IMG/VR virus record: IMGVR_UViG_3300032315_001401
Location: 124,001 to 188,000 of that record
Strand: one strand, 5' to 3'
Source of the DNA: a virus
Length of the DNA: 64,000 nt
The stretch's first letter is position 1, and the number at the start of each line of letters is the position of its first letter. Shown here one piece after another: positions 1 through 64,000 of this stretch. The notes under the pieces were generated by a model, which saw only the letters and a list, made by a program, of their open reading frames with translations, was not told the DNA's origin and did no database searches. Both the position numbers and the translations under genes were made by a program.

Positions 1-123
1 TGGAGAACCTGTCTGATAGAATTCGATTGACAGGTCCTCCATAACTTCGAAATATTCTTCCTCTGTGAGTGAGGAATAAATTTTTCTTCCTTTACAAAGA
101 ATATTGTAAGATTCGTTAGTCAT
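1..123 (-). CDS. Conserved cyanophage hypothetical protein (N-terminal part only)
   Basis: Reading frame starting at the ATG on 121-123 and running off the left edge of the window, so only the first 41 residues are visible (begins MTNESYNILCKGRKIYSS). It is acidic, with a run of Glu residues. The start lies one base past the TGA of the upstream glycosyltransferase gene, which suggests translational coupling. It resembles a conserved hypothetical protein that I associate with cyanomyoviruses; function unknown. Confidence 0.75.
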   Translation of the reverse strand, partial: MTNESYNILCKGRKIYSSLTEEEYFEVMEDLSIEFYQTGSP

Positions 124-124
124 C

Positions 125-883
125 TCAAATGATTCTTGTTTTTTCGTGCCCAACGCGAATGCGAGGATCGCACCAAATTTCAAATCCCGATTCCTTTGCA
201 TCCAAACAGAATGATACATCTTCTCCACACATGTCCTGAACCTCACCAGATTCAAATACTTGCATTTTGGGTGCAAACCATGGATACTTCATTTCGGAGT
301 GCTCAAAGACACCATGCTTAATCAGCAACCAACCAAAACCTGCATAATCTACAGTGAATGGTTTACGACGCTTTGAGATGCTTTCAACGGTTTCGTGATT
401 CATCACACCACCATTATTTCTGAAGTCATCTTCTTCCATCCAATGAGCAACCGAAGTCGTGTGCCCATCTTCTGTTGCATACCAACCAGAAGCAATGTCT
501 CTGTCCATCAGAACCAATTGCCAAAACTTTTCAGTGTTGAAAACAATGTCAGAGTCAATCCAGAGTTGCCAATCATATTTCAGTTTACCATCCCAAGGAA
601 TTTGGTCTGGTCCACGAAGAACATTTGCCCCAAGACACTTGCAACGTGCAAAGTTGACCATTGAGGAATAGTCTTGTGAGATTTGAATACTTGCGCCGCT
701 TTGCACCAAATCAAAACAGAGTTGTACAAAGTTTTTCAGATAGGTATATGAAACACCTCTACCTGGAAGACAAAAGACAATCGACTTGCCTTTCACCATT
801 TCTCTTGCAAGATTATAGTCCCATTCCTCTGTTGGTTTTTGAGTAGCGGGCGATTTTGCTTTTACCGTAAATCCTTTAGCCAT
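125..883 (-). CDS. Glycosyltransferase-like protein
   Basis: A 252-residue protein with a GT-A-like pattern: a strand reading KSIVFCLPGRG at about 33-43, a segment NFARCKCLGAN at 77-87, and an acidic D-S-D motif at residues 110-112 of the kind that binds the metal and nucleotide sugar in GT-A enzymes. A late acidic segment (CGEDVSFC) could be the catalytic-base region. No signal peptide or membrane segment is seen, so it should act in the cytoplasm, perhaps on sugars of phage DNA, virion proteins or host glycans. It has its own sigma70-type promoter at 906-934. The GT assignment is from motif only; the substrate is unknown. Confidence 0.65.
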   Translation of the reverse strand: MAKGFTVKAKSPATQKPTEEWDYNLAREMVKGKSIVFCLPGRGVSYTYLKNFVQLCFDLVQSGASIQISQDYSSMVNFARCKCLGANVLRGPDQIPWDGKLKYDWQLWIDSDIVFNTEKFWQLVLMDRDIASGWYATEDGHTTSVAHWMEEDDFRNNGGVMNHETVESISKRRKPFTVDYAGFGWLLIKHGVFEHSEMKYPWFAPKMQVFESGEVQDMCGEDVSFCLDAKESGFEIWCDPRIRVGHEKTRII

Positions 884-905
884 AATAGAAAGCAGTTACT
901 TCAGT

Positions 906-934
906 ATCATACAACATTATCTATAAGAAGTCAA
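906..934 (-). promoter_or_regulatory. Sigma70-type promoter of the glycosyltransferase gene
   Basis: On the minus strand TTGACT (929-934) is followed by 17 bases and TATGAT (906-911), 23 bases before the ATG at 883. The -35 box overlaps the TGA stop of the AbrB-like gene. Confidence 0.75.
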
Positions 935-1101
935 TCTGCCTCTGAGAGAATGACTTCAGATCCATCCATAGTAAAGCATATCTTAGTATCTTCATACCAA
1001 GAAAGTTCATTCATAATTTGCTCTGGAATTTTGATGAAGTAGTCTCCACTAATTGGATCAACCTCTATGGGCTCAAAAATATTCCCGGAATTTTTTTTCA
1101 T
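931..1101 (-). CDS. AbrB/SpoVT-like small protein
   Basis: A 56-residue protein (starts MKKNSGNIFEPIEV) with the pattern E-V-D-P-x-S-G-D-Y-F-I-x-I-P followed by N-E-L-x-W-Y-E-D-T, matching the swapped-hairpin AbrB/SpoVT layout (strand, IP turn, helix, strand). Such domains are DNA-binding regulators or antitoxins; here there is no neighbouring toxin. I chose the ATG at 1101 over the upstream start at 1182 because the extra 27 residues are low-complexity and AT-rich. The C-terminus of the protein at 22841-23425 carries a similar pattern. Confidence 0.65.
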   Translation of the reverse strand: MKKNSGNIFEPIEVDPISGDYFIKIPEQIMNELSWYEDTKICFTMDGSEVILSEAD

Positions 1102-1322
1102 TTCTATAAAACCTTTTTTCGTTTTTATATAGGGAAAAAAATTTTTATAATGAGAGTAATAATTAGCTCGCTTCCGTAACACTTTGTAGGTTACAGGGAC
1201 CCATCGATTTTATATACGGGGGGGTTATCTTATAACGCGCCGCCGGCGGGGGCGGGCACAATACCCGGACCCCTGCCAAACACGAACGAATGGCACTGCC
1301 CCTCACGAACAACGCAAGGGGG
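1102..1322. other. Intergenic junction between AT-rich and GC-rich DNA
   Basis: No convincing gene. Base composition changes abruptly here: an AT-rich run (1085-1145) is followed by a run of Gs near 1220 and a GC-only stretch (1238-1256) that can form a strong hairpin. An inverted repeat GTAAC/GTTAC lies near 1185-1200. This marks the left end of the GC-rich island. Confidence 0.5.
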
Positions 1323-1613
1323 TCAGGCACCCCGACGCTCCAGAGCAGCAGCGCGGCGATCGTTGCGGTACTGATCACGGGCACGGATCATCACTGCCTC
1401 AAGGTCAGCAACCATCACGCTGCCCAACCCTGTGACGCGGGTGATGGTCAGACCCTTACCCGAACCAACGGCGTGGGACGAACCACCGGCAGGCAGATCA
1501 GAATCACGAACGGAACCAATAGCAGCACCCCGCCCGTGTTGAGAGTTACGGCTGAGGGTCTCGCCCTTACGGGGACCGCGACGGGGCAGGCGGGTGACGG
1601 TGTAAACAGTCAT
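1323..1613 (-). CDS. Hypothetical basic protein of the GC-rich island
   Basis: 96 residues from the ATG at 1613 (MTVYTVTRLPRRGPRKGE). A longer frame opens at 1721, but the downstream ATG is preferred because a -10 box (1640-1645) and the common leader lie between. The protein is rich in Arg and Gly and its C-terminus is a charged helix (RARDQYRNDRRAAALERRGA). It may bind nucleic acid because of its charge, but no family is recognised. Confidence 0.55.
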   Translation of the reverse strand: MTVYTVTRLPRRGPRKGETLSRNSQHGRGAAIGSVRDSDLPAGGSSHAVGSGKGLTITRVTGLGSVMVADLEAVMIRARDQYRNDRRAAALERRGA

Positions 1614-1662
1614 CGGTTCAGGGGGTGTCGGTTGAGAGTATTGTAGCAGGTCGGCGGAGGGG

Positions 1663-1875
1663 TCACCCCCATTGAGTGCTGCGCCACCCGCTGATGGGGC
1701 AGGGGGCAACGTCACCAGCAAGGGTCTCTGAATACTGGGCGGCGAGGGCAGCGGCAGGCACCCCCCAATGAATGTAGGCGGAGGGGCGGGAACCGTTCTT
1801 CAGTTGGTCAGCACGGGAGATCCACTTGACCTGACGGGTCGCGAGGTCAGAGCAGGCAGCAAGGGGGAAACGCAT
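1663..1875 (-). CDS. Hypothetical protein of the GC-rich island
   Basis: 70 residues starting MRFPLAACSDLATRQVKW. The segment KNGSRPSAYIHWGVPAAALA looks folded rather than random, and a -10 box (1903-1908) lies 28 bases before the ATG. It resembles small cyanophage proteins of unknown function. High-GC codon use matches the neighbours and contrasts with most of the window. Confidence 0.55.
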   Translation of the reverse strand: MRFPLAACSDLATRQVKWISRADQLKNGSRPSAYIHWGVPAAALAAQYSETLAGDVAPCPISGWRSTQWG

Positions 1876-1928
1876 CGGGTGTCGGTTGCGGTTGACTTTG
1901 AAATTCTACAGGGTCAGGTGGGCAGGGG

Positions 1929-2117
1929 TCAATACCCCAACCAGACCAAAAACTCACCGGCATCTACAGGTCCGAATTTGGCGGTCGTCCCGTAGTCGGT
2001 GCGGAAGTCATCCCAGAGGGAATGGTCCTTTGCTGCCTGGCAGGCGGTGCTCCAACGAATGCACCCGTTATCATCGGCGCAGTTCAGGAGCAGGGCAGGG
2101 AAGGTGGCGAAGGTCAT
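1929..2117 (-). CDS. Hypothetical small protein
   Basis: 62 residues (MTFATFPALLLNCADDNG). Trp-containing helices (CIRWSTACQAAKDHSLWDDF) suggest a compact domain. It has its own promoter (-10 at 2144-2149). The function is not recognised. Confidence 0.55.
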   Translation of the reverse strand: MTFATFPALLLNCADDNGCIRWSTACQAAKDHSLWDDFRTDYGTTAKFGPVDAGEFLVWLGY

Positions 2118-2165
2118 CGGTCGGTGTCGGTTGACTTGAGAGTATTGTAGCAGGTCGGGAGGGGG

Positions 2166-2357
2166 TCAACCCTCCCACTCATCCTCTGGGGTCAGCACAC
2201 AGACCAACGATTCCAGATGGCAGCAGTAGCTGTAGTCCTTCCCATGATGGCGGACCTTCCACACTGGGGCACCAGGCAGGTTGGCAGTGTGGGGACTCAT
2301 TTCAATTCGCTCCACACCGTAGGGGGCAAGCATGACCATCGCTTCGGAGATGAGCAT
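2166..2357 (-). CDS. Hypothetical small protein
   Basis: 63 residues (MLISEAMVMLAPYGVERIEM). It contains a beta-like segment with paired His and Cys residues (KVRHHGKDYSYCCHLE) and an acidic end. Its own -10 box is at 2386-2391. Function unknown. Confidence 0.55.
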   Translation of the reverse strand: MLISEAMVMLAPYGVERIEMSPHTANLPGAPVWKVRHHGKDYSYCCHLESLVCVLTPEDEWEG

Positions 2358-2404
2358 CGGAGGGGGGGTTGGTTGACTTGAGAGTATTGTAGCAGGTCAG
2401 GGGG

Positions 2405-2590
2405 TCACTGCCCGTCTGTGTAGTCTCCGATGATGACCCCGTTGCAGCGGACCTGGGCGTACCCGTACTCCTCAGACAGGGAGAGGCAGAGGTCCCATGC
2501 GCGGTCCTCATCGGTGGTCGTGTTCTCCCAGGGAGCGGAAGGGCAGATAACGTCGTAGCGGGTCATGAGGTCGTTTGCTTTGGTTCCCAT
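2405..2590 (-). CDS. Hypothetical small acidic protein
   Basis: 61 residues from the ATG at 2590 (MGTKANDLMTRYDV). An internal ATG at 2566 is an alternative start because no clear ribosome-binding site precedes 2590. It contains a Trp/Asp-rich stretch (EDRAWDLCLSLSEEYGYAQ). Probably co-transcribed with the gene at 2636-2776. Function unknown. Confidence 0.5.
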   Translation of the reverse strand: MGTKANDLMTRYDVICPSAPWENTTTDEDRAWDLCLSLSEEYGYAQVRCNGVIIGDYTDGQ

Positions 2591-2635
2591 AGTGTAAACC
2601 CCCCACCCGCGTCAGCAGGCAGGGGGTGTGCGGTT

Positions 2636-2776
2636 TCAGAATTGGACCTCCTGCAGGGTCGGGGCGTCAGCAGGCGCAGCATCCCCAGATTCAGCGGTCA
2701 GGGTCTCCAGAATCTGCAGCAGTTCGGCGCCATTAGCAGCGCGATTCAGCAGGGCAACGGCAAGGTCAGCGGTCAT
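2636..2776 (-). CDS. Conserved small helical protein
   Basis: 46 residues (MTADLAVALLNRAANGAELL), predicted almost fully helical with an Ala-rich, acidic C-terminus. It resembles a short conserved cyanophage protein. The ATG at 2776 follows a -10 box at 2832-2837. Confidence 0.6.
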   Translation of the reverse strand: MTADLAVALLNRAANGAELLQILETLTAESGDAAPADAPTLQEVQF

Positions 2777-2842
2777 GGTTGAAATAGGGTTGAGGTTTGC
2801 TGGGCGTCTTTCAGGGCGCACCCGCTCCCGTATTGTATCAGG

Positions 2843-3004
2843 TCAGCGGGCGAACTGTGCCAGACTGCTGGGAGCGACGTGAGCAGGCGACCCGCAGGAC
2901 CGGTAGAAGTCTACCATGCTCTGTGCTTCCTCCAGGGTGGGGAACCACTGGGAGCGCCACTCGCAAGCGTTGTAGGGGGTCTGGTAGCGGACTTCGATTC
3001 GCAT
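2843..3004 (-). CDS. Hypothetical small protein
   Basis: 53 residues (MRIEVRYQTPYNACEWRSQW), with an N-terminal strand followed by a helix (TLEEAQSMVDFYRSCG), a layout common in phage ferredoxin-like mini-domains. Its promoter is the pair of boxes at 3028-3055. Function unknown. Confidence 0.6.
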   Translation of the reverse strand: MRIEVRYQTPYNACEWRSQWFPTLEEAQSMVDFYRSCGSPAHVAPSSLAQFAR

Positions 3005-3027
3005 GGGGTTGGTTGCGTTGTGAGAGA

Positions 3028-3055
3028 ATTCTAGCAGATCAGGGGCAGGGGTCAA
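3028..3055 (-). promoter_or_regulatory. Sigma70-type promoter within the GC-rich island
   Basis: Minus strand TTGACC (3050-3055), 16-base spacer, TAGAAT (3028-3033), followed by TCTCTCA and the ATG at 3004. It is the clearest complete promoter of the island. Confidence 0.65.
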
Positions 3056-3071
3056 CCTGCCCCGTAGGGGG

Positions 3072-3251
3072 TCAGCGGATCACCTTGACCACTTCGCCCT
3101 TGTGGCGAATCACGATGGAGGTGAAGGAGGGGTGGAACCCCTTGGCGCTGCGAACGGCACCTGCCAGGGAGGTGCAGTGGGTCATGCAGGATGCTGCATC
3201 GGGGGTGGAAGCAGCAACAACGGTGAAGTCGCGGGTCTTGGTGGTTGCCAT
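3072..3251 (-). CDS. Hypothetical small basic protein
   Basis: 59 residues read by hand from the ATG at 3249-3251 to the TGA at 3072-3074 (begins MATTKTRDFTVVAASTPDAA, ends KGEVVKVIR). It has a beta-alpha-beta-like pattern with two Cys residues in the helix. Its own -10 box is at 3276-3281. No family recognised. Confidence 0.5.
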   Translation of the reverse strand: MATTKTRDFTVVAASTPDAASCMTHCTSLAGAVRSAKGFHPSFTSIVIRHKGEVVKVIR

Positions 3252-3317
3252 GGGGTGGGGTTGTGAACTGAGAGAATTCTAGCAGGTCAGGGGGTCGGGT
3301 GTGACCCCCCAGCGGGT

Positions 3318-3578
3318 TTAGAAGTCGAACACGTCGCCGTTGATTTCAGCGCGGTTGACTTTAGGGTCGTCCCACTTCACACCGTCCGGGGTCTCTTTGG
3401 TGCCAAATTGATAGAATGCCTCCAGCAGTTCTTCATAGCAGCAGACATCATTTTCCTGAATGAAGTTATGAATGCTCTCATCATTCTCAATCCAGAGCAC
3501 AACATTCCAGGTCTCATAATTGGTCCAACCGTTGTAGGTTTGGTCGGTGAGGCAGGTCTGGTAGGTAGTGGCAGGCAT
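3318..3578 (-). CDS. DUF7249-like phage protein
   Basis: 86 residues carrying the motif YNGWTNYETWNVVLWIEND near residues 15-33, the signature of a widespread small phage family (NYETWN proteins, DUF7249). The acidic C-terminus ends in DVFDF. Function unknown; these genes usually occur among early host-takeover genes, and this one has an own promoter at 3604-3609. Confidence 0.75.
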   Translation of the reverse strand: MPATTYQTCLTDQTYNGWTNYETWNVVLWIENDESIHNFIQENDVCCYEELLEAFYQFGTKETPDGVKWDDPKVNRAEINGDVFDF

Positions 3579-3640
3579 TGGTTTGTCTGTGGTTGACTTG
3601 TTAATTGTAAGGGGTCAGGTGGGGGGTTGGTGCCCCCCTT

Positions 3641-3664
3641 GTGCCAGTTCGTCAGGCGGCACAC
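3641..3664 (-). repeat. Boundary palindrome, copy 1
   Basis: Arms GTGCCAG...GGCAC. The TGA stop of the gene at 3652 lies inside the element. Confidence 0.8.
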
Positions 3665-3837
3665 AGGGCAGAGTCCATGCAGACCTCGCGGGTCTCCACC
3701 AGCACGTAGTCTACTGCAATCTGCTGCTCCAGCTCATGAGCGTAGGCGTCAGCAGCAGAGCGGCAATCGAACAGGCGAAGGGTGCTAAAGTCCTGCCCTT
3801 CATAGTCGGCACCAGCGATGACAGCGTAGACTTGCAT
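3652..3837 (-). CDS. Conserved cyanophage hypothetical protein
   Basis: 61 residues (MQVYAVIAGADYEGQDFST) with a strand, an acidic loop, a strand (LRLFDC) and a helix of Ala and Glu (SAADAYAHELEQQ). It resembles small cyanophage proteins. The last codons (CAA and stop) are part of boundary palindrome 1. Confidence 0.65.
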   Translation of the reverse strand: MQVYAVIAGADYEGQDFSTLRLFDCRSAADAYAHELEQQIAVDYVLVETREVCMDSALCAA

Positions 3838-3901
3838 GGGTTGCTCCGTTTGGTTGACTTGTTAATTGTAAAGGGTCAGGGTGGGGTCTGTGGGGTGGTA
3901 G

Positions 3902-3927
3902 TGTGCCACCTTATCAACTGGCACACT
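3902..3927 (-). repeat. Boundary palindrome, copy 2
   Basis: A near-perfect copy: AGTGTGCCAGTT, a short loop and GGTGGCACA on the minus strand. It encodes the last residues (C-A-S) and the TGA of the ligase-like gene. Confidence 0.85.
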
Positions 3928-4810
3928 GGAAGCGCCCGCTGTTGAAATTATGGTATGAAAAGACCTCACGGTTCACCAGTTTGAACATACCAAACTCATT
4001 GGTCATGACATAACCTTCAGCATCAATCCTCTCCTGCCCGATGTAAGCGGCAGGACCATCATTGCGGCACAGATAGAGACAATCATCTTTGATCGACTTT
4101 ACCAGTGCCCACAATCCAAGCAGGTTAGGATCGCAGTCGAATTCAGTATTCACAACAGGACGATTCTCACGAATGCAGGCATTCAGTTGTTGCTTGATCT
4201 TTGCTGCCTCTTTATCAGTCACAAACTTCACCGCAAGTGCCATCACCCGTGCAAACTTGCAGACCTCTTCAACATCAGCGAACGATTCTTGCCCGTGCTG
4301 GATGTATGCTTGCGGTTTCACAAATTTGCAGTAGTGTGTATCAGTGATGATAAAGTTCATCGGGTGAGCAACAGCATCACGCAAATCATTCTCTGCCACG
4401 TAGACAGTGTGAGGGGCAACAATAATCTCCTGATAGACTACTTCAGGAAACTTGTAAGTGATCGTGTTGGGAGTATACTCATCGCTATCACCAAACCCAA
4501 TAAAATCACCTTGAATGATACCATTTGTGCGAGGAAGATAATCAAAGCAAGCGTGAAGAATACGCGCAACTTCACCCTGATAGAATGCATCAATCTCTTC
4601 ATGATTGTGAGCGATACGAATCTTTTTCTTGTTAAAGACCGCTTTGGTTCCTACAAAGAACTCACCGCAGGCAGGGTCAATACCCCAGACAATTGCAGGG
4701 GCACCATCAATCTTAACGCTCAAGTTACCAGGATTGACGAACCAATCCAGAACAGAAAGGTCACCCGTGAGGATAGAATCTTCGGGGTGCTCAAGGTGGG
4801 TGTTTTTCAT
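3914..4810 (-). CDS. RNA/DNA ligase-like nucleotidyltransferase
   Basis: 298 residues. VKIDGAPA (lysine at residue 33) matches motif I (KxDG) of the covalent nucleotidyltransferase superfamily, where the lysine is adenylated. GDFIGFG near 105 fits motif III, DAEGYVM (about 263-269) fits motif IV, and MFKLVNR (about 274-280) fits motif V. The set and order are those of ATP-dependent RNA or DNA ligases, so it may seal nicked nucleic acid, for example tRNA cut by a host defence. The C-terminal OB-fold of DNA ligases is absent, so RNA ligase or a minimal ligase is more likely. It is transcribed from its own -10 at 4817-4822. Confidence 0.65.
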   Translation of the reverse strand: MKNTHLEHPEDSILTGDLSVLDWFVNPGNLSVKIDGAPAIVWGIDPACGEFFVGTKAVFNKKKIRIAHNHEEIDAFYQGEVARILHACFDYLPRTNGIIQGDFIGFGDSDEYTPNTITYKFPEVVYQEIIVAPHTVYVAENDLRDAVAHPMNFIITDTHYCKFVKPQAYIQHGQESFADVEEVCKFARVMALAVKFVTDKEAAKIKQQLNACIRENRPVVNTEFDCDPNLLGLWALVKSIKDDCLYLCRNDGPAAYIGQERIDAEGYVMTNEFGMFKLVNREVFSYHNFNSGRFQCAS

Positions 4811-4852
4811 GAGACTATTGTAAGGGGTCCTGTGGGGGTCTGGGGTGGGTCT

Positions 4853-4876
4853 TGTGCCAGTTGTCAGGGTGTCACA
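4853..4876 (-). repeat. Boundary palindrome, copy 3
   Basis: TGTGACA and TGGCACA arms. The TGA of the gene at 4864 lies in the loop. Confidence 0.8.
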
Positions 4877-5073
4877 GACTCTTTAAGTTGCTCCGCAGGA
4901 TAGTTAAAAAGTTTATTAATCCTTTCAACTTCACTCTCAAAAAACTCCATTGCTTCCAAAGGTTCAATGTCATACTTGTCAGCAAGTCTATCAAGTTTCC
5001 ACCGCAGATTATTCATCTCCCAAAGTTGGGTGAGAATGAACAAACGAACTTCGTGCTTTTGTGTGTTTTTCAT
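4864..5073 (-). CDS. Hypothetical helical protein
   Basis: 69 residues (MKNTQKHEVRLFILTQLWEM), nearly all helical with heptad-like spacing of Leu and Trp, so it may form a coiled coil or a small helical bundle. It is a single-gene unit ending in palindrome 3. Function unknown. Confidence 0.6.
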   Translation of the reverse strand: MKNTQKHEVRLFILTQLWEMNNLRWKLDRLADKYDIEPLEAMEFFESEVERINKLFNYPAEQLKESVTP

Positions 5074-5130
5074 TTCAAATGAGGTGCAATTTGTGTTTGA
5101 AGTTAGGGAGGCATTGTGCCCCCCGATTCT

Positions 5131-5478
5131 TTATGTGAACATGAAACCATTCACAAACTCACTCTCATTGTAGACAGGAGAAGTTCCTGCCTGCCCAATG
5201 AACTTGTGAACGAACCAATCGAAGTTCCGTTGCAACACACATTCGCCCTTGATTCCGTGCTCTTTGAGAATCGCATTCAAACGCGATTTGGTGGTTGCAG
5301 ACTGATAACCACCATCAAAGATTTGCACGAAGTTGTCACCAATGGTAGCAATGTGATTGCCGAACAGAAACACTTTGGACTCTTGAGTTTCAGCGTCAAA
5401 GGTGACTTCAGTGTTGCCAGACTTCCAGTTCAGGGAGTCACGAATGGCAGCATTCATCTGGGTTTCGATCTTGCGCAT
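5131..5478 (-). CDS. Conserved cyanophage hypothetical protein
   Basis: 115 residues (MRKIETQMNAAIRDSLNWKS). Features include an alternating strand region (TEVTFDAETQESKVFLFGNH), the segment DGGYQSATTKSRLNAIL and an aromatic end. It resembles a family frequently seen in marine phages and found in several copies elsewhere; function unknown. It is a single-gene unit between hairpins. Confidence 0.7.
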   Translation of the reverse strand: MRKIETQMNAAIRDSLNWKSGNTEVTFDAETQESKVFLFGNHIATIGDNFVQIFDGGYQSATTKSRLNAILKEHGIKGECVLQRNFDWFVHKFIGQAGTSPVYNESEFVNGFMFT

Positions 5479-5519
5479 TTGGGGGTTTCCCTCTCAACAA
5501 AGGTAGTATGGACCAGATT

Positions 5520-5539
5520 GGGGGGAATCGCAACCCCCC
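5520..5539 (-). terminator. GC hairpin after the gene at 5560-5802
   Basis: Six-base G/C arms around an 8-base loop on the minus strand. No long U-run follows, so termination efficiency is uncertain. Confidence 0.55.
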
Positions 5540-5540
5540 T

Positions 5541-5564
5541 TGTGCCACTTTCCCAGGTGTCACA
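5541..5564 (-). repeat. Boundary palindrome, copy 4
   Basis: Contains the TGA stop of the gene at 5560; followed directly by the hairpin at 5520-5539. Confidence 0.8.
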
Positions 5565-5802
5565 ATCCCAATAGGTATTGAGCATACTCTACAGCATCTT
5601 CACGCTTTTTGAATCTTGCCGGAAATCCACTGTAACGAAGTTGACGATACTTAAACTTTCGTTCAGAATTTACAATAACATCGTTAGAATAGATCCAAAG
5701 TTCCCAACGACCTTGAGAATCATCTTTGTTGATTTTTTTATTTTTATTGGTGATGTAGGGTCTTTGGATGTGCCCTTTTTTGGTGGTTTGGTTGACGATC
5801 AT
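5560..5802 (-). CDS. Hypothetical basic protein
   Basis: 80 residues (MIVNQTTKKGHIQRPYITNK). A Lys-rich N-terminal half is followed by a strand-rich part and a helix (FKKREDAVEYAQYLLG) like those in phage AP2-type or homing-protein accessory domains. Its charge suggests nucleic-acid binding, but no family is certain. Confidence 0.55.
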   Translation of the reverse strand: MIVNQTTKKGHIQRPYITNKNKKINKDDSQGRWELWIYSNDVIVNSERKFKYRQLRYSGFPARFKKREDAVEYAQYLLGL

Positions 5803-5813
5803 GAGATGCAGTG

Positions 5814-5840
5814 TCTCAAGGACGAATGTAATTTATCAGG
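5814..5840 (-). promoter_or_regulatory. CCTGATAAATTACATTCGTC-type promoter/leader, copy 1
   Basis: Minus strand CCTGATAAATTACATTCGTC followed by a CTTGAGA-like end. The same block occurs at 6786-6812 and 7052-7078, each between a boundary element and a start codon. GATAAATT is the probable -10 region; no consensus -35 is visible. Confidence 0.6.
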
Positions 5841-5843
5841 CTC

Positions 5844-5863
5844 GGGGGGAATCGCAACCCCCC
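5844..5863 (-). terminator. GC hairpin after the 5876-6777 operon
   Basis: The same six-base G/C arms and loop as the hairpin at 5520-5539; it lies between boundary palindrome 5 and the promoter block at 5814-5840. Confidence 0.55.
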
Positions 5864-5864
5864 T

Positions 5865-5888
5865 TGTGCCAGTTCCTAGACTGTCACA
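5865..5888 (-). repeat. Boundary palindrome, copy 5
   Basis: Contains the TAG stop of the gene at 5876. Confidence 0.8.
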
Positions 5889-6061
5889 TCCTCCAGCAGT
5901 TCGGGATAGTATTCACGAACCTCTGTAATCAGTTCGTCTTCATTGTATTTGTCGTAATTTTCCATCAGATAATCATAACAAAGACCCACCAAAGTTTCCA
6001 TGTCCATGCCATCAATAATTTGCTGGACCAGGTGATTTTGAAGTTCAGAACGGTTCATCAA
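5876..6061 (-). CDS. Conserved small acidic protein (cyanophage type)
   Basis: 61 residues starting with two Met codons (MMNRSELQNHLVQQIIDGMD) and rich in Tyr, Glu and Asp. It resembles a recurrent cyanophage small protein built on a helix-turn-helix-like repeat of acidic helices. It overlaps the upstream gene by ATGA, so it is translationally coupled, and it is the last gene of the operon that starts at 6777. Confidence 0.65.
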   Translation of the reverse strand: MMNRSELQNHLVQQIIDGMDMETLVGLCYDYLMENYDKYNEDELITEVREYYPELLEDVTV

Positions 6062-6216
6062 TTGTCTCCAAAGTTGTTAGAAAGAAAGTCTTCAAGTTCA
6101 GTGAGTTTGCTCTCACTCATGTTCCAAATATATTCACTGATAACAGTATCCAAAAGGTCAGCATCTTCACGACACTTCTCTTTCAAAAACCACTCAAGTT
6201 CGGTTCGGTTAGTCAT
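6058..6216 (-). CDS. Hypothetical 52-residue protein
   Basis: Begins MTNRTELEWFLKEKCREDAD and ends LTELEDFLSNNFGDN. It is acidic and helical, and its start (R-x-E-L) resembles that of the downstream gene, so the two may be paralogs. It overlaps both neighbours by a few bases. Confidence 0.6.
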   Translation of the reverse strand: MTNRTELEWFLKEKCREDADLLDTVISEYIWNMSESKLTELEDFLSNNFGDN

Positions 6217-6355
6217 CTAAACAGTGGCGGTAGGTTTGATTCAGGCGAATGAGAATGTCATCCCAGAACTCTTTGTCCTCATCATCATTGTATTGGTTGT
6301 TATCTTCAACCAAACGAATCAGATTGTTGAGGTCATCAGGGGTGAGATAGTTCAT
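6209..6355 (-). CDS. Hypothetical 48-residue protein
   Basis: MNYLTPDDLNNLIRLVEDNN at the start and ILIRLNQTYRHCLDD at the end. It is acidic and helical and belongs to the same coupled operon (8-base overlap downstream). Function unknown. Confidence 0.6.
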   Translation of the reverse strand: MNYLTPDDLNNLIRLVEDNNQYNDDEDKEFWDDILIRLNQTYRHCLDD

Positions 6356-6525
6356 TCAGCACCCTCCAACATTTCGAGCAGAGTATCATAAAGCACGGCA
6401 ACATCTGTGCCCACAATCTCATTCAGTTCTGCTTCAGATTCATCATCGGCAAACGATTCAGTGTGAAACTCAATGAACCTACGAAGAGCATCAATCTGCT
6501 CAAAGGTGAGGGTAGTTTGAGTCAT
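6356..6525 (-). CDS. Hypothetical 56-residue acidic protein
   Basis: Starts MTQTTLTFEQIDALRRFIEF and ends LLEMLEGAE. It is strongly acidic and helical. The reading frame is clean and directly abuts the neighbours, which supports a real gene; no family recognised. Confidence 0.6.
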
Positions 6526-6650
6526 TTACGAAGAGGAGAATTGTAGTAACGACGAAAAGCAGTGAGAAGAATAATGCCCGTTGAAACAACACCAACCAAA
6601 CCAAGGAAGGTGACAGCATCTCCAGTGAAAGTGTAAGTGTCAGGATTCAT
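6522..6650 (-). CDS. Single-pass membrane mini-protein
   Basis: 42 residues (MNPDTYTFTGDAVTFLGLVG) with one predicted membrane segment (about 13-32: VTFLGLVGVVSTGIILLTAF) followed by RRYY, so the C-terminus is expected in the cytoplasm. Such tiny membrane proteins are common in phage early regions, for example as inhibitors or lysis regulators. ATGA overlap with the next gene. Confidence 0.6.
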   Translation of the reverse strand: MNPDTYTFTGDAVTFLGLVGVVSTGIILLTAFRRYYNSPLRK

Positions 6651-6651
6651 T

Positions 6652-6777
6652 TCAGTAATCATAATTTGCGTTCAGGTATTCATTGACATCGAACTTCTCA
6701 TCACGAAGTTCGGGAATGTCAAGGTCGAAGATCTCCCCGGGAGCATCTTGAATCTCACTCCAGAGTTCATCAAACAT
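6652..6777 (-). CDS. Hypothetical 41-residue acidic protein
   Basis: First gene of the operon 6777 to 5876 (MFDELWSEIQDAPGEIFDLD, ending YLNANYDY). It is preceded by the leader block at 6786-6812. Function unknown. Confidence 0.55.
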   Translation of the reverse strand: MFDELWSEIQDAPGEIFDLDIPELRDEKFDVNEYLNANYDY

Positions 6778-6785
6778 GGTCTGTC

Positions 6786-6812
6786 TCTCAGGGACGAATG
6801 TAATTTATCAGG
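6786..6812 (-). promoter_or_regulatory. CCTGATAAATTACATTCGTC-type promoter/leader, copy 2
   Basis: Second copy of the block at 5814-5840, placed 9 bases before the ATG at 6777. A TTGCGA lies upstream in the preceding hairpin region and could serve as -35. Confidence 0.6.
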
Positions 6813-6837
6813 GTTTGGTCAGGGTCGCAAGGGGTCT

Positions 6838-6861
6838 TGTGCCACCTTGTCAACTGTCACA
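6838..6861 (-). repeat. Boundary palindrome, copy 6
   Basis: Contains the TGA stop of the gene at 6857. Confidence 0.8.
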
Positions 6862-7045
6862 TCATATCACCCTCAGCGATCAAACCCATGATCTCCCTTG
6901 CCGTAGCAGCAAAGTTAATGTGATCTTCCAAACCTTCTTTGGAGTATACTTCAAAGAGATCAGTTTCCCGATAAGTATCAAGAATCAACTGGCAAGCATC
7001 ATAAAGTGCTGCGACGTTATGTTGACGGGTTGGGAAGGAAATCAT
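6857..7045 (-). CDS. Hypothetical helical protein
   Basis: 62 residues (MISFPTRQHNVAALYDACQL), with two or three helices and an acidic C-terminus (GLIAEGDMM). Single-gene unit with the third CCTGATAA leader at 7052-7078. Function unknown. Confidence 0.6.
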   Translation of the reverse strand: MISFPTRQHNVAALYDACQLILDTYRETDLFEVYSKEGLEDHINFAATAREIMGLIAEGDMM

Positions 7046-7051
7046 CGAATT

Positions 7052-7078
7052 TCTCAGCGACGAATGTAAATTATCAGG
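7052..7078 (-). promoter_or_regulatory. CCTGATAATTTACATTCGTC-type promoter/leader, copy 3
   Basis: Third copy of the block, 7 bases before the ATG at 7045. Compared with the other two it has one A/T shift within the AT core. Confidence 0.6.
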
Positions 7079-7084
7079 AATTTA

Positions 7085-7101
7085 CCCCCAGCGCAAGGGG
7101 G
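7085..7101 (-). terminator. GC hairpin after the gene at 7128-7280
   Basis: Five-base G/C arms with a GCGC-containing loop, followed on the minus strand by TAAATT. Confidence 0.5.
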
Positions 7102-7103
7102 TT

Positions 7104-7127
7104 TGTGCCACTTCGAGAACTGTCACA
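7104..7127 (-). repeat. Boundary palindrome, copy 7
   Basis: Immediately follows the TAG stop (7128-7130) of the preceding gene. Confidence 0.8.
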
Positions 7128-7280
7128 CTAGACGAAGATATCGACCTCTTTGATGCTAACATCGACATCTTCGTCACCTTCGAGTTCTAATACTCTGCGC
7201 CAATTAATATCCTCAAGATCTAAATCATCATAACACTCTACATCTAGAGTAACACGTACTAGGCGTTTGTGTGCTATCAT
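7128..7280 (-). CDS. Hypothetical acidic protein
   Basis: 50 residues (MIAHKRLVRVTLDVECYDDL, ending VSIKEVDIFV). It has a strand-helix-strand pattern with a strongly acidic middle. It is co-transcribed with the 46-residue gene upstream. It resembles acidic phage mini-proteins; function unknown. Confidence 0.6.
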   Translation of the reverse strand: MIAHKRLVRVTLDVECYDDLDLEDINWRRVLELEGDEDVDVSIKEVDIFV

Positions 7281-7286
7281 GATATA

Positions 7287-7427
7287 TTATGCATAATGCC
7301 TGTATGCTAGGTCCTGATAATCATGTGTGTCTCGTGCATAATCATCATCTAGATCTAGTGTATAATGCTCATCTAGATCCGCGTAATCGTTCGTGTATGT
7401 GTAGTCGAAATCGTAATCGTCGTACAT
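7287..7427 (-). CDS. Tyr/Asp-rich conserved cyanophage mini-protein
   Basis: 46 residues (MYDDYDFDYTYTNDYADLDE, ending DLAYRHYA) with an extreme bias to Tyr and Asp. I chose the ATG at 7427 because it resembles a cyanophage family with this start and because the -10 at 7459-7464 lies just upstream; a longer frame begins at 7499. The composition (DNA-mimic-like acidity) could fit an inhibitor of a DNA-binding protein, which is speculation. Confidence 0.65.
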   Translation of the reverse strand: MYDDYDFDYTYTNDYADLDEHYTLDLDDDYARDTHDYQDLAYRHYA

Positions 7428-7429
7428 AG

Positions 7430-7645
7430 CTCGTCGAGATCGTGTGAGTGACTTGTGTATTATAGCATAGAGCTCGACGAGATTGCAATAGGTATGCACA
7501 TATCTCGACGAGATTCGTATGGTAGTATATATGAATCTAGATGCTTCTAGATGGGTCTCGACTAGATTATATGAGAATCTCGTAACATAATGCCTCGTCG
7601 AGATTCTATCATACTTTCATAAGAATGTCAAGTCTCGTCTAGATT
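7430..7645. repeat. Array of TCTCGACGAGA-like palindromes
   Basis: Copies at 7430-7440, 7473-7484, 7503-7515, 7556-7567, 7593-7605 and 7633-7645, plus two TCTAGAT half-variants at 7536-7552. Spacing is about 30-53 bases. The copy at 7473-7484 sits in the spacer of the promoter at 7459-7488, so at least that one could be an operator. Confidence 0.75.
7459..7488 (-). promoter_or_regulatory. Promoter of the Tyr/Asp-rich gene with an operator-like palindrome
   Basis: Minus strand TTGCAA (7483-7488), 18-base spacer containing TCTCGTCGAG, then TATAAT (7459-7464). The ATG is at 7427. Confidence 0.6.
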
Positions 7646-7694
7646 TTATGAGGGTCTGTGAATTTTTATGGGGGCGGGGGTTGACAAACTGCGA

Positions 7695-7726
7695 GTCTTA
7701 TGCTACGCTCGCTTAGCTCACAAGAC
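7695..7726. other. Strong interrupted hairpin
   Basis: GTCTT at 7695 pairs with AAGAC at 7726 and GCTA at 7702 with TAGC at 7717, enclosing the loop CGCTCGCT. It separates the palindrome array from the DnaA-box part and could be a structured origin element or a small RNA hairpin. Confidence 0.5.
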
Positions 7727-7802
7727 CTGGAGGGGTTTATAAGCATTTAAGACACAAAAACCCGGACACATTTATAAGCACTTATAAGCATTTAAGACAA
7801 AG

Positions 7803-7843
7803 TTTTCCACACAAATACAATACTTTTCCACAGGTTTTCCACA
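7803..7843 (+). promoter_or_regulatory. Three TTTTCCACA (DnaA-box-like) sites
   Basis: Perfect copies at 7803-7811, 7824-7832 and 7835-7843, all in the same orientation. The start-to-start distances of 21 and 11 bases put them on the same face of the helix. Confidence 0.7.
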
Positions 7844-7892
7844 ACTAAACAAAATACACTTATATATTTTTTAATACATTTTTTTAATTAAT

Positions 7893-8081
7893 TTAACCTT
7901 TTTTATCCTTTCTTTCTTGTGCTGCTGTCTGTGCTAAATGAATATTTGTATGAAGACGTTGTAGATTTGCATAACGATTATGCTGACGTGTGATAACAGA
8001 GTTTGCTTTAATTCTTGCAGCATTAACATTTGACTGCTGTGATGTAGGAATCTGTTCCATGAATTGAAAGAACGTCTTCAT
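7893..8081 (-). CDS. Hypothetical basic protein
   Basis: 62 residues (MKTFFQFMEQIPTSQQSNVN), basic and helical, with a Lys/Asp-rich tail (AAQERKDKKG). MKTF-x-QFMEQ starts recur in cyanophage proteins. It overlaps the last 59 bases of the upstream gene in another frame. The longer frame to 8129 is not used because the QFMEQ-type start is more typical. The AT-rich origin candidate begins right after its stop. Confidence 0.55.
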   Translation of the reverse strand: MKTFFQFMEQIPTSQQSNVNAARIKANSVITRQHNRYANLQRLHTNIHLAQTAAQERKDKKG

Positions 8082-8283
8082 TGCTATACTTAAGACTGTA
8101 ATGATATTTAGAATCTGGTTGATTATCATTCCAATGTCTTACCACTCCTGCAATAATAAAAGCATTAGTAATCAAATAAGATGCAAAGATGAATGTTCGA
8201 ATCAATGCTATCTTATCTGACTCCTTATTACATTTGGATGCTTTCTCTCCTAATGCTTTTGCCCACAGTCTCCACAACTTCAT
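8023..8283 (-). CDS. Conserved cyanophage membrane-anchored protein
   Basis: 86 residues (MKLWRLWAKALGEKASKCNK). The N-terminus is a charged amphipathic helix; residues about 27-47 (LIRTFIFASYLITNAFIIAG) form one membrane segment, followed by VVRHWND. The MKLWRLWA...IRTFIF...VVRHWN pattern is one I associate with cyanomyoviruses. Function unknown. ATGA overlap with the upstream gene. Confidence 0.7.
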   Translation of the reverse strand: MKLWRLWAKALGEKASKCNKESDKIALIRTFIFASYLITNAFIIAGVVRHWNDNQPDSKYHYSLKYSNEDVLSIHGTDSYITAVKC

Positions 8284-8468
8284 TTATCAGATTCTTTTAA
8301 AAGTTTAACTTGATTCCATTGACTCTTATACACCAACACACAAGTATCATTCACTCTGTAATCACCAACTCTTACGCAGATTGAAATGTATTCATCACAG
8401 ATAAATCGGACTTCACCAATCCAATCCCTATACTGAACAACAATACCTTCACTGAAAGTTGGTCTCAT
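8280..8468 (-). CDS. Conserved small beta-rich protein
   Basis: 62 residues (MRPTFSEGIVVQYRDWIGEV), with alternating strands (GIVVQYRDWIGEVRFI, ISICVRV, TCVLVY) like an SH3 or OB mini-barrel. It resembles a conserved cyanophage protein. Part of the coupled operon 9127 to 7893. Confidence 0.65.
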   Translation of the reverse strand: MRPTFSEGIVVQYRDWIGEVRFICDEYISICVRVGDYRVNDTCVLVYKSQWNQVKLLKESDK

Positions 8469-8748
8469 ACAAATGCTGCTGTTAATGGAGTTTGTTTCAG
8501 TTGCATTGCTGTATAAGGAGTTGTGTCTTTTGGATTTATACGCTTACCAATGGTCTTACTATTAATGGGGGAGAAATACTCTTTTGTTTTGGTGTTGTAA
8601 AATCCCCAGATACATTTAACAGGTTTGCCAAGATTATAATCAAAGCACCGATCATAACAAATCCAAATCGCGGTGACATTGCGCTTGAAATCTTCATATT
8701 CATAATGCATTCCTTTTGGTGCTTTGTGAGGAAATTCAATCGTTGTCA
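8465..8748 (-). CDS. Conserved cyanophage hypothetical protein
   Basis: 94 residues from the ATG at 8748 (MTTIEFPHKAPKGMHYEYED), which matches a cyanophage family beginning MT-IEFPHKAPKG. The longer frame to 8812 lies inside the upstream gene. Further conserved segments are YNLGKPVKCIWGFYN, EYFSPINSKT and PYTAMQLKQTPL. Function unknown; a soluble alpha/beta fold is likely. Confidence 0.75.
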
Positions 8749-8900
8749 TAAACTGCACGAAGATACTTGGGATTGGTGCCGGCAGCAACATAGTGTTGGA
8801 GCATTGAGTCACATTGCTCCTTTGTCAGTTTCTTGGCATCTTCCTCAATCAGTTCCCAACCATGAGAAAACAATTCTTCAATACGATACAGTTGTGTCAT
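8736..8900 (-). CDS. Hypothetical helical protein
   Basis: 54 residues read by hand (MTQLYRIEELFSHGWELIEE, ending NPKYLRAVYDND). The pattern Y-R-I-E-E-L-F-x-x-G-W-E-L is typical of short phage proteins. It overlaps both neighbours by a few bases. Confidence 0.65.
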   Translation of the reverse strand: MTQLYRIEELFSHGWELIEEDAKKLTKEQCDSMLQHYVAAGTNPKYLRAVYDND

Positions 8901-9127
8901 GTGGTAAATGCCTCCAGAATACCAGAGTCATACTCTTCTTGCAATGCAAACTTTTGAGCGTTGATGATTCTTTCCATAATGCGATCGGTATAACGATCAT
9001 CAAACTGTTTTTCATCTGCCAGAAGAGTAAATGCTTCGGTGTCAGATTCTGCAATCAGATTAATCAGACCACCATATTCACTGGAAGGAAACGGAACCCA
9101 GTAGTCTACAATGTAAAGATACTTCAT
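8897..9127 (-). CDS. Conserved cyanophage hypothetical protein
   Basis: 76 residues (MKYLYIVDYWVPFPSSEYGG). It has an N-terminal strand, a Pro/aromatic turn, then helices (SDTEAFTLLADEKQ and MERIINAQKFAL). It resembles a conserved cyanophage protein. ATGA-coupled to the next gene. Confidence 0.65.
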   Translation of the reverse strand: MKYLYIVDYWVPFPSSEYGGLINLIAESDTEAFTLLADEKQFDDRYTDRIMERIINAQKFALQEEYDSGILEAFTT

Positions 9128-9140
9128 TTCTTGTGTTAAA

Positions 9141-9311
9141 TTACTCCTTAATTTTAGTCGAATGTATAGGATTTGTCAACTGTCGATTCAACTCAACTTT
9201 CATCTGAATCAAACGCGAATGTAGATAAACAGCATACTCATTGGTTGAAAGCAATGAGATCAGATTCTCAATTTGCAATAATGCCAGAATCAGTTTGGTG
9301 TTCTCATTCAT
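9141..9311 (-). CDS. Hypothetical helical protein
   Basis: 56 residues (MNENTKLILALLQIENLISL), leucine-rich helices with a basic tail (PIHSTKIKE). It lies between two coupled genes and is likely co-transcribed with them. Function unknown. Confidence 0.55.
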   Translation of the reverse strand: MNENTKLILALLQIENLISLLSTNEYAVYLHSRLIQMKVELNRQLTNPIHSTKIKE

Positions 9312-9451
9312 AGAAACTCTGCAACAAAATAATCAACCGTCAGTTCAAGTTTAGCAGCAGTGTTCTCAATATAATCATCAACCAATTCGGGTGCATCCTC
9401 TTGAAGAATATGATAATACTGATACCACATAGGAGAAAGAGATTCAATCAT
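9308..9451 (-). CDS. Hypothetical acidic protein
   Basis: 47 residues (MIESLSPMWYQYYHILQEDA, ending DYFVAEFL). It is an aromatic and acidic helical protein with ATGA coupling on both sides. Confidence 0.55.
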   Translation of the reverse strand: MIESLSPMWYQYYHILQEDAPELVDDYIENTAAKLELTVDYFVAEFL

Positions 9452-9567
9452 TTGTGAGGGCGGTTGTAGGACTCAAACAGTTTAGCATCTCTCTGAATCA
9501 GAAAGGCATTGTAACCAATCAACAGAGATAGAATGACAATGCAATAGGCAATCGTTTTGCGATTCAT
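9448..9567 (-). CDS. Membrane or secreted mini-protein
   Basis: 39 residues (MNRKTIAYCIVILSLLIGYN). A positively charged start is followed by a hydrophobic stretch of about 17 residues, then a charged tail, as in a signal anchor. Function unknown. Confidence 0.55.
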   Translation of the reverse strand: MNRKTIAYCIVILSLLIGYNAFLIQRDAKLFESYNRPHK

Positions 9568-9800
9568 CAGCACGCTCCTGCCATTGGATTCACATTCACC
9601 GATTCGGTATTGAAACCGGTCACATTATAACCCAGACCAATACGCTCTTCACACTCACGCTCAAAGTCACGCTTGCTGATACACTTGGTGCTCATTGTAT
9701 CCACACCCTGAAACTTCAGCACCTTGTACATAAATTGAGTGCTTCCTTGAATCGGATAATAATCAACAACCATCGTGCCAGTGGTAGAGGTCAGTTGCAT
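9567..9800 (-). CDS. Conserved hypothetical protein
   Basis: 77 residues (MQLTSTTGTMVVDYYPIQGS). The pattern is strand-rich, then SKRDFERECEERIGLGYN. It is the first gene of the unit 9800 to 7893 and follows the -10 at 9827-9832 and the GTAATCGCG-type leader. Confidence 0.6.
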   Translation of the reverse strand: MQLTSTTGTMVVDYYPIQGSTQFMYKVLKFQGVDTMSTKCISKRDFERECEERIGLGYNVTGFNTESVNVNPMAGAC

Positions 9801-9826
9801 TGAGAGTGTCTCGCGATTACCTTTGT

Positions 9827-9832
9827 ATTATA
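9827..9832 (-). promoter_or_regulatory. -10 box TATAAT with AAGGTAATC leader
   Basis: TATAATACAAAGGTAATCGCG on the minus strand. Related leaders follow the -10 boxes at 10644-10649, 15091-15096 and 53403-53408. No good -35 is visible here. Confidence 0.55.
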
Positions 9833-9834
9833 GG

Positions 9835-10038
9835 TCAGAACGACGGCACCACGTCGTTGCGTATGCCAGTTTCCGAACTGTCCATCTGCTCATAGAGAGT
9901 GTAAAGTTTGTTGTACAGTGCTGGCACACTTCCATACTCTCTGGCAATCATTCTTTCTTCTCTGATCTCCAGAAGTTGAAGTGCAGATAAAATCACACCA
10001 ATTTCATGAACATTCAGTCTTACAAAATCTTCAGTCAT
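9835..10038 (-). CDS. Hypothetical protein with the boundary palindrome in frame
   Basis: 67 residues (MTEDFVRLNVHEIGVILSAL). The body is helical (EIREERMIAREYG). The last 18 residues are encoded by the boundary palindrome and a GC hairpin (CGACG...CGTCG), so the tail D-S-S-E-T-G may be a by-product of a regulatory element rather than part of the fold. Confidence 0.6.
   Translation of the reverse strand: MTEDFVRLNVHEIGVILSALQLLEIREERMIAREYGSVPALYNKLYTLYEQMDSSETGIRNDVVPSF
9863..9885 (-). repeat. Boundary palindrome, copy 8 (inside coding sequence)
   Basis: Minus strand GACAGTTCGGAAACTGGCAT; in frame in the gene at 9835-10038, 8 codons or more before its stop. Confidence 0.7.
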
Positions 10039-10247
10039 TATTTCAATTCAATACGATCAAATACTAGCATACCAATTTCAAAAAGTAAATCTTCATCCAT
10101 ATCTCCCATCACACTGCGAATCCCTTCAACCACAGCAGTCTGCATGTATTCAGTGAATCCTTCATCCTCATAGATGTAATTGATAATTGCAGGTTTGAGT
10201 GCATCCGCAATCTTGGAAACAGAAGTGTTAGAGAGTTTCATTGTCAT
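10038..10247 (-). CDS. Conserved cyanophage helical protein
   Basis: 69 residues (MTMKLSNTSVSKIADALKPA); Met3 is an alternative start. Helices with acidic and hydrophobic repeats (VVEGIRSVMGDMDEDLLFEIG). It resembles a cyanophage protein family; function unknown. It abuts the next gene. Confidence 0.6.
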   Translation of the reverse strand: MTMKLSNTSVSKIADALKPAIINYIYEDEGFTEYMQTAVVEGIRSVMGDMDEDLLFEIGMLVFDRIELK

Positions 10248-10402
10248 TGAATGTTGAGATACTTTTCGTTGCGAATCATATGGTCAAGAACTTCACCAAT
10301 CATTTGACGGTAAGTTTCATCATAGTTTTTGCTACACTCTTCATAAGCATCATACAGTTTGGTGTAGAGTGTATCCCAGTGTTGACGAGTAATAACAGTC
10401 AT
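10244..10402 (-). CDS. Hypothetical helical protein
   Basis: 52 residues (MTVITRQHWDTLYTKLYDAY, ending HMIRNEKYLNIQ). TGACAATG overlap with the downstream gene. Function unknown. Confidence 0.6.
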   Translation of the reverse strand: MTVITRQHWDTLYTKLYDAYEECSKNYDETYRQMIGEVLDHMIRNEKYLNIQ

Positions 10403-10617
10403 CAGTAGTGTGCCTCCGAATAATCAAGTTGAGCAGAATACTTTGCAATGGCATCATAACACTTTGCCCGCATACCATCATCGGCACCCACAATGAACTC
10501 AAAGCAATACTTCATACGCTGCTCGGGATGTGAATTGATTCGTGCAATCTCTTGCTGTTGCTTGTTGTAAGCAAACATCTCACGGTCAGCAAAACTGGTG
10601 GTGTAGTAGGGGTGCAT
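10402..10617 (-). CDS. Hypothetical protein
   Basis: 71 residues (MHPYYTTSFADREMFAYNKQ), Gln/Tyr-rich helices. It is the first gene of the unit whose -10 lies at 10644-10649. The stop overlaps the next start. Confidence 0.6.
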   Translation of the reverse strand: MHPYYTTSFADREMFAYNKQQQEIARINSHPEQRMKYCFEFIVGADDGMRAKCYDAIAKYSAQLDYSEAHY

Positions 10618-10643
10618 CAGGCGTTTCCGTTGATTACCTTGTA

Positions 10644-10649
10644 ATTATA
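10644..10649 (-). promoter_or_regulatory. -10 box TATAAT with AAGGTAATCAACG leader
   Basis: Minus strand TATAATTACAAGGTAATCAACG; the -10 overlaps the stop codon of the metallopeptidase gene. Confidence 0.6.
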
Positions 10650-11121
10650 CTGCCTGCATCAGGCGGTTCCGGAACCACTGTGCCACTTTGGGGGCTGGCA
10701 CAGGGTTCTTCTCAATCAAATACTCCAGATATAAGGTTTCTTCTTGCTCTCGTGCCTCAATTTCATGCGGTTGATGCCAATACTCAATATCTTCGACGCA
10801 TTCTTTACCATAATACATTTTTCCACGCTTGGACCGCAGCGAACCCACTACCCACTGTCGCAGATGTGTCAGTTCGTGCAAAAGAGTTTTTATATACAAC
10901 TCCTTACACATATGCGTGTCAAGTTCAATCAGGAACTCACGGGGACGATAAGATTCTCCCACATAGTCACAGTAACCATAAACTGCTTCACGACGCAGAC
11001 CACGATGAAGAATCTCCACTTCAATCTTGTGTCGTGGCAGAAACTTATTCAAAAACCAAGAGGTAACGTCCTCACAGAGGCGTTTAGAGTAACCATATCC
11101 AGAAGTTTGAATGTAAGACAT
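10645..11121 (-). CDS. Zincin-type metallopeptidase (SprT-like or M48-like)
   Basis: 158 residues from the ATG at 11121 (MSYIQTSGYGYSKRLCEDVT), chosen over 11142 because GGGGG sits just upstream as a ribosome-binding site. HELTHLRQW at residues 82-90 is the HExxH zinc motif, and a downstream E/H cluster (YWHQPHEIEAREQEE) supplies likely third ligands. The size and motif fit phage-encoded SprT/WSS1-like or uncharacterised zincins, perhaps acting on DNA-bound or host proteins. The last 20 residues are encoded by boundary palindrome 9 and a hairpin. Confidence 0.75.
   Translation of the reverse strand: MSYIQTSGYGYSKRLCEDVTSWFLNKFLPRHKIEVEILHRGLRREAVYGYCDYVGESYRPREFLIELDTHMCKELYIKTLLHELTHLRQWVVGSLRSKRGKMYYGKECVEDIEYWHQPHEIEAREQEETLYLEYLIEKNPVPAPKVAQWFRNRLMQAV
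10679..10702 (-). repeat. Boundary palindrome, copy 9 (inside coding sequence)
   Basis: Minus strand TGTGCCAGCC and AAGTGGCACA; in frame, encoding V-P-A-P-K-V-A near the C-terminus of the metallopeptidase. Confidence 0.75.
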
Positions 11122-11179
11122 TGCCCCCAATGCAAAAACCAAATGAATGAAAACATGAAAAGCAAACGGTCAAAGTTAT

Positions 11180-11569
11180 TCAATTGCATCCGAACATTGC
11201 TCCTCCAATTGCAGCACCCACAGGAACAGACCAATAATATCCATTGCCACGACTCATACTTGCAGCAACACCACCACCTAATAGAGCACCCAATACAGAC
11301 CGGGTTGGATTACAATATCTTCTACCATATCCACCATAACCATTCCCATAATACTGATTGGCAGGTCGATATCCTTGATTTACATTGTTGCAAGGAACAT
11401 TGTAAGATTGCACACTCACACCACCGGGAACATAATTACCATATTGATCATATCCACCGGGTCGATAGACTTCTTGATTCTGAGTGCAGACTGCAAACTG
11501 ATTGACCTGCTGTGCCTGAACTGGAACAGATAGAAGTGTCAGTGGAAGAAGAAAAAGAAGTTGTTTCAT
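11180..11569 (-). CDS. Exported glycine-zipper-like protein
   Basis: 129 residues. A typical signal peptide (MKQLLFLLPLTLLSVPVQAQ) is cut near residue 19. The middle is Gly/Tyr/Asn-rich (QYYGNGYGGYGRRYCNP), and the end is a glycine-zipper-like pair of helices (LGALLGGGVAASM and VGAAIGGAMFG). Such proteins insert in or coat membranes. It may act in the host envelope. The origin of the signal peptide (host-like) is an inference. Confidence 0.65.
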   Translation of the reverse strand: MKQLLFLLPLTLLSVPVQAQQVNQFAVCTQNQEVYRPGGYDQYGNYVPGGVSVQSYNVPCNNVNQGYRPANQYYGNGYGGYGRRYCNPTRSVLGALLGGGVAASMSRGNGYYWSVPVGAAIGGAMFGCN

Positions 11570-11572
11570 TGT

Positions 11573-11926
11573 TCAGCGAGCGTAAAGATAATCACCCGCC
11601 CAATCGGCATTCTCAAGCAACCATTCACGCTGCTCAATGATGCGAAGGTCATAACGAACACCTTTGGCAGGTGCTTTAGTGCTGGCAGGTTTATACACTT
11701 CACCAGTTTTCTTATCAATGAAGCAATGAATACTATCAAGACGATTGTTAATGAACATGTGAATCTTGTGATACTTACGACCAGTAGATGTCAATTCAAA
11801 ATGATAATCTTTAGGAGCATTTTGACCTAGAGCATCACACAGCATGTGAGCATACTTGGTAACATTCAACTGAATGGTGTTACGGGCGTCTTGCTGGGCA
11901 GCGTAGTCAGCGAAGGTGGCAGTCAT
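11573..11926 (-). CDS. Conserved cyanophage hypothetical protein
   Basis: 117 residues from the ATG at 11926 (MTATFADYAAQQDARNTIQL), a start I associate with a conserved cyanophage family; the longer frame to 12040 overlaps the upstream gene. Segments GRKYHKIHMFINNRLDSIHCFIDKK and GEVYKPASTKAPAKGVRYDL suggest a basic nucleic-acid-binding fold. The -10 at 11948-11953 lies upstream. Confidence 0.75.
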   Translation of the reverse strand: MTATFADYAAQQDARNTIQLNVTKYAHMLCDALGQNAPKDYHFELTSTGRKYHKIHMFINNRLDSIHCFIDKKTGEVYKPASTKAPAKGVRYDLRIIEQREWLLENADWAGDYLYAR

Positions 11927-11947
11927 CGGTTGATTGCGTATGTGCTT

Positions 11948-11953
11948 ATTATA
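11948..11953 (-). promoter_or_regulatory. -10 box TATAAT
   Basis: TATAATAAGCACATACGCAATCAACCG precedes the ATG at 11926. A GC hairpin (GGCGCC core, 11965) lies upstream. Confidence 0.55.
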
Positions 11954-11979
11954 GGGGCACACAGGCGCCTCTGGGAGGG

Positions 11980-12114
11980 TCAGTATGCCAGTTCTGAATC
12001 TGGCACATAGTAGTCGTCTTCTCCCAAGTATCCCATCCAATCTGCAGGTTCAGAACCATAAATTTCAATCTCACGGATTTCGTCAATCAATTCAGACAGT
12101 TCAACAGAATTCAT
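11980..12114 (-). CDS. Hypothetical acidic mini-protein
   Basis: 44 residues (MNSVELSELIDEIREIEIYG, ending YYVPDSELAY). It is acidic. The last 8 residues coincide with boundary palindrome 10. It has its own promoter (12140-12145). Confidence 0.6.
   Translation of the reverse strand: MNSVELSELIDEIREIEIYGSEPADWMGYLGEDDYYVPDSELAY
11984..12007 (-). repeat. Boundary palindrome, copy 10
   Basis: In frame at the end of the 44-residue gene, two bases before its TGA stop. Confidence 0.75.
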
Positions 12115-12139
12115 TGGAGGTTCTCTCAACTACAAGTAT

Positions 12140-12172
12140 ATTATAACAGAAAACCCGCCTTTTGGGCGGGTT
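12140..12172 (-). terminator. Terminator hairpin joined to a promoter
   Basis: Minus strand AACCCGCC, loop CAAAA, GGCGGGTT followed by a T-run (12150-12172), then TATAAT at 12140-12145. It ends the unit 13337 to 12184 and starts the 44-residue gene. Confidence 0.8.
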
Positions 12173-12175
12173 CCT

Positions 12176-12199
12176 TGTGGCAGTTACTGAACTGGCGGT
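12176..12199 (-). repeat. Boundary palindrome, copy 11
   Basis: Contains the TAA stop of the gene at 12184. Confidence 0.75.
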
Positions 12200-12336
12200 G
12201 GAAGTTGTGGGTGATTCATTTCTACTGTAGTCTTTTGAAGATTAAACATTGCACCGTCAAGAACTTTGGCAATAGGACCAAACCCAACAGTTGCAGCGAT
12301 AATCCCAAAAATCACACCAGAAATGAAGTTAAACAT
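12184..12336 (-). CDS. Membrane mini-protein
   Basis: 50 residues (MFNFISGVIFGIIAATVGFG) with a hydrophobic N-terminal segment and a Pro-rich end (HPQLPPPVQ). TGATG overlap with the ParB-like gene upstream. Function unknown. Confidence 0.6.
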   Translation of the reverse strand: MFNFISGVIFGIIAATVGFGPIAKVLDGAMFNLQKTTVEMNHPQLPPPVQ

Positions 12337-13337
12337 CACTGATTCAAAGAAACAACACCACCATCAGGATCTACATCCACAATTTGAGAAGGACGAACAC
12401 CAAACTCAAAAGGAGTCCAGTTACGATCTTCTTTCAATTTGAGAGCGCAAAGTTTTACAGCATCCCACAACTCCATCAATTCATCTTTTGTAGAATCAAT
12501 GATTTCAGTTGCCTTGTCTGCTTTTTTGCCACTAGGAATATACAAGTGAACTTTAGATCTCCTACCTTCCGCAACATCTTTCAAAATGTGGGAGAAATTG
12601 CGAGGAACATATGTTCCATTCGGTTCAGCACAAATAATGCGTCCAGCAAAACCTTCTTCATCAATTTTACCACCAGAGGTATATCCTTCAGCAGCAAGAT
12701 ATTCTTCTGCCTCATTACAAGTAAAGGTGCGAAGACTTTTATCTGGATAGGATTTACTGTGAATTTTCTTAACAATTCCAGTCACTTTTTTCTGTTCAAA
12801 AGTATGAGGAATAGAGTTCACCCAATCACGAATTTCATCTTTTGAAACAAGATGATCTTGACGATTGACCCAATTAAGACCACGAGTCACAAAATCTTCA
12901 TCTGTAGAAGATTTACTTGCAGGGTGACTATTTGCGCCCAGACCAATCTCATCAAAAAGATCTTCCAGAGTATAACCGTCGTTAATTTCATAGACATCAA
13001 ATGCCCAAGCAACTTGTCCACGACGGGTCAGGGCACGAAAACGAGTGAAACCATCAATCAGTTTCAAAACTCCTTCAGCATAAGTAACAATAGGGGGAAG
13101 TTGATCGTAACGAATACCACACTCAAATTCACCATACAGGTTTTCCGTGTTGATATTGTCAGTGCCACCAGAACGAGCACGATTTTTGATTGTCTTACCA
13201 CCAACATCAATATTGGACAGATCTTCTACAATGGTAGTTTTGTAGGTTCCAGTGCGAAACTTCCTTCGTTTTTCCACAGAAGGAAGACGATTTACGTCAG
13301 GAACTTCACAAATGCTAATAGGGGTGTGTGTAGACAT
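12336..13337 (-). CDS. ParB/sulfiredoxin-fold-like protein
   Basis: 333 residues from the ATG at 13337 (MSTHTPISICEVPDVNRLPS). The segment VLKLIDGFTRFRAL (about 90-103) matches the D-G-x-x-R-x-x-A box of the ParB N-terminal nuclease/CTPase fold, where Arg contacts nucleotide. The rest is helical and may bind DNA. In phages such proteins often sit beside DNA methyltransferases, as here (13456-14124), so a role in DNA modification or partition-like binding is plausible but unproven. The longer frame to 13385 is rejected because the promoter at 13408-13436 and the leader favour 13337. Confidence 0.65.
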   Translation of the reverse strand: MSTHTPISICEVPDVNRLPSVEKRRKFRTGTYKTTIVEDLSNIDVGGKTIKNRARSGGTDNINTENLYGEFECGIRYDQLPPIVTYAEGVLKLIDGFTRFRALTRRGQVAWAFDVYEINDGYTLEDLFDEIGLGANSHPASKSSTDEDFVTRGLNWVNRQDHLVSKDEIRDWVNSIPHTFEQKKVTGIVKKIHSKSYPDKSLRTFTCNEAEEYLAAEGYTSGGKIDEEGFAGRIICAEPNGTYVPRNFSHILKDVAEGRRSKVHLYIPSGKKADKATEIIDSTKDELMELWDAVKLCALKLKEDRNWTPFEFGVRPSQIVDVDPDGGVVSLNQ

Positions 13338-13407
13338 AATAAGTAATAAAATGCAAACTGCAGGATTAGATTGAGTGTTTGGCAAATTGCCTTTTCAATC
13401 TCCAAGT

Positions 13408-13436
13408 ATTATAGGGCAAGCGGGCAGGAAAGTCAA
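13408..13436 (-). promoter_or_regulatory. Strong sigma70-type promoter of the ParB-like gene
   Basis: Minus strand TTGACT (13431-13436), 17-base spacer, TATAAT (13408-13413). It lies between the methyltransferase stop (13456) and the ParB-like start. Confidence 0.85.
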
Positions 13437-13455
13437 GGGTTCTGTTTCGGTTTTG

Positions 13456-14124
13456 TCACATAAAGGACAGAACGCTCTCGGTTTGGTTGTGTATCCTTTC
13501 TTGTGTCATTTGGAAATATTCTGGATTCATTTCAACACCAATAAAGTTTCTACCACACTGTTTTGCAGCAACACCAATTGCACCACTTCCCATACAAGGA
13601 TCAAATACAGTGTCACCAATGTTTGAACTTGCCTCAATCAATCTTGTCATAAGTTTAACTGGCTTGGGTGTTGGGTGATCTTTATATCTCTCTGTTGCAC
13701 AACGCCAGACAGCAGATTTACAGTGCTCATTGAACACTGCTCCCGACTTTTTGGCAAACACACAATTCTCTATACTGGACAACCATATATGTTGTCCGTT
13801 CATTGGAGAAGGATTAGTTTTCTCCCATATACAGTGCCTCACAGATAAACCGTGCTCGATCAATCGGTTGCGGATATGTGAGACCTGAACTGAACCACAA
13901 AAAATATAAATGCTCCCGTAAGTCACGCGAACAACTTCATCGATAAAGTTGTCAAGTGGAAATGTAATAATGTCTGCGTGACTTTTGTCAAGATTTCTCA
14001 ATCCACCACTCTTACGATTTACCTCATCATATGGTATATCTGTAAGAGTAAGCGAAATGCTCCCATCAGCAAGTGACGGGAGCACATTCATACAATTATC
14101 GTTATATAATTTTACTTCACTCAT
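13456..14124 (-). CDS. DNA adenine/cytosine-N4 methyltransferase (beta class)
   Basis: 222 residues. TDIPY at 28-32 is a variant of the catalytic DPPY motif IV, HPTPKPVKLM precedes motif I, and FDPCMGSGAIG (about 185-195) is the SAM-binding motif I; IV before I is the beta-class order. Motif DIPY occurs in active enzymes but deviates from DPPY. It would methylate A-N6 or C-N4 in a short DNA site, protecting phage DNA or altering expression. A NATAAATA element lies upstream at 14137-14144. Confidence 0.85.
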   Translation of the reverse strand: MSEVKLYNDNCMNVLPSLADGSISLTLTDIPYDEVNRKSGGLRNLDKSHADIITFPLDNFIDEVVRVTYGSIYIFCGSVQVSHIRNRLIEHGLSVRHCIWEKTNPSPMNGQHIWLSSIENCVFAKKSGAVFNEHCKSAVWRCATERYKDHPTPKPVKLMTRLIEASSNIGDTVFDPCMGSGAIGVAAKQCGRNFIGVEMNPEYFQMTQERIHNQTESVLSFM

Positions 14125-14135
14125 ACATTTTTGAT

Positions 14136-14540
14136 TTATTTATTCATTTGTAGTGTAGGGACAGGCATTCCACCTTCAGTGGGAACATAGATGGTCACAT
14201 TACCTTTGTTGGAACCTTCTTCCAGTCCAGTAATGTACAGATACTGAAGATACTCACGGTTATCTTTCAGTGAATTGCCGATGATTTGGTTTGCTTTTGC
14301 AACACCAGTGGCACGGATCACTTCAGCATCAGCAAGTTGTTGAGCACTATCTTTCTTTGCTTGTGCCTCCAGAACTGCAACTTGACGAGTGTATTCTGCT
14401 TTTTGAAGTTCTGCCTTACCTTGCAGAGATTGTGCCCACACATTATAGAGAGGACCAACCACTGCATTGATAATCATCAGACTCAAAAGAAAGGAAACGC
14501 CAATGATACTAGCGTTACGAAGAGTGTTATCAGGTTTCAT
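14136..14540 (-). CDS. Membrane-anchored SPFH/band-7-like conserved protein
   Basis: 134 residues. Residues about 11-33 form a membrane anchor (ASIIGVSFLLSLMIINAVVG). A long Ala/Gln/Lys coiled-coil region follows (KAELQKAEYTRQVAVLEAQA), then YLYITGLEEG and the end TIYVPTEGGMPVPTL, resembling the C-terminus of SPFH proteins found in cyanophages. Possibly it affects host membrane proteases or the photosynthetic membrane. Function unproven. Confidence 0.65.
   Translation of the reverse strand: MKPDNTLRNASIIGVSFLLSLMIINAVVGPLYNVWAQSLQGKAELQKAEYTRQVAVLEAQAKKDSAQQLADAEVIRATGVAKANQIIGNSLKDNREYLQYLYITGLEEGSNKGNVTIYVPTEGGMPVPTLQMNK
14137..14144 (-). promoter_or_regulatory. Late-type element AATAAATA
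   Basis: Matches the NATAAATA late promoter pattern of T4-like cyanophages, 13 bases upstream of the methyltransferase ATG at 14124. It overlaps the stop of the band-7-like gene. A single 8-base match in AT-rich DNA, so uncertain. Confidence 0.4.
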
Positions 14541-14674
14541 TTTGTTTCTCCAACATAAACATAATCAGGATGTTTGACTTTGAAAGCCTCTACTTGTTCT
14601 TGAGTTTTCAGGAACACCGAAAGCGTAGTGTTAGGATGTTCCTTATAATAATACTTTACACGAATCATATTCAT
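14537..14674 (-). CDS. Hypothetical small protein
   Basis: 45 residues (MNMIRVKYYYKEHPNTTLSV, ending YVYVGETK); Met3 is an alternative start. It has a strand-helix-strand pattern, typical of a mini ferredoxin-like fold. ATGA overlap with the band-7-like gene. Confidence 0.6.
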   Translation of the reverse strand: MNMIRVKYYYKEHPNTTLSVFLKTQEQVEAFKVKHPDYVYVGETK

Positions 14675-14677
14675 AAA

Positions 14678-15064
14678 TCAAGCAGCAAGGGCACCAGAGG
14701 GAATTTCAACGACTTCAGGAAGTTTGCTGTCGTCAAACTGATGCATATTATAGCACACCCATTCACCACTACGGAAGACATAGGCATACTCTTCACTGTT
14801 GCCAGGAAGAAGATACTCACACAGGTCAGCATCAAGGCGAGGAGGGCAATTCTCACCACGAGCACTATAATACTCGGGTTTCTTATCTTCTGCCCAACAA
14901 GTGCTCATCTCACCACCATCAATCAGTTCAGCAGCAAGTTCTTTGCTGTTGTAGTGGGTGCGAAGAATGCGACCCAACCATTCGGGATAACCATCCCAAT
15001 GGTGGTAAGCAGAGAGAATAGAACCGTCAGCAAGTTCAAGACCGATGCGAGAGCGAGTTGCCAT
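14678..15064 (-). CDS. Conserved cyanophage protein (SYHHWDGYP family)
   Basis: 128 residues (MATRSRIGLELADGSILSAY). The motif HHWDGYPEWLG (about 21-31) and GGEMSTCW are hallmarks of a widespread phage protein of unknown function. It is first in the unit 15064 to 13456, downstream of the -10 at 15091-15096 and the AAGGTAATCAACG leader. Confidence 0.75.
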   Translation of the reverse strand: MATRSRIGLELADGSILSAYHHWDGYPEWLGRILRTHYNSKELAAELIDGGEMSTCWAEDKKPEYYSARGENCPPRLDADLCEYLLPGNSEEYAYVFRSGEWVCYNMHQFDDSKLPEVVEIPSGALAA

Positions 15065-15088
15065 TGGGGCGTTTCGTTGATTACCTTG

Positions 15089-15877
15089 TTAGTATAGGGC
15101 ATCCACCAGCGGATTCTGGGGGTCTTGTGCCACTTCCTCAACTGGCACACCATTGATCCTTTGTTGAGCAATCGAAAAGTATTCTTCCTCTCGCTCAATG
15201 CCGATAAAGTTTCTATTTTCCATTTTAGATGCGATTCCAGTGGTGCCAGCACCCATACAGGGGTCCAGCACCAGATCTCCCTCATTAGAGAATGTTCTAA
15301 TCAACCAACGATAAAGATCTACTGGTTTTTGTGTGGGATGGTATTTTCCTTCACCTTCTGCAGTCTTGAAGTAAATGACACTGCGAGGATACCTCAACCC
15401 ACTATCATTCTTTACATGAACTGCTTTTGTCTGAACACCATATGCTTCAGTATCTCTTACTGCAGTTCCCTTATCATATGGGGTTCCTTGTGTCATTTGG
15501 GGATTGTATGTTGGTTGCTTCTTATAAAACACTACAATATCTTCGTGAGCACGTAGAGGTTGTTTCTTGGCATTCAGATAACCAGTTGCTTTTGATTTTT
15601 CCCATACCATTGTATACTTGAAGTTCCTATAGTTTGAGGCAATAAGGACACTTGTAAATGGTTGTGCTGCTGTTGATATGATGGGGCACGTTGGTTTGCA
15701 TATGCGGTCAACATGCTCCCAAAACTTGGGATAATCAATGACGGTATCCCATTCATTTCTTTTGTTCAGAGTTCCATAAGGAAAATCTGTCAATAACAAA
15801 TCGATGCTCTGGGGAGCAAGATTCCCCAGAACATCGAACATATCATTATTGTGTAATACTATTGGAGATGTACTCAT
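15089..15877 (-). CDS. DNA methyltransferase of a probable R-M pair (N6_N4_Mtase)
   Basis: 262 residues. LLLTDFPYG (D31) is motif IV, HPTQKPVDLY (near 190) precedes LDPCMGAGTTG, the SAM-binding motif I, again the beta-class order. The start at 15877 overlaps the end of the upstream probable endonuclease gene by 32 bases, so the two are co-translated. The pair resembles a type II restriction-modification system. The C-terminal end (VPVEEVAQDP) is encoded by boundary palindrome 12. Confidence 0.85.
   Translation of the reverse strand: MSTSPIVLHNNDMFDVLGNLAPQSIDLLLTDFPYGTLNKRNEWDTVIDYPKFWEHVDRICKPTCPIISTAAQPFTSVLIASNYRNFKYTMVWEKSKATGYLNAKKQPLRAHEDIVVFYKKQPTYNPQMTQGTPYDKGTAVRDTEAYGVQTKAVHVKNDSGLRYPRSVIYFKTAEGEGKYHPTQKPVDLYRWLIRTFSNEGDLVLDPCMGAGTTGIASKMENRNFIGIEREEEYFSIAQQRINGVPVEEVAQDPQNPLVDALY
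15091..15096 (-). promoter_or_regulatory. -10 box TATACT with AAGGTAATCAACG leader
   Basis: Minus strand TATACTAACAAGGTAATCAACG, the same leader class as at 10644-10649. It overlaps the 3' end of the methyltransferase gene. Confidence 0.55.
15126..15149 (-). repeat. Boundary palindrome, copy 12 (inside coding sequence)
   Basis: The best copy: TGTGCCAGTT, loop GAGG, AAGTGGCACA. It lies in frame, 19 codons upstream of the methyltransferase stop at 15089. Confidence 0.8.
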
Positions 15878-16424
15878 AGAACCGATTTAACTCGTTTAAG
15901 TCTAAACTAAATTTTTCACGATAAATCGGTTTCTTGGAATCTCTCTTCTTAATATCATTAACAACAAATAATTCAAAACTCCTACCCGTTGCTTCTTTGC
16001 AAAGTGCTTGATAGTATCGGAGTGTTGATTCTGCAATAGATTTTTGCCCACAGAAGAGAACAAATTTAACATCACTGTCGGATGCTCTTGAAATCTCAAT
16101 GAAGTTCGCAACTGCTCTCATACAATATGAAGCATCAAGATATGCTTTACATTCGACAGCTATCTTCAAAATGTTTTCGAGAGTTCTGATGTGACGATCC
16201 ACTTGTACATTGTCCCTACTTTCATTCAAGCAATGTGCAGTCAAATAGTCGTTTTTAAGAGATTTTAATTGAGAAATTAAAGAAACTATATCGTCAACAA
16301 GATGTTCAAAAAGATCTCCAGAAGCATTTGCTGCTGCTCGTGGACCTTTTCGATCATAAATTTGCTGTAGGTTATTAAGATCACGGACATAATTTTGGAC
16401 CGCGATGGATGATTCGGTAAACAT
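15846..16424 (-). CDS. Probable PD-(D/E)xK restriction endonuclease
   Basis: 192 residues from the ATG at 16424 (MFTESSIAVQNYVRDLNNLQ). GDLFEHLVDD (E40), N-V-Q-V-D (D76) and VECKAYLD (E91, K93) fit the helix-E, D...E-x-K catalytic set of type II restriction endonucleases, which cut DNA with Mg2+. It is transcribed first and overlaps the methyltransferase by 32 bases. A longer frame to 16526 exists but begins upstream of the -10 at 16498-16503. The recognition site is unknown. Alternative: a homing-type or Holliday-junction nuclease with the same fold. Confidence 0.65.
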   Translation of the reverse strand: MFTESSIAVQNYVRDLNNLQQIYDRKGPRAAANASGDLFEHLVDDIVSLISQLKSLKNDYLTAHCLNESRDNVQVDRHIRTLENILKIAVECKAYLDASYCMRAVANFIEISRASDSDVKFVLFCGQKSIAESTLRYYQALCKEATGRSFELFVVNDIKKRDSKKPIYREKFSLDLNELNRFYEYISNSITQ

Positions 16425-16497
16425 AGATTTTTCGTAATTGAATTCGACCTTTACTGTTGTGGGGGCACCTGTCGAACATTCCCTTATCCACAAAATC

Positions 16498-16531
16498 ATA
16501 ATACAATAAAAATGGGGGTTTGTCAACCCCC
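16498..16531 (-). terminator. Terminator hairpin fused to a strong promoter
   Basis: Hairpin of Gs and Cs with loop TTGACA-like bases (16514-16531), followed by ATTTTTATT. TTGACA (16521-16526) in the loop and TATTAT (16498-16503) are exactly 17 bases apart, so the -35 box of the endonuclease promoter lies in the loop of the terminator that ends the CP12 unit. Confidence 0.85.
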
Positions 16532-16532
16532 A

Positions 16533-16555
16533 TATGCCAGTTTGCTAACTGTCCT
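16533..16555 (-). repeat. Boundary palindrome, copy 13
   Basis: Follows the TGA stop (16555-16557) of the CP12 gene directly. Confidence 0.8.
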
Positions 16556-16767
16556 CAACTATCATACATCCTACACTCTAATGCGTCAGGATTAGCATCG
16601 CAATAAAGTTCAAAAGCATTCGGATCGTGATCATCATTGGGATGATTTGCTTTATATGATTTAAGTGATTGCAATTCTTCTTCGGTATGTCTTCTTGCTT
16701 GTGGAGATGACATAGGATCATTCAAAAGATCCTTATCTCTTTGAATGTGTTGATCTATAGTGCTCAT
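16555..16767 (-). CDS. cp12: CP12-like Calvin cycle inhibitor
   Basis: 70 residues (MSTIDQHIQRDKDLLNDPMS). The C-terminus ELYCDANPDALECRMYDS keeps the CP12 signature C-x8-C (C56, C65) followed by R-x-Y-D; these Cys form the redox disulfide that lets CP12 bind GAPDH and PRK. The N-terminal half (HTEEELQSLKSY) is the helical part typical of cyanophage CP12. In infected cyanobacteria the phage protein is thought to shut the Calvin cycle and divert NADPH to nucleotide synthesis. It has a late-type element upstream at 16788-16795. Confidence 0.8.
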   Translation of the reverse strand: MSTIDQHIQRDKDLLNDPMSSPQARRHTEEELQSLKSYKANHPNDDHDPNAFELYCDANPDALECRMYDS

Positions 16768-16787
16768 TGTTTTTTATCGGTATGGTA

Positions 16788-16795
16788 TATTTATT
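16788..16795 (-). promoter_or_regulatory. Late-type element AATAAATA before CP12
   Basis: Matches NATAAATA, 21 bases upstream of the CP12 ATG at 16767. It overlaps the T-rich sequence preceding the stop of the next upstream gene. Confidence 0.45.
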
Positions 16796-16797
16796 TT

Positions 16798-17004
16798 TTA
16801 CTCACTTAAGGGACTACCTCTCCAATTCTTTGGTGGAGGTGGGTCACATTTTCCTTCAAGCGAACGAACTAACAATTCGGTAAATTTTTCCATTTTTTGA
16901 GGATGAACTGTAGCAGGGTTGTCATTAATTGCCTCTTTGAGTGCTACAAGTTCTTCCCATTCTTCAGGAGTGAGAATTTCGGGTCCTGTTTTTGCAAGTG
17001 TCAT
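16798..17004 (-). CDS. Conserved hypothetical protein next to CP12
   Basis: 68 residues (MTLAKTGPEILTPEEWEELV). Helices around LTPEEWEELVALKEAINDNP and a Pro-rich end (CDPPPPKNWRG). The L-T-P-E-E-W-E-E pattern recurs in cyanophages. Start at 17004 chosen over 17037. Confidence 0.6.
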   Translation of the reverse strand: MTLAKTGPEILTPEEWEELVALKEAINDNPATVHPQKMEKFTELLVRSLEGKCDPPPPKNWRGSPLSE

Positions 17005-17099
17005 AGTGTTGTTGCGGTGTGTCCCAAATGTTAGCATTTCAATATATTAATATCTAGTAACTTAATGTTTTCTTTGGGATCGCGTTACAAACATTTACA

Positions 17100-17582
17100 T
17101 TATAATTCAACAATTGTATCTCTTTTAACATCAATGAATAAAAATTCCATCGATTCATCTGAAAGATTTCCACCGTCATGAATATTATTCATAACATCAT
17201 ATACCTGAACAATACCCTCTTTCCAATATATTTTTTCGCCCATCCAAGTCATATAGCATTTTTTTCTGTCTGGTATAGTTAAAGGTATTTGAATTCTTTT
17301 GTAAGGTTCTCGATAAATGTTCGGATCTTTATGTGCTATCAATATAGTTCCTGGTTCAAACAAAGAATATCCAGAATATAATATACTATCATTTTGATGT
17401 ATTCGAAATATTTCATCTGTCATAAATTTTTTTCGAATTAAAATAGTTTTCGAAATACTTTTCAACCAATAATGTGGTATAAACTTATTACAATACCCAT
17501 TTGTAGTTGGAGCTTTTTTAGTTGGAAAACTAGTTATCTTTGCCCACTTATATAAAGTTTGCAAATCATTTTGACTGACCAT
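17100..17582 (-). CDS. Aspartyl/asparaginyl beta-hydroxylase-like 2OG dioxygenase
   Basis: 160 residues. IAHKD (H..D, about 90) and PYKRIQIPLTIP are followed by NNIHDGGNLSDESMEF, giving the H-x-D ... H facial triad layout and the cupin strands of the Asp_Arg_Hydrox family, which hydroxylates Asp/Asn side chains using Fe(II) and 2OG. The clear Arg that would bind 2OG is not obvious. It is the last gene of the AT-rich cluster and overlaps the next upstream gene by 17 bases. Confidence 0.65.
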   Translation of the reverse strand: MVSQNDLQTLYKWAKITSFPTKKAPTTNGYCNKFIPHYWLKSISKTILIRKKFMTDEIFRIHQNDSILYSGYSLFEPGTILIAHKDPNIYREPYKRIQIPLTIPDRKKCYMTWMGEKIYWKEGIVQVYDVMNNIHDGGNLSDESMEFLFIDVKRDTIVEL

Positions 17583-18303
17583 AATATTTCGAAAAAGGAT
17601 TATTCGGATAAGTTCTATAAAATTTAACTATAGTTCTTTCATTATTTAATTTAATTTTTATATGAAAGAAAAAATCATCTTCCAAGTAATTAATAAATTT
17701 TTTATCATAAAGATTTATTTTACTTTGATCAATATCAAAATGATTTAATAGAATATTTTTTATCTTATAAAAATTTTCTTTCGTTTGAAATGGAAATATT
17801 TCTATATTAATGGAATTATCAATAAAATTTCCAATCTTGTCAAAATCACCAGCAATCCATACATCATAATATATATTTTTGAAATATTTAATAATTTTAA
17901 TTGTATCACTAAAAAATTTTGATTTAAAAGATTTATATGTATTTAAATAAAATCCACATTTAAAATTACTTTCAAATGGAATTTTACGTGTAAAATAAAG
18001 AACGGGAAAATTTACATTAATATTAAAAAAATTTAAAGTATCTTTGTCTAAGTATTCATTTGGACCTTTACTTAGATAAGAAATATGAAAATAATCACCA
18101 TCAGATGTAGTATTTGATGACGTAATATTGCACTCATATTTTGATAAGTCCAGTTTTGGACATAAATTCAATAGTTGATTTTCTATTTTTTTTAAATTAG
18201 ATTTCTGAGGAAAATTATTTCCAAATTTATCAACACAAAAATGATGAGAAACATGATTGCTACCCTCTGTAATCTCTTTTTCAAACATTTTGTATCTTAT
18301 CAT
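17566..18303 (-). CDS. Unknown protein, tandem paralog A
   Basis: 245 residues (MIRYKMFEKEITEGSNHVSH). It shares with the upstream 256-residue protein the blocks ITSSNTTS, NFPVLYFTRKIPFE, FKCGFYL, FIDNSINIEI and FYRTYPNNPF, in the same order, so the two arose by tandem duplication. No family is recognised. The order of blocks loosely recalls aromatic or peptide prenyltransferases of the cyanobactin type, but this is a weak guess. No membrane segments. Confidence 0.6.
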   Translation of the reverse strand: MIRYKMFEKEITEGSNHVSHHFCVDKFGNNFPQKSNLKKIENQLLNLCPKLDLSKYECNITSSNTTSDGDYFHISYLSKGPNEYLDKDTLNFFNINVNFPVLYFTRKIPFESNFKCGFYLNTYKSFKSKFFSDTIKIIKYFKNIYYDVWIAGDFDKIGNFIDNSINIEIFPFQTKENFYKIKNILLNHFDIDQSKINLYDKKFINYLEDDFFFHIKIKLNNERTIVKFYRTYPNNPFSKYYGQSK

Positions 18304-18306
18304 AAC

Positions 18307-19077
18307 CTAATAGTTTTTTAGAAAGAATTGCATTGCAGAATATTGCAAATATTGCTGCAAAAATGGATTATTTGGATAAGTTCTATAAAATTTTACTATT
18401 TTACCATTATTAGTTATTTTTATTTTTATATAAAAATAAAACTTATCAAGACTATAATTTTCAAACTTTTTATCATACAAATCAATTTTTTCTTTTTTAA
18501 CATCAAAGTTTTTTAACAAAATTTCTTTAATTTCATAGAAATTTCTTTTTGACTGAATGGGAAGTATTTCTATATTAATACTATTATCAATAAACTTCCC
18601 ATCAAACGTAAAATCACCTGCTAAATGCCCACCGGTTTTTACATTATTAAACAAAGAAATAATTTCAACAGTTTCATTAAAAAATTTAGATTTAAATGTT
18701 TTATAAGTGTCTAGATAAAAACCACACTTAAAAGTTTCTTCAAATGGTATTTTTCTGGTAAAATAAAGAACAGGAAAGTTAACGTCAATTTTGAAAGATT
18801 CTAAAATTTCTTTGTTTAAAAACTTTTTATTGGGATTAAGAGGATCAGTCACATAAGAAATATGAATATAATTATTTGGAGATGTAGTATTTGATGATGT
18901 TATAGTGCATTCATAATCATATTTTGATAAGTCAAGATTGATACTAGATAATTGTTTTTCAAGAATATACTGTTTGGATTTTGGGTGAAAATGATTTGCA
19001 AATTTATCTACACAAACATGAGATTCAATATGATTACCTTTGGTGATTTCCTTTTCAAATAATCGATATCTTATCAT
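18307..19077 (-). CDS. Unknown protein, tandem paralog B
   Basis: 256 residues (MIRYRLFEKEITKGNHIESH). It is a close relative of the downstream 245-residue protein and has an extra tail (QYSAMQFFLKNY). The order of shared strands and helices implies a full-length duplication, not a domain copy. The very AT-rich sequence (about a quarter G+C) fits the whole cluster. The overlap with the upstream oxygenase is 4 bases (ATGA). Confidence 0.6.
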   Translation of the reverse strand: MIRYRLFEKEITKGNHIESHVCVDKFANHFHPKSKQYILEKQLSSINLDLSKYDYECTITSSNTTSPNNYIHISYVTDPLNPNKKFLNKEILESFKIDVNFPVLYFTRKIPFEETFKCGFYLDTYKTFKSKFFNETVEIISLFNNVKTGGHLAGDFTFDGKFIDNSINIEILPIQSKRNFYEIKEILLKNFDVKKEKIDLYDKKFENYSLDKFYFYIKIKITNNGKIVKFYRTYPNNPFLQQYLQYSAMQFFLKNY

Positions 19078-19775
19078 TTTGAAAATACCTCAGAATGATT
19101 TTTACCCTTAATAACTTTCTTATCAGATCCATAATAAATCCAAAATGTACCAGAGTACCTAATACCAGAAGTAACGGGTTTTACTTTATGATAAAACATC
19201 CAGTTTGATGGAGAGATAATAACATCGCCAATTGAAGGACGATAAGTTTTATTGCACGAAGCAAAATGCAACTCACCTCCAGTATACTCGTTGTTATCAT
19301 TTAAGTAAACATTGCAGGTTAAAATATTTTTTCTTCTCATAAACCACATAGGAAATATCTCTTCAATGATATCATCATAATGATACTTAAATTCGGATTG
19401 ATTATTATATCTTCTTACAATCATTTCTGAAGGATGAAGATTTTTGTTCCCATAATATGCCCAATTAAAACCTCTAACTCTTTCAGAATATTGTTTTAAA
19501 CCTTTAGTTAAAGCTTTATTTTTGATACTTCCAATGATCTCAATATCAGGATCAAAATAAGAATCTGTTTTATCGTTTAATAAACCATCAGTATAGGGAG
19601 CAGACTTATCTCTTTCACCATTTGAGTTTAAATTATGAATGAGTTGCTCACATTCATTTGGATTAATAAAAGACTTTAGATACAAAATATGATCAGATAA
19701 ATTTAATAAAAACTTATCTTGATCAATTTCATTCTCAATTGAATCTACATTAGTAGATATTTTTAAGTTTTCCAT
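19074..19775 (-). CDS. Prolyl-4-hydroxylase-like 2OG-Fe(II) dioxygenase
   Basis: 233 residues. FKYHYDD (about 129-135), MFYHKVKPV (near 195) and GIRYSGTFWIYY give the H-x-D ... H ... R set of P4H-type enzymes, and NVYLNDNNEYTGGELHF matches the conserved Y-L-N-D-x-x-E-x-G-G-E-L strand. It would hydroxylate a Pro or other residue of a protein or peptide. Coupled to neighbours by overlapping start and stop codons. Confidence 0.8.
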   Translation of the reverse strand: MENLKISTNVDSIENEIDQDKFLLNLSDHILYLKSFINPNECEQLIHNLNSNGERDKSAPYTDGLLNDKTDSYFDPDIEIIGSIKNKALTKGLKQYSERVRGFNWAYYGNKNLHPSEMIVRRYNNQSEFKYHYDDIIEEIFPMWFMRRKNILTCNVYLNDNNEYTGGELHFASCNKTYRPSIGDVIISPSNWMFYHKVKPVTSGIRYSGTFWIYYGSDKKVIKGKNHSEVFSK

Positions 19776-20509
19776 TATTTTTTAAATACGAATGTTGAAA
19801 GTCCAACACCAGATAAAACATTTTTTAAATTTCTTTTTAAGTATCTAGAACTTATTTCTAAAGTCTGAAGGTGTTTGGTTTTTTGATTTTTTTGAATCGT
19901 AGATAAGTTATTTAACCAGTAATCAAGGGTTGGTTCAAGAGCATAATCATAATGATCTTCAAAATAGATTAAATCAAAATTGTGAGATTTAAACATGTCG
20001 ATCCATTTATCTTTACTATAAGTTTTCATTAGAAAATTATTTAAGTATTTTTCACAATGAGAAATATCAGTTTTTAAATAATAATCTCTTACAATAATTT
20101 GATTTGAAGATTTTGAAAGTTGGGTTAGAACACTATCAGGTTGATATAAATGACAAAATGATTCAATAAACACTATTGAATCATACACCTGATTAAAATT
20201 ATAGTCAAGTAAATCACAAAGTATTACATTTTCAGATATGTTTTCTTTTACATATTCATATTGACGTTTTGAGTTTGTAATTGAAATAACCTCACAACCC
20301 AAATCTTTTTGAATTACTTTTGCTGGTCCACCCCAACCACATCCACAATCTAAAATTTTAGAATTGGGTTTGAGGAATTGATAAAGATGTTGAACTGCAT
20401 TATACATTATATCACCATCTCCCCACCCAACATGATAGTGAAGATCCTCACCTAAAACTTTTTTCCATAATTCTGGATCTGTATCAGAATAAAAATCTTC
20501 AATTTTCAT
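19775..20509 (-). CDS. SAM-dependent methyltransferase (CFA-synthase-like)
   Basis: 244 residues. ILDCGCGWGGPA (52-63) is the SAM-binding motif, preceded by HYHVGWGDG as in sterol and cyclopropane-fatty-acid methyltransferases. VFIESFCHLYQP is the mid-region of such enzymes. It should methylate a small molecule, lipid or peptide side chain. Position inside a hydroxylase cluster suggests a tailoring role. Confidence 0.75.
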   Translation of the reverse strand: MKIEDFYSDTDPELWKKVLGEDLHYHVGWGDGDIMYNAVQHLYQFLKPNSKILDCGCGWGGPAKVIQKDLGCEVISITNSKRQYEYVKENISENVILCDLLDYNFNQVYDSIVFIESFCHLYQPDSVLTQLSKSSNQIIVRDYYLKTDISHCEKYLNNFLMKTYSKDKWIDMFKSHNFDLIYFEDHYDYALEPTLDYWLNNLSTIQKNQKTKHLQTLEISSRYLKRNLKNVLSGVGLSTFVFKK

Positions 20510-21137
20510 TTAACACCATTGTCCTATTTAAATCTACTATTAAATTTATCCGATCTTTTGAGGTATTATTCCAACCCCTATGCTCATAAAAATCATTAAA
20601 TGCAACACATTTTCCTGCATTCCAACTTCTACATTCATTTTTTACACAAAATATTATATCACCTTCAGGAACTATTAGTCCAAGATGAACTCTAATAATA
20701 TTTTTGCTTCCCCTATGCGGAGGAATAATGCCATTTGCTGGGAATTTAGCAACAGAAATTGAAGTTACTTCAGAAAATTTAGAAAGTAATGATATCGTTT
20801 TAGGAAATATTTTTTTACCAATAGGAGTTGGATTTGACTGATTTGAAATTATTAAAGTTTCCCATATTTGCTTATCGTTCAGTTGTAGCTCATATCTGCT
20901 ATGAGATTTTTTAAGAGCATTCAATTTAATTTGAGATTCATCCACGTTAGCCATATTTTTAGAGACTTCGTGCATATCTTTCCAAATTAAATAATTTTTA
21001 TCAACTCTCAACAAATCAAAAAAGTTAAAAGTTGATTTAAAATTAAATTTTAAATATTCTTCTAGAATTATGAAATAATTAGATTCTAACGAATTGCAAA
21101 CGTTAAACCTAGAAGTGTTAAGGAAACTCATAATCAA
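20499..21137 (-). CDS. Aspartyl/asparaginyl beta-hydroxylase-like dioxygenase
   Basis: 212 residues. PPHRGSKNIIRVHLGLIVPEG (near 140-160), KCVAFNDFYEHRGWNNTSKDRI and INLIVDL follow the Asp_Arg_Hydrox layout: HRG, strand, W-x-x-G-K-x-x-x-F-x-D-x-x-E-H, then R. Iron ligands H and H are present; the D of the triad is replaced by G in HRG, which is also seen in this family. Probably hydroxylates an Asp/Asn residue. Confidence 0.75.
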   Translation of the reverse strand: MIMSFLNTSRFNVCNSLESNYFIILEEYLKFNFKSTFNFFDLLRVDKNYLIWKDMHEVSKNMANVDESQIKLNALKKSHSRYELQLNDKQIWETLIISNQSNPTPIGKKIFPKTISLLSKFSEVTSISVAKFPANGIIPPHRGSKNIIRVHLGLIVPEGDIIFCVKNECRSWNAGKCVAFNDFYEHRGWNNTSKDRINLIVDLNRTMVLNEN

Positions 21138-21735
21138 TATGCAAAACTTTTAAGGGAGAATATTTACATTCAAAATAATACTCATGATTTTCATAACCAA
21201 AGTTAGTTTTCATTGGTGATGTAATATCAACTTTTTTTCCTTTAATTTTTAATTCAATATTATCTGGAACATTAGAATAAAATATAATGTTATTATATTT
21301 ATTTTTATATTTCCATGGATCTTTATGCTTTGGAGTTCCATTAAATGCTTCTATGTAATGGACACCATATATTCTTTTATCTGAAAATAAATCAATCAGA
21401 GATGGGTCAATTGATATATTATTTTTCAAATATCCATTTTCAATTTTATTATATTTTTTTCCCTCTAGCATAAAATCATCTACAGTAGATTTTTTGTAAA
21501 TTAAATGAGAATAACACATATCCTCAGAAAATTTTATCCACAAAAATCTTAGTCTATGTTTTTTTGAATTCTTTTCCATCAAAAAATGACTCATCTTTGA
21601 TGAAAAATTTCTTAGCGTAGGATTCTCCAAATCCCATTCTCTAAAAACAAACCATTTATCATTATCACAATTTAAATTATCAAGAAAATTTTGTATTTTA
21701 TCTTTATTATTTAAAATTTTATCAACTAGTTCCAT
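21118..21735 (-). CDS. Divergent 2OG-dioxygenase-like protein
   Basis: 205 residues. GTPKHKDPW (H-x-D, near 134-140) and NNIIFYSNVPDNIELKIKG are followed by NHEYYFECKYSPLKVLHIDYEF; this fits the first metal ligand pair and the following strand of a dioxygenase, with H and K/Arg positions less clear. Classified by pattern only. The 20-base overlap with the downstream gene shows translational coupling. Confidence 0.5.
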   Translation of the reverse strand: MELVDKILNNKDKIQNFLDNLNCDNDKWFVFREWDLENPTLRNFSSKMSHFLMEKNSKKHRLRFLWIKFSEDMCYSHLIYKKSTVDDFMLEGKKYNKIENGYLKNNISIDPSLIDLFSDKRIYGVHYIEAFNGTPKHKDPWKYKNKYNNIIFYSNVPDNIELKIKGKKVDITSPMKTNFGYENHEYYFECKYSPLKVLHIDYEFP

Positions 21736-22247
21736 AACTCAAATACACCAACATCACTATTTTCTTGAATATCAATACTGTATTCTACATTTTGGTTTAA
21801 ATCAGAATAGTCATATTGAACAAAACTTTTACCATTTACAATACAAGATCCCTTCAAACAAACTATACAAGAATATGATGCATTTGATGATATTATTTTT
21901 TCATTTTTTTCCATCAATTTAGCAGTCCAATTTTCATTTTTCCTCCATGGATTAAATGAAATAAACTTACTATTTTCTAAAGATTCACAAACTACATGAG
22001 AATTGACATAATCTTTCAAATTAATAAGAATTCCAGATGATCCTCCCCCTTCTTTTTGTATAACATTTCCATCCTTGATAACATAAAATCTACCATAACC
22101 ATACTCCAAGTATGTAAATTGAGTAAATCTTTCTTCAGATTTTTCAAATCCAATGCAACCTTTTGGTGCTTGATGGACGCAAAGAAAAAATTTCTTTGAT
22201 CTATAGGTCGTATTAAATGATCCTGATTCTGATTTTGAAAAGTTCAT
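21726..22247 (-). CDS. Cupin-like beta-barrel protein
   Basis: 173 residues (MNFSKSESGSFNTTYRSKKF). Short strands with Gly/Asn turns (GRFYVIKDGNVIQKEGGGSSG and SCIVCLKGSCIVNGKSF) and an acidic end suggest a cupin or jelly-roll fold. No metal ligands are certain. It is the first gene of the AT-rich cluster and may bind or shape the same substrate. Confidence 0.45.
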   Translation of the reverse strand: MNFSKSESGSFNTTYRSKKFFLCVHQAPKGCIGFEKSEERFTQFTYLEYGYGRFYVIKDGNVIQKEGGGSSGILINLKDYVNSHVVCESLENSKFISFNPWRKNENWTAKLMEKNEKIISSNASYSCIVCLKGSCIVNGKSFVQYDYSDLNQNVEYSIDIQENSDVGVFELWN

Positions 22248-22249
22248 AT

Positions 22250-22615
22250 TTACCCATTATTCTCTAAAAATTTATCAAAGGTATCTAGGTCATCTTTAAG
22301 TTCCTTTTCTTTCTTCTGGTCGTGATAATAAGACCAGAGAGCATTATGCACATCCATGAGATTATCAATCCAGAAACCTGCAGGATAAATTCCTAGTGTA
22401 TCTTGAAGACCACGATGACTGGTTCCTTCACTTTCTGCTTTACACATAATATAGCAGATTGCCTGAACCATATCAATCTTATCTGATTCAGAAAGCATAA
22501 AATACTTTCCTACTGCTCTTTGCTTTGCTTCTTCAGATTCTTTCTGGAGTTGTTTGCAAGCATCAGAATCCCACCATTCTTGTAGGGATTTGCCGAATTC
22601 GTTATGTTCAGTCAT
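22250..22615 (-). CDS. Hypothetical acidic helical protein
   Basis: 121 residues from the ATG at 22615 (MTEHNEFGKSLQEWWDSDAC); the longer frame to 22729 lies in the upstream gene. Helices with EEAKQRAVGKYFMLSESD and a C-terminal DDLDTFDKFLENN. It resembles conserved cyanophage proteins; function unknown. Confidence 0.6.
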   Translation of the reverse strand: MTEHNEFGKSLQEWWDSDACKQLQKESEEAKQRAVGKYFMLSESDKIDMVQAICYIMCKAESEGTSHRGLQDTLGIYPAGFWIDNLMDVHNALWSYYHDQKKEKELKDDLDTFDKFLENNG

Positions 22616-22838
22616 CTTTATGAAAAAAATTGCCAAAGAATCCGGAGTCGCCCTGTTTACGATTCTCAAGTTTATCCAGAAGACTATCGGTGGTTTGTAG
22701 AGTTTCAATGCGATGAATAAGGTCTGCAATCACACTACAAACCATTGGACGCTCTTGACGGGCAGCATATGATAGAGCATTACGCAGTGCCGCTTCTGCT
22801 TCTTTAAGTGATTCTTCAACTGATTGTGATAGTGCCAT
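22608..22838 (-). CDS. Conserved helical protein
   Basis: 76 residues (MALSQSVEESLKEAEAALRN). It looks like a small helical bundle: LSYAARQERPMVCSVIADLI and HRIETLQTTDSLLDKLE. The end KDD overlaps the start of the next gene. Resembles a known conserved phage protein. Confidence 0.65.
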   Translation of the reverse strand: MALSQSVEESLKEAEAALRNALSYAARQERPMVCSVIADLIHRIETLQTTDSLLDKLENRKQGDSGFFGNFFHKDD

Positions 22839-22840
22839 AA

Positions 22841-23425
22841 TTAATTCGCCTTTTTAATAAGATAAGATCCATCACCATTATCTACCCATTCAATTCTATC
22901 ACCTTCTTTAAAATCCGCTGCTTCTAATAGGTCTTCGGGAAATGTTATACAATATTCATCTTTATCAGTATCTTCATCTCTGACCACTTCAACAGGAAGA
23001 ACCCACTTTTTTACTTTATCCTTCTTTTGATTAGCAACAAGATACTCAAGATCACTATGACCCCAAGGTCTCATACCATCATCCTCCACTTCTTCTGGAT
23101 AATAGTTTTCTTCCCAAACTTCCCAGAAATCATTCCAAGATTTTTTGCATTCTTCTGACGAATCATCGTTATCACACACAAGATGTTCTTTTTTCTCAAC
23201 ATATTCATCATATGCAGGAATATGACCCTTACCATTACCATTCAGGAGTGCCAAGAGATCATAACAACGACCAGTATGATGCTTGAAGTAATGATACTCT
23301 TCATTCACAATACCTTTGATAGTATCATAGATTTCTTGTGGGGATACTTCAGCAGAAACCAAAGCATCTCTCACCCAAGTCTCAAGTCGTTCAAGTGAAT
23401 ACTTTTTGTAGTCAAAGTTGTCCAT
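22841..23425 (-). CDS. Protein with C-terminal AbrB-like domain
   Basis: 194 residues from the ATG at 23425, which has a good ribosome-binding site (AAGGAGC 7 bases upstream); the ATG at 23452 is rejected. The N-terminal part is acidic and helical. The last 55 residues (KKWVLPVEVVRDEDTDKDEY onward, then FPEDLLEAADFKEGDRIEWV) fit the AbrB/SpoVT swapped hairpin. It may act as a transcription regulator or DNA-binding antitoxin. Confidence 0.65.
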   Translation of the reverse strand: MDNFDYKKYSLERLETWVRDALVSAEVSPQEIYDTIKGIVNEEYHYFKHHTGRCYDLLALLNGNGKGHIPAYDEYVEKKEHLVCDNDDSSEECKKSWNDFWEVWEENYYPEEVEDDGMRPWGHSDLEYLVANQKKDKVKKWVLPVEVVRDEDTDKDEYCITFPEDLLEAADFKEGDRIEWVDNGDGSYLIKKAN

Positions 23426-23573
23426 TTTGATGCTCCTTAACTGCTTGTTCAATTATAACACCCAACTCTTTGCCGGTCAATCCATTCAACCATTTCCAGT
23501 TTGGGTCTTGCGGGTCCCAATCTGCCGTATAAGACCCATCGGCATTTTGTGTGATTTTAAAAGTATCTTCCAT
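23412..23573 (-). CDS. Conserved small acidic protein
   Basis: 53 residues (MEDTFKITQNADGSYTADWD), with FKITQNADGSYTADWDPQDP followed by a helix (GKELGVIIEQAVKEH). The pattern F-x-I/V-T-x-N-x-D-G-S is common in cyanophage small proteins. Overlaps both neighbours. Confidence 0.65.
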   Translation of the reverse strand: MEDTFKITQNADGSYTADWDPQDPNWKWLNGLTGKELGVIIEQAVKEHQNGQL

Positions 23574-23821
23574 CAGAACCAAGAACCATTCAGTGACTTA
23601 TGAGATTGCTTCAGTGCTTTGTAAAGTTTTTTAATTTCTTGATAGGATTCTTCTGGTTTCATCTTCCCACCAATTGCCATATTCACCAGATAGGAAACAT
23701 GATGAGAAAAGTTATTGAGATTGTTGATTTGAGCAATTTCAAGAAAACTTATTCCGGCATCTGGATTGATTGGAGGAGTTGGAAATAAAAACTCCTCTTT
23801 TGCTTGCTTTGCAGTTGTCAT
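23573..23821 (-). CDS. Hypothetical protein
   Basis: 82 residues (MTTAKQAKEEFLFPTPPINP). Helical after a Pro-rich start, ending SHKSLNGSWF. TGATG overlap with the next gene. Function unknown. Confidence 0.6.
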   Translation of the reverse strand: MTTAKQAKEEFLFPTPPINPDAGISFLEIAQINNLNNFSHHVSYLVNMAIGGKMKPEESYQEIKKLYKALKQSHKSLNGSWF

Positions 23822-24054
23822 TTGTCAAGTGTATAATTATTTAAATTATAAGGTTCTGATGCCAGAATGTCAATCCTTTCATCTATACCATTCATAGAGT
23901 TCATAATTTCATAAAGAACATTTGTGGTTTCAATGTTTTCTTCTTCAAGTTTTTGAACTTTCATTTCCAACTCTGATAACCTTTTATAAACATCATCCAT
24001 AGGGACTTCATCTAACTTGCCCCACTTCTTTTGAAACCAGTTTGGATCACTCAT
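23818..24054 (-). CDS. Coiled-coil protein
   Basis: 78 residues (MSDPNWFQKKWGKLDEVPMD). Residues about 23-60 (LSELEMKVQKLEEENIETTN) form a predicted parallel coiled coil with heptad Leu/Val. It may oligomerise. Function unknown. Confidence 0.6.
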   Translation of the reverse strand: MSDPNWFQKKWGKLDEVPMDDVYKRLSELEMKVQKLEEENIETTNVLYEIMNSMNGIDERIDILASEPYNLNNYTLDK

Positions 24055-24215
24055 AATACACCTACAGACTTTAAATAACGACGATATGCCATAAACCTAC
24101 CCACACTTGGTTGCCCTGAAACATTCAATTGATGGCAGATTTCACAATATTGAATCCATTCATACCAAGGAGTAGTAGGATCTAATTCGTGATAAGGATA
24201 ATCAGAGTTTTCCAC
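24051..24215 (-). CDS. Hypothetical protein with GTG start
   Basis: 54 residues, read by hand from the GTG at 24213-24215 (ends YLKSVGVL, with segment PWYEWIQYCEICHQLN). GGCAGG upstream is a plausible ribosome-binding site. It overlaps the upstream gene 24202-24411 by 14 bases. The C-x-x-C pair could bind zinc. No ATG start is available. Confidence 0.5.
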   Translation of the reverse strand: MENSDYPYHELDPTTPWYEWIQYCEICHQLNVSGQPSVGRFMAYRRYLKSVGVL

Positions 24216-24411
24216 CTACCTGCCCAGTATAAGTTTTGGATTCAGTGAAACCTTCCTGCCGTCCTTTAAGGAGAAAACGGGTTGCTGAAATACACGACTC
24301 TTCAGTGAGAGAGGTGATAAGTCCATTACCTTCTTTGTCCGTTGAATACCAGAGTCCATACTTTTTCTCATCAACATAAAAGGCATCATCGATTAGTTTC
24401 TTTTCGGTCAT
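24202..24411 (-). CDS. Hypothetical protein
   Basis: 69 residues (MTEKKLIDDAFYVDEKKYGL). The pattern DKEGNGLITSLTEESCISATRF looks like a strand-turn-helix. Start overlaps the next gene. Function unknown. Confidence 0.55.
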   Translation of the reverse strand: MTEKKLIDDAFYVDEKKYGLWYSTDKEGNGLITSLTEESCISATRFLLKGRQEGFTESKTYTGQVGGKL

Positions 24412-24520
24412 TGACTTTCTTTACAGTTTCGTGCAGTTCTTTAAGTGCTTGAATGGTTTCAGGAGTTTCTTCCCAACTCCAATCATTGTCATTTTTGTCT
24501 TTATAAGTTCTTTCAGTCAT
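24386..24520 (-). CDS. Hypothetical acidic mini-protein
   Basis: 44 residues (MTERTYKDKNDNDWSWEETP, ending VNDRKETNR). Helical and charged. Overlaps both neighbours. Confidence 0.5.
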   Translation of the reverse strand: MTERTYKDKNDNDWSWEETPETIQALKELHETVKKVNDRKETNR

Positions 24521-24683
24521 ACTTGTAACTCAATTTAATGTCTTTCTTTTTTAGATTGTAACGGTCAATGTGCTGCTTTCGATGGTCTTCAGTTTGAAAA
24601 TAGCACTTGCGGGTTTCTTTTCCGTCTTTATGCACCAATTTGTAAGGAAATTGGTCAAAAGGAAACTCTTCAGTGTGTTCCAT
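24513..24683 (-). CDS. Small conserved basic protein
   Basis: 56 residues (MEHTEEFPFDQFPYKLVHKD). The core FPYKLVHKDGKETRKCYFQTEDH, followed by a basic helix, resembles a small cyanophage protein related to the FPYTL family. First gene of the unit whose promoter is at 24707-24735. Confidence 0.65.
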   Translation of the reverse strand: MEHTEEFPFDQFPYKLVHKDGKETRKCYFQTEDHRKQHIDRYNLKKKDIKLSYKYD

Positions 24684-24706
24684 AATGTTGATTGCTCACG
24701 GTTTTG

Positions 24707-24735
24707 AGTATAGGATGAGATGTGGGATTTGTCAA
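24707..24735 (-). promoter_or_regulatory. Consensus sigma70-type promoter
   Basis: Minus strand TTGACA (24730-24735), 17-base spacer, TATACT (24707-24712). The start codon at 24683 follows 24 bases later. It lies directly after the stop of the gene at 24737. Confidence 0.85.
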
Positions 24736-24736
24736 G

Positions 24737-24964
24737 TCATTTAAATCCCTTTGTCTTCTCTTTGATATCTAACACTTCAATATGACTCAAAAATTGATTT
24801 GCTGTTTGCAACCACGCTGCCTGCACTTCCATATAATCTTCAAAAACAATCTCTCTACCATTAGAAAGAATTAACTTATAGTGATGACGATTATAAGGGT
24901 CGTTTGATGTTTGTTTGAATGTCTTCACTTCTTGTTTATTGTTGTCAGTAGAGTCCAAAACCAA
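24737..24964 (-). CDS. Conserved cyanophage hypothetical protein
   Basis: 75 residues (MVLDSTDNNKQEVKTFKQTS). Strands (YKLILSNGREIVFEDYMEV) followed by a helix (AAWLQTANQFLSHIEVLD). It resembles a conserved cyanophage protein. No terminator is seen right after it. Function unknown. Confidence 0.65.
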   Translation of the reverse strand: MVLDSTDNNKQEVKTFKQTSNDPYNRHHYKLILSNGREIVFEDYMEVQAAWLQTANQFLSHIEVLDIKEKTKGFK

Positions 24965-25013
24965 ACCTCCAAAAGAATTAGAATAATAATCTCAACAAAT
25001 ACTGGTGGCAGAC

Positions 25014-25364
25014 TCATTCTTCATCATTCCACGGAGGAACTTTTTGCATAATCTCTTTAATTCTTTCCACCACAGCAGGGTCTGGTGGTTCATTGATTCG
25101 TCGCACAAGTTCATCATATGCTTCTGCGGATACAATAATCCTTTCTGGTTCTTGTGCCAATCTCAACCTGCGTTCTGGACTGATAGTTAGATTGTAAGGG
25201 TCATCATAATCATAGATGTATTCTTGAAACCACCCAATACTCAAACTCTCCCAGAACTCACCATAACCCCATTCATCACCATCATTATAACAGTCAAGAA
25301 TATACAGGACATTACGAAATCCATCAAGAAAGTATTCCCATTTTGTTGGGGTTTCAAATCTCAT
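25014..25364 (-). CDS. Hypothetical protein with antitoxin-like C-terminus
   Basis: 116 residues. The first 70 residues are aromatic and acidic (FWESLSIGWFQEYIYDYDDP). The end EPERIIVSAEAYDELVRRIN-EPP resembles the DUF1778-type antitoxin segment (E-R-I-x-x-S-x-x-x-x-D-x-x-x-x-x-x-x-P-P), without the ribbon-helix-helix in front. No partner toxin is next to it. Confidence 0.55.
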   Translation of the reverse strand: MRFETPTKWEYFLDGFRNVLYILDCYNDGDEWGYGEFWESLSIGWFQEYIYDYDDPYNLTISPERRLRLAQEPERIIVSAEAYDELVRRINEPPDPAVVERIKEIMQKVPPWNDEE

Positions 25365-25773
25365 TATTTTTCCTCACTCGTTCAAGAAATGCAGTTGCTT
25401 GCTCATCCAATCGTGCAATCAAATCCTCAATATCACTAATTGCAATCTCATTATACTCACGATTGAGGTTCTCACAACGCAAAGCATCAATCATAGATTG
25501 AAATGCAATCATTTGTTGATGTTCTGGTGTGATGGGTGTGCCGTGAGTAAGTCCAGCACATTCCATATTGTAGTAATCATTATATCGTTGAAGAACACGA
25601 TTACTCTTCTCACGACGCTCCGCTTCTTCAAACATTTCGTCAGGGTATGGTTCTTGATTTCTCATAAGTTCTTTCAACCTCTGTTTGCCGTATTCAGTGA
25701 GTTCGTGTTTTTGTTTGCGGAGTTCTTCTATTTCTTCTTGTGTGAGATTGACCCAAGGCATATCATCGTTCAT
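25354..25773 (-). CDS. Hypothetical helical protein
   Basis: 139 residues (MNDDMPWVNLTQEEIEELRK), almost entirely charged helices, including LARLDEQATAFLERVRKN. It may form a coiled coil. Coupled to the next gene by overlap. Confidence 0.6.
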   Translation of the reverse strand: MNDDMPWVNLTQEEIEELRKQKHELTEYGKQRLKELMRNQEPYPDEMFEEAERREKSNRVLQRYNDYYNMECAGLTHGTPITPEHQQMIAFQSMIDALRCENLNREYNEIAISDIEDLIARLDEQATAFLERVRKNNEI

Positions 25774-26372
25774 CGCAACATCTCCTTGATTTTACGCAAA
25801 CAATCATTAAATCCATCCACAAGCAATTCAGTATCTACATTTTGACTTCCTGCTGCCGATTGTTCTTTAGGCAACCATCTCTCCACTAAATCTACAAACT
25901 CATCACAATAATATCCAAGTTCATCTCTTACCATATTGTAGAGTTTTTGAGATTTATGTTTCTCCACCAATCTATTCACAACCTCATCGGTAATGTATGA
26001 AGCAGGATTATCTTTCTTATCCCACTCTACTTCATCAGCAACTTCATCTGGTGTATATTTTTTATAAGGATACTCTTCTATTTGTTTCATAACTTGCTTC
26101 TGGTAGTAATCTTCAAGAACTCCATATACATTTACATCTCTGACCTGACGGATATAATCTTCTCCCCTTCTTCGCACAAACCACACATAAGCACCAGAAA
26201 AACTATCCGTGTATTCAATTCTATAATATGTTTTTGTATCATAATCTACTATATCAACTTTACCCTGACGCATCAGCATCATATCAGGTTCTTTTTCTGC
26301 TTCTTCAAGTTTATTGAGTTTCTCTTGAAGAATAGCAATATCTTCTTTGAGTTGTTGAATGGTTTCAGTCAT
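25770..26372 (-). CDS. Hypothetical coiled-coil protein
   Basis: 200 residues. N-terminal coiled coil (MTETIQQLKEDIAILQEKLN-KLEE). The middle is strand-rich (TKTYYRIEYTDSFSGAYVWF), then charged helices. Its N-terminal part resembles that of the 158-residue protein at 26455. First gene of the unit starting at the cassette 26396-26429. Confidence 0.6.
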   Translation of the reverse strand: MTETIQQLKEDIAILQEKLNKLEEAEKEPDMMLMRQGKVDIVDYDTKTYYRIEYTDSFSGAYVWFVRRRGEDYIRQVRDVNVYGVLEDYYQKQVMKQIEEYPYKKYTPDEVADEVEWDKKDNPASYITDEVVNRLVEKHKSQKLYNMVRDELGYYCDEFVDLVERWLPKEQSAAGSQNVDTELLVDGFNDCLRKIKEMLR

Positions 26373-26395
26373 AAGGAGGTTTGTTTCATAGGGTT

Positions 26396-26429
26396 ATTAT
26401 ACGACAAAAGGCACCCGTTTTCAAGTGCC
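26396..26429 (-). terminator. Terminator-promoter cassette A
   Basis: Hairpin GGCAC, loop TTGAAAAC with G, GGTGCC, then TTTT (26406-26429). TTGAAA (26419-26424) in the loop is 17 bases from TATAAT (26396-26401). Nearly the same as cassette B at 27543-27576. Confidence 0.85.
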
Positions 26430-26431
26430 TC

Positions 26432-26453
26432 TGTTCCAGTTTGAGAAGTGTCC
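26432..26453 (-). repeat. Boundary palindrome, copy 14
   Basis: One base differs from the consensus (TGTTCC); adjacent to the stop of the gene at 26455. Confidence 0.75.
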
Positions 26454-26454
26454 T

Positions 26455-26931
26455 TTAATCGGGATACTTCCCCTTTCGCACCTCATTAAACCAAAGTCCT
26501 TCAAGCAGACGACGAGTTTCACCATCCATAATAACAGCAAGCATCATACCATCAACAGTATGCTTTTTCTTAAACCAATTATGACTTTCATCATTAAATT
26601 GAAGACGAAGATATTCTTCATCATTATAAGAGACAAACTCAAACTTACCACCAAAATCAAACTCCATTTTTGGTTGAGATTTATGTGTCTCAATCTCTTT
26701 GAGGAGTTCCAGTTTCTTTTGAAGCACTTTGATTTCTGCTTCTGTCTTTTCAATATCAGATTTGTAAGTCATTTGTTTCAGGTAAGGAGTAGCATCCATC
26801 ACACCATCTTTCATTGCTTGTCTAAAGGCATTACGCAGACCTTCATCAACTTCTTCGGGATGTTGCTTCCTTGGTTCCCAGTTTGTTGGTTGTCCTTCGT
26901 TGATTTCAGTTGGTTTCCAATCGTTATTCAT
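26455..26931 (-). CDS. Hypothetical coiled-coil protein
   Basis: 158 residues (MNNDWKPTEINEGQPTNWEP). Residues about 60-85 (DIEKTEAEIKVLQKKLELLK) form a coiled coil; then FDFGGKFEFVSYNDEEYLRL and a C-terminal part. Similar to the 25770-26372 protein in arrangement. Last gene of its unit. Confidence 0.6.
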   Translation of the reverse strand: MNNDWKPTEINEGQPTNWEPRKQHPEEVDEGLRNAFRQAMKDGVMDATPYLKQMTYKSDIEKTEAEIKVLQKKLELLKEIETHKSQPKMEFDFGGKFEFVSYNDEEYLRLQFNDESHNWFKKKHTVDGMMLAVIMDGETRRLLEGLWFNEVRKGKYPD

Positions 26932-26969
26932 TTAAGTGATTACTTATAAGATAATTTATTAAAGTTCAT

Positions 26970-27242
26970 TTAGTCAGTTCCAGCATATTTCATATGAGTA
27001 TCATATCCACCTCTACTATAACCTTTATCATAGGACAAAATCATCAATTTTCGTATATCTCTCCATACAGCAGTAGGAAGTGGATAAAATTCCATAAGAG
27101 CATCAAGTTGATCTAAAAGTTCAGGAATTTCTTCAAATTTTTGTTCTAATGTCTGGGGAGTTGGTTGATATTCAGTCATCGGTTCTGGTAAAAAACCTTC
27201 ATGGATAATTCGTGGTTTTGGAAACTCTGGTTTATTCATCAT
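26970..27242 (-). CDS. Hypothetical protein
   Basis: 90 residues starting MMNKPEFPKPRIIHEGFLPE. A Pro-rich N-terminal half is followed by helices. Second Met may be the true start. Function unknown. Confidence 0.55.
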   Translation of the reverse strand: MMNKPEFPKPRIIHEGFLPEPMTEYQPTPQTLEQKFEEIPELLDQLDALMEFYPLPTAVWRDIRKLMILSYDKGYSRGGYDTHMKYAGTD

Positions 27243-27251
27243 ATCTCCGCA

Positions 27252-27509
27252 TCAATAATCATAAAATTGATCGGTTACTTTATAATCTTTATCCCGCACA
27301 CGACCAGCATAAGGATCAATGGAACTTACAGATTCTTCCATATCAGGAACAACTTCATAACGGTAAATATAATCGGCATTTCCACCACAATCAACAGAGA
27401 TTACATTTCCGTCAGGTAAAGTACCAATATAATTGAAAGTGTACTTATAGTAACTTGAAAATTTCACCTTTACTTCACCGTATTTTTCAATAAATTCTTC
27501 TTTTGTCAT
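27252..27509 (-). CDS. Conserved phage hypothetical protein
   Basis: 85 residues (MTKEEFIEKYGEVKVKFSSY). Start MTKEEFIEKYG and strands KVKFSSYYKYTFNYIGTLPD resemble a family found in marine phages. No catalytic motif. First gene after the cassette at 27543-27576. Confidence 0.65.
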   Translation of the reverse strand: MTKEEFIEKYGEVKVKFSSYYKYTFNYIGTLPDGNVISVDCGGNADYIYRYEVVPDMEESVSSIDPYAGRVRDKDYKVTDQFYDY

Positions 27510-27542
27510 TTTAGGTCAGCAGGGTTGTTTGTCTATGAGAGT

Positions 27543-27576
27543 ATTATACGACAAAAGGCACCCGTTTTCAAGTGCC
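27543..27576 (-). terminator. Terminator-promoter cassette B
   Basis: Same hairpin as cassette A, followed by TTTT, with TTGAAA (27566-27571), 17 bases, TATAAT (27543-27548). Cassettes A and B differ at few positions over about 58 bases. Confidence 0.85.
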
Positions 27577-27578
27577 CC

Positions 27579-27600
27579 TGTGCCAGTTCTTCAAGTGTCC
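27579..27600 (-). repeat. Boundary palindrome, copy 15
   Basis: Contains the TGA stop of the gene at 27591. Confidence 0.85.
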
Positions 27601-27839
27601 TTCTCTACCTCTTTTTCCAGTTGCTTATAAAGAGCATATTCGTATCCACACAAAAATGCACTTTCCACCCAACTGATAAGAATTTGTTTCCTTTGGTTCT
27701 CATCCTCAATTTTTATGTCGTCCATAAAGTATTCATACCGATATGTAAATCTACCATAAAAATCTTCATAAAACCACTTGTTAAATGAAAGTTGAGCATC
27801 TTCTTGGGGGTCAAGATATTCATTAGCAGGATGTTTCAT
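27591..27839 (-). CDS. Hypothetical acidic aromatic protein
   Basis: 82 residues (MKHPANEYLDPQEDAQLSFN). Rich in Phe, Tyr, Asp and Glu. ATGA overlap with the next gene. Its stop lies in boundary palindrome 15. Confidence 0.6.
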   Translation of the reverse strand: MKHPANEYLDPQEDAQLSFNKWFYEDFYGRFTYRYEYFMDDIKIEDENQRKQILISWVESAFLCGYEYALYKQLEKEVEKDT

Positions 27840-28027
27840 AGTGTATCAAAAGGTTGTTGTGCGTCTTGATACCATACTCTACTAAAACACAACCATTTCT
27901 CTGTGTCGTGCTCCATCTGTGCCATCCAGTGCAAACCTTCAGTATCTACAGCATCAAGATAATGAACACCAGTCTTGGGGCAGATGACTCTGGATACTTG
28001 TGTGAATTTTAGTTTGTTAGTCATCAT
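27836..28027 (-). CDS. Conserved small protein
   Basis: 63 residues starting with two Met codons (MMTNKLKFTQVSRVICPKTG). Strand-rich (VHYLDAVDTEGLHWMAQMEH). Resembles small cyanophage proteins. Overlaps the upstream gene by 11 bases. Confidence 0.6.
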   Translation of the reverse strand: MMTNKLKFTQVSRVICPKTGVHYLDAVDTEGLHWMAQMEHDTEKWLCFSRVWYQDAQQPFDTL

Positions 28028-28217
28028 CAGAACTCCAAGTATTCATTTTGGTGCTTACATTACTACTTTCCCAACCTTCATCGTATCCTACTTTGAAACC
28101 TTCTGTGTAGATTAATGCAGAAAATTTCAAGAGTTGTTTTTTGGTTGATGTAATATTATCTGGAAATTCATCAAACCCACAGGTTTTAGCAAGTTTTAGG
28201 ATTTGTTCGTCAGTCAT
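28017..28217 (-). CDS. Hypothetical protein (paralog of 32314-32523)
   Basis: 66 residues (MTDEQILKLAKTCGFDEFPD). The pattern E-x-I-L/I-K-L-A-x-T-x-G-F-D, K-x-L-L-K-F-x-x-x-I-Y and G-Y-D-E/D-G recurs in the 69-residue protein at 32314, so both belong to one small paralog family. Function unknown. Confidence 0.6.
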   Translation of the reverse strand: MTDEQILKLAKTCGFDEFPDNITSTKKQLLKFSALIYTEGFKVGYDEGWESSNVSTKMNTWSSDDD

Positions 28218-28573
28218 TCTTCCAAACTCTTAATACATTTTTGAATCAGGTCATTCCATCTCTTTGGAGTAAGTTTCTCACTCGCATAAGAACTCCTAAA
28301 AGGATACTTATACCAAGTCAAACGGAAGTTTTCACTTGGGATTTCAAAGTTAGGTTTATCCATTTCATCTTCTTCATCACCCCAATAATAAGGACGGATG
28401 ATAAAGAAATCGTTGGAGAAATGTGGAGTGTATCCATAATCTTTTTCTCCTGTCTTTTCTGTAATCGCATCAATAAGGATTTGGAATGGACCACCCATCC
28501 ATTTCTCACGAGGAACACTATATTCCTCTGTGGGATTTCCAAATAACATTTGTCCGATTTCAAGTTCAGTCAT
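28214..28573 (-). CDS. Hypothetical protein
   Basis: 119 residues (MTELEIGQMLFGNPTEEYSV). Aromatic strands (YYWGDEEDEMDKPNFEIPSE), a helix at the end (WNDLIQKCIKSLEE). One of the larger genes of the array; no family recognised. Confidence 0.55.
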   Translation of the reverse strand: MTELEIGQMLFGNPTEEYSVPREKWMGGPFQILIDAITEKTGEKDYGYTPHFSNDFFIIRPYYWGDEEDEMDKPNFEIPSENFRLTWYKYPFRSSYASEKLTPKRWNDLIQKCIKSLEE

Positions 28574-28799
28574 TTTCTTTCATACAAGGGTATTCAAACT
28601 TTTCACCAATACATTCTAACATAGTGCGGGCAAAGGTAATCTCACCATAAGCACAACCATCTTCAAAGGCATCATCATAACTACCAGCACTTGGAGTATA
28701 ATCATCTCCATATACATCATAGCAGTGTTTTACCTCTGCGAATTCTTTGAGAACCTTGAGGAGAAGTGTGAGTTTTTCTTCGTTAGTCATTTCAGTCAT
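28566..28799 (-). CDS. Hypothetical acidic protein
   Basis: 77 residues (MTEMTNEEKLTLLLKVLKEF). An acidic helical start, then YGDDYTPSAGSYDDAFEDGC. It keeps the EEKL-L-L-L start seen in other proteins of the array. Function unknown. Confidence 0.55.
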   Translation of the reverse strand: MTEMTNEEKLTLLLKVLKEFAEVKHCYDVYGDDYTPSAGSYDDAFEDGCAYGEITFARTMLECIGEKFEYPCMKEND

Positions 28800-29011
28800 T
28801 TTTCATCATCATCAAAAATTACTCTACTGCTACAATTGTTTAGATAGTTCCAAAACCACCACATATCATCAGCACCCATATATTCTTCATACTTTTCACC
28901 ATATTCACTATAATAAATGTGAGGATACATTACTCTAAACCACCAATCAAAACACCATCTCCACATCAATCTTCGCAACCAGAATTGTTGAAGTTCATAT
29001 GGAAGTTTCAT
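28796..29011 (-). CDS. Aromatic-rich mini-protein
   Basis: 71 residues from the ATG at 29011 (MKLPYELQQFWLRRLMWRWC). It has eight Trp, several Tyr and Phe residues, and an acidic tail. The start at 29011 gives an ATGA overlap with the upstream gene; the longer frame to 29044 is rejected. Such composition suggests membrane interaction or a protein-binding surface. Confidence 0.55.
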   Translation of the reverse strand: MKLPYELQQFWLRRLMWRWCFDWWFRVMYPHIYYSEYGEKYEEYMGADDMWWFWNYLNNCSSRVIFDDDEK

Positions 29012-29193
29012 TTCAATCCACTCATACAAATGGAACAAAGACAATCATCAGTTTTAGGAACTCTAAACATTATGTGATTTCCAGAGCAACAATCTCTATC
29101 ACCACATTTCATACAATTATCACAAACCCACTCTTTTTGATTACGACATTTGACGAAATCTTCAAGAGTATAGTTTTGAAGAAGGTTAGACAT
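29008..29193 (-). CDS. Cys-rich zinc-ribbon-like protein
   Basis: 61 residues (MSNLLQNYTLEDFVKCRNQK) with Cys at C-D-N-C, C-G-D-R-D-C-C and C-L-C-S-I-C. The paired CxxC motifs probably bind zinc. Small phage proteins of this type often bind host RNA polymerase or nucleic acid; this is inference. Confidence 0.6.
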   Translation of the reverse strand: MSNLLQNYTLEDFVKCRNQKEWVCDNCMKCGDRDCCSGNHIMFRVPKTDDCLCSICMSGLK

Positions 29194-29216
29194 CAGGTGT
29201 CTGTGTGTATGAGAGT

Positions 29217-29222
29217 ATTATA
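29217..29222 (-). promoter_or_regulatory. -10 box TATAAT with ACTCTCATAC leader
   Basis: Minus strand TATAATACTCTCATAC, as at 33266-33271 and 35000-35005. The upstream part is GC-rich but no perfect hairpin is found. Confidence 0.6.
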
Positions 29223-29251
29223 AGGCATCCAGAGACACCCAGAGCATCCCC

Positions 29252-29273
29252 TGTGCCAGTTCTTCAAGTGTCA
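29252..29273 (-). repeat. Boundary palindrome, copy 16
   Basis: Contains the TGA stop of the gene at 29264. Confidence 0.8.
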
Positions 29274-29458
29274 TTCAGGTTCTCCAAAGCATCAATAAAA
29301 TATTCTACACAATCTTTAGGAATACGAAATTCTGTTGTTTTTGAAAGTGGTTGTTCAAAATAAACAATTCTTACAAAATCTACCTCTTCCCAAAATTGAA
29401 AACTCCAACCTTCTTCTTCATTTTGAATGATTTGTTGTTTTTTGATGTTGTATTTCAT
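29264..29458 (-). CDS. Hypothetical protein
   Basis: 64 residues (MKYNIKKQQIIQNEEEGWSF). Strand-rich centre (FWEEVDFVRIVYFEQPLSKT) and a helical end (EYFIDALENLNDT). Function unknown. Confidence 0.55.
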   Translation of the reverse strand: MKYNIKKQQIIQNEEEGWSFQFWEEVDFVRIVYFEQPLSKTTEFRIPKDCVEYFIDALENLNDT

Positions 29459-29589
29459 TTAGTTTTTACACCTCTTCTTCTATCGTGTTCGTCAACTCTT
29501 GCCTTATCAACATTTCTACCCCAAATATCATATCCTTGTGTTTGAATGAACTTTTTGTTCCTTTCATCTTTCTTTTCAAATCTGTTCAT
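29455..29589 (-). CDS. Hypothetical basic mini-protein
   Basis: 44 residues (MNRFEKKDERNKKFIQTQGY, ending RRRGVKTK), strongly basic (6 Lys, 6 Arg near the end); may bind nucleic acid. Overlaps both neighbours. Confidence 0.5.
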   Translation of the reverse strand: MNRFEKKDERNKKFIQTQGYDIWGRNVDKARVDEHDRRRGVKTK

Positions 29590-29777
29590 TTCAATTCCTC
29601 AATAAGTTCATCACGCATTTGTTTGAGATTGTCTCCTGCCCAAATGTCAAGAGTTCTGTCGGCAAGTTTAACTGCTTCCCAAAGTTTAGGATAGTTCCTC
29701 CAATCTACTACATCCTCATCAAGAGCAATCAGCAACTCAAGAATACAGAGTTTGTAAAGTTTTTCTTGGTCAGTCAT
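29586..29777 (-). CDS. Hypothetical helical protein (ELEAL-like family)
   Basis: 63 residues from the ATG at 29777 (MTDQEKLYKLCILELLIALD); a longer frame to 29831 lies in the upstream gene. Helices end in KQMRDELIEELK. It is similar in size and pattern to 32138, 32523, 32801 and 36926. Function unknown. Confidence 0.55.
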   Translation of the reverse strand: MTDQEKLYKLCILELLIALDEDVVDWRNYPKLWEAVKLADRTLDIWAGDNLKQMRDELIEELK

Positions 29778-29778
29778 T

Positions 29779-29952
29779 TCAGTTCTGGTGTTGTTTGAGG
29801 TGAAGTTGGATACATTCCATAACATTATCAAGAGTTAGAGCACTACCCTCATAGTAGTAATCCATATTCATTACATCTGTGACTTTGAGTTTGTAATAAA
29901 ATCTATCATCAGGGAAATACTGGTGGATGTCGATGTGAGTTTCGTAGTCCAT
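29779..29952 (-). CDS. Hypothetical small protein
   Basis: 57 residues read by hand (MDYETHIDIHQYFPDDRFYY, ending LHLKQHQN). Strands then a helix. It is preceded by the same CAACCAAACCG leader as the gene at 34717-34977, which also begins MDYETEI, so the starts are related. Confidence 0.6.
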   Translation of the reverse strand: MDYETHIDIHQYFPDDRFYYKLKVTDVMNMDYYYEGSALTLDNVMECIQLHLKQHQN

Positions 29953-29974
29953 CGGTTTGGTTGCTTATGAAGTC

Positions 29975-30009
29975 ATTATAGACCAAAAGGAGCACCTGTG
30001 GGATGCTCC
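29975..30009 (-). terminator. Terminator hairpin with adjacent -10
   Basis: Hairpin GGAGCA, loop, TGCTCC followed by TTTT (29985-30009); TATAAT at 29975-29980. The -35 region is not consensus. Confidence 0.75.
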
Positions 30010-30031
30010 TGTGCCAGTTCTTCAAGTGTCC
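30010..30031 (-). repeat. Boundary palindrome, copy 17
   Basis: Contains the TGA stop of the gene at 30022. Confidence 0.85.
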
Positions 30032-30186
30032 TCACCAAAGTTCTTATAAATCGCATCCACCCATATCTTATCAATATATTTCCTATCTTCATCAGTAATC
30101 ATATTTGCTCTCATATACTCTTCAAAGGTGATGTTATTATCATCCAAGTATTTTTGGAGTTCTTTGAGAGTTTCTTCAGGGTTCAT
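30022..30186 (-). CDS. Hypothetical helical protein
   Basis: 54 residues (MNPEETLKELQKYLDDNNIT, ending VDAIYKNFGEDT). Acidic helices. Stop codon within the boundary palindrome. Function unknown. Confidence 0.55.
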   Translation of the reverse strand: MNPEETLKELQKYLDDNNITFEEYMRANMITDEDRKYIDKIWVDAIYKNFGEDT

Positions 30187-30377
30187 TTCTCATCACCCTC
30201 TGGTTCTTCGGCAGTTACATAGGTGACTTCCATATCAGCATAAGCAAGAATATCCATAATCTTATTCATAGTTCTTGCCCTTACATCATCTGGAAACTTT
30301 CCACCATAATTCACAGTTATCAAACTATGATAGATTATATCGTGAATAACATATAAATCAGCAGCAGTTAGTTTCAT
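30183..30377 (-). CDS. Hypothetical helical protein
   Basis: 64 residues (MKLTAADLYVIHDIIYHSLI), helical, ending in an acidic tail (TAEEPEGDEK). ATGA overlap with the next gene. Confidence 0.55.
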   Translation of the reverse strand: MKLTAADLYVIHDIIYHSLITVNYGGKFPDDVRARTMNKIMDILAYADMEVTYVTAEEPEGDEK

Positions 30378-30511
30378 TTTTCATTTCCAAAATGTTCAAG
30401 TAAAGCACGAGCAAGTCCTCTTACGATTTCTTCATCATACCACCAATCTTCACCATCACTCAAATAACCTTGAATAAAATTATCAAGTTCTTCGTCTGTT
30501 GGTTTAGTCAT
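30374..30511 (-). CDS. Hypothetical acidic protein
   Basis: 45 residues (MTKPTDEELDNFIQGYLSDG, ending LLEHFGNEK). Same MT-x-P-T-D-E-E/Q-x-D start as the gene at 31551, so likely a paralog. Stop overlaps the next start. Confidence 0.5.
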   Translation of the reverse strand: MTKPTDEELDNFIQGYLSDGEDWWYDEEIVRGLARALLEHFGNEK

Positions 30512-30678
30512 TTTTCTACCTTTCGTGGGTCTTTACCTTTATGCCAAATAGTATGAAGTTCATCAACACGATTTTCCCAAATCATAGTATCTACAATATA
30601 GTCATATGGGGTTTCATAAGTATCTTCATACACTTCTCTAATGAAGATAGATTTATTTACTGATTGGGGGTATTTCAT
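30508..30678 (-). CDS. Hypothetical protein
   Basis: 56 residues (MKYPQSVNKSIFIREVYEDT). Acidic/aromatic with a basic end (KGKDPRKVEK). Function unknown. Confidence 0.5.
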   Translation of the reverse strand: MKYPQSVNKSIFIREVYEDTYETPYDYIVDTMIWENRVDELHTIWHKGKDPRKVEK

Positions 30679-31202
30679 TTCTCATCCACCCATCTAATAG
30701 AAAGACATTTATTCATAAACCACCGAGTAATAGCATTCGGTTTAGTCGGCATATAGAACCTCAAATAACCATTTCCAATCGTATAATAACCTTCGTGTTT
30801 ATTTCCTTGTTTGATTATAAAACTGGAAGCAATATTATTTGTTCCAAGAGAAGTGCTATAAGTTAGTATAGATTTTTGTGGAAATTGTCCGTGTTCCTTC
30901 GCATACTCAAAGTTCTCAATAATTCTATTGAACTTTGTTTCATACAAAGTTTCAGCAATATACTTTGACTTATAAAAACTATTCTTCGTTCTCTCAATCA
31001 AATCATCAAACTTCTCCTCACATTCTTGTTGGATTTCTTCTAATGATTTGGGTGGTTCGGGAATATCAAGATAAGGTTTGATTACATCAAAATACTCAAA
31101 ATCTTCTGTGTAATAAAAAGCACCACAAACATAAGGAAGAATACTTTGAGGTGCTCCTTTGAGTTTTTTTGGATTGAGTTTATATCCTATTTTTTCAGTC
31201 AT
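30675..31202 (-). CDS. Hypothetical protein
   Basis: 175 residues (MTEKIGYKLNPKKLKGAPQS). N-terminal and middle helices (IQQECEEKFDDLIERTKNS) and a strand-rich C-terminus (GYYTIGNGYLRFYMPTKPNA). The largest gene of the array. Function unknown. Confidence 0.55.
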   Translation of the reverse strand: MTEKIGYKLNPKKLKGAPQSILPYVCGAFYYTEDFEYFDVIKPYLDIPEPPKSLEEIQQECEEKFDDLIERTKNSFYKSKYIAETLYETKFNRIIENFEYAKEHGQFPQKSILTYSTSLGTNNIASSFIIKQGNKHEGYYTIGNGYLRFYMPTKPNAITRWFMNKCLSIRWVDEK

Positions 31203-31417
31203 TTTTCATTCTCATTAATAGGGGGGGGGGCAATCAATCCTGGTGGAATTACATACCAGATAATGTTGTTTGTTTTGCGAATATCTGTTAGAGCATACAT
31301 AAACTCATCAATAGTATTGAAAGATAATACTTCAAAGTCCTCTTCTTGATGAAGAGAAATCTTTTTATTTTGAATATCTACCACATATTTTATTGGAGTT
31401 TTAAGGAGTTCAGTCAT
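31199..31417 (-). CDS. Hypothetical protein containing a poly-C codon tract
   Basis: 72 residues from the ATG at 31417 (MTELLKTPIKYVVDIQNKKI). Near the end, ten consecutive Cs encode A-P-P-P (positions 31221-31230). A slip of one base there would change the last few residues and the stop. The longer frame to 31435 is rejected. Function unknown. Confidence 0.55.
   Translation of the reverse strand: MTELLKTPIKYVVDIQNKKISLHQEEDFEVLSFNTIDEFMYALTDIRKTNNIIWYVIPPGLIAPPPINENEK
31221..31230. repeat. Homopolymer of 10 G (plus strand)
   Basis: The longest G/C homopolymer in this AT-rich part, inside a coding region. Confidence 0.8.
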
Positions 31418-31554
31418 TGGTGATAATAATCCCAAATCCGTTGTTCCACCAATTCTAACACATCAGGAGGCACATATGAAGTGTCTGTGGTTGTTGGAAG
31501 TTTTGCGACTTCCTCACAGATAAGTTCCAGTTCCATTAGGGTATAGTCAATCAT
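31414..31554 (-). CDS. Hypothetical acidic protein
   Basis: 46 residues (MIDYTLMELELICEEVAKLP, ending VEQRIWDYYHQ). Helical. Overlaps both neighbours. Confidence 0.5.
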   Translation of the reverse strand: MIDYTLMELELICEEVAKLPTTTDTSYVPPDVLELVEQRIWDYYHQ

Positions 31555-31685
31555 TCTTCAATCTCCACATTTCCCCAACGATGAAGTGCTTCACGAATAG
31601 TATTTCTAACTTCGGGATAAAGATTGTAATACCCTCCAATCTCATCCCAAAGTTCATCAATTTGTTCGTCAGTTGGTTCAGTCAT
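31551..31685 (-). CDS. Hypothetical acidic protein
   Basis: 44 residues (MTEPTDEQIDELWDEIGGYY, ending RWGNVEIEE). Start like the gene at 30374. Helical. Function unknown. Confidence 0.5.
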   Translation of the reverse strand: MTEPTDEQIDELWDEIGGYYNLYPEVRNTIREALHRWGNVEIEE

Positions 31686-31687
31686 AA

Positions 31688-31921
31688 TCAATAATCAACT
31701 CCTTCTACTCTATTATCCCAATTTGGTCTCATTACACCTTTTTTATCCCAATTTGCTCTCACATCTTTAAACCTAAAATCATAAAGTCGTTGAACAGCAC
31801 CATTGCGATTTATGATTTCGTTTTCCAACTGACGAATGTAGATATAAACTGGTTCGGGCACTTCAAAGTTTTGAAGGTCTTTATAGGGCATAATGTAGCA
31901 CGAAATGTAGGATTTAGTCAT
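31688..31921 (-). CDS. Hypothetical protein
   Basis: 77 residues (MTKSYISCYIMPYKDLQNFE). Strands and a charged, Trp-containing C-terminus (DVRANWDKKGVMRPNWDNRV). Function unknown. Confidence 0.5.
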   Translation of the reverse strand: MTKSYISCYIMPYKDLQNFEVPEPVYIYIRQLENEIINRNGAVQRLYDFRFKDVRANWDKKGVMRPNWDNRVEGVDY

Positions 31922-31922
31922 T

Positions 31923-32141
31923 TCACTTCACCTCATTATAAAATACAGGAACTTCACCACAAATAGAATTTGCTGAATTAATCACGGTATAAGACTTCCT
32001 ACATTCTATCACAATCTCATAAGATTTCAAGAACATCTCCCTATCCTTTTGAGTATTGTAAGTGTTTAGTAGTTCCATAGAAAGGAAATAACCAGTGACG
32101 ATAAGAAGTGGAATGATGAGAGTGAAAATAAAGAGTTTCAC
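31923..32141 (-). CDS. Membrane-anchored small protein
   Basis: 72 residues with an N-terminal hydrophobic segment (LFIFTLIIPLLIVTGYFLS, about 3-21) and a soluble tail with two Cys. It could be anchored in the host membrane with the tail outside. Function unknown. Confidence 0.6.
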   Translation of the reverse strand: MKLFIFTLIIPLLIVTGYFLSMELLNTYNTQKDREMFLKSYEIVIECRKSYTVINSANSICGEVPVFYNEVK

Positions 32142-32317
32142 AGTGCCTCCAATTCATCAACAAGTTCAAGAATATTCTTTTCAGTAATACCAATATATTT
32201 AAGTTGATTGACTAACTCACGGAGAGAAGAAGAAAGTGCTTCTTTCATATCATCTGTGGGTTCTACAATCAATTCTGCTTTGAATGTTTCCCAGATTTGG
32301 TATGCTGTGTTAGTCAT
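32138..32317 (-). CDS. Hypothetical protein (ELEAL family)
   Basis: 59 residues from the ATG at 32317 (MTNTAYQIWETFKAELIVEP). Ends NILELVDELEAL. The endings of 32523-32801 (VLELCEELEAL) and 32801-33025 (IDELEEL) match, so these are tandem paralogs. Function unknown. Confidence 0.55.
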   Translation of the reverse strand: MTNTAYQIWETFKAELIVEPTDDMKEALSSSLRELVNQLKYIGITEKNILELVDELEAL

Positions 32318-32523
32318 TGTGGTTCTCCAAAAAGTCCAGTGTATCCAGTGGAATAAGATGTTTCGTAGCAACCATCATCATAACCCATTTGATAGATTTT
32401 TTGGGCAAACTTCAAGAAGTCTTTTTCATCACATTCCCAGTAAATGTCGTGTGTTGTTTTACATATGTGTCTATCAAACCCATAGGTGTTAGCAAGTTTG
32501 ATGACTTCTTCATCTAAAATCAT
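32314..32523 (-). CDS. Hypothetical protein (paralog of 28017-28217)
   Basis: 69 residues (MILDEEVIKLANTYGFDRHI). Shares the I-K-L-A-x-T-x-G-F-D start and F-L-K-F-A with 28017-28217. Cys-rich centre. ATGA overlap. Confidence 0.55.
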   Translation of the reverse strand: MILDEEVIKLANTYGFDRHICKTTHDIYWECDEKDFLKFAQKIYQMGYDDGCYETSYSTGYTGLFGEPQ

Positions 32524-32801
32524 TAGAGTGCCTCCAGTTCCTCACACAATTCTAACACATCAGCACACATAATCACACCAGGACTTTGTTGGAGTTGGTT
32601 GATAGTTTCACGGAGAACATTAGCAATCGCATCATCATTAAGTTTTTCAATAATAAAATCTTGTCTTTTATCTGCGAAAGTGAGATAAAATGCTTCCCTA
32701 ATCGTTTGTGCTCTTTCAGTCATATTAGTAATTTTAGTTTTTTTGAGAGGACCATAAACTTGTTCCATTAGATTTTGGAAATCCTTTTCAATACCAAACA
32801 T
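32523..32801 (-). CDS. Hypothetical protein (ELEAL family, longer)
   Basis: 92 residues from the ATG at 32801 (MFGIEKDFQNLMEQVYGPLK). An internal start at 32723 (MTERAQTIREAF) would give 66 residues, more like its relatives. Ends VLELCEELEAL. It is followed at one base by the next gene's start. Confidence 0.55.
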   Translation of the reverse strand: MFGIEKDFQNLMEQVYGPLKKTKITNMTERAQTIREAFYLTFADKRQDFIIEKLNDDAIANVLRETINQLQQSPGVIMCADVLELCEELEAL

Positions 32802-33025
32802 TAGAGTTCCTCCAATTCATCAATGATACCATCAATATCTTTCAAACAATCATCATAACCAAGAACATACATCACATTTAGTTCATCCTTAAAATCAACA
32901 GGATTTTGTCCTGATAGTTGCTTACGAAGATGTTGAAGAACCTCTTGAAGCATCCAAGCAGTATTGTGTGCTTCACTTTTACAAATAACTTTTAGGAGTT
33001 CTTCTGCTCGTTGTTGATTAGTCAT
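32801..33025 (-). CDS. Hypothetical protein (ELEAL family)
   Basis: 74 residues from the ATG at 33025 (MTNQQRAEELLKVICKSEAH). Ends IDGIIDELEEL. The longer frame to 33157 lies in the upstream gene. Tandem paralog of 32138 and 32523. Confidence 0.55.
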   Translation of the reverse strand: MTNQQRAEELLKVICKSEAHNTAWMLQEVLQHLRKQLSGQNPVDFKDELNVMYVLGYDDCLKDIDGIIDELEEL

Positions 33026-33026
33026 T

Positions 33027-33242
33027 TCAGTTCTTAAAGAGTTTGTAGATTGCGTCTGCGAGTGCGAGTGCCTCTTCTTTATCCATAGTAATATGATTAA
33101 CTCGTTTATCTCCTTCTCCCTTGCGAATTTCCCAATAGGAAATGGTGAAACCTTCACAACCTACATCAAGGTTAAGATCTTCAGCAGTATACCAATAATC
33201 TGCGTGGTTTTGGATGCGAATTTGAGTTGTGATGTCAATCAT
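33027..33242 (-). CDS. Hypothetical protein
   Basis: 71 residues (MIDITTQIRIQNHADYWYTA). Strands then a helix ending DAIYKLFKN. It is the first gene after the -10 at 33266-33271. Function unknown. Confidence 0.55.
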   Translation of the reverse strand: MIDITTQIRIQNHADYWYTAEDLNLDVGCEGFTISYWEIRKGEGDKRVNHITMDKEEALALADAIYKLFKN

Positions 33243-33265
33243 CAGATGTCCTTGTGTATGAGAGT

Positions 33266-33300
33266 ATTATAAGGCACTCACAGGGTCTGTGGTGAGGTCT
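33266..33300 (-). promoter_or_regulatory. -10 box with ACTCTCATAC leader and upstream hairpin
   Basis: TATAAT at 33266-33271 followed by ACTCTCATAC. CTCAC and GTGAG (33276-33297) can form a hairpin in front of it. Confidence 0.55.
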
Positions 33301-33322
33301 TGTGCCAGTTTAGAAAGTGTCC
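33301..33322 (-). repeat. Boundary palindrome, copy 18
   Basis: Contains the TAA stop of the gene at 33310. Confidence 0.8.
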
Positions 33323-33483
33323 TTCTTTATAGATTTCTCCACAATCTCTAATAATTTTTTAGGAGTAATGGAACGAAGTGCTTCATTTTCTTTTCGCAAT
33401 CTTTCAACTTCCTTTCTAATTTGTTTGTTGTCTTCTCTAATTTGTTTGATTTCTTCTCTAAAACCAGACAACCAATCAGTCAT
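33310..33483 (-). CDS. Coiled-coil mini-protein
   Basis: 57 residues from the ATG at 33483 (MTDWLSGFREEIKQIREDNK). Heptads through KEVERLRKENEALRS give a parallel coiled coil, then KKLLEIVEKSIKKDTF. Start at 33483 chosen for the overlap with the next gene. Confidence 0.6.
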   Translation of the reverse strand: MTDWLSGFREEIKQIREDNKQIRKEVERLRKENEALRSITPKKLLEIVEKSIKKDTF

Positions 33484-33661
33484 AATACATTTCCTCTTCA
33501 TACTTGACATAATCTGTGCAAAGATTACAGAAGAAATCTCCACCATTATCTTCTGGATGTGTCATACAATACACCCACTCACTCCAACATTCACCAAACC
33601 AATAATACCCAGCAGAAAGTTTCTCAAAGAAATTCATAGGACGATTGTAGAGTTTCGTCAT
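33476..33661 (-). CDS. Hypothetical protein
   Basis: 61 residues (MTKLYNRPMNFFEKLSAGYY). Aromatic and Cys-containing (FFCNLC near the end, a CxxC) with acidic tail. Function unknown. Confidence 0.5.
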   Translation of the reverse strand: MTKLYNRPMNFFEKLSAGYYWFGECWSEWVYCMTHPEDNGGDFFCNLCTDYVKYEEEMYYD

Positions 33662-33813
33662 TTTTCTTCCCGATTACTAATAAAAACTTTGAGAGTTCTT
33701 CCGTCATCCTGAAAAGACAACTCTACCTTATTGTTGTCATCCCAATTCACATAAGACCTTCCATCTTGGTCAATCACTTCTACACGGGTTACATTATCAG
33801 TTGAGTAAGTCAT
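33658..33813 (-). CDS. Hypothetical protein
   Basis: 51 residues (MTYSTDNVTRVEVIDQDGRS). A beta-strand pattern with N-W-D-D-N-N and the end SNREEK. Overlaps the next gene. Confidence 0.5.
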   Translation of the reverse strand: MTYSTDNVTRVEVIDQDGRSYVNWDDNNKVELSFQDDGRTLKVFISNREEK

Positions 33814-34049
33814 AATACCTCACACAAAGGGAAAACTTTTATACTACTTATAAATCCTGGTTTTGTGTATTTTTCTCTGTAATCTGCTGCGAATACTTTT
33901 GCTTCTTCTTTGGTTTCAAAAACTCCAAAGTATCTATGAAGTCCTTCTACACCCTCATATTTGTTATAAAGTCCCACTATCCACTTATGAGAATGTTCTG
34001 GGTATGTGTCGTTTTCGGCAATCCAGTCGTAGTATGCGTCCTTATTCAT
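33810..34049 (-). CDS. Hypothetical protein
   Basis: 79 residues from the ATG at 34049 (MNKDAYYDWIAENDTYPEHS). Contains VFETKEEAKVFAADYREKYT, a helix like those in phage enzymes of the early region. The longer frame to 34088 is rejected. Function unknown. Confidence 0.55.
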   Translation of the reverse strand: MNKDAYYDWIAENDTYPEHSHKWIVGLYNKYEGVEGLHRYFGVFETKEEAKVFAADYREKYTKPGFISSIKVFPLCEVL

Positions 34050-34299
34050 TCCACCCCCCAAAGTATTCAGTGAAAAATTCAAAAGCAAGAGATTGTTTGT
34101 TGTTATTAAGTTCTACACCAAAAAAAGAACTGGCAAGAAAAGAAAGTGTGATATGAAATCCACCAGAAGACCAATGATGAGCAGTAGGATTTTCATAATT
34201 CACCCACAGGAATGAACGATTTTTGAAGATACCAAACTGCCAAGTATGAGAGGTTTCACCTTCATCCCAGACTTTTTTATCGTATTGAAAGAGTTTCAT
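34042..34299 (-). CDS. Hypothetical protein
   Basis: 85 residues (MKLFQYDKKVWDEGETSHTW). Strand-rich, aromatic, ending FFTEYFGGWNE. Overlaps both neighbours. Confidence 0.55.
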   Translation of the reverse strand: MKLFQYDKKVWDEGETSHTWQFGIFKNRSFLWVNYENPTAHHWSSGGFHITLSFLASSFFGVELNNNKQSLAFEFFTEYFGGWNE

Positions 34300-34439
34300 T
34301 TCCTCACCTCACAAGCAGGAGTCATACCAACTAAGGTTGCAGCAAGTTTCAATCCACCAAGCACCGCAGTTGGAGCAATAAAAATCAACAACAGAATGCC
34401 AAGTGGAATGGCAACATATTCTTCAAAAAAACTTTTCAT
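34296..34439 (-). CDS. Membrane mini-protein
   Basis: 47 residues (MKSFFEEYVAIPLGILLLIF). One hydrophobic segment of about 24 residues follows, with Cys near the end (TPACEVRK). Function unknown. Confidence 0.55.
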   Translation of the reverse strand: MKSFFEEYVAIPLGILLLIFIAPTAVLGGLKLAATLVGMTPACEVRK

Positions 34440-34720
34440 CACAGCAACTCCATTTTACATTTACCATTCACATCATAAACCACTTTGACTTGATAATCTA
34501 CTGACATATCTGCTCTCCACATAGCATCTTTGAACTCTTGTGTTTCTTTTTCTGGGTATTTGGGAACAATTTTCATATTCTCATCATACTCATTACAATT
34601 CACATCACCAAGATAATGGAGATTTAGATAACGACGGAGTTGTTGTCTTTGTTCGTGGTCAAGTTGAATTCTTACAAATGTGATGAATTCGTTTGATACT
34701 GGGAGTTCTTCGTTAGTCAT
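34439..34720 (-). CDS. Hypothetical protein
   Basis: 93 residues from the ATG at 34720 (MTNEELPVSNEFITFVRIQL). Helices and strands (RADMSVDYQVKVVYDVNGKC). The longer frame to 34798 is in the upstream gene. Function unknown. Confidence 0.55.
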   Translation of the reverse strand: MTNEELPVSNEFITFVRIQLDHEQRQQLRRYLNLHYLGDVNCNEYDENMKIVPKYPEKETQEFKDAMWRADMSVDYQVKVVYDVNGKCKMELL

Positions 34721-34977
34721 TCTACAATCAGGCAATAACGACATTGGAAAGCAAAAGTTTCTTTTTGCCAGATTTTCTTCACACCATTTTCTTCCCAAGA
34801 ATACACAACTTCATACCAAGGGTCTGTGCTTCCATAAGAATTGAGACCTTCAACGGTCACATAACCTTTAGAACCATCTGCCCGTGCCCAACGAGAACCA
34901 ACTTGGATTTCGTGTGGTTTGAAGAAATGACGGACAACTGCTTTGCGTCCATCTATAATTTCGGTTTCGTAGTCCAT
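34717..34977 (-). CDS. Hypothetical beta-rich protein
   Basis: 86 residues (MDYETEIIDGRKAVVRHFFK). Strands with VGSRWARADGSKGYVTVEGL and a C-terminal C-x-x-C (CRYC). Start resembles 29779-29952. Preceded by the CAACCAAACCG leader and the promoter region at 35000-35034. Confidence 0.6.
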   Translation of the reverse strand: MDYETEIIDGRKAVVRHFFKPHEIQVGSRWARADGSKGYVTVEGLNSYGSTDPWYEVVYSWEENGVKKIWQKETFAFQCRYCLIVE

Positions 34978-34999
34978 CGGTTTGGTTGCTTATGAGAGT

Positions 35000-35034
35000 A
35001 TTATAAGGCAAAAAGGGGTCTTATGGAGACCCCC
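35000..35034 (-). terminator. Terminator hairpin fused to a -10
   Basis: Hairpin GGGGTCT, loop CCAT, AAGACCCC followed by a run of five T (35010-35034), then TATAAT at 35000-35005. The -35 region is weak. Confidence 0.8.
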
Positions 35035-35056
35035 TGTGCCAGTTTAGAGATTGTCC
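35035..35056 (-). repeat. Boundary palindrome, copy 19
   Basis: Contains the TAA stop of the gene at 35044. Confidence 0.8.
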
Positions 35057-35304
35057 TCTTCCTGCTTTTCAATATCAAAGATTGCATTTAGAAACTCCAA
35101 ACCATACTTACCCACAACCCACGCATCTTTATCCTCAAAGAACCTATCACCAATGGTTCTCATATCATAACACTCTTTGCCTTTATCAAAGAAGGCAATC
35201 ACATAACAGTTCTCTTGTCCTGAACCATTAGATTGATACCACTTGACGAGTTCATACTTGTTGTTGCATTTACTCCAACGGAACTCAATGTTACGAAATC
35301 TCAT
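35044..35304 (-). CDS. Hypothetical protein
   Basis: 86 residues (MRFRNIEFRWSKCNNKYELV). Strand-rich N-terminal half and helix at the end. Its stop lies in palindrome 19. Function unknown. Confidence 0.55.
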   Translation of the reverse strand: MRFRNIEFRWSKCNNKYELVKWYQSNGSGQENCYVIAFFDKGKECYDMRTIGDRFFEDKDAWVVGKYGLEFLNAIFDIEKQEEDNL

Positions 35305-35491
35305 TGTTCTCCAACATAGTTTTAATTTGTTGGAGGTCTTCTATTCTTTGTTTAGTAAGGTCGTATTGTTCTACATACCAATCAATATCATTGACTTCGT
35401 GATTGGTTTCTTCACGAATGTCCCATTCAAGACATTGTAGGTGTCCTTCTTGGTCTTGTATGAAGTAGTTGAGAGTATCAAGGAGTGACAT
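35291..35491 (-). CDS. Hypothetical acidic helical protein
   Basis: 66 residues (MSLLDTLNYFIQDQEGHLQC). Acidic helices ending IKTMLENNEIS. Overlaps both neighbours. Confidence 0.55.
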   Translation of the reverse strand: MSLLDTLNYFIQDQEGHLQCLEWDIREETNHEVNDIDWYVEQYDLTKQRIEDLQQIKTMLENNEIS

Positions 35492-35762
35492 TTTCGGGAA
35501 CAGGGGGAGGAGGTGTTACTGGTGGTAGTATAGCAGGTTGTGGTGCTACTGTTTGAACTGTAGGTGGTGGAAGTTTGACTGGTTCTGGAGCAACTTGTGG
35601 TTGTTGTGCTTGGTCAAGTTTCTTTTCCAACTCCATTACCTTTTGGTCCAATGGACTCAAAGGAACTTCTTTTTGCGAATCTGCAAGTTTCCAACCAGTT
35701 GCACCGGCAGCAAAGATACTTGCGAGAGCAGCAAAGACTGAAATTGTTTTAGAAAAACTCAT
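35478..35762 (-). CDS. Signal-anchored Pro-rich protein
   Basis: 94 residues. A hydrophobic N-terminus (FAALASIFAAGATGWKLA) is a signal or anchor, then a short coiled coil (LDQKVMELEKKLDQA) and a Pro/Val-rich tail (about 25 Pro in 45 residues). This layout is common in cyanophages and suggests a cell-envelope spacer protein. It overlaps the next gene. Confidence 0.65.
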   Translation of the reverse strand: MSFSKTISVFAALASIFAAGATGWKLADSQKEVPLSPLDQKVMELEKKLDQAQQPQVAPEPVKLPPPTVQTVAPQPAILPPVTPPPPVPENVTP

Positions 35763-35974
35763 TCAATAACCTCCCAATGTGCGTCAGATTTGTCACCGAA
35801 ACGATTAGTGCCAGTTCTTGTGCTTACCCAGAAGAAGTATTTGCGATTTTCTGATGCCAAGAACAACTCACCACCAGTATCCTGCTCTACAATACAGACA
35901 GGGTTACTGTCCATAATGTTAGCAAGACGATTCTTCGCTTTGCTGGACTTTGGTTTGACTGTTACTTTTCTCAT
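35759..35974 (-). CDS. Conserved basic protein (SSKAKNR family)
   Basis: 71 residues from the ATG at 35974 (MRKVTVKPKSSKAKNRLANI). VKPKSSKAKNR and CIVEQDTGGELFLASENRKY are segments I associate with a small cyanophage family of unknown function. It overlaps the upstream gene by 56 bases. Confidence 0.7.
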   Translation of the reverse strand: MRKVTVKPKSSKAKNRLANIMDSNPVCIVEQDTGGELFLASENRKYFFWVSTRTGTNRFGDKSDAHWEVIE

Positions 35975-36191
35975 TTTGAATCTCAAGTTTCAGTTTGCGA
36001 ATACCAGTAATAAAGTAAGCAAAATCACGAGTCTCTGTAATGGGTTTGATTTCACCACACACTCCACACTTTGACTCATAAACGGAGGAGCATCCTACAG
36101 AATACACTCCATACTTCTTCCCACAATCAAAACAAGTATTGTAAGCATTCTCAAGTTTCTTCAGGAGTGCTTTTTTTTCTTTGAGGTTCAT
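35919..36191 (-). CDS. Zinc-ribbon protein (CGE.KPVTETRDF family)
   Basis: 90 residues from the ATG at 36191 (MNLKEKKALLKKLENAYNTC). C-F-D-C-G and C-G-V-C-G-E with PITETRDF mark a zinc ribbon followed by a helix. It resembles a phage protein family of unknown role, possibly a nucleic-acid or RNA-polymerase binder. Confidence 0.7.
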   Translation of the reverse strand: MNLKEKKALLKKLENAYNTCFDCGKKYGVYSVGCSSVYESKCGVCGEIKPITETRDFAYFITGIRKLKLEIQNEKSNSQTKVQQSEESSC

Positions 36192-36354
36192 AGCAGAGTT
36201 CAACTCCGTATTTGTTTTTGAGGTTGTCTGTGAGGTAATCATACAGCAGGTCGGCAAATCCGTAGTGGGGTCTTGTGCCAGTTTCAATACTGCCACTCGT
36301 TGCGACCGTCCAAAAAATATCAAGCGTTTTTTTATCAGGTAAAGTCTTCATCAT
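36151..36354 (-). CDS. Hypothetical protein with the boundary element in its middle
   Basis: 67 residues starting MMKTLPDKKTLDIFWT. Boundary palindrome 20 encodes residues about 20-27 (A-T-S-G-S-I-E-T-G-T), and a TATGAT-like -10 follows within the coding sequence (near 36236). Either a regulatory cassette has been read into an ORF, or two smaller genes are fused; the C-terminal part (GFADLLYDYLTDNLKNKYGV) looks like a real helix. It overlaps the zinc-ribbon gene. Uncertain. Confidence 0.45.
   Translation of the reverse strand: MMKTLPDKKTLDIFWTVATSGSIETGTRPHYGFADLLYDYLTDNLKNKYGVELCYEPQRKKSTPEET
36274..36297 (-). repeat. Boundary palindrome, copy 20 (inside an ORF)
   Basis: Minus strand GTGGCAGTATTGAAACTGGCACA; unlike most copies it is not at a gene end. 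Confidence 0.65.
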
Positions 36355-36682
36355 TTAACTCCACATCATCTGTAAGGTCTTTTAGTCTATTAAAGAAATC
36401 TTCATCTACGGGATAGACCTTTTCTTCACCACGATCGATTCTATCACACATTTCCATCAGGTATTCTAAAAACTCTTTGGGATATGTTTCATCAAGATTG
36501 ATAGAAGTCCAAAACCAATTATAACATTCTTCGTATGGGTCGTCATTCTTCAGTAGAGCATAACTCTCATAGTTTCCACTAATAAGGTCTCTCCACATCT
36601 TGAAGTTGTTCCAGACTTCTCTCCAACCAGTTTGGAAACAATGCCCGAAGTAATACTCAAACCAGTTCAGTTTCGTCTTCAT
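36335..36682 (-). CDS. Hypothetical acidic protein
   Basis: 115 residues (MKTKLNWFEYYFGHCFQTGW). Trp/Phe-rich first half and acidic end (DLTDDVELNDEDFT). Function unknown. Confidence 0.55.
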   Translation of the reverse strand: MKTKLNWFEYYFGHCFQTGWREVWNNFKMWRDLISGNYESYALLKNDDPYEECYNWFWTSINLDETYPKEFLEYLMEMCDRIDRGEEKVYPVDEDFFNRLKDLTDDVELNDEDFT

Positions 36683-36929
36683 TCATTTTCTCCAGATAAT
36701 CCCATTTCCAAGTGCGACTCAAGACATCAATATCAAAACCAAACTTATATGCCCAGAAGAGAATACTCAACAGACCATTGCTTCCACAAGTAAATTGAAA
36801 ATATGGAAAACTGGGATAATCATTCCAACTCACAGAAAGTTGAAGCAAACTCCAACGCTTAATATTAATAATTTGAACATACCAATTGTGCCCGAAATCG
36901 TAATAGTGTTTAAATTTAATCAGTTTCAT
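36657..36929 (-). CDS. Hypothetical aromatic protein
   Basis: 90 residues (MKLIKFKHYYDFGHNWYVQI). Aromatic strands and one hydrophobic helix (GLLSILFWAYKFG). Could be membrane-associated. Overlaps both neighbours. Confidence 0.55.
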   Translation of the reverse strand: MKLIKFKHYYDFGHNWYVQIINIKRWSLLQLSVSWNDYPSFPYFQFTCGSNGLLSILFWAYKFGFDIDVLSRTWKWDYLEKMNEDETELV

Positions 36930-37120
36930 TGATTCAGTTCCTCTGCAAGTTGTAACATATCATTCTTATCCAAAACAATTCTACCATCTTGTGCCTGAAA
37001 AAACTGAATATTTTCTGCTGCAACCTGTAGAATCGCAGAAACCAGTTTTTCTTCTGTGTCAGCACCAGCATTCCGTGCTTCCCAGATTTTATTCATAAAC
37101 TCTTGTGCTCTATCAGTCAT
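36926..37120 (-). CDS. Hypothetical helical protein (ELEAL family)
   Basis: 64 residues (MTDRAQEFMNKIWEARNAGA), ending MLQLAEELNQ. The start MTxRAQ matches the internal start of 32523-32801. Member of the same paralog family. Confidence 0.6.
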   Translation of the reverse strand: MTDRAQEFMNKIWEARNAGADTEEKLVSAILQVAAENIQFFQAQDGRIVLDKNDMLQLAEELNQ

Positions 37121-37298
37121 CTTTAGTTACATCCTCAAAGTCAAACCATTCATACAGGGAATTCATCGCACCATCAACCACACAATCAACCACAGCATCC
37201 TGGTGTGGGTTCTCTACATGCTTATGGGCACGGTTGTATCCAAAGCGGACACCTTCTTCCAGTGCCATCTCCAATACCTTACGAAAGTTGGGTTTCAT
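37113..37298 (-). CDS. Hypothetical protein
   Basis: 61 residues (MKPNFRKVLEMALEEGVRFG). Helix N-RAHKHVENPHQDAVVDC with H/C residues that might bind metal. ATGA overlap with the 2OG gene upstream. Confidence 0.55.
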   Translation of the reverse strand: MKPNFRKVLEMALEEGVRFGYNRAHKHVENPHQDAVVDCVVDGAMNSLYEWFDFEDVTKDD

Positions 37299-37789
37299 TT
37301 TTTTAATTTATATGCAATAGTAACTCTTAAATCTGTATATTTTTTAGATGGTGCCTTACCACAATGCACCCAATTGGATGGAAACATTATACCAGTATTT
37401 GGTATTGGATGTATGTTGTTAATTAACCCATTAGGTTCAAGAATAACCGTTTCACCGCCCCAAGAAAAGTTCCAATTTTTTGCTGGATAGTATAGAAAGG
37501 TATATGCATCATCATCCGGATCATCAATATGAAATTCACCATCTAACCCAAAAGTCTGCCCATTTGCATAAACTCTCTGTATAGAAAATTCATCTCCAAT
37601 TAATTTTTTTATATTGGAGAACAAATCTTGAGTAAAGAAAGAATTATTTTCTAGATTCATATACCAAAAAAAGTTTTTAGAACCTGCATTACTAACATGC
37701 CAGAATTCCCAATTTGGTTTAGTCAAATATTCCCAAATTTTATCTACTTGTTCTTGATTGAATATTTCAGTGTATTGATTTATTGTCAT
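37295..37789 (-). CDS. 2OG-Fe(II) dioxygenase
   Basis: 164 residues. FHIDDPDDD (about 97-105) is the H-x-D pair, NWVHCGKAPS gives the second His and DLRVTIAYKL the 2OG-binding Arg. GGETVILEPNG matches the strand before the second His. It is a P4H-type enzyme of unknown target among small early genes. Confidence 0.8.
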   Translation of the reverse strand: MTINQYTEIFNQEQVDKIWEYLTKPNWEFWHVSNAGSKNFFWYMNLENNSFFTQDLFSNIKKLIGDEFSIQRVYANGQTFGLDGEFHIDDPDDDAYTFLYYPAKNWNFSWGGETVILEPNGLINNIHPIPNTGIMFPSNWVHCGKAPSKKYTDLRVTIAYKLKK

Positions 37790-37842
37790 AAAGATTTTAA
37801 CCCATTCAAAACTTATTAAAGGTGTTCAGCAAGATTTCTGCA

Positions 37843-38097
37843 TTACTTCAGGGAATTTGGATTTGATTGTTTGAATTCCTTTTCAAGTTCTTTTGCAAGT
37901 TTCAAAGCACGACGCCATATTAAGTATTTTACCACAGGATTGCGTGGATTGTGAAGTAACCACCACTTTTTCTTTTCAAACCAAATTCCTACTAATTTTG
38001 AAATAAGATTCACCATAATTGCAACACTATTATCAGTTACGATAAAGTAAGCAATTACGGCAAAAGCAAAAAACCAAAAGTAGTAGGAAGATGTCAT
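37843..38097 (-). CDS. Conserved cyanophage membrane protein
   Basis: 84 residues (MTSSYYFWFFAFAVIAYFIV). Residues about 5-22 are one membrane segment; the rest is basic and helical (KWWLLHNPRNPVVKYLIWRR) and ends with ELEKEFKQ. The MTSSYYFWFFAFAVIAYFIV-TD start is one I associate with cyanomyoviruses. Function unknown. Confidence 0.75.
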   Translation of the reverse strand: MTSSYYFWFFAFAVIAYFIVTDNSVAIMVNLISKLVGIWFEKKKWWLLHNPRNPVVKYLIWRRALKLAKELEKEFKQSNPNSLK

Positions 38098-38115
38098 TGA
38101 ATTAAAGCATTATGT

Positions 38116-38319
38116 CTATTTAATACCGTTAAACTGCCTCATAAATCGCACACACTTTTGAAATTGCTCCCATTGCTTGTCAGAAAAATTATCCGATGCA
38201 TAAGGAATTTGCACGACTGCAGCGCAAACCCGATTCACATTTACAGTAATCATCATTTCATTTGCAGATGCTGGAGTTGCACACGCAATCAGAAATGGAA
38301 TTGCAAGAAGTTTTTTCAT
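38116..38319 (-). CDS. Exported small protein
   Basis: 67 residues with a signal peptide (MKKLLAIPFLIACATPASAN) and a mature part with two Cys (RVCAAV and KCVRF) that may form a disulfide. It may act in the periplasm. Function unknown. Confidence 0.65.
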   Translation of the reverse strand: MKKLLAIPFLIACATPASANEMMITVNVNRVCAAVVQIPYASDNFSDKQWEQFQKCVRFMRQFNGIK

Positions 38320-38540
38320 AGAAATTCGTCAAGAGTTGAAACAGATGCACCTTTTGCCGCCTTTTGAATGTAGGACTTTGCGGACTTATAGTTGTTTGCA
38401 GTGTGAACTTGTTGTCCTTTGTAAATGATGATGTATTTTTTGCCGGTCCAGCACACTGCTGCCCATTCACCATCTTTGCTTACGAAACCATTTGGGTCTC
38501 CTGCAGTTGGATTTAGAAGACCCTCATTTTGGATATTCAC
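38316..38540 (-). CDS. Hypothetical protein
   Basis: 74 residues (MNIQNEGLLNPTAGDPNGFV). Strands with KDGEWAAVCWTGKKYIIIYK, then a helix (SYIQKAAKGASVSTLDEFL). Overlaps the next gene start. Confidence 0.55.
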   Translation of the reverse strand: MNIQNEGLLNPTAGDPNGFVSKDGEWAAVCWTGKKYIIIYKGQQVHTANNYKSAKSYIQKAAKGASVSTLDEFL

Positions 38541-38683
38541 CGATTGTTTCCACCAGTAACATTTACAATGCGAGCATTTGGATTTCTTGCCTTTACAACC
38601 TCTTGTGCCTCACGAGGACTGTTTGCATAAACCTCTTCAGCAAGTCGATGATTGCCTGCAACAAAGATTACGTTGTATTTCAT
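38537..38683 (-). CDS. Conserved small protein
   Basis: 48 residues (MKYNVIFVAGNHRLAEEVYA, ending NVTGGNNR). Strand-helix-strand with NSPREAQEVVKARNPNARIV, a mini alpha/beta fold common in phages. First gene of the unit after the promoter at 38711-38746. Confidence 0.6.
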   Translation of the reverse strand: MKYNVIFVAGNHRLAEEVYANSPREAQEVVKARNPNARIVNVTGGNNR

Positions 38684-38710
38684 GGGAAGGGGGGTTGGGG
38701 TAACGTGGAT

Positions 38711-38746
38711 AGTATAGCAGAAAAGTCAGCGCCTGACAACGCTGAC
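38711..38746 (-). terminator. Terminator of the helicase gene fused to a promoter
   Basis: Hairpin GTCAGCG, loop TTGTCAGG, CGCTGAC followed by TTTT (38721-38746); the TGA stop of the helicase lies in the stem. TTGTCA (38734-38739) in the loop is 17 bases from TATACT (38711-38716). Confidence 0.85.
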
Positions 38747-39961
38747 GGCAACCTCACCTTGCTTGAAGATGATATCCACCACATTCTGGACTGCCTTCGC
38801 AGTGCCCGTAGATGCCTTGTCAAAGACCGGGCAGACCACCAGACCATAGGATTTGGCATAGGACGCCAGGTCGCCTGCCTGAAGGGCACCAGAGCGGATT
38901 CCAGCAGCGTCTTGGGGGTGCAGACGCAGCGTCCTACCAACGGTCTGACCGATGCCCACAACGTCCATAGAGCGCAAGAATACGACCGCCTCCAGAGCAG
39001 AAATGTTGATGCCTTCTGCCAGAATGCTGTGATGCAGGACCACAAACTTTTTGTCAGGGTCTTTGCCCCAAGCATTCAGAGTGTCAAAAAATACCTCACG
39101 ATTGACCTTCTGCCCATCAATGAATGCACCGTGCTTGGCAGTGATGTGCAGCACAGAGTAACCTTGCTCTGCAAGTTGGTCGGCAAAGTCAGATTCAGAC
39201 AGTAGAGCAATGATGTGGCGAGTTGCCTTTGCACACACCAGAATCTTATCAACAGGATTGCCCTGAATGATTTGCATCAGATACTCACAGTCCCGTTGGG
39301 CAATATCTTCGCCCTTGACCGACAGACGCATCGGAACAGTAATCACTTTGGGGGGAATGATATAACCACCCTGCACCAATTCAGGAGCAGGAACTTTAGC
39401 AATGATATTGCCATACACAGCAACATCATTCATACCAGGTTTTGCAACAGTGGCAGAATACTTGGGCGTTGCAGTAAAGAAGTAGCAACGCTTTGCTTCA
39501 GCAGCAAAATGCTCTACGGCAGGAAAGAAGTGACGTTGAACGCTGTTGTGTGCCTCATCAAAGTAAATCGTATCCACCTCAATATCTGCCTTTGCAAGTT
39601 GCTGCAGAGAATTGTAAGTGGTGAAAATCAGTTTGTGACCTTGAGTTTGCTCATACCAAGTACGAATCATATTGGGGCGGGTGCTGCTGAAGTGATGCGT
39701 CTCACCACTGTGACAGTGCAACACAGAAGCATTGGTGATAAACTCAAGGTATTCAGCAGACAACTGCTCTGCCAGGAGGATGCGCGGTGCCGTCACTACA
39801 ACAGTCTTGGGGGTAGCAGACTCAAACACACGCAGAGCATCAAAGATGCCCACGTTGGTCTTACCACCGCCAGTAGGAAACACACAGATACCTTTGAGAT
39901 GCTGTGCCAGAGCATCCAGAGCAACTTGTTGGTGAGGACGAAGTTGAATCATCGGTCTCAT
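38726..39961 (-). CDS. SF2 DEAD/DEAH-type helicase
   Basis: 411 residues from the ATG at 39961 (MRPMIQLRPHQQVALDALAQ); 39952 (MIQL) is an alternative, and longer frames pass through the upstream terminator. FPTGGGKTN (28-36) is Walker A (motif I), DEA-H (motif II), FFTATP (motif III) and GIGQTVGRTLRL (motif VI). The C-terminal domain is complete. The gene resembles Ssl2/UvsW-type helicases, which unwind R-loops and branched DNA. Its G+C content is higher than that of most of the window, suggesting acquisition. It is a single-gene unit, with a short or absent 5' leader. Confidence 0.85.
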   Translation of the reverse strand: MRPMIQLRPHQQVALDALAQHLKGICVFPTGGGKTNVGIFDALRVFESATPKTVVVTAPRILLAEQLSAEYLEFITNASVLHCHSGETHHFSSTRPNMIRTWYEQTQGHKLIFTTYNSLQQLAKADIEVDTIYFDEAHNSVQRHFFPAVEHFAAEAKRCYFFTATPKYSATVAKPGMNDVAVYGNIIAKVPAPELVQGGYIIPPKVITVPMRLSVKGEDIAQRDCEYLMQIIQGNPVDKILVCAKATRHIIALLSESDFADQLAEQGYSVLHITAKHGAFIDGQKVNREVFFDTLNAWGKDPDKKFVVLHHSILAEGINISALEAVVFLRSMDVVGIGQTVGRTLRLHPQDAAGIRSGALQAGDLASYAKSYGLVVCPVFDKASTGTAKAVQNVVDIIFKQGEVAVSVVRR

Positions 39962-39974
39962 TGAATATAGGAAT

Positions 39975-40008
39975 ATTATAGCAGCAAAAAGGGGGTCGCA
40001 AGACCCCC
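39975..40008 (-). terminator. Terminator fused to the helicase promoter
   Basis: Hairpin of five Gs and Cs plus TC (39986-40008), loop TTGC, then TTTTT. TTGCGA in the loop region, 15 bases, TATAAT at 39975-39980. Confidence 0.8.
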
Positions 40009-40009
40009 A

Positions 40010-40031
40010 TGTGCCAGTTGTGAAAGTGTCC
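40010..40031 (-). repeat. Boundary palindrome, copy 21
   Basis: Directly follows the TAA stop of the DUF3431-like gene at 40032. Confidence 0.8.
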
Positions 40032-40661
40032 TTATAAGACCAGATACTTTTGAGAGTATAGCACTGACCACATTCGTTCTGCGGTATAAGCATAACCGAT
40101 ATTATTTTTTCTCTCAAAAATGTTTAAATATTTTTTATAAAAACTTTTTGAATAGTGACGAATTCTTTCTGATGATACGCAAAATTGACCACAAGTAGCA
40201 TATTCAACTTTTTTAAACTCAGGTTCTTTTCCAAAAAGTTCTACATAAGTTTCAAATAATTCAGTTTCATTTATATTTTCAGTAGTGTACCAATCTGTTA
40301 AGGGGATATAATCAAAATCTTCTACTTGAATTTTTTCCCTTCTTTCTAAATCTAAAAAACAATCTAAAAATCTTTCTACATTCCCAATAAAATGATAATG
40401 GGGACTTCCTTGTAAAAATATCAAATGATTTGGCAGAGTATCATAATTATTCACAATATGGTACACCCAACTATGATGCTCTAGTCCAATATTTTTTAAA
40501 CGAATATATGGATAAGGTAGATTGTCGTCACCCTTATTATAGATTATAGAATAATCTAGATATGGATTAATCCATGATAAACCCTCATCATAACGGGTCA
40601 CAATAATATTGGTATCTTTACCAGAAAGGTTCTTTGGCGTATCCAAAATATTCAAAATCAT
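40032..40661 (-). CDS. DUF3431-like (glycosyltransferase-like) protein
   Basis: 209 residues from the ATG at 40661 (MILNILDTPKNLSGKDTNII). NIIVTRYDEGLSWINPY and LIFLQGSPHYHF match the DUF3431 core (V-x-R-Y-x-E-D/G-L-x-W and F-L-Q-G-x-P-x-x-H), a GT-A-like family of unknown activity. It is the last gene of the structural unit and overlaps the upstream sulfotransferase by 44 bases. Confidence 0.65.
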   Translation of the reverse strand: MILNILDTPKNLSGKDTNIIVTRYDEGLSWINPYLDYSIIYNKGDDNLPYPYIRLKNIGLEHHSWVYHIVNNYDTLPNHLIFLQGSPHYHFIGNVERFLDCFLDLERREKIQVEDFDYIPLTDWYTTENINETELFETYVELFGKEPEFKKVEYATCGQFCVSSERIRHYSKSFYKKYLNIFERKNNIGYAYTAERMWSVLYSQKYLVL

Positions 40662-41334
40662 TTTTATAAGTTTCCTGTACAAAATGAATCAATTCATCAG
40701 TATATAATTTACGATAATTGCGATCATATTCTGCTTGATTAAATTTAAACTTATTAACCTCTTTGAGTTTAAAATCTCTTTCCAAATCTACCAAATCTGT
40801 TTCCATTTTATAAATTTTATCACATTTTACATCGCCATTAATGTCTTTTAAATAATTAACTTGATTTACAAGATAATTACAAGGATCCATTTTCAATATT
40901 TTGTTAATTTTTTCATGATTTATAAATTCGCTTGGAGATGGTATAGAAAATTCAAAATACTTATCCAGATAATAAATGCTTGCATAATAATGAGATATAA
41001 ACTTTGTATATGGGTTTCTGACAATTGTCATGATTTTTTCACCATTATACATTCCGGATTTTTGCCATACCCAAAGAGGGGAGTGTTGCACCTCAAATAA
41101 TAATTCCGACTTAGCAATATTAAAATATTCAACGGGTATTAAACCGGTTTTTACACATTCACTTTCATACTGCTCCCAAAGTAAATCTACAATAGGAGCA
41201 TCAATATCATTAAAATTTTTATCAAAAATAAAATATTCTCCAGAATAATATTTAATGATGATTTTCTTAAGATTCCCACCAGATGTTTTTGGTATGTGAA
41301 TATACATCCACCCATCGTCAATTAACTTAAACAT
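40618..41334 (-). CDS. Sulfotransferase-like protein
   Basis: 238 residues. YIHIPKTSGG (12-21) is the 5'-phosphosulfate-binding loop and IVRNPYTKFISHYY (about 107-120) the 3'-phosphate site of PAPS-dependent sulfotransferases. This implies sulfation of a sugar or protein tyrosine. It is the lower-fibre-module copy; the other is at 54685-55638. Confidence 0.75.
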   Translation of the reverse strand: MFKLIDDGWMYIHIPKTSGGNLKKIIIKYYSGEYFIFDKNFNDIDAPIVDLLWEQYESECVKTGLIPVEYFNIAKSELLFEVQHSPLWVWQKSGMYNGEKIMTIVRNPYTKFISHYYASIYYLDKYFEFSIPSPSEFINHEKINKILKMDPCNYLVNQVNYLKDINGDVKCDKIYKMETDLVDLERDFKLKEVNKFKFNQAEYDRNYRKLYTDELIHFVQETYKNDFEYFGYAKEPFW

Positions 41335-41359
41335 TTATCTATAAGTTTCTTCAGTTAAA

Positions 41360-41707
41360 TCAATCCAATTTAATCTTATTCATTCTATACGAAGTTGCTA
41401 TCAATTCTTGAGTATTAATAGCAATAACACGATTTAATTGTGTTTTAATATCTGTACTTTCAAGTAATTCAAATTCTGTATTTTGCGGCAAAGTTGGTTC
41501 TTCAGATTCTTGTTGCAGAATAATATGTGCCCCAGATCTCATAATGGAAGAAACAAATTGATAATAATCACTACAATCAATATTGCAACAATCAATTGCA
41601 ACGGGTGGATAATCATCTATTGGTTTTGGTGCATTTTGTCTACAAAATTTTATGATTATCTGATCTGTTTCTTCAATATACTCTACTATTTTGAATATGA
41701 AATTCAT
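41360..41707 (-). CDS. Conserved cyanophage fibre-region protein
   Basis: 115 residues (MNFIFKIVEYIEETDQIIIK). Strands then DCSDYYQFVSSIMRSGAHII and a helical end. It resembles a protein family found in cyanophages near tail-fibre genes; may be an assembly factor. Confidence 0.55.
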   Translation of the reverse strand: MNFIFKIVEYIEETDQIIIKFCRQNAPKPIDDYPPVAIDCCNIDCSDYYQFVSSIMRSGAHIILQQESEEPTLPQNTEFELLESTDIKTQLNRVIAINTQELIATSYRMNKIKLD

Positions 41708-41755
41708 AACTGATTTTTTGGTATAATAAACTTTATTTAGTTATTGAAGTAAAAT

Positions 41756-42313
41756 TTACTCTTGCATTAATCCCCAAGAAGATAAAATATATTTTGTTTG
41801 ATTTATAGGAGGATTTCCTCTATGAGTATGAGTAAATCCTGCAGGAAAAATAATAAGTCTGCCTGCTTTTGACTGTACTCTTTTATTTAAATATAAAAAT
41901 TCGGTCTCACCACCTTCTTCAATTTCATTCAAATACAATTGAACTACAAAAACTCTTGATGCTGAGCATAAATTAGAACTCTCATAATGCCAATCATGAA
42001 ATCCACCACCAGCAGGAATTTTCTTTGCTTTTACATCATAAATTAAAAATTTTCCCTTTGATAAGATACTATATGTTGAAATATAATTATCAATACAAGT
42101 TTTGATTGCTGGGAAAAAATGCTCACCAATCCAAGTCCAAGCAGATAGATCATAATTGTGAGACATATTGCTAAACTTATGGTCTATTCTATGACTTTTC
42201 TCATCTGCTTGAAAAATCATTGTATTTTTTTCTAGTTCTTCAATATAGTTTATAAAGTAATCACATTGTTGTTGTGATAAAACATTGTCATAAATCGATA
42301 AAAAATCTTTCAT
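41756..42313 (-). CDS. Prolyl-4-hydroxylase-like 2OG-Fe(II) dioxygenase
   Basis: 185 residues. FHDWHYES (about 107-113) is H-x-E, GFTHTHRG gives the second His, and NQTKYILSSWG a Lys for 2OG, which is the P4H type. QLYLNEIEEGGETEFLYLNK is the conserved strand with E-G-G-E. It lies directly after the Gly-rich adhesin, its likely substrate (inference). Confidence 0.8.
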   Translation of the reverse strand: MKDFLSIYDNVLSQQQCDYFINYIEELEKNTMIFQADEKSHRIDHKFSNMSHNYDLSAWTWIGEHFFPAIKTCIDNYISTYSILSKGKFLIYDVKAKKIPAGGGFHDWHYESSNLCSASRVFVVQLYLNEIEEGGETEFLYLNKRVQSKAGRLIIFPAGFTHTHRGNPPINQTKYILSSWGLMQE

Positions 42314-42323
42314 TGAAATTAAA

Positions 42324-43325
42324 TTAAGTTACTGAACCATTATACTGTATTGTACCATGTAATGTGCCACTTCCAGAAATTGTAACTGATCCACTACCAG
42401 AAGTTACAATAATTCCATTTCCATTTGAACCTGCAGGACCACCCGATCCACTAGTTACATTACCACTACCATCACCACCCTTTTGGGCAGCATTACTCGG
42501 ATCTCCACCTGCTCCACCAGCACCAGCAGCTGCCCCGCTACTGCTGCCACCAGGACCACCCAATCCTCTTACCGTAGCAGTTGAATCATTACCATCAGTA
42601 CCTTTTGAACCAAAACCATAGACTCCACTATCTGTAGTAAATCCTTTTGTTCCAATAGAATATCCTGCACCACCACCGCCACCTCCTCCAGAGGATCCAG
42701 CATCCTGTTGGTTTTTATCTGGATCATTTGAAGCATTGCCACCGCCACCACCACCACCATAACCGGATTGAATATATCCATTATTAATTAATGTTGCTCC
42801 AGAATATTCTATGCCCAGAGCACTAGTTCCATCACCTCCAGCACCACCATTTGCATCTCCACCTTTACCACCAACACCGAAAATTTGCCCAGAAGATCCA
42901 ACATCTAGTTGAAGAGTTGTTCCAGAATCCCAAGACCCAGTTCTTAATGCAACATTACTCACCGATCCGGATGTAGATCCAAAAGTTTTATTAATATTAA
43001 TGAAAACTTTTATACCAGAAGTGTTAGCCGGAGCTCCTCTAAATCCCCCTATAACTCTTAAATTGCCGTTATTATATTTTGCTCTAGCGTTTGTTCTAAA
43101 TTCTGCCGATCCAGAATAACAATCAACAATAACATTTAATTTTTTACTATAAAAATCACTGAATCTAATTGTCCCAGATTGAGAAATTCCCGTATCAAGT
43201 GGTAAATTATTTAAAGATCCAACACTTTCAGAAACTCGATACAACCCGAATCTATTACTAGTCGGAACTCCAAATTCATTTGCAATTTGAGAAAACCTTA
43301 TTGGTCCAGAACCTTGAAGTGCCAT
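42324..43325 (-). CDS. Gly-rich tail-fibre tip adhesin, paralog A
   Basis: 333 residues. N-terminal domain (MALQGSGPIRFSQIANEFGV onward), then Gly-rich segments with runs of six to seven Gly. It shares the blocks NDPDKNQQDAGSS, IGTKGF, GNDST.TVRGLGG, GGDPSNA, GPAGSNG and YNGS with the paralog at 55668. Poly-Gly helices of this kind are known from T4-type gp38 host-recognition adhesins. Gly runs likely pack as a polyglycine-II-like lattice with exposed loops. Confidence 0.75.
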   Translation of the reverse strand: MALQGSGPIRFSQIANEFGVPTSNRFGLYRVSESVGSLNNLPLDTGISQSGTIRFSDFYSKKLNVIVDCYSGSAEFRTNARAKYNNGNLRVIGGFRGAPANTSGIKVFININKTFGSTSGSVSNVALRTGSWDSGTTLQLDVGSSGQIFGVGGKGGDANGGAGGDGTSALGIEYSGATLINNGYIQSGYGGGGGGGNASNDPDKNQQDAGSSGGGGGGGAGYSIGTKGFTTDSGVYGFGSKGTDGNDSTATVRGLGGPGGSSSGAAAGAGGAGGDPSNAAQKGGDGSGNVTSGSGGPAGSNGNGIIVTSGSGSVTISGSGTLHGTIQYNGSVT

Positions 43326-43340
43326 TTATAATCTTTTTTT

Positions 43341-44036
43341 TTATTTATAGGTTTTCCAGTATTTTTGATGAATATATCCCATCGAATGAGATAAGTGTTC
43401 TTCCTTTAAAACTAATGTTATGTCACCAACAACTGCTAATCTTTCACCTTCAAAATTCGAAATCATAGAACTTGTTGAATGTATAGTTTTACTTGGAAAA
43501 GCAATTATATTTCCTTCATTAGGAACCATAAAAAAAGTTTCACAATTTATATCATTATATTCTTTAACGAATTGTCTAGAATAATCTGGATGATCTTTTG
43601 TCATTCCAAGGAATAAACTATTTGGCAAATGTTGATTTGAAAATTTTAATGCATGAGCATTTTGTGGAACATTTACATAATATGCAAAAGAAATGTGACT
43701 AGTTGAATGAATATGCCAAGGAATTTGATCTTTTGAATTTTGAGATCTCGACAACCAAGTTTTAGTAATGACAAAATCAAAAACATCCTTGAGCAAGAGA
43801 ACATTTTGAGCATAATTTTTAATATGTTCAATAATGTCTTCGAACAAAGGATTCAAACTTTCTTCTAGATGCAATAAAGGATTACCGACATTTTCACTCA
43901 CAGTCGTGTTAAATTGATCTCTTTCCCAATCAAATTTTGGATAAACTTCATAAAATAATTTTTTATGGTTTATGTGATTTTCAATTTTTCCAACATAAGC
44001 AGTTGTCGGGAAAAAATTAATAACTTCAAAATTCAT
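43341..44036 (-). CDS. 2OG-Fe(II) dioxygenase (TIGR02466-like)
   Basis: 231 residues. TKTWLSRSQNSKDQIPWHIH-STSHISFAYYVN is the W-x-x-H-x-H ... S-x-x-S-F-x-Y-Y motif, and NEGNIIAFPSKTIHSTSSMI gives the second His; GERLAVVGDI supplies an Arg. It fits the putative 2OG-Fe(II) family seen in cyanophages. It is placed between the fibre and the adhesin. Confidence 0.75.
   Translation of the reverse strand: MNFEVINFFPTTAYVGKIENHINHKKLFYEVYPKFDWERDQFNTTVSENVGNPLLHLEESLNPLFEDIIEHIKNYAQNVLLLKDVFDFVITKTWLSRSQNSKDQIPWHIHSTSHISFAYYVNVPQNAHALKFSNQHLPNSLFLGMTKDHPDYSRQFVKEYNDINCETFFMVPNEGNIIAFPSKTIHSTSSMISNFEGERLAVVGDITLVLKEEHLSHSMGYIHQKYWKTYK
43342..43349 (-). promoter_or_regulatory. Late-type element TATAAATA before adhesin A
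   Basis: Exact T4-like late element, 17 bases upstream of the ATG at 43325; overlaps the stop of the dioxygenase gene. Confidence 0.7.
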
Positions 44037-44051
44037 AGTTTGTTATGCAAA

Positions 44052-46001
44052 TTAAACAGATGTACCACTAATATATTTCCATCCAGAAGTAGATGAATCA
44101 TAATATTCTAAACGATTTAAATTAACATTATACACCATTGCACCACCTAACATGCCGGTTAAATTATTTCTTTGAGTTGTCGTCACTCTTGGTGGATACA
44201 TATACATCTTATTTGCAGATGCACCAGTTGCCTCTTTTCCAGCGTCTGAAAAATCAACAAAAGATTTTAATGAAGTAGTTCCTACACCAACAGCACCAAA
44301 TATAGCATTTGTATTTAAAGCATCAAATCCTACACCATCTGTAATAGAAGATGTTTTGACACCAACAGATCCTTGTTGATTGACAATAAATTTATTAGTT
44401 GGAAGTGAATTAATTTCTAACGGATTATTATTTGGATTTGTTGTTCCAATTCCTACAGAAAACTCAAATAGTGCTTTGTCAGTAACTTTAATATCATTAA
44501 ATGTAGAAATTCCAGATAAAGCATTTACATTTCCAGTCAAATTGCCGTTTACATCAGCAGTAAATGAACTCAATACAAGTGATCCATTAATGCTTAAGTT
44601 TCCAACAATTTCTACATTATTGCCAAAATAAGCATTAGAAGTAACAGTTGATGTTCCAACAACATGTAAAGTATTTGATGGAGTTGTAATACCAACACCC
44701 AAATTACCACCGTAAGTCAAAGTCATCAATCTAGCAAAATTTTTCCTTCTGTGCCAGTAGAAATTGCCAGTGCTAATTCCAGGAGTCCCTGCTTCTAGAT
44801 AAAAGTTTAAATTTCCAGTGGAATAGTTGAGAATGTCTAAAGAGTTTTGATCACTGTATGGAAAAAGACCCGATGTGTTTCCAAATCTTAAGACACCATT
44901 AGAAGCTTCTAAAGAATTACTTCTTCCAATTGAAATTATTGCAGATTGTGTATCACTAGTAACTAAAATAGAAGCAGCAGTGGCATTTCTGATTTGAAAA
45001 TTTCCAATTGGACTATTTGTCCCTATACCAATACTTGTTTGAGCAACTAAATTTGTGGTTGTTGTAAGACCAGAAACACCAAGAGTTGTTGCAGTTACAA
45101 TTCCATTTGCATTTATATTTGTAACAGCGATATTTGGACTTCCAGATAAAGAAGTTGCAGTTGTTGCGGTTCCAGTTAAGTTGCCGACAAAAGTAGTTGC
45201 AGTTACAATTCCACCAACATTAATATTTGATGGAAGTCTGCTATTAGATAGTGTTCCTGAAGAAATATTGGAAGCATTAATTCCAGAAATATCAGTTCCA
45301 AATCCACTAAAACTATAACCAGTTATAATACCAGAGAGATTAATATTTGATGGAAGTCTGCTATTAGATAGTGTTCCTGAAGAAATATTGGAAGCATTAA
45401 TTCCAGAAATATCAGTTCCAAATCCACTAAAATTATATCCGGTTATAGTGCCAGTGACATTAATATTTGATGGAAGTCTTGCAGTATTTAATGTTCCTGA
45501 TGAGATATTGGTAGCATTAATTGATGTAATATTATCACCAGATCCAACAAAACTTGAAGCAGTTACAATTCCAGCATATGTTGCGTTTCCATTGTTATTA
45601 ATTGTGACTCCAACACCAACTTGAAAATTGCCCGTTGGAAGAGTTGTACCAATTCCAACTTTTGATGTGGTAGAAATATTTCCGGCAGAAACATACCACC
45701 CATCAACGGCAATAGCGTAAATTCCGGTTAAACCAGCAGCACTTCCGGAGAAAGATGCTGCCGTCACTACTCCAGAAGTATTGATATTTTGCGCTGTTAA
45801 AAATCTAACTGTTGCAACTCCAACATTCAATTGACTTACAGTTATAAGTCCGGTGACTCTAGTGTCTCCATATACATTCAAAAGATAAGATTCTGGAATT
45901 GTTGTTCCAATTCCAACCAAACCATTAGCATTTACAACAAAGTTGTCATTATCAACTTGAACCCCATTCCTAAAGTTAAATGACTTATTATAATTTGCCA
46001 T
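44052..46001 (-). CDS. Virion fibre protein with 40-residue repeats
   Basis: 649 residues (MANYNKSFNFRNGVQVDNDN). N-terminal structural domain, then repeats with GFGTDISGINASNISSGT and IxxYxFxGNL elements, typical of beta-helical or trimeric fibres. No S74 chaperone at its end (it closes with DSSTSGWKYISGTSV). It is followed by the dioxygenase and the adhesin. A late element GATAAATA precedes it. Confidence 0.75.
   Translation of the reverse strand: MANYNKSFNFRNGVQVDNDNFVVNANGLVGIGTTIPESYLLNVYGDTRVTGLITVSQLNVGVATVRFLTAQNINTSGVVTAASFSGSAAGLTGIYAIAVDGWYVSAGNISTTSKVGIGTTLPTGNFQVGVGVTINNNGNATYAGIVTASSFVGSGDNITSINATNISSGTLNTARLPSNINVTGTITGYNFSGFGTDISGINASNISSGTLSNSRLPSNINLSGIITGYSFSGFGTDISGINASNISSGTLSNSRLPSNINVGGIVTATTFVGNLTGTATTATSLSGSPNIAVTNINANGIVTATTLGVSGLTTTTNLVAQTSIGIGTNSPIGNFQIRNATAASILVTSDTQSAIISIGRSNSLEASNGVLRFGNTSGLFPYSDQNSLDILNYSTGNLNFYLEAGTPGISTGNFYWHRRKNFARLMTLTYGGNLGVGITTPSNTLHVVGTSTVTSNAYFGNNVEIVGNLSINGSLVLSSFTADVNGNLTGNVNALSGISTFNDIKVTDKALFEFSVGIGTTNPNNNPLEINSLPTNKFIVNQQGSVGVKTSSITDGVGFDALNTNAIFGAVGVGTTSLKSFVDFSDAGKEATGASANKMYMYPPRVTTTQRNNLTGMLGGAMVYNVNLNRLEYYDSSTSGWKYISGTSV
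45221..45580 (-). repeat. 120-base tandem repeat inside the fibre gene
   Basis: Three units of exactly 120 bases (40 residues), starting at 45221, 45341 and 45461 on the plus strand; the first two are nearly identical, the third diverged. Confidence 0.8.
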
Positions 46002-46020
46002 CTTTTGAATACATTTTTAG

Positions 46021-49000
46021 TTATTTATCTTGGAGTTTTTGTTCAAGATTCTCTACTTTATTAGACAACTCTTTAATTGCCTCTATAAGAAGTGGAACAA
46101 GTTTTTGATAATCAACTGCCAGATATCCATTATCTCTTGTAATAACTGCCTCTGGAAGAACTTCAAGAATTTCTTGTGCAATCACGCCAACATCATTTCC
46201 AGATTTATTTGATTTTTCATTCCAATCATAAGTATTGCCACTAATTGAAAGAATTTTACTAAGAGAATTATCGATTGGAACAATATTATCTTTCAATCTC
46301 CGATCAGAACTATAATAAGCAATAATGTCTTGTGTAACTCTTAACTCACCATTAATTGTTGTAACATCAGTATCTGTGTCTCCAAGAGTCGTGTTTCCAC
46401 TAACATTTAATGTTCCAGCAACTGTCACATTTGTGCCAGAGAGAGTAATGGCAGTTGAACCATCAGATGCTTTAATATCATTACCGTTAATCTTAAGGTC
46501 ACCAGCAATTATTGCATCAGATCCAGAAAGACTGATTGATACTGAACCATCAGATGCTTTAATATCATTACCGTTAATCTTAAGATCGCCAGCAATTATT
46601 GCATCAGATCCAGAGAGAGTAATGGCAGTTGAACCATCAGATGCTTTAATATCATTACCGTTAATCTTAAGATCGCCAGCAATTGTTGCATCAGATCCAG
46701 AAAGACTGATTGATACTGAACCATCAGACGCTTGAATATCATTGCCCCCTATACGAAGATCACCAGCAATTGTGGTTAATGTATTGGAAGTTAGAGTAAT
46801 ATTAGTATTACCATCAGATGCTTGGATGTCATTACCATTAATTTTAAGATCGCCAGCAATTGTAGTTAATGTATTGGAAGTTAGAGTAATATTAGTATTA
46901 CCATCAGATGCTTGGATGTCATTACCACCTATACGAAGATCACTACTTACAACTACAACTCCAGTTCCATTTGGTGTGAATATAATATTGCCATTTGTAT
47001 TTGTAGAACTCAATACATTTCCATCCAATCTCAAATTATCAATATTGAGTAAAGTATTAACATTAACACTGCCAGTAAATGTAGAGTTACCAGCAACATT
47101 TAAGTTTTCGCCAATTCCAACTCCACCTTTAACAGTTAGAGCACCTTTTCCAGATGAATCTGAAGTTGCCGTATTAGTGATTCTAACTTGACCACTGAAT
47201 GTGACTGCATCTTTTGCTCTGATTTGCTTGTTGAATGTAACCGGACCATCAAACTGTGAAAGAATTGTACCAGAATCTCCACCTTCTACAAGAAGTCTTT
47301 CCTTAACAGTAACTTCATCATAAACAACACTAGATTTGGAAGGATCTTCACCAGTTACTGTTGGAGTTGGAATATCATATGATGTGATCTCACCCGAAGT
47401 TGAAGATGTTTTGGTGTTTCCACTGAAGAAATCACCGTTATTGTTCATACCAGTATAGACAACAATACCACCAGATCTTTCTTGCGATTGAACAAGGAAG
47501 TCCTCTCTTTCAGTAAGAGATCTAACTTGTATTTGGGGCAATCCTGTCGAATAGTTTCCAGGACCATATCCAAGATACTCAAATGTATGTCCAGAGGCAC
47601 GAAGAATTGATGGTCTACGGAATTCAACTGGGATTGGGTTAATCTTACGAATTAGTGACCCTGCATCGTGACTTTCTTTTCTAGTTCCAAGAACACCACG
47701 AATCACTGTAAATTGAGAATCGTTACTTGAGGAAGTAATTCTCATTACTTCATTATCAATTTGAATATAAGATCCCATTGAGAATCTTGCGCCAGTGCCA
47801 ATACCTGAAGCAATGGAAGAAACTTGAAGAGTCGTTGCTGCAGAATCATCAGTAATTGCTACCGTAAGTCTTACAATTTCATTTCCATAGAAAGAAGTTT
47901 GACGAATACCAAAGTTTTCTTCCCTAATATCAGAAATTGCATCATTCGCTGACAATCCATGCTTTAATACATAACCGTCTGTAACACTTAATGATTGATT
48001 TGTAATCGCAGTAAATGTGGTTACACCTACTCTTTCCTTAACTAGATAATCTCCAGCATTATTGTTGGAAGAATCAATGACTCTAAACTTGTTTCCCGCT
48101 AACAATCCGTGCGGAGTTGTAGTTGTAAATGTTGTAATTCCAGTTGCTGAACTATAACTTGTAGTTGTAATTCTAGAAGATGGTGCTATAGTTATAACAT
48201 ATTGACCAACAACTGGTGTTGGATCGCCAGCAGTTTTAGCAATCGAAATTTGTGTTGTTGAGTTAATCGCACTAATACGATGATAAGAATCAGATGTAGT
48301 GCCGATGCCAGTAATCTGCACTACCTCTCCAATGCCCGTGGAAATTCCTGCAGTTGATAGAGTATATCTTGCACCACCATTTCCTGCACCAATTCTAGTC
48401 GAATCGAAGTAAAGTGCATCTCCATTTGTATAACCAGATCCAGCAGAAATAATATCAGCGGAAATTACACCACCACCAGAAACAACAACTTTTGCTGTTG
48501 CTCCTTTCCATGTTCCAACAAGTGGATCTGCATTTCCATTTAAAAGTTTTACATCATAATAGGTGCCATCATTATATGTTGCTGCACTAGTAAGTGTGCC
48601 AAGAGCAATACTACCAAGACCATGATTTCTTCCAAAAGTAAGAGTAGCACTAGTTGCTGGATCAACTGAAGAAACAGAAGTTATTGGTTGTCCAATTCCC
48701 AAAGATGTGACAAATTTATCAACAGTTTCTCTAGTAATACTCTTTTTCAAATCACTTGTATTTGTATCTCCAATTGGAGCACGAAGAGCAAATGTCTTTG
48801 CTGCCGGTGGATTGGAATTAATATTATCCCTATCCAATTGAGGATAAAGGTCTACAGGACTTTGAGAATACTTTAGATTTGTAAATTCTTCTGTAATTGC
48901 ATTGTTTGCATTTAAAATATATAAATGATAAATTCCATCCTGTTGTCCTTCAACGTAAGAAGAAATTACTTCATTTCTATAGATATAAAGATTCTGTTGA

Positions 49001-51810
49001 ATATCATTTCTTTCAAAGCGAGGAAGATCTCTAACTTGATCATCCGTAACTCTCAAGTTAATATTATTTGTACTAGAAGCACCTGGAGTATGAACTCTTC
49101 CAGTTAAATCAGTAGTAGAGTATGTAAATGACATATCATTTACAACAGAAGCAACTCGGAATCTTCCATTGTATCCACGATTATATGTTCCTGCAGTATT
49201 ACTACTATCAGTTACATTTTTGATAATTACAATATCTCCAGTATTCAAATCGTGTGGAAGTTCAGATAAAACTGTAATTGTTCCTGAACTTTCTGTACAA
49301 GTTGTAATAAATCTCTGATTTTTATTATAATTGTAATCGGTACTTGCAATACTGGTTCTTGTAAAATCATTAGGTCTTGCACCGGTTGTGCTAGAATTTT
49401 GAATAATAAATCCATTTTCCGGATCTTTTGCACCGGAAAGTTCTTTTGGAATTACCGCTCGGATCTTATAAACTCTCTCATCCAAACTTCTCTCATCAAT
49501 AATTCTTTTGACATAAGTAAGATCTGTTGTCTCACTTAATTCTGCAACTCCAAGAGTATTGAGTTGATTATAAATTTGGTTTGCACTATTTACAGTAACA
49601 TACCAGTTTCCTGCAGCAGAGTCAAATTGAATTGGTGATCCAATATCGCCAGCAATTTTATCAGAAACTCTACTATGAACTTTCAGTTGAGTTCCACCAT
49701 AAAGAGTCAGTGCTTCATTATTCAGAGCGTTTGTGAATGATGTCCCAAGTTTGATTTGAGTAGAATTAACACGAATTGCATAATAAACAACATGAGGAGT
49801 TACATTTTCAGGTAAATCGCCAGTTTCACTATTGATAATAATCTTTTCACCAGTTTGAATCGTATGAGTTCCAAGAGTTAAAATTGAGGAAGATACGCTG
49901 GTCACATCATATGACTTGATGGAACTTGTAACTCCATCCTGCATGTAAATGTTTGCAGAATATTCAGTGCCACTAATTGAAAGATAAAGTTTATCATTTA
50001 CTCTTGCACCAATTCGGTATCCTTGAGTGACACTTACAGGAATACTATCTGGCGCATTTAATCCATAGAGATATAATTTACTTCCAGTTGGATTATAAAT
50101 TGCATTGGTTGTCAATGAAACATCGAGTGACAACCATTCAATATCCTCTTCTACTAAACTAATGTCTCTTGGACCAATAATGGATGTAATAAAAGCATTA
50201 TTATCTTTTGCAAATGCTGCTGCCTTATACCCATCAGAGTTAAGTGAGATTTGTCCAAAGTTAGAGTTAGAGTTAGTGATTGAGGCATCACCACCAGACT
50301 CAAGATCAAAGTGCTTGTTAAATCCAATTGCGAAAACTGATACGATTTGAATAAAAGCATCATTTGTCACTTTAATGTGACTTGTTTCCCATCCATTACG
50401 ATAGATGGCATTTGGATCTAGGTGATAAATTTTTGTGGTATCAGTTTGGGAAGCACCTGTCGGCAAGTCTCCACCAGTGACAGTGCTATAAATGACCCCA
50501 TTATAAGATCTTGTTTGTTTATCATACTTTACAAAAGCACGATCATCTTTTTGAAGTGACACAGCGGTAAACTGTGCTACAACCATTGAACGGAATCCTG
50601 ATGCTTTGCTTCCATCAGCGTGCATTCCATTCATACCCCAAACTGATCTCAATGAACAGTTAAAGATATAAGGAGACGCTCCAGATACTGTATCAGTCTC
50701 TACAGTTACAGTTGCTGCTGATGCACTTGGAGTGGCAGGTAGAGTGATTGGGAATGTTTCAAGTAAATATGTAAATTGAGTATCGCTAATAACAGATTGA
50801 ACAATTGTAGCGATATTATATTCTGGTGAAGAAACTCCTTTGATTTTAATTGGAGTTCCTAGATTCAAATTATGTGCATCTGAAGTTGTTACAGTAACTT
50901 GCGTGCTTGCTGTGGTTCCATTGCCAGAAAAAATTGAAGCAATTGATACTGGATCTGATGCAAATGCACCAACAATTTGCCATTCTGGATTTCTCTTTGC
51001 AAAATCTTCACTACTTGCAGGAAACTTCGCAGTTGTTGGAATTGGACGATATGAATTAAAAGCATTCGATAACTTGCTATAATACATATCAAGGTCAGTT
51101 AGACCATAAGTTCCAACTTCATTGACACCATCAGCATACTCAAAGCAAGTCAGTTTGTGATGAGAGAATCTTGGTTTTGATTGATAATTGCTTGTGAAGA
51201 ATGTTGGGTGGGTATAAACAAGACCAGAATCATCTCCATCAAAGAAAGAAAACTGCCAGAAATAGCAAGCACCAGTAACTCTAAAAATTGCTGATTTAGC
51301 AACTAATGGATCTGTTGGGTTAGGAACATACTTTGGTCTGACTTTTGTTTTTCTTAAGTCAAGACCTACGATAGAGGTGCCTCTGGGAACTACAACACCA
51401 CCATTAATACTATTAAACTTATAGAGAATATTATCTTCTTGCGTTAAGTCAAAATTGGAATCTAATTCCAATGATAATACACCTTGTGCAGGAGATCCAA
51501 TTCCTCCCGTTGGTGGGACTGCATAGGCAGACCCACCATTATCATAAATTGCATAACCAGGTCTATTATCAATTAAATGCTCACCTGGCCAAACTAAAAT
51601 AGTTGTCTTTTCTACTAAATCATTATCCTTTCCATTCACAAAAGAAAATCTTGCCGCTTCTAGCAGTGCTCTTTGTATGGTTTTAAACGGTTGAGCAAGA
51701 GAGTTGCCAGTATTCGTAATTGAATCTGTAGCGTCTAAATCATTTGGATTTACATATAATGTACGTCCGTCAACATTTTTGATAAAGTTGTCAAGTTTGT
51801 TGAGTGGCAT
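46021..51810 (-). CDS. Large virion protein ending in an S74 chaperone domain
   Basis: 1929 residues (MPLNKLDNFIKNVDGRTLYV). N-terminal part resembles a cyanophage structural protein with beta-helix-like repeats; residues about 1590-1790 carry six 29/30-residue repeats; the end (SSDRRLKDNIV ... LPEAVITRDNGYLAVDYQKL) is the peptidase S74 intramolecular chaperone, with the Ser-Asp site where self-cleavage occurs after trimer folding. The closing EVxNLEQKLQD forms a coiled coil. Probably a long fibre or baseplate-attached protein. Confidence 0.8.
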   Translation of the reverse strand: MPLNKLDNFIKNVDGRTLYVNPNDLDATDSITNTGNSLAQPFKTIQRALLEAARFSFVNGKDNDLVEKTTILVWPGEHLIDNRPGYAIYDNGGSAYAVPPTGGIGSPAQGVLSLELDSNFDLTQEDNILYKFNSINGGVVVPRGTSIVGLDLRKTKVRPKYVPNPTDPLVAKSAIFRVTGACYFWQFSFFDGDDSGLVYTHPTFFTSNYQSKPRFSHHKLTCFEYADGVNEVGTYGLTDLDMYYSKLSNAFNSYRPIPTTAKFPASSEDFAKRNPEWQIVGAFASDPVSIASIFSGNGTTASTQVTVTTSDAHNLNLGTPIKIKGVSSPEYNIATIVQSVISDTQFTYLLETFPITLPATPSASAATVTVETDTVSGASPYIFNCSLRSVWGMNGMHADGSKASGFRSMVVAQFTAVSLQKDDRAFVKYDKQTRSYNGVIYSTVTGGDLPTGASQTDTTKIYHLDPNAIYRNGWETSHIKVTNDAFIQIVSVFAIGFNKHFDLESGGDASITNSNSNFGQISLNSDGYKAAAFAKDNNAFITSIIGPRDISLVEEDIEWLSLDVSLTTNAIYNPTGSKLYLYGLNAPDSIPVSVTQGYRIGARVNDKLYLSISGTEYSANIYMQDGVTSSIKSYDVTSVSSSILTLGTHTIQTGEKIIINSETGDLPENVTPHVVYYAIRVNSTQIKLGTSFTNALNNEALTLYGGTQLKVHSRVSDKIAGDIGSPIQFDSAAGNWYVTVNSANQIYNQLNTLGVAELSETTDLTYVKRIIDERSLDERVYKIRAVIPKELSGAKDPENGFIIQNSSTTGARPNDFTRTSIASTDYNYNKNQRFITTCTESSGTITVLSELPHDLNTGDIVIIKNVTDSSNTAGTYNRGYNGRFRVASVVNDMSFTYSTTDLTGRVHTPGASSTNNINLRVTDDQVRDLPRFERNDIQQNLYIYRNEVISSYVEGQQDGIYHLYILNANNAITEEFTNLKYSQSPVDLYPQLDRDNINSNPPAAKTFALRAPIGDTNTSDLKKSITRETVDKFVTSLGIGQPITSVSSVDPATSATLTFGRNHGLGSIALGTLTSAATYNDGTYYDVKLLNGNADPLVGTWKGATAKVVVSGGGVISADIISAGSGYTNGDALYFDSTRIGAGNGGARYTLSTAGISTGIGEVVQITGIGTTSDSYHRISAINSTTQISIAKTAGDPTPVVGQYVITIAPSSRITTTSYSSATGITTFTTTTPHGLLAGNKFRVIDSSNNNAGDYLVKERVGVTTFTAITNQSLSVTDGYVLKHGLSANDAISDIREENFGIRQTSFYGNEIVRLTVAITDDSAATTLQVSSIASGIGTGARFSMGSYIQIDNEVMRITSSSNDSQFTVIRGVLGTRKESHDAGSLIRKINPIPVEFRRPSILRASGHTFEYLGYGPGNYSTGLPQIQVRSLTEREDFLVQSQERSGGIVVYTGMNNNGDFFSGNTKTSSTSGEITSYDIPTPTVTGEDPSKSSVVYDEVTVKERLLVEGGDSGTILSQFDGPVTFNKQIRAKDAVTFSGQVRITNTATSDSSGKGALTVKGGVGIGENLNVAGNSTFTGSVNVNTLLNIDNLRLDGNVLSSTNTNGNIIFTPNGTGVVVVSSDLRIGGNDIQASDGNTNITLTSNTLTTIAGDLKINGNDIQASDGNTNITLTSNTLTTIAGDLRIGGNDIQASDGSVSISLSGSDATIAGDLKINGNDIKASDGSTAITLSGSDAIIAGDLKINGNDIKASDGSVSISLSGSDAIIAGDLKINGNDIKASDGSTAITLSGTNVTVAGTLNVSGNTTLGDTDTDVTTINGELRVTQDIIAYYSSDRRLKDNIVPIDNSLSKILSISGNTYDWNEKSNKSGNDVGVIAQEILEVLPEAVITRDNGYLAVDYQKLVPLLIEAIKELSNKVENLEQKLQDK
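46022..46029 (-). promoter_or_regulatory. Late-type element GATAAATA before the 649-residue fibre
   Basis: Matches NATAAATA, 21 bases upstream of the ATG at 46001; overlaps the stop of the S74 gene. Confidence 0.65.
46437..46950 (-). repeat. Six-unit 87/90-base tandem repeat
   Basis: The shared CAGATGC-type motif recurs at 46464, 46551, 46638, 46725, 46815 and 46905 (steps 87, 87, 87, 90, 90). Units encode GDLKINGNDI(K/Q)ASDG. Confidence 0.85.
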
Positions 51811-51845
51811 TTTATTATAACTTCTAAAATATTTCTATGTTTTAT

Positions 51846-52139
51846 TTAGTTAGTGAGATCCTCCTCATTAAGACCATCTGGCAAGTCTTCTGGGTTTTCC
51901 AAATCAACATCAAAGAAGCAAGGATGCGCTTCCTCATCTATCAAATAGAAAGAATTTAAGTATAAGTCTTCTGGTTCATATGCTAGATATTTGTCTGCTT
52001 CTCTACAAAGATCCTGATCATATAAATGCCCTTCAGGAAGTTCATCAAAGGTAAATGGAATCTCGTTGATGAAATACATTTTCACAATCATACTGCCATT
52101 GTTATACCAACAGTATGCGTGAGTGATTTTATAAGACAT
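51846..52139 (-). CDS. Conserved hypothetical protein
   Basis: 97 residues from the ATG at 52139 (MSYKITHAYCWYNNGSMIVK); the longer start at 52154 adds five residues. Strand-rich with an acidic end (DLPDGLNEEDLTN). It lies between the S74 gene and the HNH gene. Function unknown. Confidence 0.6.
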   Translation of the reverse strand: MSYKITHAYCWYNNGSMIVKMYFINEIPFTFDELPEGHLYDQDLCREADKYLAYEPEDLYLNSFYLIDEEAHPCFFDVDLENPEDLPDGLNEEDLTN

Positions 52140-52160
52140 AGGATGTATTCCCATATCTTA

Positions 52161-52168
52161 TATTTATT
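52161..52168 (-). promoter_or_regulatory. Late-type element AATAAATA before 51846-52139
   Basis: Matches NATAAATA, 22 bases upstream of the ATG at 52139. It overlaps the end of the HNH gene, so it is weaker evidence than 43342-43349. Confidence 0.45.
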
Positions 52169-52604
52169 TTTTATTCTTACCCCTATAGGTGTCTGTTTGA
52201 GCGTGACAGTTGGGGCACAGGATACGAAGGTTTTCTAAACGATTATCGTGATGGTTGCCGTTTATGTGGTCTAATTCTATAGGTGCTGGTTTTCCATTCC
52301 ATTCAGTTATGCCACAGCACTCACACTTATGTTGTTTGAGACCTTCTGTAATTAATCTTTTTTTCAATCCGTGTGATGAATATGATATTTTTCTTTCATT
52401 TGTTAAAAGTTCTTCAATTGGTGCAGGATTATACCCAGAAATTTTAAAATGATTAAAATCCAAATTTAACTCTATTGCTCTTTTTTTAAGTAAGGAATTT
52501 GTAGATTTGGACTTATTTAAGTAAAAAGCAACCTCTGTAAAACTTTTACATTTTGGTATAGCATCAATTAATTGTTCGTCTTTCCAAGTGGGTTTTTGTC
52601 CCAT
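52164..52604 (-). CDS. HNH endonuclease (homing-type)
   Basis: 146 residues (MGQKPTWKDEQLIDAIPKCK). Helical N-terminal DNA-binding part, CECCG zinc site near 93-97, and LDHINGNHHDNRLENL with LCPNCHAQTD: the HNH core with its zinc-binding C-x-x-C. Free-standing HNH genes in phages act as mobile homing endonucleases and often sit beside tRNA or structural genes, as here. Confidence 0.85.
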   Translation of the reverse strand: MGQKPTWKDEQLIDAIPKCKSFTEVAFYLNKSKSTNSLLKKRAIELNLDFNHFKISGYNPAPIEELLTNERKISYSSHGLKKRLITEGLKQHKCECCGITEWNGKPAPIELDHINGNHHDNRLENLRILCPNCHAQTDTYRGKNKK

Positions 52605-52681
52605 ATTTACCTTATAATAGTTATTATTATTTATATAATAACTGGTTGGAAATAATAAAATATTTGTTTTCTACCATTTTA

Positions 52682-52754
52682 TAGGCGTGGTCGGATTCGA
52701 ACCGACCCTGGAGGCGTTTTAAGCGCCCTGTCTCTGCCGCTGGACTACACGCCC
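52682..52754 (-). tRNA. tRNA-Leu (UAA), class I-like
   Basis: 73 bases. Acceptor GGGCGTG/CACGCCT, T arm GTCGG-TTCGAAT-CCGAC and an anticodon loop CTTAAAA with anticodon TAA (Leu). The variable region is only 5 bases (CCAGG), whereas normal Leu tRNA has a long arm. CCA is not encoded. Promoter at 52767-52796. Confidence 0.75.
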
Positions 52755-52766
52755 GTGTATGAGACC

Positions 52767-52796
52767 ATTATAAACTCAAAGAGTTCTAATAGTCAA
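52767..52796 (-). promoter_or_regulatory. Sigma70-type promoter of the tRNA
   Basis: Minus strand TTGACT (52791-52796), 18-base spacer, TATAAT (52767-52772), then GGTCTCATAC and the tRNA at 52754. Confidence 0.75.
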
Positions 52797-52868
52797 TGCT
52801 CGTTGTCGGTTCTGCCCCGACCTTCGGCGCTTTATGAGAACGCTGCATTCCTAGATTGCTAAACGAGC
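52797..52868 (-). tRNA. tRNA-Met-like (CAT), atypical T-loop
   Basis: 72 bases. Acceptor GCTCGTT/AACGAGC, D arm with loop ATCTAGGAA (contains GG), anticodon stem GCGTT/AGCGC and loop CTCATAA (anticodon CAT). T-stem GTCGG/CCGAC is perfect, but the T-loop reads GGCAGAA instead of TTCGAAT, so it might be missed by standard search tools or be non-functional. Confidence 0.6.
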
Positions 52869-52891
52869 ATTCGCTATTCGCAAACAGCGAA

Positions 52892-52963
52892 TGGGAATAC
52901 TGGGAGTTGAACCCAGACTAAGCCCTTATAAGGAGCCCGCTCTAACCATTAAGCTATACTCCC
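52892..52963 (-). tRNA. tRNA-Ile (UAU)
   Basis: 72 bases. Acceptor GGGAGTA/TATTCCC, D stem GCTT/GAGC, anticodon loop CTTATAA (anticodon TAT, codon ATA), T arm CTGGG-TTCAACT-CCCAG. It lies 23 bases upstream of the Met-like tRNA, with a hairpin (ATTCGCT/AGCGAAT) between them that may be a processing signal. Confidence 0.75.
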
Positions 52964-53011
52964 ATAAAAGTTGCCTTGAAGCAACATATAAGACCTATAT
53001 GTGGTCTTGAC

Positions 53012-53182
53012 TCAACTTCCCTCTTCGTGATCAGTGTGTATTCGTATGAGTTCGTCATCTGCGGGCGCCATAACCGCCGCGTTACCATTTTCATCTATTA
53101 TTCCTAAACTTTCTCCATTTTCAACTCGTTCCATAAGTTCATCAAAACGATCTTGAAATTCTTCTACTGTAAAAACTTCCAT
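53012..53182 (-). CDS. Phd/YefM-like antitoxin
   Basis: 56 residues (MEVFTVEEFQDRFDELMERV). F-x-x-R-F-D-E-L-M-E-R-V-E-N-G-E-S and N-G-N-A-A-V-M-A-P match the Phd/YefM N-terminal DNA-binding fold. No toxin ORF lies next to it. In a lytic phage an orphan antitoxin might neutralise a host toxin (inference). Confidence 0.75.
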   Translation of the reverse strand: MEVFTVEEFQDRFDELMERVENGESLGIIDENGNAAVMAPADDELIRIHTDHEEGS

Positions 53183-53185
53183 TTC

Positions 53186-53377
53186 TTAAAAAGGATTACT
53201 ATATGCTAGGCAATCATCACTTACCTGAGTACGCACAACTTCCAGTACATTCATGAACTGCTCAACATTTTCACATTCTACAACTCTTTCACTACCTTCA
53301 CTTGAATAAAGATAGAACTTACGTGCCAGAGTATCCACGACGCAGCGGGACAGAAACTCTTCGGTGTTGGCAGGCAT
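53186..53377 (-). CDS. Conserved small protein
   Basis: 63 residues (MPANTEEFLSRCVVDTLARK). Segments RKFYLYSSEGSERVVECENV and a C-terminal QVSDDCLAYSNPF resemble a conserved cyanophage family. Single-gene unit with the promoter at 53403-53431. Confidence 0.7.
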   Translation of the reverse strand: MPANTEEFLSRCVVDTLARKFYLYSSEGSERVVECENVEQFMNVLEVVRTQVSDDCLAYSNPF

Positions 53378-53402
53378 TTGGTCTTGTGTCGATTACCTTG
53401 AT

Positions 53403-53431
53403 ATTATAGGGCATCCGGGCGCGGGTGTCAA
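53403..53431 (-). promoter_or_regulatory. Consensus sigma70-type promoter
   Basis: Minus strand TTGACA (53426-53431), 17-base GC-rich spacer, TATAAT (53403-53408), followed by the AAGGTAATCGACA leader. The -35 overlaps the TGA of the dioxygenase gene. Confidence 0.85.
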
Positions 53432-54051
53432 GCGTATAGACTCAGACCAAAAAATTGAGTCACACAAATTCTACCATTTAAGTCATTCAAATTCTCCGAA
53501 TCCATAGAAATTTTAGAAACTTCATGTTTAATGTTAGATGGAAATATTACAGTACAATTGTTAGATACTTCAATTGTTATATCATAGTCAGTAAATGTTA
53601 AACTACCACCTTCAAATTTTTTAGGTTGTTTATAAAACCAAGTTAGGCAAGTCAAAAATGCACTATCAGTATGTGGATGATAATAATTTCCATTTTCATA
53701 ATAAGAAATGAGAGTATTATCTTGATTAAAGAATATATTTTTAAAAAACCAACTGGGGTGATTATTATAAATTTCTTCTTTGTTTAATATGAGTTTTTTA
53801 CCTACTTTGTAGATATTTGAAAAATCAAATTCTTTATAGATATCTGTAATCCATAATCCTGAATTATTTTTCTTATAAACTTTTTCACCATCAACTGTGT
53901 CATAAGCACTTCCGGTTTTTTCTGGCGAATTAAATTTCTTACTATAATAAAGAAATTTAAGTTCATCCCAAATTAAATTTAATTCATCCTCTGTAAAGGT
54001 ATTCTTTATTGCTATGAAGGGAAATGGATTTTCATAATGCGTTATTTTCAT
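53428..54051 (-). CDS. 2OG-Fe(II) dioxygenase
   Basis: 207 residues. YYHPHTDSAFLTCLTW has H-x-D (H-T-D); FEGGSLTFTDYDI is the central strand; NIKHEVSKIS holds the second His and RICVTQFFG the Arg. It matches P4H/2OG-FeII families from cyanophages. It is the last gene of the upper fibre module. Confidence 0.75.
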   Translation of the reverse strand: MKITHYENPFPFIAIKNTFTEDELNLIWDELKFLYYSKKFNSPEKTGSAYDTVDGEKVYKKNNSGLWITDIYKEFDFSNIYKVGKKLILNKEEIYNNHPSWFFKNIFFNQDNTLISYYENGNYYHPHTDSAFLTCLTWFYKQPKKFEGGSLTFTDYDITIEVSNNCTVIFPSNIKHEVSKISMDSENLNDLNGRICVTQFFGLSLYA

Positions 54052-54130
54052 AATTAAAAAATTAATATAATTTATTAGTTAAACAATTTTATAATAAAAT
54101 AGAAGAAAGTAATATTTTTAATGTGTATAA

Positions 54131-54688
54131 TTAATGATTATTTAAATAATCTTCCACTGGTCTATGGCACCCAAACATCCACAAAATTCTTGAGGTGTTT
54201 CCTTCTACTTCAGTTACATAATGAGACTCTTCTGATGCATAATAGCAATGAAGATCTCCCACAGATATATCTCTAAAAACATTATTAATATAAAGTTTTC
54301 CCCCAGATTCTGCAGATTGAGTTAAAATATTACATCTAAATGTCGCAAGACCCTCTTTAGATCTAGGGTCCATATGTTTATATACATTACCTCCAGGAAA
54401 AGTAACAGATGTTACTATACCCTCGCTTCCATGCCCATGTATTACTGGATAATTTTTAATATTTAAAAATTCTTGGATTTGATTTGAAATTTCATAAACA
54501 ATAAGTGGATATTTTTTATCATTCATATACATTCTACTAGTAAGTCTTTGTCTATATGCAAAAGATGTCCCCCAAGATTCTTTAGTTATACCAGGACCAA
54601 TCCAACCACTTTTTACTCCAAGAATTGATATTTCATTTAATAATTTGCATTTTTCTTTAGATAAAAAATTTGGAAAATGCAACATCAA
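54131..54688 (-). CDS. 2OG-Fe(II) dioxygenase
   Basis: 185 residues. YKHMDPRSKEG (H-x-D, about 107), GDLHCYYASEESHYVTEVEG (second His) and RILWMFGC (Arg) give the catalytic set. GKLYINNVF is the central strand. Overlaps the upstream sulfotransferase gene by 4 bases. Confidence 0.75.
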   Translation of the reverse strand: MMLHFPNFLSKEKCKLLNEISILGVKSGWIGPGITKESWGTSFAYRQRLTSRMYMNDKKYPLIVYEISNQIQEFLNIKNYPVIHGHGSEGIVTSVTFPGGNVYKHMDPRSKEGLATFRCNILTQSAESGGKLYINNVFRDISVGDLHCYYASEESHYVTEVEGNTSRILWMFGCHRPVEDYLNNH

Positions 54689-55638
54689 ATTAAATCGGTT
54701 GAATATTCAAACATCTCAAATTCCTCTAAACATCTTTCTTGTATCGCTTTCATAGATTCTTCCGTATATACATCAACATACCTCTCTCCATTGATATCAT
54801 TAAGTTTTTGATTTGACCATTTTACACCATTTTGCTCAAAAAAAGATTTACCCTGTGTATTCAAATCTTCAAATTTTATAATTTTTAAACGCTCATCATA
54901 CCCATTAAGGAAAAAAGTTTGTCTTTGCATAAAATAGTAGTGATCATAATTTCCTTCTGATAAAGAAATTGCAAAATCATTAAAATTAGTTTCTACTTCT
55001 GGAAATTCCAAATTGCCAGGCAATCCATAAACTCTAGACCACTTCCATAAACTATAAATTCTATCATATGGATTTCTAACAATCGATATAAATTTTACTC
55101 TTTCATCATTTGATAATTCTATATATTTTTTCACAAACGAAATTCTAGGAGCATTTTTGATTGGAATAGAAAAAATATTATTATTTACAAAAGGATCCAA
55201 AATTTTAGATGTTTCTATGGATTCTTTTATTCTAGATTTTATAAAAGTTCCTGCAGTTTTGGGAATGTGAATATAAATCCATGCTTCTTTATCCTGATCG
55301 GTTAAATCATTTTGAGAATTTAAAATATTATTTAAGGTTTCATCATTTCCGGCAGTGCTACTACCATTTAAAACATATATTTCTTTAGTTTCATCAAAAG
55401 TTACATCAGGAAAACTTTTTTCAGTATAAGATTCTAATGCATCAAGATATGGTTGCAAAATTGAAACATCATTAAAGGTTGTATTCACTATAGAATCTTG
55501 CTTAAATTCAACAGTTCCTTCACCATTTTCCCATTCTATACGTTCTATATGGGTATCATTAAAATTCCACTCTGGGATATTTAATGATTCTTCATCGGTT
55601 TTTATCCACCTCATTGATGGAACAATGGTTATTTTCAT
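54685..55638 (-). CDS. Sulfotransferase with phage-type N-terminal domain
   Basis: 317 residues. The first about 95 residues (MKITIVPSMRWIKTDEESLN onward) look like an N-terminal domain seen on cyanophage fibre-associated proteins. YIHIPKTAGTF (near 123-133) is the 5'-PSB loop and FISIVRNPYDRIYSLW (about 183-198) the 3'-PB motif. The fusion could target sulfation to fibres. It is partner to the enzyme at 40618-41334. Confidence 0.75.
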   Translation of the reverse strand: MKITIVPSMRWIKTDEESLNIPEWNFNDTHIERIEWENGEGTVEFKQDSIVNTTFNDVSILQPYLDALESYTEKSFPDVTFDETKEIYVLNGSSTAGNDETLNNILNSQNDLTDQDKEAWIYIHIPKTAGTFIKSRIKESIETSKILDPFVNNNIFSIPIKNAPRISFVKKYIELSNDERVKFISIVRNPYDRIYSLWKWSRVYGLPGNLEFPEVETNFNDFAISLSEGNYDHYYFMQRQTFFLNGYDERLKIIKFEDLNTQGKSFFEQNGVKWSNQKLNDINGERYVDVYTEESMKAIQERCLEEFEMFEYSTDLI

Positions 55639-55667
55639 TATTTTTAATTTGCTATTGGATATTTAGA

Positions 55668-56903
55668 TTAAGTTATTGAACCATTATACTGTATTCCACC
55701 ATATACTGCACCACTTCCCGAATATGCATACGAAGCACCGGAAGTTATAATAATTCCGTATCCATTTGATCCTGCAGGTCCTCCTGTTCCCTTTGGTTGG
55801 TTTCCTGAAACTCCATCTTGTCCGTTTTGAGGAGCATTACTTGGATCACCACCCGGTCCACCATTACCAGCTACAGCTCCACCACCACTACCACCAGAAC
55901 CACCCAATCCTCTAACTGTATCTGTCGAATCATTTCCATTACCACCTACTCCACCAAAACCATAATAACCATTAGATGACCCAAATCCTTTGGTTCCAAT
56001 AGGAAGTCCAGCACCACCACCACCGCCACCTCCGGAGGAACCAGCATCTTGTTGGTTTTTATCTGGGTCATTCGCAGATGTTCCACCGACTCCACCACCA
56101 CCATGCCCACATTGAATATAACCATTATTAGTTAAAGATGTCCCATATTCTATGCCTAAAGCACTAGTTCCATTTCCCCCCGGATTTAAAGTGTAAGAAC
56201 TATATGTTACACTCCAGTTCCTACGCGCTTCATATATCCCCAATCCACCTTTACCAAATGGAATAACCGTGTAATTACCAGGATACCAACCAGAAGTCCA
56301 ATCTCCAGCAGGTGGACCAGGTTCGGAATTTTTACACCAAATTGGACCTCGTAATGATCCTTTTATATCTCTATAACCAACACAATAACTTGCATAAACA
56401 GCAGTTCCACTTTCGGTTACTGTAGTTACGCTGTAATCCCCACCTCTTCCTCCCGCACCAAATATAGCCGCATTTGAACCCAAAAGAACTTCAAGAGATG
56501 CTGATGTTCCCCAAGTACCAGTTCTCAATGCTACATTGCTGATAGCTCCGGCAGCAGATCCTATTCTTTTATTGACACTGACTAATATTCTTTTTTGACT
56601 TGGATCTGCAGGTTTAGACTTAAACCCCCCGATTACACTAATGCCACTATTTTGATCATATTTTGATCGCATATTAACTCTATATTCTTCACCACCAGAT
56701 ATATCTAGAACGATGTTTAATCGTTTTCCCCTCAATTGACTAAAACTAATTGGACCACTTTGAGGAATTCCTGAATCAAGAGGTAAATTTGAATAAAGAG
56801 CTGCTGATTGTGATATTCTATATGCTCCCAAAGATTTGGATCCATTTCGTCCAAACTCCGATTCTATATCAGAAAAGTTTATACGACCGCTTGGAGTAGG
56901 CAT
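55668..56903 (-). CDS. Gly-rich tail-fibre tip adhesin, paralog B
   Basis: 411 residues (MPTPSGRINFSDIESEFGRN). Same architecture as 42324-43325, with an 80-90-residue insertion after GAGGRGGDY that contains NSEPGPPAGDW and two Trp-rich turns. Start preceded by AGGAGG, a strong ribosome-binding site. The insertion likely makes an additional exposed loop for receptor binding. Confidence 0.75.
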   Translation of the reverse strand: MPTPSGRINFSDIESEFGRNGSKSLGAYRISQSAALYSNLPLDSGIPQSGPISFSQLRGKRLNIVLDISGGEEYRVNMRSKYDQNSGISVIGGFKSKPADPSQKRILVSVNKRIGSAAGAISNVALRTGTWGTSASLEVLLGSNAAIFGAGGRGGDYSVTTVTESGTAVYASYCVGYRDIKGSLRGPIWCKNSEPGPPAGDWTSGWYPGNYTVIPFGKGGLGIYEARRNWSVTYSSYTLNPGGNGTSALGIEYGTSLTNNGYIQCGHGGGGVGGTSANDPDKNQQDAGSSGGGGGGGAGLPIGTKGFGSSNGYYGFGGVGGNGNDSTDTVRGLGGSGGSGGGAVAGNGGPGGDPSNAPQNGQDGVSGNQPKGTGGPAGSNGYGIIITSGASYAYSGSGAVYGGIQYNGSIT

Positions 56904-56915
56904 TGAAAATCCTCC

Positions 56916-59900
56916 TTATTTTGATTTCTTAAGTTCTTCAATTTCTACTTTCAGTTCTTTAATTGCTTCCACTAATAATGGAACAAGTTTTTCATATTTC
57001 ACGGTTAGATAATTATTGTCTGCTGGAGCAGGTGCAACTGCTTCTGGCAGAACAGACTGAATTTCCTGAGCAGAAACACCAGAATGTCTTTGCTTAGGAT
57101 TAAATCCAAGTTCTTCACCAATTTGATTGAAACTATAAGTAAATCCTCTCAGAGAACAAACTTTTTCTAAAGCATTGTCAATAATTTCAATATTTTCCTT
57201 CAGTCTTTCATCAGAAGCAAAAGCAGTAATATCACCAGCAACAACAACATTTGTTCCATCGAATGTGAAATTTGCAGAGGTAGTGGCTTGATTACTTGCG
57301 TTCTTATAAAGAACTTGATTTGCATTTCCAACATTTATGTTTGAATTAGAAGCTGCTTGTTGCGCTGAAAGTGTTGCTTGAGATGCAGATTGTGCTGCTT
57401 GTCCCGCAGACCCCGCTGCTGCCCCTGCAGATTGTGATGCTGCTGTCGCAGACCCCGCTGCTTGTCCAGCAGAACCCGCTGCTGCTCCTGCAGATTGTCC
57501 TGCTGCTGTTGCAGATCCAGATGCTTGGGCAGCAGATTGTCCTGCTGCTTGTGCTTGTGCAGCAGATTGTGCAGCAGATTGTGCAGATGCTCCTGCAGAT
57601 TGTGCTGCTTGTCCCGCAGACCCCGCTGCTGCCCCTGCAGATTGTGATGCTGCTGTCGCAGACCCCGCTGCTGCTCCCGCAGATTGTCCTGCTGCTTGTG
57701 CTTGTGCTGCTGATTGCGCAGCAGATTGTGATGCTGCGTTTGCGGATTGTGCTGCTTGTTGTGCAAATGGTTGCGCTGCTGCTGCACCAGCCTGTGCTCC
57801 TGCTGTGGCACCTGCTTGCGCCCCTGCAGCGGCGCCTGCTGCTGCAGCGGCAGTAGTCGTTAGTGTTATAGTTGCATTAGCGCCAGATGCAGTTGCTGTT
57901 ATATCAGCACCAACAAAGTTAATTGAAGTAACTCCACCAGAAGTTCCTACTGTTATTCCCTCATCTTGAATTGTAATTCCACCAATTGCCTGCTGTGAAG
58001 ATCCACCAAAAGTAACAGATCCATTTACAGTTAAATTGCCAGTTATCGTAGTTTGACTTGCTTCTAGATAAAGATCGTCATCAGCATCATTTTTAATACC
58101 AATATGTAATCTTGTATTTTCTCCAGATTCTACATAATATCTAATAAATGCTTCATCTCCAGAACCTCCTCCAGGATCACTATTCCAAACAATACCTTTA
58201 TCACCAGTTCCTGCAGAAGGAATGATTTTACCACCAGAAGATAAATTACCACCTACAGTTAATAAATTTGTAGAAGGTTGATAACTTAATCCAGAATTTG
58301 TATAGACTGCTTCATAATCAGCAGGGGAATTATTACTATCAACAAAGGTTGGGTAAAAAGTATTTACACTTACACTAGATACTGTTTTAATTTTATCTGC
58401 TTGACCAGCAGTGGATCCACTTAAATTAAAAGTTCCTGCTGATGTTATTCTACCTTTAGCATCAACAGTAAATGTTGGTATTGTATTTGGTGAAGAACCA
58501 TAAGTTCCTGCTGTCACACCAGAGTTTGCTAGAGTTGCTCCTGAAGATACATTAGTAGATCCATCAAAGTTAACGTTCCAAGCAAGATCTCCAGTAATTG
58601 CAATATTTCTTGAGTTTAGTAATTTAGTTGCAGTATCAGCATTGCCAGTAATAGCACCAACAAATGTAGTAGCATGAACTTCATTCCATTTATTAGAGGC
58701 ACCACCTAAATTTAAAGTTCCCGAAGTTCCCTGTGGTAATAAATTGCCAGAACTATCAAGAAGAAGACGTGAAGTATTGTTAGTATAAATTGCTAAAGAA
58801 CCGTCAGTTGAACCTCCACCTCTTATAAACTGTAAGAAAGTATTCCATCCAGTTCCAGAATAATTAATACCAAATCTCGATACTTCTTGACCACTGGCAT
58901 TAGTTGCAGAACCATTTTGTGCAGATAATTGGAAATTATTATCTGCACCACGAGTTAATATGGTAGTAACTGAAGATGCTGTGGTTTTACTTACATTTAA
59001 ATTAGAAACTGTAAGTGTATCTGTGCTTGTATTATAAGAAATTCCAGCATCGGTATAAAGTGCTTCATAGGCAGCAGTAGAATTATTACTATCTACAAAT
59101 GTTGGATAAAAAGTAGCACCAGTTTCTGTAGTTACTGTTTTAACTTTATCAGCATTTGCAACTGTTGCATTGGCAAAATCAATAGCAACATTAGATGCTG
59201 AAGTGATTCTTCCTTTAGAATCTACGGTAAATTGACCTACATTGGTCGAATTTCCATAAGTATTAGCAGATACTCCAGTATTTGCTAAAGTTCCGGTTGC
59301 AGTTACATTTGCACTTCCATCAAAGTTAACGTTCCAAGCAAGATCTCCAGTAATTGCTATATTTCTAGCAGTTTGAAGTTTTGTAGCAGTATCAGCATTG
59401 CCAATAAATTGCCCATTAAATGTAGTAGCATAAACTTCATTCCATCTCAAAGAACTAGAACCTAAATCTCTGCTATTATTGGTCAATGGTAAAATATCAC
59501 TATTAACTCCAGCAGTAAAGACAACTGTATCTGTACTAACATCTCCTAACGTTACATTACCATTAAAATTTACATTACTATTGAAAGTTGATATTCCAGA
59601 AACAATTAAATTATCATCAATTGTTGTGGTGCCCCCCGCACTATCAATTGTCAAATTACCTGTTGTAGTATCAATTTCATTATCACCCGTAATGCCAATT
59701 TGAATATTGTCAATATAAGCACCACCATTAGCATCAATATGACTATCAAAAGTGCTAATGCCAACGACTTTTAAATTTCTTGTTGTAGTAAGTCCAGAAA
59801 CACCAAGTGTTGCAATGGTAGCAATACCAGTAACTTGAAAATCTTTGGTTTTTAAAAATTCAGTGAATTCTGCTTTTCTACCACTAATTTCATCATAGTA

Positions 59901-61433
59901 AACATCATCTAAAACATATAAATCTCCACCGACATAAAGATCTCCACCAGTGGTTGTAATACCCCCCAAAGTCGCTAGTGCAACTGCACCACCAACATTT
60001 AATCTCTTTTCAATTCCAACTCCACCTTCAGTATAGATTGAACCAGTATCTTTATTGGTAGATTCTGTAGTATCATTTATATAAAGAGCATCTCTAATTT
60101 CTGCGGTTCCGGCAGATGAGTCTAATATTAAATTTCCAGTGTTTGTGCTAACTGTGTTTGTGTCTAATTTAATATTATCAAATGTTCCTACTCCAGTAAC
60201 ACTTAAATTATTGATAGTAACTTGCGAATCAAACGTTGAAATACCAGTGACTTTTAAACGATTAAGTGTTGTAGATTCATAAACTTGAAGATTTTGAGTT
60301 GTAGTGAATCCAGTTACGCCTAGATCACTATTAATATTTGCTTTTTGTAAAAATGTCGATACTCCGGTGACATATAAACTAGTTACATCAATCGCACCAA
60401 CTAATTTTGATGCAGTTACAATTCCAGTAAAATAAGCACTTGTTCCCGTTACAAATCCAATAGTTGTAACTCCAGTTACAAAAAGATTACGAGTTGTTGA
60501 AGTGCCAGATACTGCAAGAGTTCCAGTGGTTGTAACTCCAGTTACACGCAAATTATCAATTATAGTACCACCTTTAAATGATGAAATGCCAATCACATCT
60601 AAAGTTGTTTTTGGATAAGTACTTCCAATACCTACTCTCGAATTAATTTCATCATATACAAAAGTTGAAGCGCCATCAACTAATCCCGCACTATTATTAT
60701 ATTGGATATTCTGATATGTTCCACCTGCTCCAGCACGAATTGTAGATTGGTTTATCCAAAGAACCCCACCAAAATTATTTTTTACTAAAACTTGAGAATT
60801 TGATCCTGGACTATCTGTATAATCGTAGATTGTTCCAGTTAATCTCAAATCTCCCTGAACATGCAATTCTTGTGTTGGATTTGAAGTTCCTATACCAACT
60901 AAACCAGCATCAGTAGTTGTGAGTACTGTTCCACCAGTTCCAACAGTAATTCTATCTCCAGCAGTAAATAATCCAGTTACTTTATCAAATGTTAATTTTG
61001 TTGAAGTTCCAAATTCATTATTATCATTAAATAAAACTTGTTTATTAATTCCAGGAGAAAATACAGTGACAGTTACGCCAATTCCAGGACTTCCATTGGG
61101 GTTTAAATAACCTTTTGCACTAACAGCTGCACCAACAAAATTGACTTGAGAAATACTACTTACACCAGCATTATTTGGTACAACAACTCCTTCATCATAT
61201 ACGGTAATTGATCCGGGAATTAATCCACCACCTACAGGAATCCAATATCGTTCTCCAGGAACACCCAAAACAGAAATGATTTGATATTGTTGTCCAATAG
61301 GAAGAGTCTGAGGAACTAATGATGGATCGCCAAGATTTGGTTCAGCATCTGAGAGAGATAAGTACCTGTTCCTATCATTTGGTATTTCAGATTGAGAAGT
61401 TCTTTTAACTCTTCCACTTAAATATTTTGCCAT
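56916..61433 (-). CDS. Long tail fibre with Ala-rich region and S74 chaperone
   Basis: 1505 residues (MAKYLSGRVKRTSQSEIPND). N-terminal attachment domain, repeated IGIGT.xP.xxL-type beta segments, an Ala/Gln/Ser-rich section (about residues 1185-1370) and a C-terminal S74 domain (FASDERLKENI ... LPEAVAPAPADNNYLTVKYE). The S74 domain should trimerise and cleave itself. The end is a Glu/Lys coiled coil. Confidence 0.85.
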   Translation of the reverse strand: MAKYLSGRVKRTSQSEIPNDRNRYLSLSDAEPNLGDPSLVPQTLPIGQQYQIISVLGVPGERYWIPVGGGLIPGSITVYDEGVVVPNNAGVSSISQVNFVGAAVSAKGYLNPNGSPGIGVTVTVFSPGINKQVLFNDNNEFGTSTKLTFDKVTGLFTAGDRITVGTGGTVLTTTDAGLVGIGTSNPTQELHVQGDLRLTGTIYDYTDSPGSNSQVLVKNNFGGVLWINQSTIRAGAGGTYQNIQYNNSAGLVDGASTFVYDEINSRVGIGSTYPKTTLDVIGISSFKGGTIIDNLRVTGVTTTGTLAVSGTSTTRNLFVTGVTTIGFVTGTSAYFTGIVTASKLVGAIDVTSLYVTGVSTFLQKANINSDLGVTGFTTTQNLQVYESTTLNRLKVTGISTFDSQVTINNLSVTGVGTFDNIKLDTNTVSTNTGNLILDSSAGTAEIRDALYINDTTESTNKDTGSIYTEGGVGIEKRLNVGGAVALATLGGITTTGGDLYVGGDLYVLDDVYYDEISGRKAEFTEFLKTKDFQVTGIATIATLGVSGLTTTRNLKVVGISTFDSHIDANGGAYIDNIQIGITGDNEIDTTTGNLTIDSAGGTTTIDDNLIVSGISTFNSNVNFNGNVTLGDVSTDTVVFTAGVNSDILPLTNNSRDLGSSSLRWNEVYATTFNGQFIGNADTATKLQTARNIAITGDLAWNVNFDGSANVTATGTLANTGVSANTYGNSTNVGQFTVDSKGRITSASNVAIDFANATVANADKVKTVTTETGATFYPTFVDSNNSTAAYEALYTDAGISYNTSTDTLTVSNLNVSKTTASSVTTILTRGADNNFQLSAQNGSATNASGQEVSRFGINYSGTGWNTFLQFIRGGGSTDGSLAIYTNNTSRLLLDSSGNLLPQGTSGTLNLGGASNKWNEVHATTFVGAITGNADTATKLLNSRNIAITGDLAWNVNFDGSTNVSSGATLANSGVTAGTYGSSPNTIPTFTVDAKGRITSAGTFNLSGSTAGQADKIKTVSSVSVNTFYPTFVDSNNSPADYEAVYTNSGLSYQPSTNLLTVGGNLSSGGKIIPSAGTGDKGIVWNSDPGGGSGDEAFIRYYVESGENTRLHIGIKNDADDDLYLEASQTTITGNLTVNGSVTFGGSSQQAIGGITIQDEGITVGTSGGVTSINFVGADITATASGANATITLTTTAAAAAGAAAGAQAGATAGAQAGAAAAQPFAQQAAQSANAASQSAAQSAAQAQAAGQSAGAAAGSATAASQSAGAAAGSAGQAAQSAGASAQSAAQSAAQAQAAGQSAAQASGSATAAGQSAGAAAGSAGQAAGSATAASQSAGAAAGSAGQAAQSASQATLSAQQAASNSNINVGNANQVLYKNASNQATTSANFTFDGTNVVVAGDITAFASDERLKENIEIIDNALEKVCSLRGFTYSFNQIGEELGFNPKQRHSGVSAQEIQSVLPEAVAPAPADNNYLTVKYEKLVPLLVEAIKELKVEIEELKKSK
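57340..57860 (-). repeat. Ala/Gln/Ser low-complexity coding repeat
   Basis: Units such as QSAGAAAGSA, AAQAQAAGQSA are reused many times over about 170 residues. A GC-rich patch in an AT-rich gene; the opposite strand reads as a false Leu-rich ORF. Confidence 0.8.
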
Positions 61434-61435
61434 GT

Positions 61436-62107
61436 TTATGTGGTGCTATTTTCAAGAATACTGCAAACAAATTCCATTTGTAATGGTGCAACTAATCCAC
61501 CACTCACATAAGTATGAGCAATTCCGGCAACGACTCCAGAATTAGTTACAAAGGTTTTAGAAGTTCCTACGCTTCCAATAATACTATTTACGACAAATGA
61601 TTGTTGTGGAGATGGGAAAATTGTGGTTGTAATGCCATATGCACCAGAAGCACACGTAAAAGCAAGTCCACTCATTGTAACTTCATCACCCACATTAAAA
61701 TTATGAGCACTAATTGTGGTAACTGTAGTAACTCCTGTGTTATTATTATATAAACAACCGGTCACAGACACAATTCCAGTTTGTGTGCCTTCAATGACAA
61801 GAGAATCTGTAACAATCGCAGTTCTTTCTAAAACTAAACGACCATCAATAATTACTATAGCATCATTTGGCGGAACTTCTGCTTTTTTAATAACACGTAT
61901 ATTTCTTGTATTTCCTGCGGTTCTTTGAGAAGTACTTTTTCTACGATGCGTCATCGTAGCTGTTGGATAAGTATTCACTCCAACATTCGCAACTTGAGCA
62001 TAAAGAACAATTGCAGAAACTCCCGTTGGAGTTGTATATACCGTTTGCTCTCCCGGAGCAATTGGAACTGCAATAGTTAAAAATTTATTAAGTGGTGCAA
62101 CTGCCAT
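61436..62107 (-). CDS. Virion structural protein
   Basis: 223 residues (MAVAPLNKFLTIAVPIAPGE). Ig-like or beta-sandwich strands, with a repeated NFNVGDEVTMSGL motif. Resembles structural proteins found next to the long fibre in cyanophages. The start is separated from the fibre gene by only a few bases. Confidence 0.65.
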   Translation of the reverse strand: MAVAPLNKFLTIAVPIAPGEQTVYTTPTGVSAIVLYAQVANVGVNTYPTATMTHRRKSTSQRTAGNTRNIRVIKKAEVPPNDAIVIIDGRLVLERTAIVTDSLVIEGTQTGIVSVTGCLYNNNTGVTTVTTISAHNFNVGDEVTMSGLAFTCASGAYGITTTIFPSPQQSFVVNSIIGSVGTSKTFVTNSGVVAGIAHTYVSGGLVAPLQMEFVCSILENSTT

Positions 62108-62110
62108 ATT

Positions 62111-64000
62111 TTACCTCAACGCAAGTATAAGTGGTGTAACTTCTGCCTGAATCGCTTTACTAAAATCTCTTCCTCTAATTGTAGAGGTAGGTTGATTAAT
62201 TTGAAATCCTTCGCCAATGTCAAAATTACCTTTCTGATCTGTACTCGTAAATGGAATTTGTGCTCCATCTAAAGCAACAATTTCATTTGCTTTAATTGGA
62301 ACCGCACCAGTAAATGGTGTTGCTGTATTTATATCAGTACCAGTGCCAATATATTCGAAAGAATGTGAACTTGTTAAAATCCTACTAATTCTTCTAAATG
62401 AAACTTGCTCCCCACCAAATAACTCATAGGGAATAAACTCAGTAAATGTAACTGTTGAGATTCCCGAAGAATTTGGTGTTGCAGAATCAACTGCATAATA
62501 AATTGGTCTTGTAATAACTGTTGCTGCTGCTCCAACTGCAGCACCACCGTCAATAAAAACTTCTAGATTTTGTGTTGCCAGATAATTTCTACCACTATTA
62601 ACAACATCAATTGCAATAATTTCCCCAGTAACTTCATCAATAGTTGGACTTAATTCTGCAATAATTCCTTGCGGACCTTTTGGTTGTTGAGATAAATCGA
62701 CAGAATCGCGAATAATTACTGTTGGTGGTGATGCAGCACTAAATCCACTTCCACCAGCACTAACTACCACTTCTTGTATTTCAACCATTGGTTGCTGTAT
62801 TATTCCAGTACCAACAGTGTCTGCATAATTATTCAAATTTATTTTAAAAAATACATTCTGCCCATCATAAGGTCTTCTATTATTTCCAATGCCCGTAAAT
62901 GTAACAGTATCACTTCCAGCATTGACTCCAGCCTGCCCTCTAGTAGGAGGATAAGTTCCTACAGATCCTGTAAATTCTGTAGATCCAATTCCAACAGCAT
63001 ATAATGCATAATTACCAAAAGAAGAGTTAGAGTTTGTTAAGTCACAAGATCCTCCAGTATCACAATAAATTCCAATATTACAGTTAATCGTGAAAATAGA
63101 AACTAACTGAGCATAACCATTATTAGTAATCGAAACACCAATTCCATTTTCATTATATTGAGTAAATGAATCACAAACCATACATTTAAGATCATTTCCA
63201 GGTGTGGATGCGGTTGCATGATCTCCATTAATTTTCATCCCAATACTGCCCGACATAAAATTGGTGCAGTTTCTCACATAAGGACTTCTCCATCTGCCAG
63301 TAGATCCTTCCGTTGTAGGTCCTGGAGCAATATATCCAGTAACAGCATAATCTGATGGACTTGTTGGAGGAAACGCCACTGCCCCACATCCAGTATGAGC
63401 AATACCAATACTAGTTCCTGAAAAATTTAAATTTTCAATTAAACATCCACGTCTTACATGGAAAACATCCTTAGTTACATTAATTGGAACAACTTTTACA
63501 AGACGCAAGTCCTGCCCTGATACAGAAACATCTGTACGAAGTCCAATTGGATTATTTTCAAAGTAAACACCAGAGCGAACAAAAATTGTATCTCCTTCTT
63601 GAGCAATTGAAGCCGCTGCACCTATTGTTCTTTTAGCATCACCTTCAAGGAATCCACTATTTGAATCACTTCCATCCATTGTAACCCAAATAGCATTTTG
63701 TGTTTGGACTCCGGGAGGTCTCCAAGAAACTCCAGTCCCAACAGATGAAAGACGATAATCAAATTTTCCAGTTGCTGTGCTATTATTTACATCAATTAAA
63801 GAAGAATTAAGTTCTATAGTATTTTGAAATACTGCAGTGCCATCTACATTTAAAGTAGAATTAAGATCCGTAGCACCATCGACTTCTAAAGTATCATTAA
63901 GTGTTGTTGCTAGATCAACATCTAAAGTATTATTAAGTGTTGTTGCCCCATCAACATCCAATGTTGCATTAAGTGTTGTTGCTAGATCAACATCTAAAGT
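62111..64000 (-). CDS. Virion structural protein, 5' end outside the window
   Basis: At least 629 residues; the frame runs through the right edge, and the apparent start at 63961 is an internal TTG. The visible N-terminal end is a 12-residue repeat (LDVDGATTLNNT-like). A beta-helix-like middle (PYVRNCTNFMSGSIGMKING) and a beta-rich C-terminus follow. It resembles the large baseplate or fibre-related proteins of cyanophages. Confidence 0.7.
   Translation of the reverse strand, partial: TLDVDLATTLNATLDVDGATTLNNTLDVDLATTLNDTLEVDGATDLNSTLNVDGTAVFQNTIELNSSLIDVNNSTATGKFDYRLSSVGTGVSWRPPGVQTQNAIWVTMDGSDSNSGFLEGDAKRTIGAAASIAQEGDTIFVRSGVYFENNPIGLRTDVSVSGQDLRLVKVVPINVTKDVFHVRRGCLIENLNFSGTSIGIAHTGCGAVAFPPTSPSDYAVTGYIAPGPTTEGSTGRWRSPYVRNCTNFMSGSIGMKINGDHATASTPGNDLKCMVCDSFTQYNENGIGVSITNNGYAQLVSIFTINCNIGIYCDTGGSCDLTNSNSSFGNYALYAVGIGSTEFTGSVGTYPPTRGQAGVNAGSDTVTFTGIGNNRRPYDGQNVFFKINLNNYADTVGTGIIQQPMVEIQEVVVSAGGSGFSAASPPTVIIRDSVDLSQQPKGPQGIIAELSPTIDEVTGEIIAIDVVNSGRNYLATQNLEVFIDGGAAVGAAATVITRPIYYAVDSATPNSSGISTVTFTEFIPYELFGGEQVSFRRISRILTSSHSFEYIGTGTDINTATPFTGAVPIKANEIVALDGAQIPFTSTDQKGNFDIGEGFQINQPTSTIRGRDFSKAIQAEVTPLILALR
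63830..64000 (-). repeat. 36-base tandem repeat in the coding sequence
   Basis: At least four 12-residue units (pattern L-D-V-D-G/L-A-T-x-L-N-x-T) continue past the window edge. Confidence 0.75.

Follow-up and report, generated by a model that had tools for sequence, protein, structure and literature searches.

Does a T4-like cyanophage start its replication at a site that carries boxes for the DnaA protein of its host? An initial annotation had proposed a candidate origin of this kind in a short noncoding gap of the window, by which we mean the whole 64,000-base stretch of DNA analyzed here (positions 124001-188000 of a viral record 188,017 bases long). In BLAST searches, the nearest named phage was S-SRM01, and the window grouped with freshwater T4-like cyanomyoviruses. 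The gap lies between the ATG of a 46-amino-acid open reading frame (ORF) and the stop codon of a second ORF, both on the minus strand, and no convincing gene was found within it. The features of the locus, referred to here as the element, and of its flanks are listed below in window coordinates.

7287..7427, minus strand: 46-amino-acid ORF, acidic and tyrosine rich (MYDDYDFDYTY...), the first gene leftward of the element
7430..7602, no strand: CTCGWCGAG palindrome array, perfect at 7430, 7473, 7504, and 7594, degenerate at 7557 and 7634
7459..7488, minus strand: leftward promoter PL2, TTGCAA-18-TATAAT, whose -10 is extended and whose spacer contains a CTCGWCGAG palindrome
7603..7631, minus strand: leftward promoter PL1, TTGACA-17-TAGAAT, whose -10 is likewise extended and whose start point coincides with a palindrome
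7681..7709, plus strand: rightward promoter PR, TTGACA-17-TACGCT, with TG before the -10; read from the sequence and conserved in 100 distinct viral loci
7738..7799, plus strand: short direct repeats TATAAGCA / TTTAAGACA, iteron-like
7803..7811, plus strand: DnaA-type box 1, TTTTCCACA, perfect
7824..7832, plus strand: DnaA-type box 2, TTTTCCACA, perfect
7835..7843, plus strand: DnaA-type box 3, TTTTCCACA, perfect
7846..7905, plus strand: A+T-rich block, candidate unwinding element with the conserved core TATATnTTTTTTAATAnnTTTTT, overlapping the 3' end of the ORF at 7893-8129
7893..8129, minus strand: 78-amino-acid ORF on the right side of the element, sharing its direction with all neighbors

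Neither Pfam nor PHROG gave a known function for the ORFs adjoining the element, and the 46-amino-acid ORF had no match in either. Farther to the right, two N6/N4 DNA methyltransferase genes (PF01555; 13456-14124 and 15089-15877) lie near one another, 5.5 to 8 kb from the element, and a ParB-like assignment for the ORF at 12336-13385 was dropped for want of Pfam support. To the left, an island at 1001-4300 is rich in G+C (56%, the genome average being 36%), contains small ORFs, and locally reverses the GC skew; it was possibly acquired recently. A repeated intergenic element, TGTGACA-N(10-13)-TGGCACAA, is found upstream of small genes at 3645, 4858, 5546, 5870, 6843, and 7109 on the minus strand. 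Its copies are oriented in the direction of the genes (genome-wide, TGGCACAA occurs 15 times on the minus strand and once on the plus strand), and marine phages have TGTGACA/TGGCAC elements of a similar kind next to the candidate origin.

The densest box cluster of the genome

Three perfect copies of TTTTCCACA are present on the plus strand at 7803, 7824, and 7835, spaced by 21 and 11 bases, and their description as the cyanobacterial form of the DnaA box agrees with the published box (PMC4674748). The 188,017-base record contains eight copies in total, three of which fall inside these 41 bases. Markov simulation gave an expectation of about 5 copies per genome, a triple this tight in 0 of 60 simulations, and a pair in 1 of 60. 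When the genome of the window was scored in 150-base segments, the box cluster reached 9 and every other segment at most 4; no equal density of TTTTCCACA exists elsewhere, and 7803-7843 is the densest cluster in 188 kb.

The boxes are also spaced as in cyanobacterial chromosomes. The start-to-start spacings of TTTTCCACA in cyanobacterial genomes are mainly 11, 12, 20, 21, and 22 bases, with one cluster located in a dnaA-dnaN gap and a second next to dnaA, and those in phages are 9, 11, 12, 19, 20, and 21 bases, with 39 found once. This agreement in spacing and orientation suggests that the phage copies are DnaA boxes set out like those of the host. Paired TTTTCCACA is missing from most small (1.8- to 2.3-Mb) genomes of the cyanobacterial phylum.

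The direct repeats and the A+T-rich stretch of the initial annotation are likewise real. TATAAGCA occurs at 7738, 7773, and 7783 and TTTAAGACA at 7746 and 7791, and the A+T-rich block at 7846-7905 ranks within the lowest 0.1% of the genome's 60-mers for stability; in five relatives, the block ranks only within the lowest 0.7 to 3%. The repeat arrays of relatives lie downstream of the promoter described below and have periods of 10, 11, 20, and 21 bases, mainly 10 to 12 and 20 to 21, with repeat numbers that differ widely. Evenly spaced direct repeats, as in an iteron origin, are a feature of the relatives, and the window holds only a partial array. A phasing near 10.5 bases is seen separately in the spacings of the boxes, of the TATAAG repeats, and of the palindromes (approximate Rayleigh P values of 3e-7, 7e-6, and 6e-10, respectively). 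The element combines two marks of a DnaA-dependent origin, a cluster of host-type 9-mers and an A+T-rich unwinding element adjoining it. The order of the two varies, the boxes preceding the block in the window and following it in S-PM2, Syn1, S-CAM1, and others.

A conserved promoter pointing against the genes

The first account of the region lacked PR, a σ70-type promoter that points against all neighboring genes. We searched viral contigs with the promoter pattern alone and retrieved at least 120 stretches, of which 100 were distinct. Across these loci, the PR hexamers, spacer, and start region are strongly conserved (some positions being fixed by the search pattern), and in 89 of the 100 the longer ORFs within 3.5 kb oppose the promoter. 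The boxes played no part in the choice of these loci, so counting TTTTCCACA near the promoter is not circular. Up to 400 bases from the promoter there are 54 copies, 51 in its direction and 3 reversed (0.66/kb and 0.04/kb, respectively), and the remaining 755 kb hold 20 (0.019/kb), which amounts to a 35-fold enrichment near the promoter. The forward copies are confined to its downstream side, at +93 to +326.

An element shared by cyanophages, with an exchangeable module

The element is conserved and unannotated in more than 100 viral contigs and more than 50 named cyanophage records, including S-PM2, Syn1, S-RIM44, S-CAM1, S-RSM4, and P-SSM2. Freshwater and marine phages alike show its parts, namely, the counter-gene σ70-type promoter, usually short repeats, the A+T-rich block, and a box module that can be exchanged. 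With the S-PM2 element as the query, BLAST found 58 phage records, at a single place in each and nearly always without annotation. Paired TTTTCCACA occurs in 5 of 15 named genomes (S-PM2, S-RIM44, Syn1, DSL-LC03, and S-CREM1), and the reversed pair pattern has no match in the same 15. The pairs lie downstream of a TTGACA promoter and an A+T-rich block in S-PM2, S-RIM44, Syn1, and S-CREM1; DSL-LC03 has the same order on the minus strand, with both module types present, and DSL-LC02 has boxes and A+T block in a looser version. In the window phage, S-PM2, Syn1, S-CREM1, DSL-LC02, and DSL-LC03, the element is the densest TTTTCCACA cluster of the genome, and in 7 of 7 further isolates all flanking genes lie on the strand opposite the promoter.

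Two of these genomes show additional features. In DSL-LC03 (OR003938.1, 80123-80567; loci L307/L309), the two box modules flank one A+T block, and a second cluster of four TTTTCCACA boxes lies about 300 bases away. In S-PM2 (NC_006820.1, 19177-19333), the DnaA-box cluster is overlapped by two annotated tRNAs, tRNA-Asn and tRNA-Leu, and the tRNA-Leu annotation may be doubtful.

Since P-SSM2 has the element and lacks TTTTCCACA, the DnaA boxes are not universal. The exact box is also absent from the S-WAM2 and Bellamy genomes, and the paired form is missing from the Prochlorococcus phages P-SSM2 and P-SSM5. A pair of TTTCCACA at 191314 in P-TIM68 was dismissed, as it lies inside psbD. One position in the element is occupied either by TTTTCCACA boxes or by TTGATTCTCAATAA..TTATTGAGAA, and the GGGTAGTATCC motif of other phages is probably a third module type: ACG-2014e has it at the module position, and P-SSM2 and P-TIM68 have similar motifs. 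S-RIM32, S-CAM1, S-CAM3, and S-H38 show an A+T block followed by TTTTCCACA boxes, and S-RSM4 and S-H9-1 have TTGATTCTCAATA..TTATTGAGAA where S-CAM1 and S-RIM32 have the boxes. Of 71 nonredundant promoter-defined loci, 16 are of the TTTTCCACA type, 39 of the TTCTCAA type, and 16 of neither. Both types occur among close relatives of the window phage, with three boxes in a sibling (L003) and the TTCTCAA type in three others (L004, L007, and L009). The module is exchanged as a unit while the promoter and the A+T block stay, and its type may follow the DnaA box usage of the host.

In the alternative TTGATTCTCAATAA..TTATTGAGAA module, the arms change without compensation and the gap of 14 to 16 bases is kept, suggesting a protein site and not an RNA hairpin. 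Among 11.3 million bacterial contigs, the form TTGATTCTCA..TTATTGAGAA was found in only 7, of which 6 were cyanobacterial, and we therefore rejected it as a general chromosomal site. The cyanobacterial loci are L401, L402, L404, and L406 (Acaryochloris MAG) and L403 and L405 (Nostoc).

Palindromes and GC skew

The palindrome array was correctly recognized, as all four CTCGWCGAG copies of the 188 kb fall at 7430-7602, and its role had to be revised. The palindromes occupy fixed positions on two conserved leftward promoters, in the spacer, at the start point, or about 22 to 24 bases past the -10, and we rejected origin boxes as their main reading. On the upstream side of the 71 loci, there are 66 minus-strand and 7 plus-strand promoters, with a palindrome nearby, its position fixed relative to the promoters, in 39 loci. 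The preferred interpretation is that the palindromes are operators for the leftward early promoters; they would belong to a regulator that controls both. Relatives also encode the 46-amino-acid ORF, overlapped by the same palindromes; their versions are partly encoded by them (DLDE repeats), so that the operator-like sites reach into coding sequence.

The GC-skew inflection that had been suggested as a check is absent. The skew declines almost steadily across the site in the genome of the window, and no inflection coincides with the element in any of six box-carrying genomes (0/6). Because skew here follows the gene strand, a bias that dominates the signal, it is uninformative at the site, and we discarded it as origin evidence.

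A candidate origin and its alternatives

We put at roughly 0.62 the probability that this region is the early replication origin, or a main one, of this T4-like cyanophage. The best reading of the sequence is a transcription-primed origin similar to oriF and oriE of T4, with an initiator-binding module that would here serve host DnaA. Comparison lends the initial proposal good support through a clustering of boxes unique in the genome, their recurrence at one position in independent phages, and their host-like spacing, and promoter, repeats, and A+T block are conserved together with the boxes. It was incomplete in that PR was missed and the DnaA boxes are one of several interchangeable modules, and the palindromes do not belong to the origin proper.

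In the proposed mechanism, transcription by unmodified host RNA polymerase would begin at PR (7681-7709) and run counter to the genes, giving an untranslated RNA. This transcript would extend across the short repeats and boxes and enter the A+T-rich block, in which the helix is easy to open. By binding the three phased TTTTCCACA boxes, host DnaA may help to open this block or hold it open, may stop the PR transcript there, or both, and either the RNA or the open bubble would then allow the phage gp41/gp61 primosome and gp43 polymerase to begin synthesis. We infer DnaA binding, primer formation, and replication start at the element. A gp41-type helicase was found in all 11 phage genomes tested and a DnaA gene in none (0/11); the gp59 loader was detectable in 7 of the 11, the exceptions being the window record, S-PM2, Syn1, and S-WAM2.

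As a more tentative generalization, to which we give slightly less than even odds, T4-like cyanophages would share one origin made of a fixed transcription-primed core and a swappable initiator-binding cassette. The core would be the counter-gene promoter and the A+T-rich block; DnaA boxes would be one cassette, with at least one other (TTGATTCTCAATAA..TTATTGAGAA) and probably two, for different initiators.

Regulation at this locus is very likely, given three conserved σ70-type promoters and operator-like palindromes. The region could be a DnaA-controlled transcription region and not an origin, with DnaA blocking or stopping the rightward transcript, a regulatory or antisense RNA, or tuning early transcription to the replication state of the host. 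Pairs of TTTTCCACA spaced by 11 or 21 bases at several separate places per cyanobacterial genome, presumably including regulatory sites, fit this explanation. By itself, however, it accounts neither for the conserved A+T block and the phased repeats downstream of PR nor for the exchange of the box module as a unit next to a constant promoter and A+T block, and we regard it as unlikely.

The boxes might instead act as a decoy that titrates host DnaA and so stops replication of the host chromosome. They are perfect, host type, and spaced as in the host, and although few per phage genome, they multiply during infection. A decoy would, however, need neither the tie of a handful of boxes to one promoter/A+T element nor the swapping in of different motifs at the same place by other phages, which makes this explanation very improbable. 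We give still less credence to a structured noncoding RNA gene transcribed from PR, for which one could cite that the promoter is strong and conserved and that no reading frame follows it. Rfam returned no match even at E values up to 1, the 185-nucleotide transcript folds no better than shuffled sequences (z = -0.53), repeat number varies widely between relatives, and changes in the arms of the alternative module are not compensated. We therefore rejected the RNA gene, which the initial annotation had named as something that might explain the region. Chance clustering of a short A/T-rich 9-mer, expected in about five copies per genome anyway, is refuted by the absence of any such 41-base triple in the 60 simulations, the 35-fold enrichment that independent phages share at this place, and the reversed-pattern controls without matches in 15 genomes.

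T4-like cyanophages are among the commonest viruses of lakes and oceans. If the preferred reading of the element as a transcription-primed origin is true, it would supply a precise, testable origin in the model isolates S-PM2, Syn1, and S-CAM1. A T4-like phage would borrow the initiator DnaA of its host, initiator sites would be traded as cassettes at a fixed place, phage DNA synthesis would be linked to the host cell cycle, and the modules would form a natural set for matching initiator to host.

Comparison with known origins

In the literature searched, which lay outside most subscription journals, we found no report of DnaA boxes in a cyanophage and no origin sequence for T4-like cyanophages. 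A single theta origin had been predicted earlier for cyanophage Syn9, as cited in a review (PMC2984593). Our reading shares with this prediction the claim of one origin for a T4-like cyanomyovirus and differs in that the review, where it cites the prediction, names no sequence element (PMC2984593).

Like the cyanobacterial oriC in the dnaA-dnaN region, the element has perfect TTTTCCACA boxes that are spaced by 11 and 21 bases and adjoin A+T-rich DNA (PMC4674748). Unlike oriC, it has no adjoining dnaA or dnaN and is tied to a strong promoter, and relatives of the phage replace the boxes by other motifs.

T4 uses several origins, and DnaA goes unmentioned in the review that describes them (PMC3016281). 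In its oriF and oriG, a promoter is followed by an A+T-rich unwinding element, and the transcript primes leading-strand synthesis (PMC3016281). The cyanophage element has the same layout, PR at 7681-7709 followed by the block at 7846-7905, and this layout is conserved in the 100 loci and in marine isolates. Shared with oriF/oriG are a σ70-type promoter with an A+T-rich unwinding element about 100 to 200 bp downstream, a T4-like phage with a gp41-type helicase, and a transcript not needed as mRNA. The promoters differ, in that PR, σ70-like with a TTGACA -35, looks like an early host-type promoter and not a MotA-type middle promoter; cyanomyoviruses have been reported to lack motA (PMC2984593). 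The cyanophage element also adds phased short repeats and host-type DnaA boxes. T4 oriE combines an early promoter with 12-nucleotide repeats (PMC3016281), and the candidate origin resembles it in having an early-type promoter near a cluster of evenly spaced direct repeats. It differs from oriE in the periods of these repeats, 10 to 11 and 20 to 21 bases, and in the DnaA boxes that follow them.
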